This document shows positions 1 through 17,842 of a stretch of DNA of 17,842 nucleotides, in pieces (the first letter of the stretch is position 1; the number at the start of each line of letters is the position of its first letter). The position numbers and the translations under genes are program-made. A model generated the notes under the pieces. The model saw nothing but the letters and a program-made list of their open reading frames with translations, was not told the DNA's origin and made no database searches. Source of the DNA: Bacteroidales bacterium UBA4318 (GTDB lineage Bacteria; Bacteroidota; Bacteroidia; Bacteroidales; UBA932); the NCBI GenBank assembly GCA_002393895.1, contig DGUE01000082.1, forward strand, positions 1 through 17,842. The letters are read 5' to 3'.

Positions 1-155
1 AAATCTTTCGGAAGTTTGGGGAATTCAAGGCCGACGGCCTTTTCGATAGTGTGCTCGAGGAAACTGTTCACCGAACGGTTCTCCCGTTTGGCAGCCCTTT
101 TCACCCGGGCCATCAATTCCGGACGGAGCCGGACTATGGTTTGGACTCTTTCCAT
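1..155 (-). CDS. Ribbon-helix-helix (Arc-like) DNA-binding protein, antitoxin-like, 3' part beyond the window edge
   Basis: An open frame begins at the ATG at 155-153 and runs off the left edge after 51 codons. The start reads MERVQTIVRLRPELMARVKR. A short beta strand (about residues 4-11, QTIVRLRP) is followed by two helices with the turn NRSVNS (about residues 26-31), the usual layout of ribbon-helix-helix proteins of the Arc/MetJ type. In such proteins a dimer places the strand in the DNA major groove. Many Bacteroidota relatives are antitoxins paired with a RelE/ParE-type toxin, and a toxin gene, if present, would lie beyond position 1. The 65-bp space upstream holds a promoter and two palindromes suited to autorepression. 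The RHH fold is well supported. The antitoxin role is inferred, because no toxin is visible. Confidence 0.8.
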   Translation of the reverse strand, partial: MERVQTIVRLRPELMARVKRAAKRENRSVNSFLEHTIEKAVGLEFPKLPKD

Positions 156-169
156 GAAATCATTTTTTA

Positions 170-200
170 CAAATATAATAGTTTGATATCATATTTGCAA
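170..200 (-). promoter_or_regulatory. Bacteroidota-type promoter of the ribbon-helix-helix gene
   Basis: On the minus strand TATATTTG (170-177) matches the -7 consensus TAnnTTTG, and a TTG (198-200) lies 20 bp upstream as the -33 element. The distance from the last base of the -7 box to the ATG at 155 is 14 nt, so the leader would be short. One operator palindrome lies between the two boxes. Confidence 0.65.
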
Positions 201-211
201 TAGTGATATCA
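184..211. promoter_or_regulatory. Paired operator: two TGATATCA palindromes 20 bp apart
   Basis: The 8-bp perfect palindrome TGATATCA occurs at 184-191 and again at 204-211, where it extends to GTGATATCAC at 203-212. The centres are exactly 20 bp apart, about two helical turns, so dimers bound at both sites would sit on the same DNA face. One site lies between the promoter boxes and the other just upstream of the -33 box of the ribbon-helix-helix gene. This is the arrangement expected for an autorepressor of that family. The repeats are seen directly; binding by the encoded protein is inferred. Confidence 0.65.
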
Positions 212-220
212 CAGTCTCTA

Positions 221-841
221 CTAAAAATGTTTTGCCAAGCGAAGGGTAATGGCGGGGATTAGTTTGTTATGGGGACTGTTATTGACGATAACCATATCTG
301 AACCTGTTTCATAGTAATAGACACTATCGCCACAGTCGGTCTGATGCAGACGGAGACCAAGAGCGAGTGAGAACTTATCGCTTAAACGATAGCCTGCCTG
401 GGGTTCAACGAAAAAGCCGGAATAGTGGGGTTTCGGCTCGTACGACGCGCCGGGAGCTGGGGTCGGTCCATAAGCCTCAAAACCGAATGAGTACCCCAAA
501 TCACAGTTAAAGTACAATTTATCCAGGCCGTAATTGAGCCTGAGATATACAGGTACGTCGATCTCCTTTTGCGATTCGCGTTCAACCGAAGTCTTTACGT
601 TATCCACCATCTTCGTAGATACACTGCTCAGCGTTTTGCCAAAACGCACACCAGCGCCAAAGCCAAGCTTGAAATCGCCGTTCAGGGGATATAGCCTGTT
701 AAACGTAATCTCCCCGGCCCATACGGGACCGAACTTGAATCCGACAACCGCGGCACCTTCCAGGGAGTGACTGCCATTTCCACCGGCCGACATATTCACG
801 GCCAGCAGGCACAGTGCAATGATTATAATAAACTTCTTCAT
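221..841 (-). CDS. Small outer-membrane beta-barrel protein
   Basis: The 206-residue product begins with a signal peptide (MKKFIIIIALCLLAVNMSA, probable cleavage before GG). It continues with alternating amphipathic strands rich in Gly and aromatic residues, such as LGFGAGVRFG, LYFNCDLGYSFGF and SGFFVEPQAGYRL, and ends in ITLRLAKHF. A terminal Phe is the usual recognition signal for barrel insertion by BAM. The length fits the eight-strand OmpA-like or 'outer membrane beta-barrel protein' families of Bacteroidota. It begins 15 nt after the sialidase gene ends, so it is probably the last gene of the recJ-phosphatase-sialidase transcript. I saw no promoter of the TAnnTTTG type directly upstream. 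Its ligand, if any, cannot be read from the sequence. Confidence 0.8.
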   Translation of the reverse strand: MKKFIIIIALCLLAVNMSAGGNGSHSLEGAAVVGFKFGPVWAGEITFNRLYPLNGDFKLGFGAGVRFGKTLSSVSTKMVDNVKTSVERESQKEIDVPVYLRLNYGLDKLYFNCDLGYSFGFEAYGPTPAPGASYEPKPHYSGFFVEPQAGYRLSDKFSLALGLRLHQTDCGDSVYYYETGSDMVIVNNSPHNKLIPAITLRLAKHF

Positions 842-856
842 GCTATTATAATCCGC

Positions 857-2017
857 TTATTCCGAAAACTTGCATGCTTTTTTCAAAAGTATCCGGGGGA
901 TGCGGCTGAAGACTATGTCGTAGCCGTCGTCGGTGCTGCGGGAGCCATCCTCGTAGAGGACGCCCACATCGCCGTTCCGGAAGACTACCATGGTGGAGTA
1001 GGCGGAGGGGCCGGGCTGCAGGGTCAGTACATCCTTCCAGGAGGCGCCGTTATCGGAGCTCACCGCCAGGGTAAGCCCGCGGCGGGCCTTCTCTTCCTTA
1101 ATATAAGAATGCAGCAGGCCGCCAGACCGGGAACGGCCGAACGCACGCCGGGAACCTTTCCACGCCACGATATCCCCGTTGCAGGGATTGGCCAGCAGGC
1201 CCTCGGTGAACCTCTCCCCTTCCCAGCGCCAGATGCCGTCGGGGCCCTTCACGGCGGTATTCAGGCCGCGGGGGCCGTAGGAGGGCCGGCGGGTGGATAT
1301 CAGCAGGCGCCCGTCCGGCAACAGCACCAGCTTGGACTCGTCGCTAAGTCCGTAAGCCGGGGCATCATCCAGCGTCCAGCTCTCTCCCCCGTCCTTCGAA
1401 TAGAAAAGATGCGCCTCGATAGGCCAGGGCACGGGCATGGGGTCGGGATAGTCGTGAGGGAGCACGCAGGCGGATAACAGAATGTCGCCATCCGCATCCA
1501 CTATCCCCTTGCCAGAGGTAGCGAAGGCGCTGTGGATGCTGTCCGGGAAGGCCACCAGGCGCGGCTCGCTCCAGGTAATGCCGCCGTCGTCGCTGGTGCA
1601 GACGGTGGTGTGCTTGAGGCCGCGGCGGAAGCCCTTGCGGCCGTTTCCGCATGCGAAGAGGCAGAGGATACGGCCGTCCGGGAGGGTGGTGAGCGATGCG
1701 TCTCCATAGCCATAGCCCAGCACGCGGGAGGTGTCCCCACGGGCAATGAAGGACTGCGCGCTCCAGCTGCGGCCACCGTCAGTGCTGCGCTTGCAGGAGA
1801 TGTCGATGCTGGTGTTGCGGTATCCCAGGTCCGCCAGGTTCTCGTAGCGACGGTCGATGACGGCAACTATATTACCCTTGGCATCCAGGGTCATGGCCGG
1901 AATGCGGTAGAAGTGGCAGGAGTCGCTGCCCTCGGCAAAAACGGTAGTACTTTGGATTGTCGGATGGGTGCAGGCGCACGCCAGTAGGCATGCAGCCAGC
2001 AGGGCGGGGCATTTCAT
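857..2017 (-). CDS. Exo-alpha-sialidase (GH33-type), probable lipoprotein
   Basis: This 386-residue product should release terminal sialic acid from glycans. The N-terminus (MKCPALLAACLLACACTHP) is a lipoprotein-type signal with Cys14 or Cys16 as the likely lipidation site. YRIP at residues 37-40 is the canonical sialidase RIP motif, giving the first arginine of the triad (Arg38). Four Asp-boxes (S-x-D-x-G-x-x-W) lie near residues 78-85, 142-149, 207-214 and 320-327. Asp63 fits the acid/base position, Glu227 (DESK) the residue that polarises the nucleophile, and Tyr340 (AYSTMVV) the nucleophile. Arg243/244 and Arg312/313 are candidates for the other triad arginines. It is a bare propeller: no lectin or carbohydrate-binding domain is present, unlike longer Bacteroides sialidases. 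It lies 7 nt after the phosphatase/glycosidase fusion gene, which suggests joint expression. Confidence 0.9.
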   Translation of the reverse strand: MKCPALLAACLLACACTHPTIQSTTVFAEGSDSCHFYRIPAMTLDAKGNIVAVIDRRYENLADLGYRNTSIDISCKRSTDGGRSWSAQSFIARGDTSRVLGYGYGDASLTTLPDGRILCLFACGNGRKGFRRGLKHTTVCTSDDGGITWSEPRLVAFPDSIHSAFATSGKGIVDADGDILLSACVLPHDYPDPMPVPWPIEAHLFYSKDGGESWTLDDAPAYGLSDESKLVLLPDGRLLISTRRPSYGPRGLNTAVKGPDGIWRWEGERFTEGLLANPCNGDIVAWKGSRRAFGRSRSGGLLHSYIKEEKARRGLTLAVSSDNGASWKDVLTLQPGPSAYSTMVVFRNGDVGVLYEDGSRSTDDGYDIVFSRIPRILLKKACKFSE

Positions 2018-2024
2018 GGGTATA

Positions 2025-4124
2025 CTATTTAACTATTATCACGTTGGGCACAACCCGCTCGCCGTCGTGGTCGAAACGCTGGTTGTCGTAGGGATGATTG
2101 ACTACTCCGTCCAGGGCGGACCATAGGGTGGAGGATCCGCCGCCGTCCAGGTTCATGGCCTCGTACAGCCCGAGGGACTCGCAGAGCACCTGGAGTTCTT
2201 CTATGCTCATGCCTTCGCCCTGCCCGGGGAAGCGCCCGTCAACCACCATGAAGTAGATCCAACCATCGGCCGTGTAGCCCAGAAGGGTGCGGGGATGACG
2301 CCTGGTGTAGAATGTCCGGAAGTGCCTGGAACCGTCGTTCTCATAGATAGGTACCTTCCCTTCTTCCATCAGCACGGGGCCGGAAACTATGGCCTCACGC
2401 CAGCCTTTCGCGGCTTTCGGAGTGCTCAGGGAGTCGATGGTCAGAATGTCCACCGTGCGGCCCTTTTTGTCCTTGATGCGGAACATGCCGTTGTTGCGGT
2501 AGATCCCGTCGGTAGTAACATCGCAACGCACCCTGCCCTCATCCTTAACATAGGTTACCGGCATCAGGGTCTTCACGTTGAAATAGCTGCCGTTGATTGC
2601 CGCCAGGGCCTTGTTGTCTTTGCCGAACCGGCTGGTAATAGCCGCCTTGGGGCCATCGGATTCCACTACTGAAACTGCATGGTCCTTCATGGGGAAGCGG
2701 GCAAGGGAGATATCCTGCACGCTCCCGAATACCTTCACGGATGCATGCCCGACCTCAACCTTGGAGCCATTCACGCTCTGCCAGCCCCAGTCTGTAGCCT
2801 TCAGCGTGGCCAGGGACTCATAGTTGATTATCTTATGCCTGCAGGCACGCACGATCGGGAGATAGTGCTCCTTGAAAGCGCTCCAGCTATAGTACGGCCC
2901 CTGCACCGCCTCGAGCGGAAGGACTGCTTCCTTCTCATTGACCAGCACCTTCACCAGGATATCGCCGCCGGCATTACGGTAGAACACGAACTGCACGGAT
3001 GCAGCCATGGGGATACGGTAGCTGGGCATAATCTCCAGGCTTTCCTCGAAAGATGAGGCAAAGTGCCCGGCGCCATCGGCATCCAGCAGGACCATCAGCG
3101 GGGATACGCCCGAATCGTGGCCGAAACTGAGCCGCAGCTGGGTAAGACCGGAAGCCATATCGGCATCGGCTGTTTCGATTATGTGCCCCAGGGTGAAACC
3201 GGCGTAATCCGGCATCAGGTTCTTCGACTCTTCATATCTGCCTATATAGTAGAAATAACGGGCAGAAACGCCCTTCCATACCAGGAACAGCTCTTCGGGA
3301 GAGAAAACGCCGTCGAACCAGTCGCGGTCTTCGTCCAGGCAGTACCGGGTGCCCAGCACTATGGAATGGAGGTACTCTATAAATCTGACCGGAGTAATGT
3401 CCAGCACACCCTTGAGAACATCAGCAGATGTAAAGAATCTTCCAGCTATCTCCTTCCAGGGAACCGTGCTGTCGAAGTAAGAGCGGAAGGCATCTTCGGC
3501 CTCCCTGCCGCTGGAGAATCCACCCTTGATGTAGTAAGGATTCGAGCCCAGGCTGGGCTGGAGCCAGGATGCATACTTGGCAGATGCGTCGGCGCTGAAA
3601 TCTATATCCTCATCCTTCGCCTGCAGGCCTGACAGGCAGGACCACATGCTCATGATTACCCTCGGGGATTCGGTGGAGACGGCCTCCACATGGGTAGGCC
3701 CCTCGAACACCTCGGGGAAACGCCCGAAGAGGCGTGCAGCGATGTCGCGGTGCTGATTCTCCCCTATGTCGGTCAGATTCCCCTTGCAGAGCTTCACCTT
3801 TTTGTAGAAAGATTCAAAGCGCTTCCGGAATGCCTTGCCCTCGTCGGTGAGCACACCGGCATCGGCCGCCTTGGCGAGCCAGTCGTGCATGGCATCGTAC
3901 TCACTGGTGCAATATCTGGCTCCGTGCCTTGCAAACTGGCTGATATAGAAAGGCTTGTAGCCCTCCGGCGCAGGAGTGACGGAAGGCACCGCATCGCTGT
4001 CATACACATAGAAATTCCCGGCCAGTTTGGCAGGGTCCTGTTCAATAGCCTCCTTGAAGCCCTGGGCGAAGCATACGCCCGACAGACACAGGAGGGAAAG
4101 GGCTGTTGCCAGAATCTTTTTCAT
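2025..4124 (-). CDS. Secreted fusion: histidine acid phosphatase (branch 2) plus phosphodiester glycosidase (NAGPA-like)
   Basis: The 699-residue product has a signal peptide (cleavage likely after CFA, residue 20). Residues 35 to about 420 are a branch-2 histidine phosphatase: RHGAR at 66-70 carries the phospho-accepting His67, and GHDS at 335-338 supplies the His-Asp pair used for acid catalysis. The C-terminal part, from about residue 450, resembles the phosphodiester glycosidase family (NAGPA, 'uncovering enzyme'): AINGSYFN, RHPRTLLGYT, VVDGRFPGQGEGMS and LDGGGSS at 659-665 are in the expected order. That family splits a sugar-1-phosphodiester, leaving a phosphomonoester that the N-terminal phosphatase could then remove; this sequence of steps is inference. 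The 4-nt ATGA overlap with recJ implies translational coupling. Both active sites look intact. The natural substrate (phytate, mannose-6-phosphate glycan, cell-wall polymer) is unknown. Confidence 0.88.
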   Translation of the reverse strand: MKKILATALSLLCLSGVCFAQGFKEAIEQDPAKLAGNFYVYDSDAVPSVTPAPEGYKPFYISQFARHGARYCTSEYDAMHDWLAKAADAGVLTDEGKAFRKRFESFYKKVKLCKGNLTDIGENQHRDIAARLFGRFPEVFEGPTHVEAVSTESPRVIMSMWSCLSGLQAKDEDIDFSADASAKYASWLQPSLGSNPYYIKGGFSSGREAEDAFRSYFDSTVPWKEIAGRFFTSADVLKGVLDITPVRFIEYLHSIVLGTRYCLDEDRDWFDGVFSPEELFLVWKGVSARYFYYIGRYEESKNLMPDYAGFTLGHIIETADADMASGLTQLRLSFGHDSGVSPLMVLLDADGAGHFASSFEESLEIMPSYRIPMAASVQFVFYRNAGGDILVKVLVNEKEAVLPLEAVQGPYYSWSAFKEHYLPIVRACRHKIINYESLATLKATDWGWQSVNGSKVEVGHASVKVFGSVQDISLARFPMKDHAVSVVESDGPKAAITSRFGKDNKALAAINGSYFNVKTLMPVTYVKDEGRVRCDVTTDGIYRNNGMFRIKDKKGRTVDILTIDSLSTPKAAKGWREAIVSGPVLMEEGKVPIYENDGSRHFRTFYTRRHPRTLLGYTADGWIYFMVVDGRFPGQGEGMSIEELQVLCESLGLYEAMNLDGGGSSTLWSALDGVVNHPYDNQRFDHDGERVVPNVIIVK

Positions 4125-5854
4125 ATAATATCCTCCCCCTTGCGCATATCGCGGATGCGGAGCTGGGTGAAGGTATTGCCTGCGAAGTAGTTCTCAACGA
4201 TGGCGTAGCAGACATCCACAGGATTGCCCTCCTTCACGTACTCGTAGTAGTCCGCCAGGTTGAATGCTATGGCCGGCACCTTGTGGTAGGGCTGGTCTTC
4301 CTGGATGAGGTCCAGCTTCATGTGCGCACCGCCGGCTCCAACCTTCCGTCCGTCGCCAGCGTCGTAGACGTTGCGGGTGATGAAGATGGGGTTATGGTTG
4401 CCGGGGCCGAAGGGCTGGAACTGCTTGAGTATGCGGAAGAATTTGGGGGTAATCTGTGAGAAATTGAGTTCGGAATCTATGTCCACCACAGGCGTGAGCA
4501 TATCGGAATTGATGTGCTCGCCCACGAACTTGTCCATGCGGGCTGCGAACTCGGGGAGCTTGTCCTCCGTGAGGGTGAGGCCGGCGGCATAGGTGTGGCC
4601 GCCAAAGTTTTCCATGAGGTCCGCGCAGCTCTCGATAGCTGCGTAGAGATCGAATTTACCGGCACTGCGGGCCGATCCTGTGACGAATCCGTTGCTGCTG
4701 GTGAGCACAACCGTGGGCTTGAAATATGCCTCCACCAGACGGGAAGCCACGATGCCCACAACGCCCTTGTTCCACTTGGGATTGTAGACTATGGTCACGT
4801 TCTCCCGTGCAAGGCACTTGCCGGATTCCACCATCTCGAGCGCCTCGGCAGTGATCTCACGGTCTACATTCTTGCGCTCGTTGTTATTGTTGTTGATCTT
4901 CTCTCCCACGATCATGGCCTTGCCGGTTTCGGTGGCGGTGAGGAGCTCGACGGCCAGGCGGCCGGTCTCCATGCGCCCTGCGGCATTGATGCGGGGGCCG
5001 ATCTTGAAGACTATGTCATCTACCGTAATATGCCCGGGCTCCAGCTTGGAGAGGTTGATCATGGCAAGCAGGCCCTTGCGGGGGCTCTCGTTCAGCTGCT
5101 TGAGGCCATAATACGCAAGGATGCGGTTCTCCCCAACCACCGTTACCAGGTCCGAGGCGATGCTCACCACCAGCAGGTCCAGCAGGGGGATAAGGGTCTC
5201 GAAGGGAATCTCGAACTTCTGCGCATAGGCCTGCACCAGCTTGAACCCCACCCCGCAGCCGCAAAGGTCGTCGAAGGGATAGGAATCATCTTCCCGCTTG
5301 GGATCCAGCACGGCTATCGCCTTGGGAAGTTCCAGCTCCGGGAGATGATGGTCGCAGATTATTACATCTACCCCGAGGCTCTTGGCGAGATCAACCTTTT
5401 CTATGGCCTTGATGCCGCAGTCCAGGGTGATAATCAGGCCGAAACCATTATCGGCAGCCCAGCGTATACCCTTGCCGGACACTCCGTAACCCTCGTCGTA
5501 ACGGTCCGGGATGTAGAAGTCCACCAGGTCGGTATAGCGCTTGATGAAAGAATAGACCAGCGCCACGGCAGTGGTGCCGTCCACATCGTAATCCCCGTAG
5601 ACAAGTATTTTTTCGTTGCCGGCGATGGCCTGATGAAGACGCTCCACAGCCTTGTCCATATCCTTCATGAGGAAGGGATCGTGGAGATTTTCCAGGCTGG
5701 GACGGAAGAAAGCACGGGCCTGCTCGAAGGTCTCGACGCCGCGTTTTACCAGCAATTCTGCCAGCACGCGGTCGATCCCAACCTCCGTGGCAAGGCGGTT
5801 GACCTTGTCTGAAGGCGCGGGTTCTCCGATTATCCACTTGGCTTCTTTCATCAT
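4121..5854 (-). CDS. recJ: Single-stranded-DNA-specific 5'-3' exonuclease RecJ
   Basis: The 577-residue product has the full length of the RecJ family. The DHH metal-binding motifs are present: DYDVDG at residues 88-93, LDCG with Asp145, and CDHH at 167-170. The DHHA1 domain follows (about 340-450, containing GNGFVTGSARS-like and GGHTYAAGL segments) and then an OB-like RecJ C-terminal domain. RecJ degrades single-stranded DNA from 5' ends in recombination and mismatch or base-excision repair. Two adjacent Met codons open the frame; the first (5854) is chosen here, but the second is equally possible. A consensus promoter lies only 6 nt upstream of the first ATG. The end overlaps the start of the phosphatase fusion by 4 nt, coupling a DNA-repair gene to secreted glycan enzymes. 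That link may only reflect gene packing. Confidence 0.97.
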   Translation of the reverse strand: MMKEAKWIIGEPAPSDKVNRLATEVGIDRVLAELLVKRGVETFEQARAFFRPSLENLHDPFLMKDMDKAVERLHQAIAGNEKILVYGDYDVDGTTAVALVYSFIKRYTDLVDFYIPDRYDEGYGVSGKGIRWAADNGFGLIITLDCGIKAIEKVDLAKSLGVDVIICDHHLPELELPKAIAVLDPKREDDSYPFDDLCGCGVGFKLVQAYAQKFEIPFETLIPLLDLLVVSIASDLVTVVGENRILAYYGLKQLNESPRKGLLAMINLSKLEPGHITVDDIVFKIGPRINAAGRMETGRLAVELLTATETGKAMIVGEKINNNNNERKNVDREITAEALEMVESGKCLARENVTIVYNPKWNKGVVGIVASRLVEAYFKPTVVLTSSNGFVTGSARSAGKFDLYAAIESCADLMENFGGHTYAAGLTLTEDKLPEFAARMDKFVGEHINSDMLTPVVDIDSELNFSQITPKFFRILKQFQPFGPGNHNPIFITRNVYDAGDGRKVGAGGAHMKLDLIQEDQPYHKVPAIAFNLADYYEYVKEGNPVDVCYAIVENYFAGNTFTQLRIRDMRKGEDII

Positions 5855-5860
5855 AGTTTA

Positions 5861-5891
5861 CAAAGGTAATTAAACTAATCCTTTTTTACAA
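5861..5891 (-). promoter_or_regulatory. recJ: Bacteroidota-type promoter of recJ
   Basis: On the minus strand TACCTTTG (5861-5868) matches TAnnTTTG and a TTG (5889-5891) lies exactly 20 bp upstream. Only 6 nt separate the -7 box from the recJ ATG at 5854, so the transcript would have almost no 5' leader. The -33 element starts 9 nt before the end of trmB, which marks 5855-5897 as the boundary between two transcription units. Confidence 0.7.
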
Positions 5892-5897
5892 CCATAA

Positions 5898-6797
5898 TTA
5901 TTGATGAGAGAAGGAGCGGCGGGGGCCTTCGGCGGTGCGCCAGAAGGCGGAGTCGAAGTCTTCGGGGTCCCGGGGGTTCAGATAGGGGCCGTCATGGTCC
6001 GGGCAGAATTCCAAATAGGTTATGGGGAGGCCCATTTCCAGAAACATGGTTTCGTAAAAGGTTTGGACTTCCCGCACCTCCACCGGCAGGGGCATGGTAC
6101 TGCCCCTGAGGGACGTGCCACCCGCGGCACGGAAGCGGGGGGACCGTTCCGAAGGAATGGTGGGGTGAGCGAAGCGAACTCCCGAAGGGGCAGTACCATA
6201 CCCCTGACCGTCAGAGTACAAATCAGTAGTCTCTGCGAGGATGGGAAGGCCATTGACGACAGCAACGGCGCGGGTGTATTCGAAGAGGAAGCGACTGTCC
6301 GTCTTGAGATGGATTATGCCGCCGGGACGAAGGAAATGACGGTAACGCTCCAGGAACATGGCCGAAGAAAGACGCTTGTTCTCGCTGGCGCGGAGCTGCG
6401 GATCCGAGAAGGTCAGCCATATTTCGGAAACTTCGCCAGGGCCGAAAAACGCAGTGATGAACTCGATACGGGTGCGAAGGAAAGCCACATTGCGCAGCCC
6501 CTCCTCCGTGGCAGTCTTGGCACCGCGCCAAAGACGCGCCCCCTTTATATCTACGCCTATATAGTTCTTGTCCGGATTGCGCCGGGCCAGCTCCAGGGTG
6601 TATTCCCCCTTGCCACAGCCAAGTTCCAGCACGATGGGTCCCTCATGCCCACCGAACATCTGCTCTATCCAGCGGCCCTTCACCGGATAATCGGCCAGAT
6701 TGAAGTAGCCATCTGCCAGCACCTCTTCGGCACTGGGTTGCAGAAGGCAGCTGAACGTCTCGTTCTCAGCGAATTTGCGTAGTTTACCGTGTCCCAT
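5898..6797 (-). CDS. trmB: tRNA (guanine-N7-)-methyltransferase, with a 40-codon palindromic repeat inserted in frame
   Basis: TrmB methylates G46 in the variable loop of tRNAs using S-adenosylmethionine. VLELGCGKGEYT (about residues 56-67) is the SAM-binding loop, GVDIKG (81-86) the end of the second strand, and TFSDPQ (129-134) the family motif in the form usual for Bacteroidota. LKTDSRF (164-170) and QTFYE (245-249) complete the fold. About residues 198-237, between TTDLYSDG and QTFYE, are encoded by the 120-bp repeat described separately. Relatives need only a short loop there. The insert keeps the frame and leaves all motifs intact, so the enzyme may still work. The C-terminal tail after CPD is also longer than usual. 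The start overlaps the end of the GldH-like gene by 14 nt. Length is 299 residues. Confidence 0.93.
   Translation of the reverse strand: MGHGKLRKFAENETFSCLLQPSAEEVLADGYFNLADYPVKGRWIEQMFGGHEGPIVLELGCGKGEYTLELARRNPDKNYIGVDIKGARLWRGAKTATEEGLRNVAFLRTRIEFITAFFGPGEVSEIWLTFSDPQLRASENKRLSSAMFLERYRHFLRPGGIIHLKTDSRFLFEYTRAVAVVNGLPILAETTDLYSDGQGYGTAPSGVRFAHPTIPSERSPRFRAAGGTSLRGSTMPLPVEVREVQTFYETMFLEMGLPITYLEFCPDHDGPYLNPRDPEDFDSAFWRTAEGPRRSFSHQ
6087..6206. repeat. 120-bp palindromic in-frame element, copy A (inside trmB)
   Basis: The arms 6087-6107 and 6186-6206 are inverted repeats of 21 bp with one mismatch (6093/6200), which is a G-U pair in the mRNA-sense strand. The central 90 bp (6102-6191) are identical to copy B at 7413-7502. 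Inside the core are further hairpins: GTGCC/GGCAC and ACCGTTCC/GGAATGGT, plus CCC-TTCG-GGG on the sense strand. The minus-strand core contains no TA dinucleotide and no TGA, so all three sense frames are open. The insert adds exactly 40 codons to trmB. Confidence 0.93.
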
Positions 6798-7551
6798 CGT
6801 TTGTCTTGCAGATTATTCCCAGCCCCCTGAAATCCTCCGGCGGATTAATTGGGGTAACTTGGATTGTTACAGCGGACCTGTAGAGATTTTCCCCATTTTC
6901 TATACAGGTAGGGGTGTTTTTGGGGGTACCTGTAGAGATTTCCGCAATATTCTCTACAGGTAGGGGGCTTTTAGGTGGTACCTGTAGAGATTTTGGGGTA
7001 TTTCCCGACAGGTCATCCGAAAAGCGTATGCCGCTGCGGTAGAGGGCGCGGTGCTCCCCTGCCGGGAACCAGACGTTTTCAGTCAAAAGGATGCTGTCGG
7101 GACCGTAGGTACTGCGCAGCTCTTCGCCGGGAGAATAAAGCCAAGTGACTGCCAACTGCAGGGGTTCGTCAAGGGGGGTGGTGTAGAAGGTCAGGTTGAA
7201 AGTAGATTCCTTCGCTTCGCTCGGAATGACAGAAGAAGACGGAATGGCAGAAGAAGATGGAATGACAGAAGACGGAATGGCAAATTCATACACGCCGCCA
7301 GGCGCATCCTCCACCCGGATGAACTGCTCCCACGACCCAGGCCGACTGCACGCCACGGCCATAACCAGCAGAATTGCCGAAACAAGGCAGCGTGCAGCAG
7401 AGGCAGAGCTGCGCCCCTGAGGGACGTGCCACCCGCGGCACGGAAGCGGGGGGACCGTTCCGAAGGAATGGTGGGGTGAGCGAAGCGAACTCCCGAAGGG
7501 GCGCAGCTCTGCCTCCGCGACAATTGGGGATACTCCTGCTCTATTGAACAT
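6784..7551 (-). CDS. Probable GldH-like lipoprotein, enlarged by three kinds of repeat (possibly degraded)
   Basis: The 255-residue frame contains a hydrophobic stretch ending in a lipobox-like AVAC (Cys68), then a soluble domain. Its position directly after ricT, the YRSGIRF segment and the closing FRGLGIICK resemble GldH, a lipoprotein of the gliding/type IX secretion system; the resemblance is weak. The start at 7551 is the only upstream ATG, 2 nt after ricT ends, but it leaves 54 residues before the signal core. About 40 of these come from the 120-bp element copy B. Residues about 91-116 derive from the REP-like repeat and its expansions, and about 180-225 from the 52-bp array. Removing these (40+26+46 residues) leaves roughly 143, close to a normal small GldH-like protein. 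All inserts keep the frame, yet export with such a long N-terminus is doubtful, so a decaying gene is possible. Confidence 0.6.
   Translation of the reverse strand: MFNRAGVSPIVAEAELRPFGSSLRSPHHSFGTVPPLPCRGWHVPQGRSSASAARCLVSAILLVMAVACSRPGSWEQFIRVEDAPGGVYEFAIPSSVIPSSSAIPSSSVIPSEAKESTFNLTFYTTPLDEPLQLAVTWLYSPGEELRSTYGPDSILLTENVWFPAGEHRALYRSGIRFSDDLSGNTPKSLQVPPKSPLPVENIAEISTGTPKNTPTCIENGENLYRSAVTIQVTPINPPEDFRGLGIICKTNDGTR
6876..7013. repeat. Array of three 34-bp palindromes at a 52-bp period
   Basis: ACCTGTAGAGA starts at 6876, 6928 and 6980, exactly 52 bp apart. Each unit is followed 23 bp later by its inverted copy: TCTATACAGGT (one mismatch), TCTCTACAGGT (perfect, 6951-6961), and a decayed arm ending in ACAGGT at 7013. 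Each palindrome is 34 bp with a 12-nt loop, and the two spacers are 18 bp, G- and T-rich and similar to each other. A 52-bp unit shifts the frame, but the whole array is 138 bp (46 codons), so the GldH-like frame stays open. Confidence 0.9.
7205..7230. repeat. REP-like 'GAGCGAAGCGAA' hairpin repeat
   Basis: GATTCC, then TTCGCTTCGCTC, then GGAATGAC form a short hairpin with ATTCC/GGAAT arms. From memory, sequences of the form 'ATTCCGAGCGAAGCGAAGGAAT' are dispersed in many bacterial genomes, including Bacteroidota. Here it encodes IPSEAKES in the GldH-like frame. The GAGCGAAGCGAA motif also occurs, in the opposite orientation, in both 120-bp elements (for example 6167-6178). Confidence 0.75.
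7223..7282. repeat. Tandem 18/18/15-bp expansion of the REP-like end
   Basis: GGAATGACA or GGAATGGCA recurs at 7223, 7241, 7259 and 7274, separated by AGAAGAAGA-type linkers, giving periods of 18, 18 and 15 bp. All are multiples of three, so the GldH-like protein gains an AIPSSSVIPSSS-like segment. The first unit is the right arm of the adjoining REP-like hairpin, so the tract probably arose by slippage from it. Confidence 0.85.
7398..7517. repeat. 120-bp palindromic in-frame element, copy B (5' end of the GldH-like gene)
   Basis: This copy lies exactly 1311 bp from copy A and has the same length. Arms 7398-7418 and 7497-7517 are complementary, with one mismatch at 7399/7516 that is again a G-U pair in the sense strand; pairing continues one further base outward (7397/7518). 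Its core 7413-7502 is identical to copy A, while the 7-bp segments at 7406-7412 and 7503-7509 differ from copy A at six positions each and remain perfectly complementary to each other. Both copies have the same orientation relative to their host genes, but are read in different frames. Confidence 0.93.
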
Positions 7552-7553
7552 TT

Positions 7554-8681
7554 CTATTTCCGGCGGTTTTTATTACGCTTCTTCTTGCGCTTGGGCGAAT
7601 CGAAACGCGAAATACTATCATCCCCGACAGCAGTAACGAACTCAGGCGCAGAAGGCTCCGGCTCACTCTTCAGGGATTCAGGCTTGATACCATTGCGGTT
7701 CATGCGTATGATCTCCATCACATCGGCCGCATCCAGCGCATAAAGATCCGCATCCGAATGCTTGTCATACGAGAAATACATCACCTCCTTCAGGATATCG
7801 GTCTTGCGCAGATAAGCAAAACCATCCTCGAACTCCAGAGGCTCCTGCACACGGGGAATACGGCTCTGGGCATCCTGATACACAGCCACTTCGTAGTTCA
7901 GGCAGCACTTCAGCTTTCCGCACTGCCCGGCCAGTTTCTGGGGATTCAGCGAAAGGTCCTGCACACGGGCGGCGGAAGTGGAAATACTCTTGAAATTGGT
8001 AATATACCTGGCGCAGCAAAGCTCCCTGCCGCACACGCCAAGGCCGCCGATCAAGCCGGCTTCCTGACGGGCACCAATCTGCTTCATCTCGATGCGGATG
8101 CGGAACTCCTCGGCAAAGACCTTGATCAGCTGGCGGAAGTCCACGCGGCCGTCGGCGATGTAATAGAAGATGGCCTTGCTGCCGTCTCCCTGGAACTCCA
8201 CGTCACCAATCTTCATCTCCAGCCCCATCTCCGCAGCAATGCGGCGGGCCTGGATCATGGTATCCTGCTCGCGGGCAATGGCCTCCTGCCACTTCTCGAT
8301 ATCGGACTGCTTCGCCTTGCGGTAGATCTTCTTCAGCTCAACCGCCTCAGGATCAACCCCCTTGCACTTCAGCTGGCGGCCCACCAGAGGCCCCTCCAGC
8401 GTCACGATGCCAAGGTCGCATCCGGTGGTAGCCTCAACGATCACCATATCCCCGAGCTTCACATTCTGCCCGGAAGCATTGCGGTAGAACGCCTTGCGGG
8501 TGTTCTTGAAGCGCACCTCAAAGATATCCTTGAAACTCTGGTCCGGGATGCCGGCCAGATAGTTATGGTCGCGGAGCTTGCAGCAGCCCTCGCGGTATGT
8601 AAAACGGTCTTCCCCGGTAGCGGTGTCGGTGCTTACCACACAGCCACGGTTGCAGTCCATCCTTATAGATTCATTATCCAT
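7554..8681 (-). CDS. ricT: RicT (PSP1-domain, YaaT-like) iron-sulfur complex subunit
   Basis: The 375-residue product matches the PSP1/YaaT family. In Bacillus, RicT works with RicA and RicF in a complex carrying iron-sulfur clusters that affects RNase Y-dependent RNA processing; no RicA or RicF gene is visible here. The PSP1 domain spans roughly residues 50-270. It contains CGRELCC (Cys217, 222, 223) and CGKLKCC (Cys254, 259, 260), the conserved cysteine clusters thought to bind the cofactor. The last 12 residues are almost all Lys, Arg and Asn (KRKKKRNKNRRK), a basic tail that could contact RNA. The gene starts 3 nt after holB ends, the usual Bacteroidales order of holB then ricT then gldH. 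A second in-frame Met at residue 8 is an alternative start. Confidence 0.93.
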   Translation of the reverse strand: MDNESIRMDCNRGCVVSTDTATGEDRFTYREGCCKLRDHNYLAGIPDQSFKDIFEVRFKNTRKAFYRNASGQNVKLGDMVIVEATTGCDLGIVTLEGPLVGRQLKCKGVDPEAVELKKIYRKAKQSDIEKWQEAIAREQDTMIQARRIAAEMGLEMKIGDVEFQGDGSKAIFYYIADGRVDFRQLIKVFAEEFRIRIEMKQIGARQEAGLIGGLGVCGRELCCARYITNFKSISTSAARVQDLSLNPQKLAGQCGKLKCCLNYEVAVYQDAQSRIPRVQEPLEFEDGFAYLRKTDILKEVMYFSYDKHSDADLYALDAADVMEIIRMNRNGIKPESLKSEPEPSAPEFVTAVGDDSISRFDSPKRKKKRNKNRRK

Positions 8682-8684
8682 ATC

Positions 8685-9614
8685 CTATATATTAACGTAG
8701 AACCTGTCCACCATGTCGGTGAAGAGGATCTTCTGATTCACATTCCTTCCAATAAGGGCAGAGGCCTTGTCCAGAGCCTCCAGGGCCTTGCGCGGGAAAG
8801 TCTTCTTGCATGCGGATGCCCATTCCCGCACTTCCGCATCATCCCCGGCCAACTCCGCGAGCCCCTGCTGCACCAGGAAAACCCGGCGCATCTTCTCGGC
8901 TGCAAAGCGGCAGAACGCACGCATGCTATCCCGGGATGGCAGGGCCGCAAGCTGCTCCCCGACTTCCAGGGCGGCAGAAAGGTCCCGGGAGATAACGGAG
9001 CGCATCAGCGAAGAAAGCAACCCGCCGTCGTCGTAACGCAGAGTAACCTCGGCGCTCCCGGAAGATTCCAGACGGAACATCTGGCAACGGGACAGGATGG
9101 TGGGCAGCAGCCGCTCGGGCGCATGGGTCACCATCAGGAAAAGCGTCTGCTGCGGAGGCTCCTCCAGTATCTTCAGCAACTTGTTGGCAGCCACTGAGTT
9201 CATCTTCTCCGGAAGATAAATCATCACGGTGGTGTAGCCACCCTCGAGCGAGTATCGGCTCAGCACCTGTAGCAGCGCATTGGCTTCCTTCACGGAGATA
9301 AGCGTATTCTTACCCTCGAAACCCAGGGCTTCGTAGAGGTCCGCCTCGCTGAAACCCGGATTCTCCTGCACCAGCGCCCTCCACTCCTTTGCGTACTGCT
9401 CCGACACAGAATCCCCGGTGAGGATAAGCGGGAACACGAAATGGATGTCCGGATGTATCATCTTTGCCACCCGGGGATTGGCTCCGTAGAGATGCTCCAG
9501 GAACTTTATTCCCAATGCCACGGCTCCGCCTCCATCCTCTTCATGAAGGAGGATGGCATGGGGGATGCGGCCGGAATCGACCATCCCGCAGAGGGTCTGC
9601 AGAAGTTCGCTCAT
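8685..9614 (-). CDS. holB: DNA polymerase III subunit delta' (clamp loader)
   Basis: The 309-residue product is the delta' clamp-loader subunit, a AAA+-like protein that helps place the sliding clamp on DNA. Typical segments are RIPHAILLHEE (16-26), NKLLKILEEPP (144-154), THAPERLLPTILSRCQ (about 163-178) with the conserved SRC, and an all-helical C-terminal collar domain. The P-loop region reads EEDGGGAVAL with no GKT/GKS, as expected for delta', which does not hydrolyse ATP. The Cys4 zinc module of DnaX and E. coli delta' is not seen. It starts with a 4-nt ATGA overlap with the prenyl synthase gene and is followed by ricT after 3 nt. Confidence 0.93.
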   Translation of the reverse strand: MSELLQTLCGMVDSGRIPHAILLHEEDGGGAVALGIKFLEHLYGANPRVAKMIHPDIHFVFPLILTGDSVSEQYAKEWRALVQENPGFSEADLYEALGFEGKNTLISVKEANALLQVLSRYSLEGGYTTVMIYLPEKMNSVAANKLLKILEEPPQQTLFLMVTHAPERLLPTILSRCQMFRLESSGSAEVTLRYDDGGLLSSLMRSVISRDLSAALEVGEQLAALPSRDSMRAFCRFAAEKMRRVFLVQQGLAELAGDDAEVREWASACKKTFPRKALEALDKASALIGRNVNQKILFTDMVDRFYVNI

Positions 9615-10585
9615 TTGTCGCGGACTGAGTTTAAGTGGGCTATGCCGGCGAGTATTTCCTTTTCGGGGCAGTCCGGGAAGATATCCAGGGCATGCTCAGC
9701 CTCGCTCACATAGTCTTTAAGCTTCTTTTCGGCATATTCAACTCCGCCGTTGGAGAGCACGAAATCGCGAATCGCATCGCAGTTACCGGGGTGCAGGGGG
9801 ATCTCGTGTATCATCTGCCTCCACTTGGCCTCGTCGGGCGAGTTGGAAAGAGCCCCCAGGAGGGGCAGGGTTATTTTCTGCTCCAGGAGATCGATGCCCA
9901 CGGGCTTGCCTGTGGTCTCTCCCCCGGCATAGTCGAGGATGTCGTCCCGTATCTGGAAAGCCAGGCCGAGGGCCTTGCCGTATCGCCCGGCTGCAGCAAT
10001 CATCTCTTCCGAGGCTTTCACCGACTTTGCTCCGCTCTCGCAGGCGGTCACGAACAGGCTGCCGGTCTTGCAATAGATGATGCGGAGGTAGTCTTCCATG
10101 GTGGTATCGGAAGTGAACGCCTTCTGCTGCTGGAGCATCTCCCCTTCAGAAAGGTCGGTAAGGGTGCGGGTGAACGAATCGAGCGTCCACTTCATGTCGG
10201 AACAATCCGAAAGCAGCCCCACTGCCCTGGCGAGCCAGAAGTCCCCCACGAGCACCGCAGGAACGGCTCCAAGATAAGACATCACAGTAGGCTTGCCGCG
10301 GCGGGTCATGGCTTCATCGGCCACATCGTCATGAAGAAGGGTGGCATTGTGCAGCACCTCCACCGCAGCCGCATAACGCAAGCTTTCCTCCTTCAGCTCC
10401 GGCCCTCCGCAGATGCGCGCAAAGAGCATGGTGAGCCTGGGACGGAGCATCTTTCCGGCATTGTCGAGCAGGCGGCGGTTTATCTCGTCGAGCATGGGCA
10501 CATCGGAGCCGAGAGCTTTGAAAATAAGCTTCTGCATCGCCTCCCAATCCTTTCCGAGAAATGCTATGATCGAATTCCTGTCCAT
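9611..10585 (-). CDS. Long-chain polyprenyl diphosphate synthase (IspB-like)
   Basis: The 324-residue product is a trans-isoprenyl diphosphate synthase, which extends an allylic diphosphate with isopentenyl diphosphate. The first aspartate-rich motif is LLHDDVADEAMTRRGKPT (DDVAD at 86-90) and the second is FQIRDDILDY (DDILD at 214-218). Both bind Mg2+-diphosphate. GKMLRPRL (45-52) holds the conserved basic residues. Ala81, five residues before the first motif, leaves the product pocket open, consistent with a long chain such as the menaquinone side chain; the exact length cannot be read. It overlaps the LOG-family gene by 1 nt (TGATG) and holB by 4 nt (ATGA), so it sits inside a tightly coupled operon. 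Confidence 0.92.
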   Translation of the reverse strand: MDRNSIIAFLGKDWEAMQKLIFKALGSDVPMLDEINRRLLDNAGKMLRPRLTMLFARICGGPELKEESLRYAAAVEVLHNATLLHDDVADEAMTRRGKPTVMSYLGAVPAVLVGDFWLARAVGLLSDCSDMKWTLDSFTRTLTDLSEGEMLQQQKAFTSDTTMEDYLRIIYCKTGSLFVTACESGAKSVKASEEMIAAAGRYGKALGLAFQIRDDILDYAGGETTGKPVGIDLLEQKITLPLLGALSNSPDEAKWRQMIHEIPLHPGNCDAIRDFVLSNGGVEYAEKKLKDYVSEAEHALDIFPDCPEKEILAGIAHLNSVRDK

Positions 10586-11115
10586 CAGAAAATCTTTGAA
10601 AGCTCTTCGGGAGTGGCCGCGAAGTGCACGAGGGCAAAGTCTTCTTTTGTCAGCATCCCTGTTTCTACAAAATGCTCAAGCAGGGCCTTTAGAGGGTCGT
10701 AGAAGCCCTCGAAGTTAAGCACCCCTATGCGGCAGTGCAGGCGGCCCAGTTTCACCAGGACCATGGTCTCGAAAAGCTCGTCCATGGTGCCGATTCCGCC
10801 GGGAAGCGCCACCGCCAGGGAGACGCCCTCCCGCATGAGCTCCTTGCGTTCACTCATTGTGGGAGCCCACTTGAGCTCGGTAAGGCCTTTATACTCAAGG
10901 CCATGCATAAAATCGGGCATCACCCCGTAATTGGGGGCGCCGCAATCCCTCGCCGCATCACAAACGGAACCCATGGTCCCGCGGAAAGACCCACCGGACA
11001 CTATGCTGTATCCAGCCAAACAAGCCGCACGGACTGTATCCCGTGCGGCCTGATTGTATTTAGGGTCTATATCGTTGCTGGCGGAGCAAAAAAACACCGC
11101 CTTTTTTTCCGACAT
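10585..11115 (-). CDS. LOG-family protein (nucleoside 5'-monophosphate phosphoribohydrolase-like, TIGR00730 type)
   Basis: The 176-residue product has the family signatures: FFCSAS near the start, GGSFRGTMG (41-49) in the Rossmann loop, MSERK (87-91) and PGGIGTMDE (105-113). The last two form the active site of LOG-type phosphoribohydrolases, which release a base from a nucleotide. These proteins are often mislabelled as lysine decarboxylases; the PGGxGTxxE motif argues for the phosphoribohydrolase activity. The substrate in this organism is unknown. It lies 9 nt after the preceding barrel gene and overlaps the prenyl synthase by 1 nt. Confidence 0.9.
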   Translation of the reverse strand: MSEKKAVFFCSASNDIDPKYNQAARDTVRAACLAGYSIVSGGSFRGTMGSVCDAARDCGAPNYGVMPDFMHGLEYKGLTELKWAPTMSERKELMREGVSLAVALPGGIGTMDELFETMVLVKLGRLHCRIGVLNFEGFYDPLKALLEHFVETGMLTKEDFALVHFAATPEELSKIF

Positions 11116-11124
11116 ACTCTTCGT

Positions 11125-11778
11125 TTAGAACAGGAAGATTACAGATGCCATGATTCCGGAGGCATTGCCCTCCTCAACGGTCTTCGAGCCGGCATTGATA
11201 GCCTCTTTGAAGCTCTTGAAGGTTCCGCCTTCCTCGTCGTAGAGGTTGCCCATGTTCCAGTACTTGCGCACTGCAACCTGCAGATGGTTCAGGATCTCGA
11301 TACCGAAACCAATACCGACACCCATCTCGAGGCGGCTCTTGACATTGTCCCATGCCTGCTTGGAATCCTCTCCGGTGAAGTTGCTCACCTTCTCTTCGTT
11401 GGTGATTCCGTAGCCGACGAAAGGCTCAGCGAAAGCATAAGGGCGCACTACGCCGGCGAGATTGATTCCCCACTGTGCCTGGGCGGCCAGCTCGAGAAAA
11501 CCGGTCTTCATATCGATAGATTTGAGAGAACCGTCGGTAGCGGTATCTTCCAGCCTCTGCCCCTTCACATTGTAAAGGATGGCGGGCTGCACGGCGAAGC
11601 CGAGAGGAAGAGGGAGTTTGAAGGTGACACCAACGTGGTACTGGTTCACATCCTTAACATTTGCCCATGCGGTTTCATAATCGGTTTCCATGGTGGTGAT
11701 ACCGGCAATGATACCAGGCTGGGCGAGCGCGCTGATTGCAAAGAAAGATGCAATTGCTGCAATGACTAATTTTTTCAT
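11125..11778 (-). CDS. Outer-membrane beta-barrel protein
   Basis: The start is set at the ATG at 11778-11776, 1 nt after the thioredoxin stop, because it opens a clean signal peptide (MKKLVIAAIASFFAISALAQ). The frame is open for another 38 codons upstream, but that segment overlaps trxA and lacks signal-peptide character. The 217-residue product contains amphipathic strands such as YHVGVTFKLPLPLGFAVQPAILY, LEMGVGIGFGIEI and LQVAVRKYWNMG, and ends in ASVIFLF with a C-terminal Phe, matching the small porin-like 'outer membrane beta-barrel' family. It is probably co-transcribed with trxA. The function is not known. Confidence 0.85.
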   Translation of the reverse strand: MKKLVIAAIASFFAISALAQPGIIAGITTMETDYETAWANVKDVNQYHVGVTFKLPLPLGFAVQPAILYNVKGQRLEDTATDGSLKSIDMKTGFLELAAQAQWGINLAGVVRPYAFAEPFVGYGITNEEKVSNFTGEDSKQAWDNVKSRLEMGVGIGFGIEILNHLQVAVRKYWNMGNLYDEEGGTFKSFKEAINAGSKTVEEGNASGIMASVIFLF

Positions 11779-11779
11779 A

Positions 11780-12091
11780 CTATAGTAAATTGTTAAGTAT
11801 TGTTTCGATTTCCTGCTTGGACACGAGACCGACAGTCTTCTCCGCGAGCTGGCCATCCTTGAAGAAAAGCAGGGTGGGGATGCTGCGCACACCGAACTGC
11901 TCAGCTATCTGCTCGTTGTCGTCCACATTGCACTTGGCGACCTCAACACGGCCTTCATATTCGGCGGCGATGTCGTCCACGGTGGGAGAAAGCATACGGC
12001 AGGGGCCGCACCATGCAGCCCAGAGATCGATCATGGCAACCTTCTTGGAAGCGATGACGGACTCAAAGTTATTCTCGTCTAAAACTATCAT
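11780..12091 (-). CDS. trxA: Thioredoxin
   Basis: The product has WCGPC at residues 27-31, the classic redox-active motif, preceded by the DLWAAWC strand and followed by the cis-proline segment SIPTLLFFKDGQ. It is a full-length cytoplasmic thioredoxin of 103 residues with no signal peptide. A GTG two codons upstream (12097) would add Met-Ile, but that GTG overlaps the -7 promoter box (12097-12104), so the ATG at 12091 is chosen. It is the first gene of the run leading through the barrel, LOG, prenyl synthase, holB and ricT. Confidence 0.96.
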   Translation of the reverse strand: MIVLDENNFESVIASKKVAMIDLWAAWCGPCRMLSPTVDDIAAEYEGRVEVAKCNVDDNEQIAEQFGVRSIPTLLFFKDGQLAEKTVGLVSKQEIETILNNLL

Positions 12092-12096
12092 AATCA

Positions 12097-12130
12097 CAAA
12101 GATACAAAAATTTATAAAACTTGTTCCAAA
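12097..12130 (-). promoter_or_regulatory. trxA: Bacteroidota-type promoter of trxA
   Basis: On the minus strand TATCTTTG (12097-12104) matches TAnnTTTG. A TTTG (12127-12130) lies 22 bp upstream, slightly further than usual, and sits inside the 3' end of the PG0541-like gene. Only 5 nt separate the -7 box from the ATG, implying a leaderless or nearly leaderless mRNA. Confidence 0.6.
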
Positions 12131-12405
12131 TTCCAGGAGAAAGCACGGATGCCGAGATCGGGCGTCTGAGCGTCCTTTTCGCGGAGCGCCTGAAGCAGCG
12201 GCGCCACGGTGGAATCCTCCACCATCAGCAGCAGAGCATCGTTGTATTCCGGCCAGGCATGGCTGTCCAGATGCGGGATTCCGTCCACCGAGCCACGCCC
12301 GCCCACTCCGTCGAAACGGGTGAAACCGCGCTGGCCGAGGCCTTCGACCATGGCAACGATTTCGTCGCCATATGCCTGATTATAAACTATAAATACCGCT
12401 TTCAT
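12112..12405 (-). CDS. PG0541-family transporter-associated protein (PII-like fold likely)
   Basis: The 97-residue product resembles a small protein found in Bacteroidales behind RND pumps and called PG0541 family. The recognised features are the opening KAVFIVYNQA, the RGFTRFDGVGGRGS segment, H-DSHAWPE and the closing GIRAFSWNLEQ. Its size and strand-helix-strand pattern suggest a ferredoxin-like, PII- or CutA-like fold, which would fit a regulatory subunit; this is inference. It overlaps the permease gene by 4 nt (ATGA), so the two are translationally coupled. No signal peptide is present, so it would act at the cytoplasmic face of the pump. Confidence 0.82.
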   Translation of the reverse strand: MKAVFIVYNQAYGDEIVAMVEGLGQRGFTRFDGVGGRGSVDGIPHLDSHAWPEYNDALLLMVEDSTVAPLLQALREKDAQTPDLGIRAFSWNLEQVL

Positions 12406-15400
12406 ATGATCTCGTACTTTTTAGATGCACGGCGCTCCTGCCGCGTTGCAAACACACAGTAAACTGCCGGAATCAGCACCAGGGTGACGAGGGTCGAAAT
12501 GGACAGACCCCAGCAGACCACCATACCCAGGCCATTCCACATTTCGGATCCCTCTCCCCTGCCGAGAGCCATGGGGAGCATACCCAGAACGGTGGTGAGG
12601 GTGGTCATCAGGATAGGGCGCAGACGGCTGCGGGCCGCGGTCACGGAGGCCTCCAGCACACTCATTCCCCTCTCGCGGCAGAGGATGGTGTAGTCTATCA
12701 GCACGATACCGTTCTTCACCACTATACCTATCAGTATTATTATACCCACCATGCCCATCACGCTGAGCGCGGTATTGGTGACCCAGAGGCCCAGAATCAC
12801 GCCGACCGCCGCGAAGGGCAGGCTGAACATGATCACGAAGGGACTCAGGAAGCTCTCGAACTGCGCGGCCATCACTATGTAGACCAGCATGATCATCAGC
12901 ACCATCAGCACGGCCATGTCCGAGAACATCTTCTGCTGATCCTCATAGTCGCCGGAGATGACACTGTAGAGATTGGCGGGCAGAGGGGTCTCGTCGAGGA
13001 TGCGGTTGGTCACCGCGACTGCCTCGGAAAGGGCCACCTTGTTGGCCACCAGGGCGGTGACGGTAATGTAGCGCTGGCGGTTGCGGCGCTCGATGGTGGG
13101 AGGCACCTCGGTCTCCACTATCCTGCCCAGCTCCTTGAGGCGTATGCCCTTGCCAGTGGGAGTGTAGACTATTATATTCTCCATGTCCTCCACGCTGGTG
13201 CGGAACTCGGGCGCATAGCGGACGCGGATGTAGTATTCGTCGCCGTCCTCACGGTAGTAGGACGCCACGCTTCCGCTCATGGCCGCGCTGAACGCGGAAC
13301 CGGCGGTGGTGGAATTCAGCCCGTTCAGGGCAAGCTTCTCGCGGTCGAAGTCGACCTTGAATTCAGGGGTGTACTCATCGCGGCTGAGGATTACCTGTGC
13401 GAACTCGGGGCACTCCAGCATCTTGGTCTGGATGGCCTTGGCGGCCGCATCCGTCTCCTCGAAATCGTAGCCGTAGATTTCCAGCGACACGCTCGAAGCA
13501 CCGCCCATCATGCCGCCGCCTTCGCTGACGGTGGCCTTGCGGATCTCGGGATAGTGACGCAGGATGCCGCGCACCTGGTCGGCGATATCGCCGGAGGAGC
13601 GCTCACGCTCGCTCTTGGTGCCTATGTGCATGTTGATGGCGATGATGTGCGTGCCGTTGCTGCGCATCGAACCCAGCAGGTTGTCGGAGTCCGCCTGGCC
13701 GTAGGTGACGTTGCACACGGTAATCTCCGGAATATTCTCCACCAGTTCGGTGTAGATGTTGTTGGCCAGCTCCGCGGTCACGCTCTGTGCGGTGCCCACG
13801 GGCAGGGTCACGTTCACCACGATACGGTCGGAATCTCCCTTGGGGAAGTACTCGGTCTTGAGCCTCGGGGCGAGGAAGATCAGGGTCGCCATCAGTATGC
13901 CGAAGGCACCGAAGATGACGGCCTTGCGGTGAGTGGTGGCCCATCCGATCAGGCGGGCATATCCCGCCGAGATCCCGTTCAGGGCCTTGTCGATGGGGGT
14001 GAAGAAGAGTCGGTAGAGCTTGGAATCGCTGCGCTTGCCACCCAGGAACTGGGCGCAGAGCATGGGCACCAGGGTGAGGGCCGCGGTGGTGGAGACCACC
14101 ATGATGATGGTCACGATCCAACCCAGCTGCTGGAACATCACGCCGGTCATGCCCTTGATGAAGGTAAGGGGCAGGAAGACGCAGAGCATGGTGAGGGTGG
14201 ATGCGATAACCGAGATACCCACCTCGGAGGTGCCGTGGATGGCCGCCTCAACGGGCTTCTCTCCCCTGTCGATGTGCGTGCTGACGTTCTCCAGCACCAC
14301 TATGGCATCATCCACCACCATACCTATGGCCAGCGAAAGCGAGGCCATCGACACGATGTTAAGGGTGTTGCCGGTGGCGAAGAGATACACCAGCGAGGCC
14401 AGCAGTGCGATAGGGATGGAGAGGATGATGATGAAGGTGGTCTTCCATCTGCCGAGGAAGATGAACACCACCAGCATGACCACCGCGAAGGTGATGAGGA
14501 TGGTTTCGATGAGGGAGTGGATGGTATCCACGATCTCCTCGGAAGAGTCAAAGATCTGGTTGATCTGTATGTCCGAGGGAAGTGTCTTCTTGATCTGCTC
14601 GAGCTGCCTGTGCACCCCGCGGCTGACGTTCACGGTGTTGGCGCCGGCCTGCTTCTGGATGACGATTCGCGCTGCGCGTATGCCGTCGGTGTAGGACTCC
14701 TGCTCGCGCTCCTGGCTGCCGTCCCGGATGGTGGCGACATCCTTCAGGAGTATGGTCTGGCTGCCGTTGTAACCGACCACGATGTCCATCAGCTCGGACG
14801 GGTCCTCGAACTCCTTCTGCACGCGCAGGGAGTAGGTGCCGGAGCCGATGTCGATGTTGCCGGAAGGGAGGTTGCGGTTCTCGGCGGCGATTATCTGGGA
14901 GATGGCCGCCACGCTCAAGTGGTAGGCCTCCAGTTTGCCGGGATCGCAGTAGACCTGGATCTCACGGGTGGGGGCGCCGTCGATGCTGACCGTGCCCACG
15001 CCCTTGATTCGGGCCAGAGGAGTAGCCACCTGCTCGTCCAGTATCTTGTCGAGGCCGGAGACGGACTCGGTGGCGGAGGCGGTGAACATCATGATGGGCA
15101 TGTCGTCCGCGCTGAACTTGAAGATGACGGGCGTGGTGGCGCCGTCCGGCAGCACGGAATTCACCATGTCGAGCTTGTCGCGCACGTTGTTGGTGGCCTC
15201 TTCGATGTCGGTGCCGTATTCGAATTCAAGGGAGAGGATGCTGACGTTCTCCTTGCTCTGGGAGCTGAGTTTCTTCAGGTCCTCTACGCTGTTAAGCGAG
15301 TTCTCCAGGATCTTGGTGAGGTTGGTCTCGATATCCTGGGCGTTGGCGCCCTGATAGGAACTCATCACCATGATGGTATTGGCGTCGAATTCCGGGAAGA

Positions 15401-15506
15401 GCGCTATGGAGGTGTTGATGAGCGAGTAGATGCCGAACACCACGAAGGCGACGAAGACCAGGGCCGTCGTCACCGGGTTCTTGACTGCAGATTTGATTAC
15501 GCTCAT
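12402..15506 (-). CDS. RND efflux transporter permease (AcrB/MexB-type, HAE1 family)
   Basis: The 1034-residue product has the length and layout of AcrB-type pumps: a first membrane helix (about residues 11-30), a large periplasmic porter domain, helices 2-6 (about 335-490), a second periplasmic domain, and helices 8-12 near the C-terminus. The proton relay is intact: GMVVDDAIVVLENV carries Asp399 and Asp400 in helix 4, and GIVVKNGIVLIDY carries Lys931 in helix 10. This excludes a dead or heavy-metal-type (CusA) pump, whose relay differs. It exports drugs or other small compounds through the adaptor and TolC channel encoded just upstream. The start is 4 nt after the adaptor stop. Substrates cannot be predicted from sequence alone. 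Confidence 0.96.
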   Translation of the reverse strand: MSVIKSAVKNPVTTALVFVAFVVFGIYSLINTSIALFPEFDANTIMVMSSYQGANAQDIETNLTKILENSLNSVEDLKKLSSQSKENVSILSLEFEYGTDIEEATNNVRDKLDMVNSVLPDGATTPVIFKFSADDMPIMMFTASATESVSGLDKILDEQVATPLARIKGVGTVSIDGAPTREIQVYCDPGKLEAYHLSVAAISQIIAAENRNLPSGNIDIGSGTYSLRVQKEFEDPSELMDIVVGYNGSQTILLKDVATIRDGSQEREQESYTDGIRAARIVIQKQAGANTVNVSRGVHRQLEQIKKTLPSDIQINQIFDSSEEIVDTIHSLIETILITFAVVMLVVFIFLGRWKTTFIIILSIPIALLASLVYLFATGNTLNIVSMASLSLAIGMVVDDAIVVLENVSTHIDRGEKPVEAAIHGTSEVGISVIASTLTMLCVFLPLTFIKGMTGVMFQQLGWIVTIIMVVSTTAALTLVPMLCAQFLGGKRSDSKLYRLFFTPIDKALNGISAGYARLIGWATTHRKAVIFGAFGILMATLIFLAPRLKTEYFPKGDSDRIVVNVTLPVGTAQSVTAELANNIYTELVENIPEITVCNVTYGQADSDNLLGSMRSNGTHIIAINMHIGTKSERERSSGDIADQVRGILRHYPEIRKATVSEGGGMMGGASSVSLEIYGYDFEETDAAAKAIQTKMLECPEFAQVILSRDEYTPEFKVDFDREKLALNGLNSTTAGSAFSAAMSGSVASYYREDGDEYYIRVRYAPEFRTSVEDMENIIVYTPTGKGIRLKELGRIVETEVPPTIERRNRQRYITVTALVANKVALSEAVAVTNRILDETPLPANLYSVISGDYEDQQKMFSDMAVLMVLMIMLVYIVMAAQFESFLSPFVIMFSLPFAAVGVILGLWVTNTALSVMGMVGIIILIGIVVKNGIVLIDYTILCRERGMSVLEASVTAARSRLRPILMTTLTTVLGMLPMALGRGEGSEMWNGLGMVVCWGLSISTLVTLVLIPAVYCVFATRQERRASKKYEII

Positions 15507-15510
15507 AGCC

Positions 15511-16539
15511 TTATTCGATTACCTCAACCTGGGCGCCGTTGCGGAGGGCGCTGCCGCCCTTGACCACCACCTGCTCGCCTTCTTCCAGGCCGGAAAGTAT
15601 CTCATACTGGCCGTCGAAGTGGCGGCCGAGGGAGACCTCCTTCTGCACTGCGACGCCATCCTCCACCACGAACACGTTGCGCTGGCCGGAGCCCTGCAGA
15701 CGCACCACGGCGGCATCGGGCACCACTATGCTGCGGTTGTGGCCGAAGGTCACGTTCACCTTTGCATACATTCCCGGGCGCAGCTGGCGGTCGGTGTTGG
15801 GCACCTGCACCTCCACGTTCACGGTGTGGGTCATCGGGTCGATGGTGGGATAGATGCGCTTGATGGTGCCGCTGAAGGTCTTGCCGGGGAGGGCGTCCAC
15901 GCTCAGTGTGACCTTATCCCCCTTCGAAACCTTGGTATAATCCCCTTCGGAGATGCCTACGAGGATCTTGACGGGGGTTATCTGCTGCACGGTGAAGATG
16001 GGGCTGGCCATTCCGTACATGTCCCCGCGGTCGTAGTAGCGGGCGGTGACGACGCCGGTGATGGGCGAACGGAGTATGGTGTTCTCCACCAGATTGTCGT
16101 AGGTGCTCTTGCTTACCTTGTAATTGAGTTCGGCGGCCTCGTAGTCGCTCTGGGCAAGGCCTCCCTGCTCGTAGAGCTGCTTGAGGCGCCCGAGCTCGGT
16201 CTCGGCGTTGGAGAGGCGGAGTTTGGCCTGGTCGAGCTGGACGCGGTCCATCTCTGCAAGTACCTGTCCCTTACCCACATAGTCCCCCACCTCGACGTTG
16301 ATCTTCTGGATGCGGCCGCCGCTCTGCGGGGCTATGTTGTTGACGGCGAATGCCTGCACGGTGGCGGAATAAGTGCCGTCCTGCTTCACTTCCTGCTTTG
16401 CCGCGGGCTGGACCTTCACGGTCTGGGCCTTGGGCTGTGCGGCCATGGCGGCCTGCTGTGCCTGGCTCTGGGAATCCTTCTTCTGACCGCAACCCGCCAG
16501 TACGAGGGCTGCAAGTGCGATTATGCTTATCTTTTTCAT
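15511..16539 (-). CDS. RND efflux periplasmic adaptor (membrane fusion protein), lipoprotein
   Basis: The 342-residue product begins with a lipoprotein signal (LVLAGC, lipidated Cys17). A Gln/Ala-rich linker follows, then a lipoyl half (NNIAPQSGGRIQKINVEVGDYVGKGQVL) and a short helical hairpin (about 95-150). The second lipoyl half (ILRSPITGVVTARYYDRGDMY), a beta-barrel domain and a membrane-proximal domain complete the AcrA-type order. It bridges the permease and the TolC channel and is anchored in the inner membrane by its lipid. The ATG overlaps the TolC stop in an ATGA. Confidence 0.94.
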   Translation of the reverse strand: MKKISIIALAALVLAGCGQKKDSQSQAQQAAMAAQPKAQTVKVQPAAKQEVKQDGTYSATVQAFAVNNIAPQSGGRIQKINVEVGDYVGKGQVLAEMDRVQLDQAKLRLSNAETELGRLKQLYEQGGLAQSDYEAAELNYKVSKSTYDNLVENTILRSPITGVVTARYYDRGDMYGMASPIFTVQQITPVKILVGISEGDYTKVSKGDKVTLSVDALPGKTFSGTIKRIYPTIDPMTHTVNVEVQVPNTDRQLRPGMYAKVNVTFGHNRSIVVPDAAVVRLQGSGQRNVFVVEDGVAVQKEVSLGRHFDGQYEILSGLEEGEQVVVKGGSALRNGAQVEVIE

Positions 16540-17842
16540 TTTATGGAATTTTCTGCGGTGTAGTCTGCTCCGATGGTGCTCTCGAGGCCGGCCTTGGCCA
16601 CGAGGTAGTTGTAGATTGCCTGGCTGGCGGCGAGCTGGGCCTGGGTCAGGGCGAGCTGGGCGGCGTCGAGATCCGTGAGGGTGCTGCGGCCGATCTCGTA
16701 GGATTTGGCGGCGATGTCGTAGGCCTTCTGGGCGGATTCAAGGGCGTCGAGGGCCGATTCGTGGCTCTTGACGGCCGTTTCCATGGTGCTCAGGCTCTGG
16801 CGAATGGCGATGCGCAGCTGGCGCTCGGTGTTCTCGCGCTGGATGGCGAGCTGGTTCTTCTGCACCCTGGTTTGGCGCAAGTCGTTCAGGCGCTGCCCGC
16901 CGGAGAAGATGGGTATGCTGAGGCTGAGGCCCACGTAGGAATACGGGGTCCAATGATACTCCTCGAACTTGAAGTCGTTGGTCATGGCGTTCAGGCTGTA
17001 GGAGAAGGCCAGCGACAGGGTGGGAAGATAGGCATACTGCTGCATCTTCACGGTGTTCGCGAGCTGGTCCGCCTGGATCTCGAGCTGGCGCAGGGTGGAG
17101 TTGCCGGAGAGGCTGAGCTCGCTGTCGTTCAGCACGGAGGACATCCCCTCGGAATAGACCAGGAGGGAATCCTTGACGTCGATTTCGGCCTCGAGGTCTA
17201 TGCCCATGATGGCCTTCAACTGCCAGAGGCTCAGGTAGATGGAGTTCTCGGAGTTGAAGAGGTTGGGCACCGCGTTGGCCACGGTGGTCTTGGCGCGGGC
17301 AAGGTCCAGTTCAGAGGCCTTGGAGGCGTTGTATTTCTTCTGCGTAAGCTCGAGGTTCTGCACGGCGTTGTCGAAAACGCTCTTGTAGACGTGATGGGCC
17401 TCCTTGGCCAGCAGTGCCGCATAATAGGCCTGCTTCACCTGGTTCACCATCTCGAGGCGGGAGCTGCGGGCTTTCTCCACTGCCAGGTCCACGCTTTCGC
17501 CGGAGATTGCAAGGCTCTGCCAGAGCTGGGCGTTGATGAGCGGCATGGTGGCCGTGATGCCCGCGTTGAAGGTGTTCCAGCGGCCTACCGCTATGCCACC
17601 GTCGTTGGAGTCGTCGGTGGTGGCAGGGGCCGGCACATAGGGCACGAAGGGCACGCCGGTGCCTTTGTAGAGCTCGTTGATATAGTACATTATGGGGTCC
17701 AGGATGCCGGACATCATCGACGACATTCCACCGCCACCGCCTTCGTCGTCGTCATCGCCGCCTCCCATATACATTACCTGCTTCTTTATGGTGCGCTGAT
17801 ACGATGCCGATGCGCCGATCTGGGGGAAGAGCATGGCGTAGC
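16536..17842 (-). CDS. TolC-family outer-membrane efflux channel (N-terminus beyond the window)
   Basis: The frame runs to the right edge. The Met at 17834 is internal (preceded by Tyr-Ala), so about the first 40-60 residues with the signal peptide are missing. The visible 435 residues show the two-fold TolC repeat: long helices with alternating small and charged residues, LxLTQKKYNASKASELDLARAKTTVANA in the first half and YEIGRSTLTDLDAAQLALTQAQLAASQA in the second. An unusual low-complexity insert, rich in Asp and Gly (GGGDDDDEGGGGG, 17730-17767), lies near the visible N-terminus, probably in a surface loop. It is the first gene of the efflux operon visible here; the promoter is outside the window. 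Confidence 0.92.
   Translation of the reverse strand, partial: YAMLFPQIGASASYQRTIKKQVMYMGGGDDDDEGGGGGMSSMMSGILDPIMYYINELYKGTGVPFVPYVPAPATTDDSNDGGIAVGRWNTFNAGITATMPLINAQLWQSLAISGESVDLAVEKARSSRLEMVNQVKQAYYAALLAKEAHHVYKSVFDNAVQNLELTQKKYNASKASELDLARAKTTVANAVPNLFNSENSIYLSLWQLKAIMGIDLEAEIDVKDSLLVYSEGMSSVLNDSELSLSGNSTLRQLEIQADQLANTVKMQQYAYLPTLSLAFSYSLNAMTNDFKFEEYHWTPYSYVGLSLSIPIFSGGQRLNDLRQTRVQKNQLAIQRENTERQLRIAIRQSLSTMETAVKSHESALDALESAQKAYDIAAKSYEIGRSTLTDLDAAQLALTQAQLAASQAIYNYLVAKAGLESTIGADYTAENSIK

Follow-up and report, generated by a model that had tools for sequence, protein, structure and literature searches.

A probably mobile, protein-tolerated palindrome family with locus-specific stems and exchangeable cores in housekeeping genes of gut Bacteroidales

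A dispersed family of palindromic elements was found in metagenome-assembled genomes (MAGs) of rumen and gut Bacteroidales. It comprises 71 sequence-distinct copies from 22 genomes, that of the window among them; by the window we mean the whole analysed stretch of 17,842 nucleotides (contig DGUE01000082.1). The copies lie in many housekeeping genes, mostly in frame and in both orientations. The stem is self-complementary at each locus and different between loci. Within a single locus, similar arms can enclose a core that is inverted, one that has been replaced module by module, or no core at all. These observations are probably best explained by a protein-tolerated mobile family resembling the Rickettsia palindromic elements (RPEs), in which template switching keeps the arms complementary and flips the core and in which cores are exchanged between copies. 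A sequence-only reading of the window had proposed both an RPE-like mobile palindrome and a core-exchanging cassette. The former was borne out in kind by the occurrence in many unrelated genes, in frame and in both orientations, the latter as a pattern, since cores are inverted between similar arms or replaced with the arms kept. No description of this Bacteroidales family was found in the literature searched.

The window carries two copies of 120 bp each, both in frame and, with all their parts, on the minus strand. Copy 1 (6087..6206) is located within trmB and consists of a gene-left arm of 21 bp (6186..6206), a core which by eye forms three short hairpins (6108..6185) and a gene-right arm of 21 bp complementary to the gene-left arm (6087..6107). 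Copy 2 (7398..7517) lies in the N-terminal region of a putative lipoprotein ORF and is built alike, with a gene-left arm of 21 bp (7497..7517), a core (7419..7496) and a gene-right arm of 21 bp (7398..7418), the last of which recurs with a truncated core in another genome (G013, L018). The 90-bp blocks at 6102..6191 and 7413..7502 are identical. As the sequence-only reading had claimed, there are exactly 16 differences between the copies and all of them fall within the outermost 15 nt of each arm, where seven double-sided compensated changes are accompanied by one G-T pair per copy (gene-sense strand). Watson-Crick or G-T pairing holds for all 21 outer pairs of each copy in the gene-sense strand. 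The DNA of both copies folds with z = -6.6, and 0 of 200 shuffles folded equally well; a chance origin of these palindromes is excluded.

The 90-bp core indeed lacks TA, TAA, TAG and TGA in the gene-sense strand, but its openness in all frames is nothing special across the cores of the family: all three element-strand frames are open in 41 of 59 distinct cores, and dinucleotide shuffles predict 56%. Stop-codon avoidance as a design feature was rejected because openness is near this compositional expectation. The length of 120 bp had furthermore been equated with an addition of 40 codons. Compared with insert-free alleles the net length is shorter, namely 99 bp in trmB (against the G002 allele) and 39 codons in the upstream ORF (against P0133, at the protein level), because the empty alleles already hold sequence resembling one arm.

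Many copies with variable yet mostly self-complementary arms were found in other genomes, and the core is not unique to the window. Between 1 and 11 matches per genome were obtained across 21 genomes. The in-frame count was based on the 58 copies flanked on either side by 400 bp or more, and 47 of them are located in an open frame of at least 700 nt. Host genes include trmB, truB, rsgA, uvrA, polA, aroK and rnr. Strand calls based on the longest ORF are unreliable in this GC-rich DNA, the true strand being opposite for trmB (L095), rsgA (L023/L093) and probably the upstream ORF (L016). Therefore, orientation was taken only from the 45 of 71 copies with a gene strand fixed by homology or profile, which divide into 25 sense and 20 antisense copies and use several frames. 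An exact 20-mer search yielded 33 loci, of which 32 belong to Bacteroidales or Bacteroidia MAGs, one to a Pirellulales MAG and none to Rickettsiales. Plasmids showed just weak partial matches; among viral contigs a 22-mer query gave one partial match, to hairpin 1, and a 20-mer query gave none. The trmB insert is also present in P0002 (4 contigs) and in G019, and the upstream allele in P0130 (15 member sequences). Nearly all of these data come from metagenomes, and palindromes are easily misassembled.

In the typical element the stem measures about 15-28 bp and is largely specific to its locus; it encloses a core of about 80 bp, which can be read as three short hairpins. For the 71 copies the median pairing score of an arm was 18 with its own partner and 5 with the arms of other copies. 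Own-arm scores of at least 12 were reached by 57 copies (80%), compared to 4.4% of 2000 cross-copy pairings, and 14 copies scored below 12. A weak inner-stem consensus common to the copies (GGNAGGTAYTCCCC, by eye) and similar arms in four copies of genome G001 indicate that the locus does not account for the arms entirely. The inner tetranucleotide on the left, TTCG, appears as TGAG in 6 of 71 copies, and 5 of these 6 match the right-side CTCA, which may be a footprint of template switching. Same-site arm changes were tallied for the 28 of 61 same-site pairs that were comparable: 50 affected one side only, 92 were double-sided Watson-Crick and 29 were double-sided of another kind. The most divergent sites may represent independent insertions.

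Inversion of a core between inverted repeats, as known for invertons, was observed in DNA and in proteins. The uvrA cores of two species (G337 and G140) are identical at 83 of 84 positions when one of them is flipped and at 24 of 84 as they stand (DNA), while the surrounding arms are identical at 16 of 17 and 14 of 17 positions. The TrmB proteins P0017 and P0002 carry opposite cores and are identical over 254 columns outside the loop (protein level). This TrmB comparison covered 120 listed of 5539 homologues, with a tree of 77 rows, and also included, between proteins identical or nearly so outside the loop, loss of the core (P0046 and P0075) and wholesale core replacement (P0024 and P0006). 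At the AroK site (G015 vs. G013) and the TruB site (G005 vs. G013) hairpin 3 is changed and the arms are nearly unchanged. Core modules resemble each other more within than between genomes: hairpin 3 is alike in 76 of 133 same-genome pairs versus 755 of 2290, and 0 of 2000 permutations reached so high a value. Core modules are also alike at the same site (hairpin 1 in 37 and hairpin 3 in 33 of 61 pairs), and much of the core pattern is therefore plain descent.

From these patterns we infer that upkeep of the hairpin takes place in the DNA. Replication would stall at the hairpin and the nascent strand would switch template to the other arm, thereby repairing mismatches between the arms, so that arm changes would emerge compensated. 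The same switch may extend the stem into adjoining host sequence, and the nascent strand could return with the core inverted. Cores would also be copied between elements, by gene conversion or ectopic template switching; this most likely explains why the two window copies have identical cores and different arms.

A rather unlikely alternative is that the arms are made at each insertion: the element would enter as a core, and an inverted repeat of the neighbouring host flank would be produced by snap-back synthesis, one arm being original host sequence and the other its copy. This would account for core-less alleles that keep one arm-like stretch, such as G002 trmB with a close form of the gene-left arm (first 18 nt), the empty upstream-ORF alleles P0133 and P0134 with the right-arm side (protein level) and the RlmB-like gene of G065, which shows right-arm-like sequence when compared with filled G019. 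Furthermore, P0012-P0015 hold a second element whose right-arm peptide, GDTPA, agrees with the inverse complement of the flank that the window contains (by eye, protein). However, G002 trmB is more simply a loss: its identity to the window is 90.8% over 609 nt and 92.3% over 194 nt, against 88.8% over 900 nt for filled G019 with the identical core counted in. Deletion derivatives occur (L224, L184), and the inner arm resembles that of other copies and is therefore element-derived. Of 80 site look-ups 59 were usable, the 21 without anchor being left out, and the loop set of 31 leaves out 3 unparsed loci and 3 loops below 60 nt; the polarity of the empty alleles is mostly ambiguous. A non-systematic reading of individual sites gave no clean target-site duplication. 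The stricter rule that the host-derived arm is always element-left fitted several sites and was rejected, as P0133 and P0134 contradict it and several empty alleles resemble deletions.

Compensatory covariation is usually read as evidence for RNA structure, and a structured RNA module had been considered for the window copies. The hairpin would then act in the mRNA and selection on RNA pairing would yield the compensatory changes. We consider this very unlikely, in spite of the strong fold of both copies (z -6.6, DNA parameters) and of compensated changes in the arms and in inner hairpin 2. Stem mispairs in gene sense were G-T in 20 and A-C in 19 cases for the 45 strand-verified copies, and 18 and 20, respectively, with ORF-based strand. 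Thus, by either strand assignment there is no excess of G-U over A-C and selection on RNA structure is not indicated. The window gave no Rfam match at gathering thresholds, the 25 sense and 20 antisense copies use several frames, and a TrmB protein identical or nearly identical outside the loop lacks the insert. DNA template switching, which the sequence-only reading had left out of account, can keep arms complementary, and a compensated change therefore need not mean RNA selection. The family may serve as a warning: its compensatory covariation lacks the G-U signature to be expected of RNA structure, and DNA replication explains it better.

Also very unlikely is a dedicated cassette-exchange or inversion enzyme which reads the stem and swaps or flips cores, as in an intragenic inverton. 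Core flips and replacements in close relatives, with the arms fixed or similar, would suit such an enzyme, but the arms differ between loci, so that no common recognition site remains save the core edge. The search for an associated enzyme covered Y1_Tnp (PF01797) and found none: this domain occurs in 10 of the 15 genomes that bear the element and in 7 of the 15 that lack it. A RAYT or Y1 transposase as driver was rejected for this lack of association, judged by presence in 15 vs. 15 genomes. A simple duplication within the window with arms altered by assembly error, suggested by identical cores 1.3 kb apart in metagenomic data, has practically no probability left, being refuted by independent genomes (71 sequence-distinct copies spread over 22 genomes, the window's counted in; trmB insert also in P0002 and G019, upstream allele in P0130).

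Palindromes within protein-coding sequence are known above all from Rickettsia and Wolbachia. The comparisons that follow draw on excerpts of the cited sources. According to these, RPEs and Wolbachia palindromes are stem-loops of about 105-146 bp with terminal inverted repeats, lie in frame in unrelated conserved genes and are tolerated by the proteins, and an RPE is likewise reported in truB (PMC2229807, PMC10969869, PMC3733652); RPEs are reported to lose repeat identity over time (PMC6649704). The Bacteroidales element agrees with RPEs in length and in-frame position in conserved genes, a likeness of build. It differs in that it belongs to another phylum, has locus-specific arms that are kept complementary, and has a core that inverts and is replaced. 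GTAG- and CGTC-tagged REPs, RAYT-associated or orphan, are likewise short palindromes with many copies, some intragenic, and CGTC REPs are reported from Bacteroidetes, where they lack a dedicated transposase (PMC3733652). In the excerpts REPs are single or dimeric hairpins of 20-40 bp, whereas the element described here is a composite of about 120 bp with a variable outer stem and, given the Y1_Tnp counts above, without REP-transposase association.

Terminal repeats of MITEs are normally common to the copies because the transposase reads them. In contrast, the outer stems of the Bacteroidales element differ by locus (median 5 vs. 18), except for the four G001 copies with similar arms and the weak inner consensus. 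Shared with MITEs are the short length, the absence of genes, terminal inverted repeats and the possibility of in-frame fusion, as excerpted (PMC10969869, PMC2229807). Coding palindromes of nematomorph mitochondria lie within coding genes, keep their arms complementary and have had template switching proposed for them; they are mitochondrial, and the excerpt mentions no shared mobile core (PMC6649704). In yeast and in RNA genes, template switching makes the arms of inverted repeats alike and flips spacers in coding DNA (PMC8604942), the same two outcomes as proposed here, and it yields multi-base compensatory changes (PMC8794818). The spacer inversions reported there altered 2-5 bp, versus an 84-bp core in a repeated mobile element here.

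The family spans many species of one gut Bacteroidales genus and looks recently active, and proteins identical outside one loop differ wholly within it. It is possible, though we put this forward only tentatively, that exposed loops of housekeeping enzymes contain locus-specific palindromic sockets, between which a pool of stop-poor cores is constantly inverted, swapped and deleted by hairpin-driven template switching. If true, such a socket-and-cartridge arrangement would give otherwise identical proteins of one population different loops of 30-40 residues and would be a standing, transposase-free generator of protein loop diversity in a large gut Bacteroidales genus. Population sequencing could directly test how coding palindromes persist and move.

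As to the host genes in the window, the name trmB (5898..6797, minus strand) is backed by its profile (NF001080, 243.8 bits, cut-off 132). The insert corresponds to residues 198-238, and in the AlphaFold2 model of TrmB residues 197-234 have a pLDDT below 50 at a model mean of 79.4. The upstream ORF (6784..7551, minus strand) encodes a lipobox-like AVAC after a hydrophobic stretch (by eye); its earlier designation as gldH found no backing from Pfam or NCBIfam profiles. The encoded insert of about 40 residues appears to be tolerated, its site being a predicted disordered loop or N-terminal extension. Within the same upstream ORF, a TGTC-type palindrome sits apart from the element of about 120 bp.

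Both copies of the roughly 120-bp palindrome, copy 1 at 6087-6206 and copy 2 at 7398-7517 (minus strand), consist of two arms enclosing a core that reads as three short hairpins (1-3). Their coordinates, the identical 90-bp core and the 16 compensated arm differences reported by the sequence-only reading were confirmed on the sequence. Folded as single-stranded DNA, each copy reached a z score of -6.6, and none of 200 shuffles was as good. The window trmB (5898-6797, minus strand), host of copy 1, differs from that of the relative G019 at 101 of 900 bases, none of which lies in the 90-bp core, a pattern that at sequence level looks like recent homogenisation or constraint. Among 71 copies the hairpin-2 type common to both window copies occurs elsewhere only in the G019 trmB.

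Copy 2 lies in an upstream lipoprotein-like ORF (6784-7551, minus strand). The earlier name gldH for this ORF was not supported: neither NCBIfam (at 0.001) nor Pfam (even at E 10) gave a match to it. Close relatives differ strongly from each other in its N-terminal region. At 7205-7231 (minus strand) it contains an exact TGTCATTCCGAGCGAAGCGAAGGAATC, a REP-like palindrome, which we take to resemble the CGTC REPs. In G002, G337 and G238 the inner 24-mer of this palindrome is found in the RlmB/TrmH-like loop, which in other genomes contains the main element. The C-terminal part of the ORF (6876-7013) has three 34-nt units (ACCTGTAGAGA...ACAGGT), palindromic as judged by eye, that follow each other with a spacing of 52 bp.

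The core was also found in relatives: an exact core 20-mer matched 33 loci of the genome collection, 32 of them in MAGs titled as Bacteroidales or Bacteroidia (many of rumen origin), several with the right part of the element only. The remaining locus belongs to a Pirellulales MAG and has surroundings unlike the element. The 21 genomes that were the source of 21 core 20-mer loci contained 1-11 matches each. In the genus of G019, perhaps GTDB Cryptobacteroides, at least 38 of 200 sampled genomes had a match at 1e-4, which is a lower bound since at most about four candidates were scored per genome. Counting copies identical over the core and 20 nt on each side once (e.g. the DsbD-like copy of G010 and G337), we obtained 64 near-full distinct copies at first and 71 with stricter ends and more loci. 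A protein search with the TrmB insert alone yielded 16 proteins: seven TrmB, four of the upstream lipoprotein-like ORF, two shikimate kinases, two MtaB (P0008 identified by profile, P0009 by Pfam domains) and one other. One locus of G007 (L021) carries two copies 335 bp apart in near-repeated sequence with a repetitive reading frame.

Arms vary between copies and stay complementary within each. The median pairing score was 18 for a copy's own arms (≥12 in 57 of 71 copies) and 5 for arms of different copies (≥12 in 4.4% of 2000); thus, loci have their own stems. A weak consensus is common to the inner dozen arm bases, and four G001 copies have similar arms. Of the 61 pairs of copies at the same site in different genomes, 28 could be compared, giving 92 arm positions with two-sided Watson-Crick changes, 29 with other two-sided changes, 50 with one-sided changes and 333 unchanged. 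Some of the most divergent same-site pairs may represent separate insertions.

An open frame of ≥700 nt encloses 47 of the 58 copies (out of 64) that have ≥400 bp on both sides, the frame having to extend ≥60 nt to one side of the copy and ≥150 nt to the other. About 30% would be expected for insertion in random frames, assuming 90% coding; the test is rough because GC-rich DNA contains long spurious frames. Where homology or profile defined the strand (45 of 71 copies), the core was gene-sense in 25 and antisense in 20, and 34 anchored site sequences showed five combinations of orientation and frame. Hosts identified by profile include TruB, RsgA, an RlmB/TrmH-like enzyme, imidazolonepropionase, shikimate kinase, RsmG, UvrA, DNA polymerase I, RNase R, a DsbD-like protein, IspH/LytB and a PP-loop protein, and in several genes the element occupies the same loop in several species. 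In the AlphaFold2 model of TrmB (mean pLDDT 79.4) residues 197-234, coinciding with the insert, have a pLDDT <50, which poor alignment there also depresses. In the polA-like locus L084 of G010 the frame stops about 30 nt past the element, reflecting either a broken copy or an assembly error; the polA copy at L078 in the same genome is intact.

The core can be inverted or exchanged. The 84-bp uvrA cores of G337 and G140 are identical at 83 of 84 positions with one of them inverted and at 24 as they stand, while their arms agree at 16 of 17 (left) and 14 of 17 (right) positions. At the protein level, the TrmBs P0017 and P0002 do not differ in any of 254 columns outside the loop, yet their cores have opposite orientations; P0022 appears by eye to carry the window core flipped. 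P0046 and P0075 differ solely in presence of the insert and its edges, P0024 and P0006 in few residues plus a wholly different insert. P0017 has an additional insert inside its core; such in-frame, palindrome-like nested inserts also occur in uvrA of G010 (L098) and G183 (L194). At the AroK site (G015 vs. G013) and at the TruB site (G005 vs. G013) hairpin 3 is swapped, with hairpins 1-2 common and arms nearly so. Likeness of hairpin 3 was higher within genomes (76 of 133 pairs) than between them (755 of 2290), with 0 of 2000 permutations as high. The same direction was weaker for hairpin 1 (37 of 133 vs. 351 of 2290, p 0.0035) and hairpin 2 (19 of 133 vs. 174 of 2290, p 0.03). Same-site likeness of hairpins 1, 2 and 3 (37, 12 and 33 of 61 pairs) is as predicted by plain descent. 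Of the 33 distinct variants of hairpin 2, 21 retain an A-C opposition on the element strand, which would be G-T on the other.

Selection on mRNA pairing should leave G-U intermediates in the mRNA sense. No G-U excess was seen among stem mispairs, either with ORF-based strands (47 copies; 18 G-T, 20 A-C, 20 others) or in the strand-verified set (45 copies; 20 G-T, 19 A-C, 14 others). This balance, the occurrence in both orientations and in several frames, and an insert-less TrmB that is identical outside the loop speak against selected mRNA structure and, at sequence level, argue for a hairpin kept up in DNA. With moderate confidence we infer that template switching between the arms would keep them matched and invert the core. 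In the accessible text of the respective reports, such switching homogenises inverted-repeat arms and inverts spacers in coding DNA (PMC8604942), and creates multi-base compensatory changes (PMC8794818); here, both outcomes are present on one element. In five copies from several sites the left inner TTCG has become TGAG, which complements the right CTCA, an apparent template-switch footprint.

We conclude that this is a real family of coding palindromes like the Rickettsia palindromic elements (RPEs), whose arms match each other and are largely specific to the locus, and whose core can be inverted and exchanged. As far as the accessible text of PMC10969869, PMC2229807 and PMC3733652 goes, RPEs are the nearest known kind; the last also reports CGTC REPs from Bacteroidetes and REPs inside genes of several species. 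For RPEs, a loss of repeat identity over time is reported (PMC6649704, accessible part), whereas the Bacteroidales element shows the opposite. No description of the family was found in the open-licence papers searched, and as far as these searches reach it is undescribed.

Core-less alleles, as judged by eye, either retain one arm-like stretch (G002 trmB, P0133, P0134) or have fused arms (G140 trmB, G065 uvrA, G002 DsbD-like). The core-less trmB of G002 resembles that of the window more closely than the filled trmB of G019 does, so that loss is the simpler explanation for G002; partial deletion is suggested by the look of loci L224 and L184. Among the compared alleles there was no clean recent gain for which the outgroup was unambiguous.

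The TrmB loop was surveyed at 31 loci (that of the window and 30 others). Fold z scores ≤ -3 were obtained for 15 of the 25 parsed loops of ≥60 nt vs. 0 of 25 control stretches from the same genes. Some of these 15 contain palindromes that differ in sequence from the element and have perfect arms as long as 29 bp (27, 29 and 20 bp in L155, L174 and L153 of distant congeners). Several kinds of palindrome have landed in the TrmB loop. Another type of insert, its peptide resembling AAAGVIPVLAEKRLGQKSSGRHSQRSR, is found in the loops that the element uses in trmB (L146 of G013, L147 of G183) and the upstream ORF, and occurs in P0132, P0138 and P0144; it has 10-bp perfect arms and a weak fold excess only (z -1.2 and -1.9).
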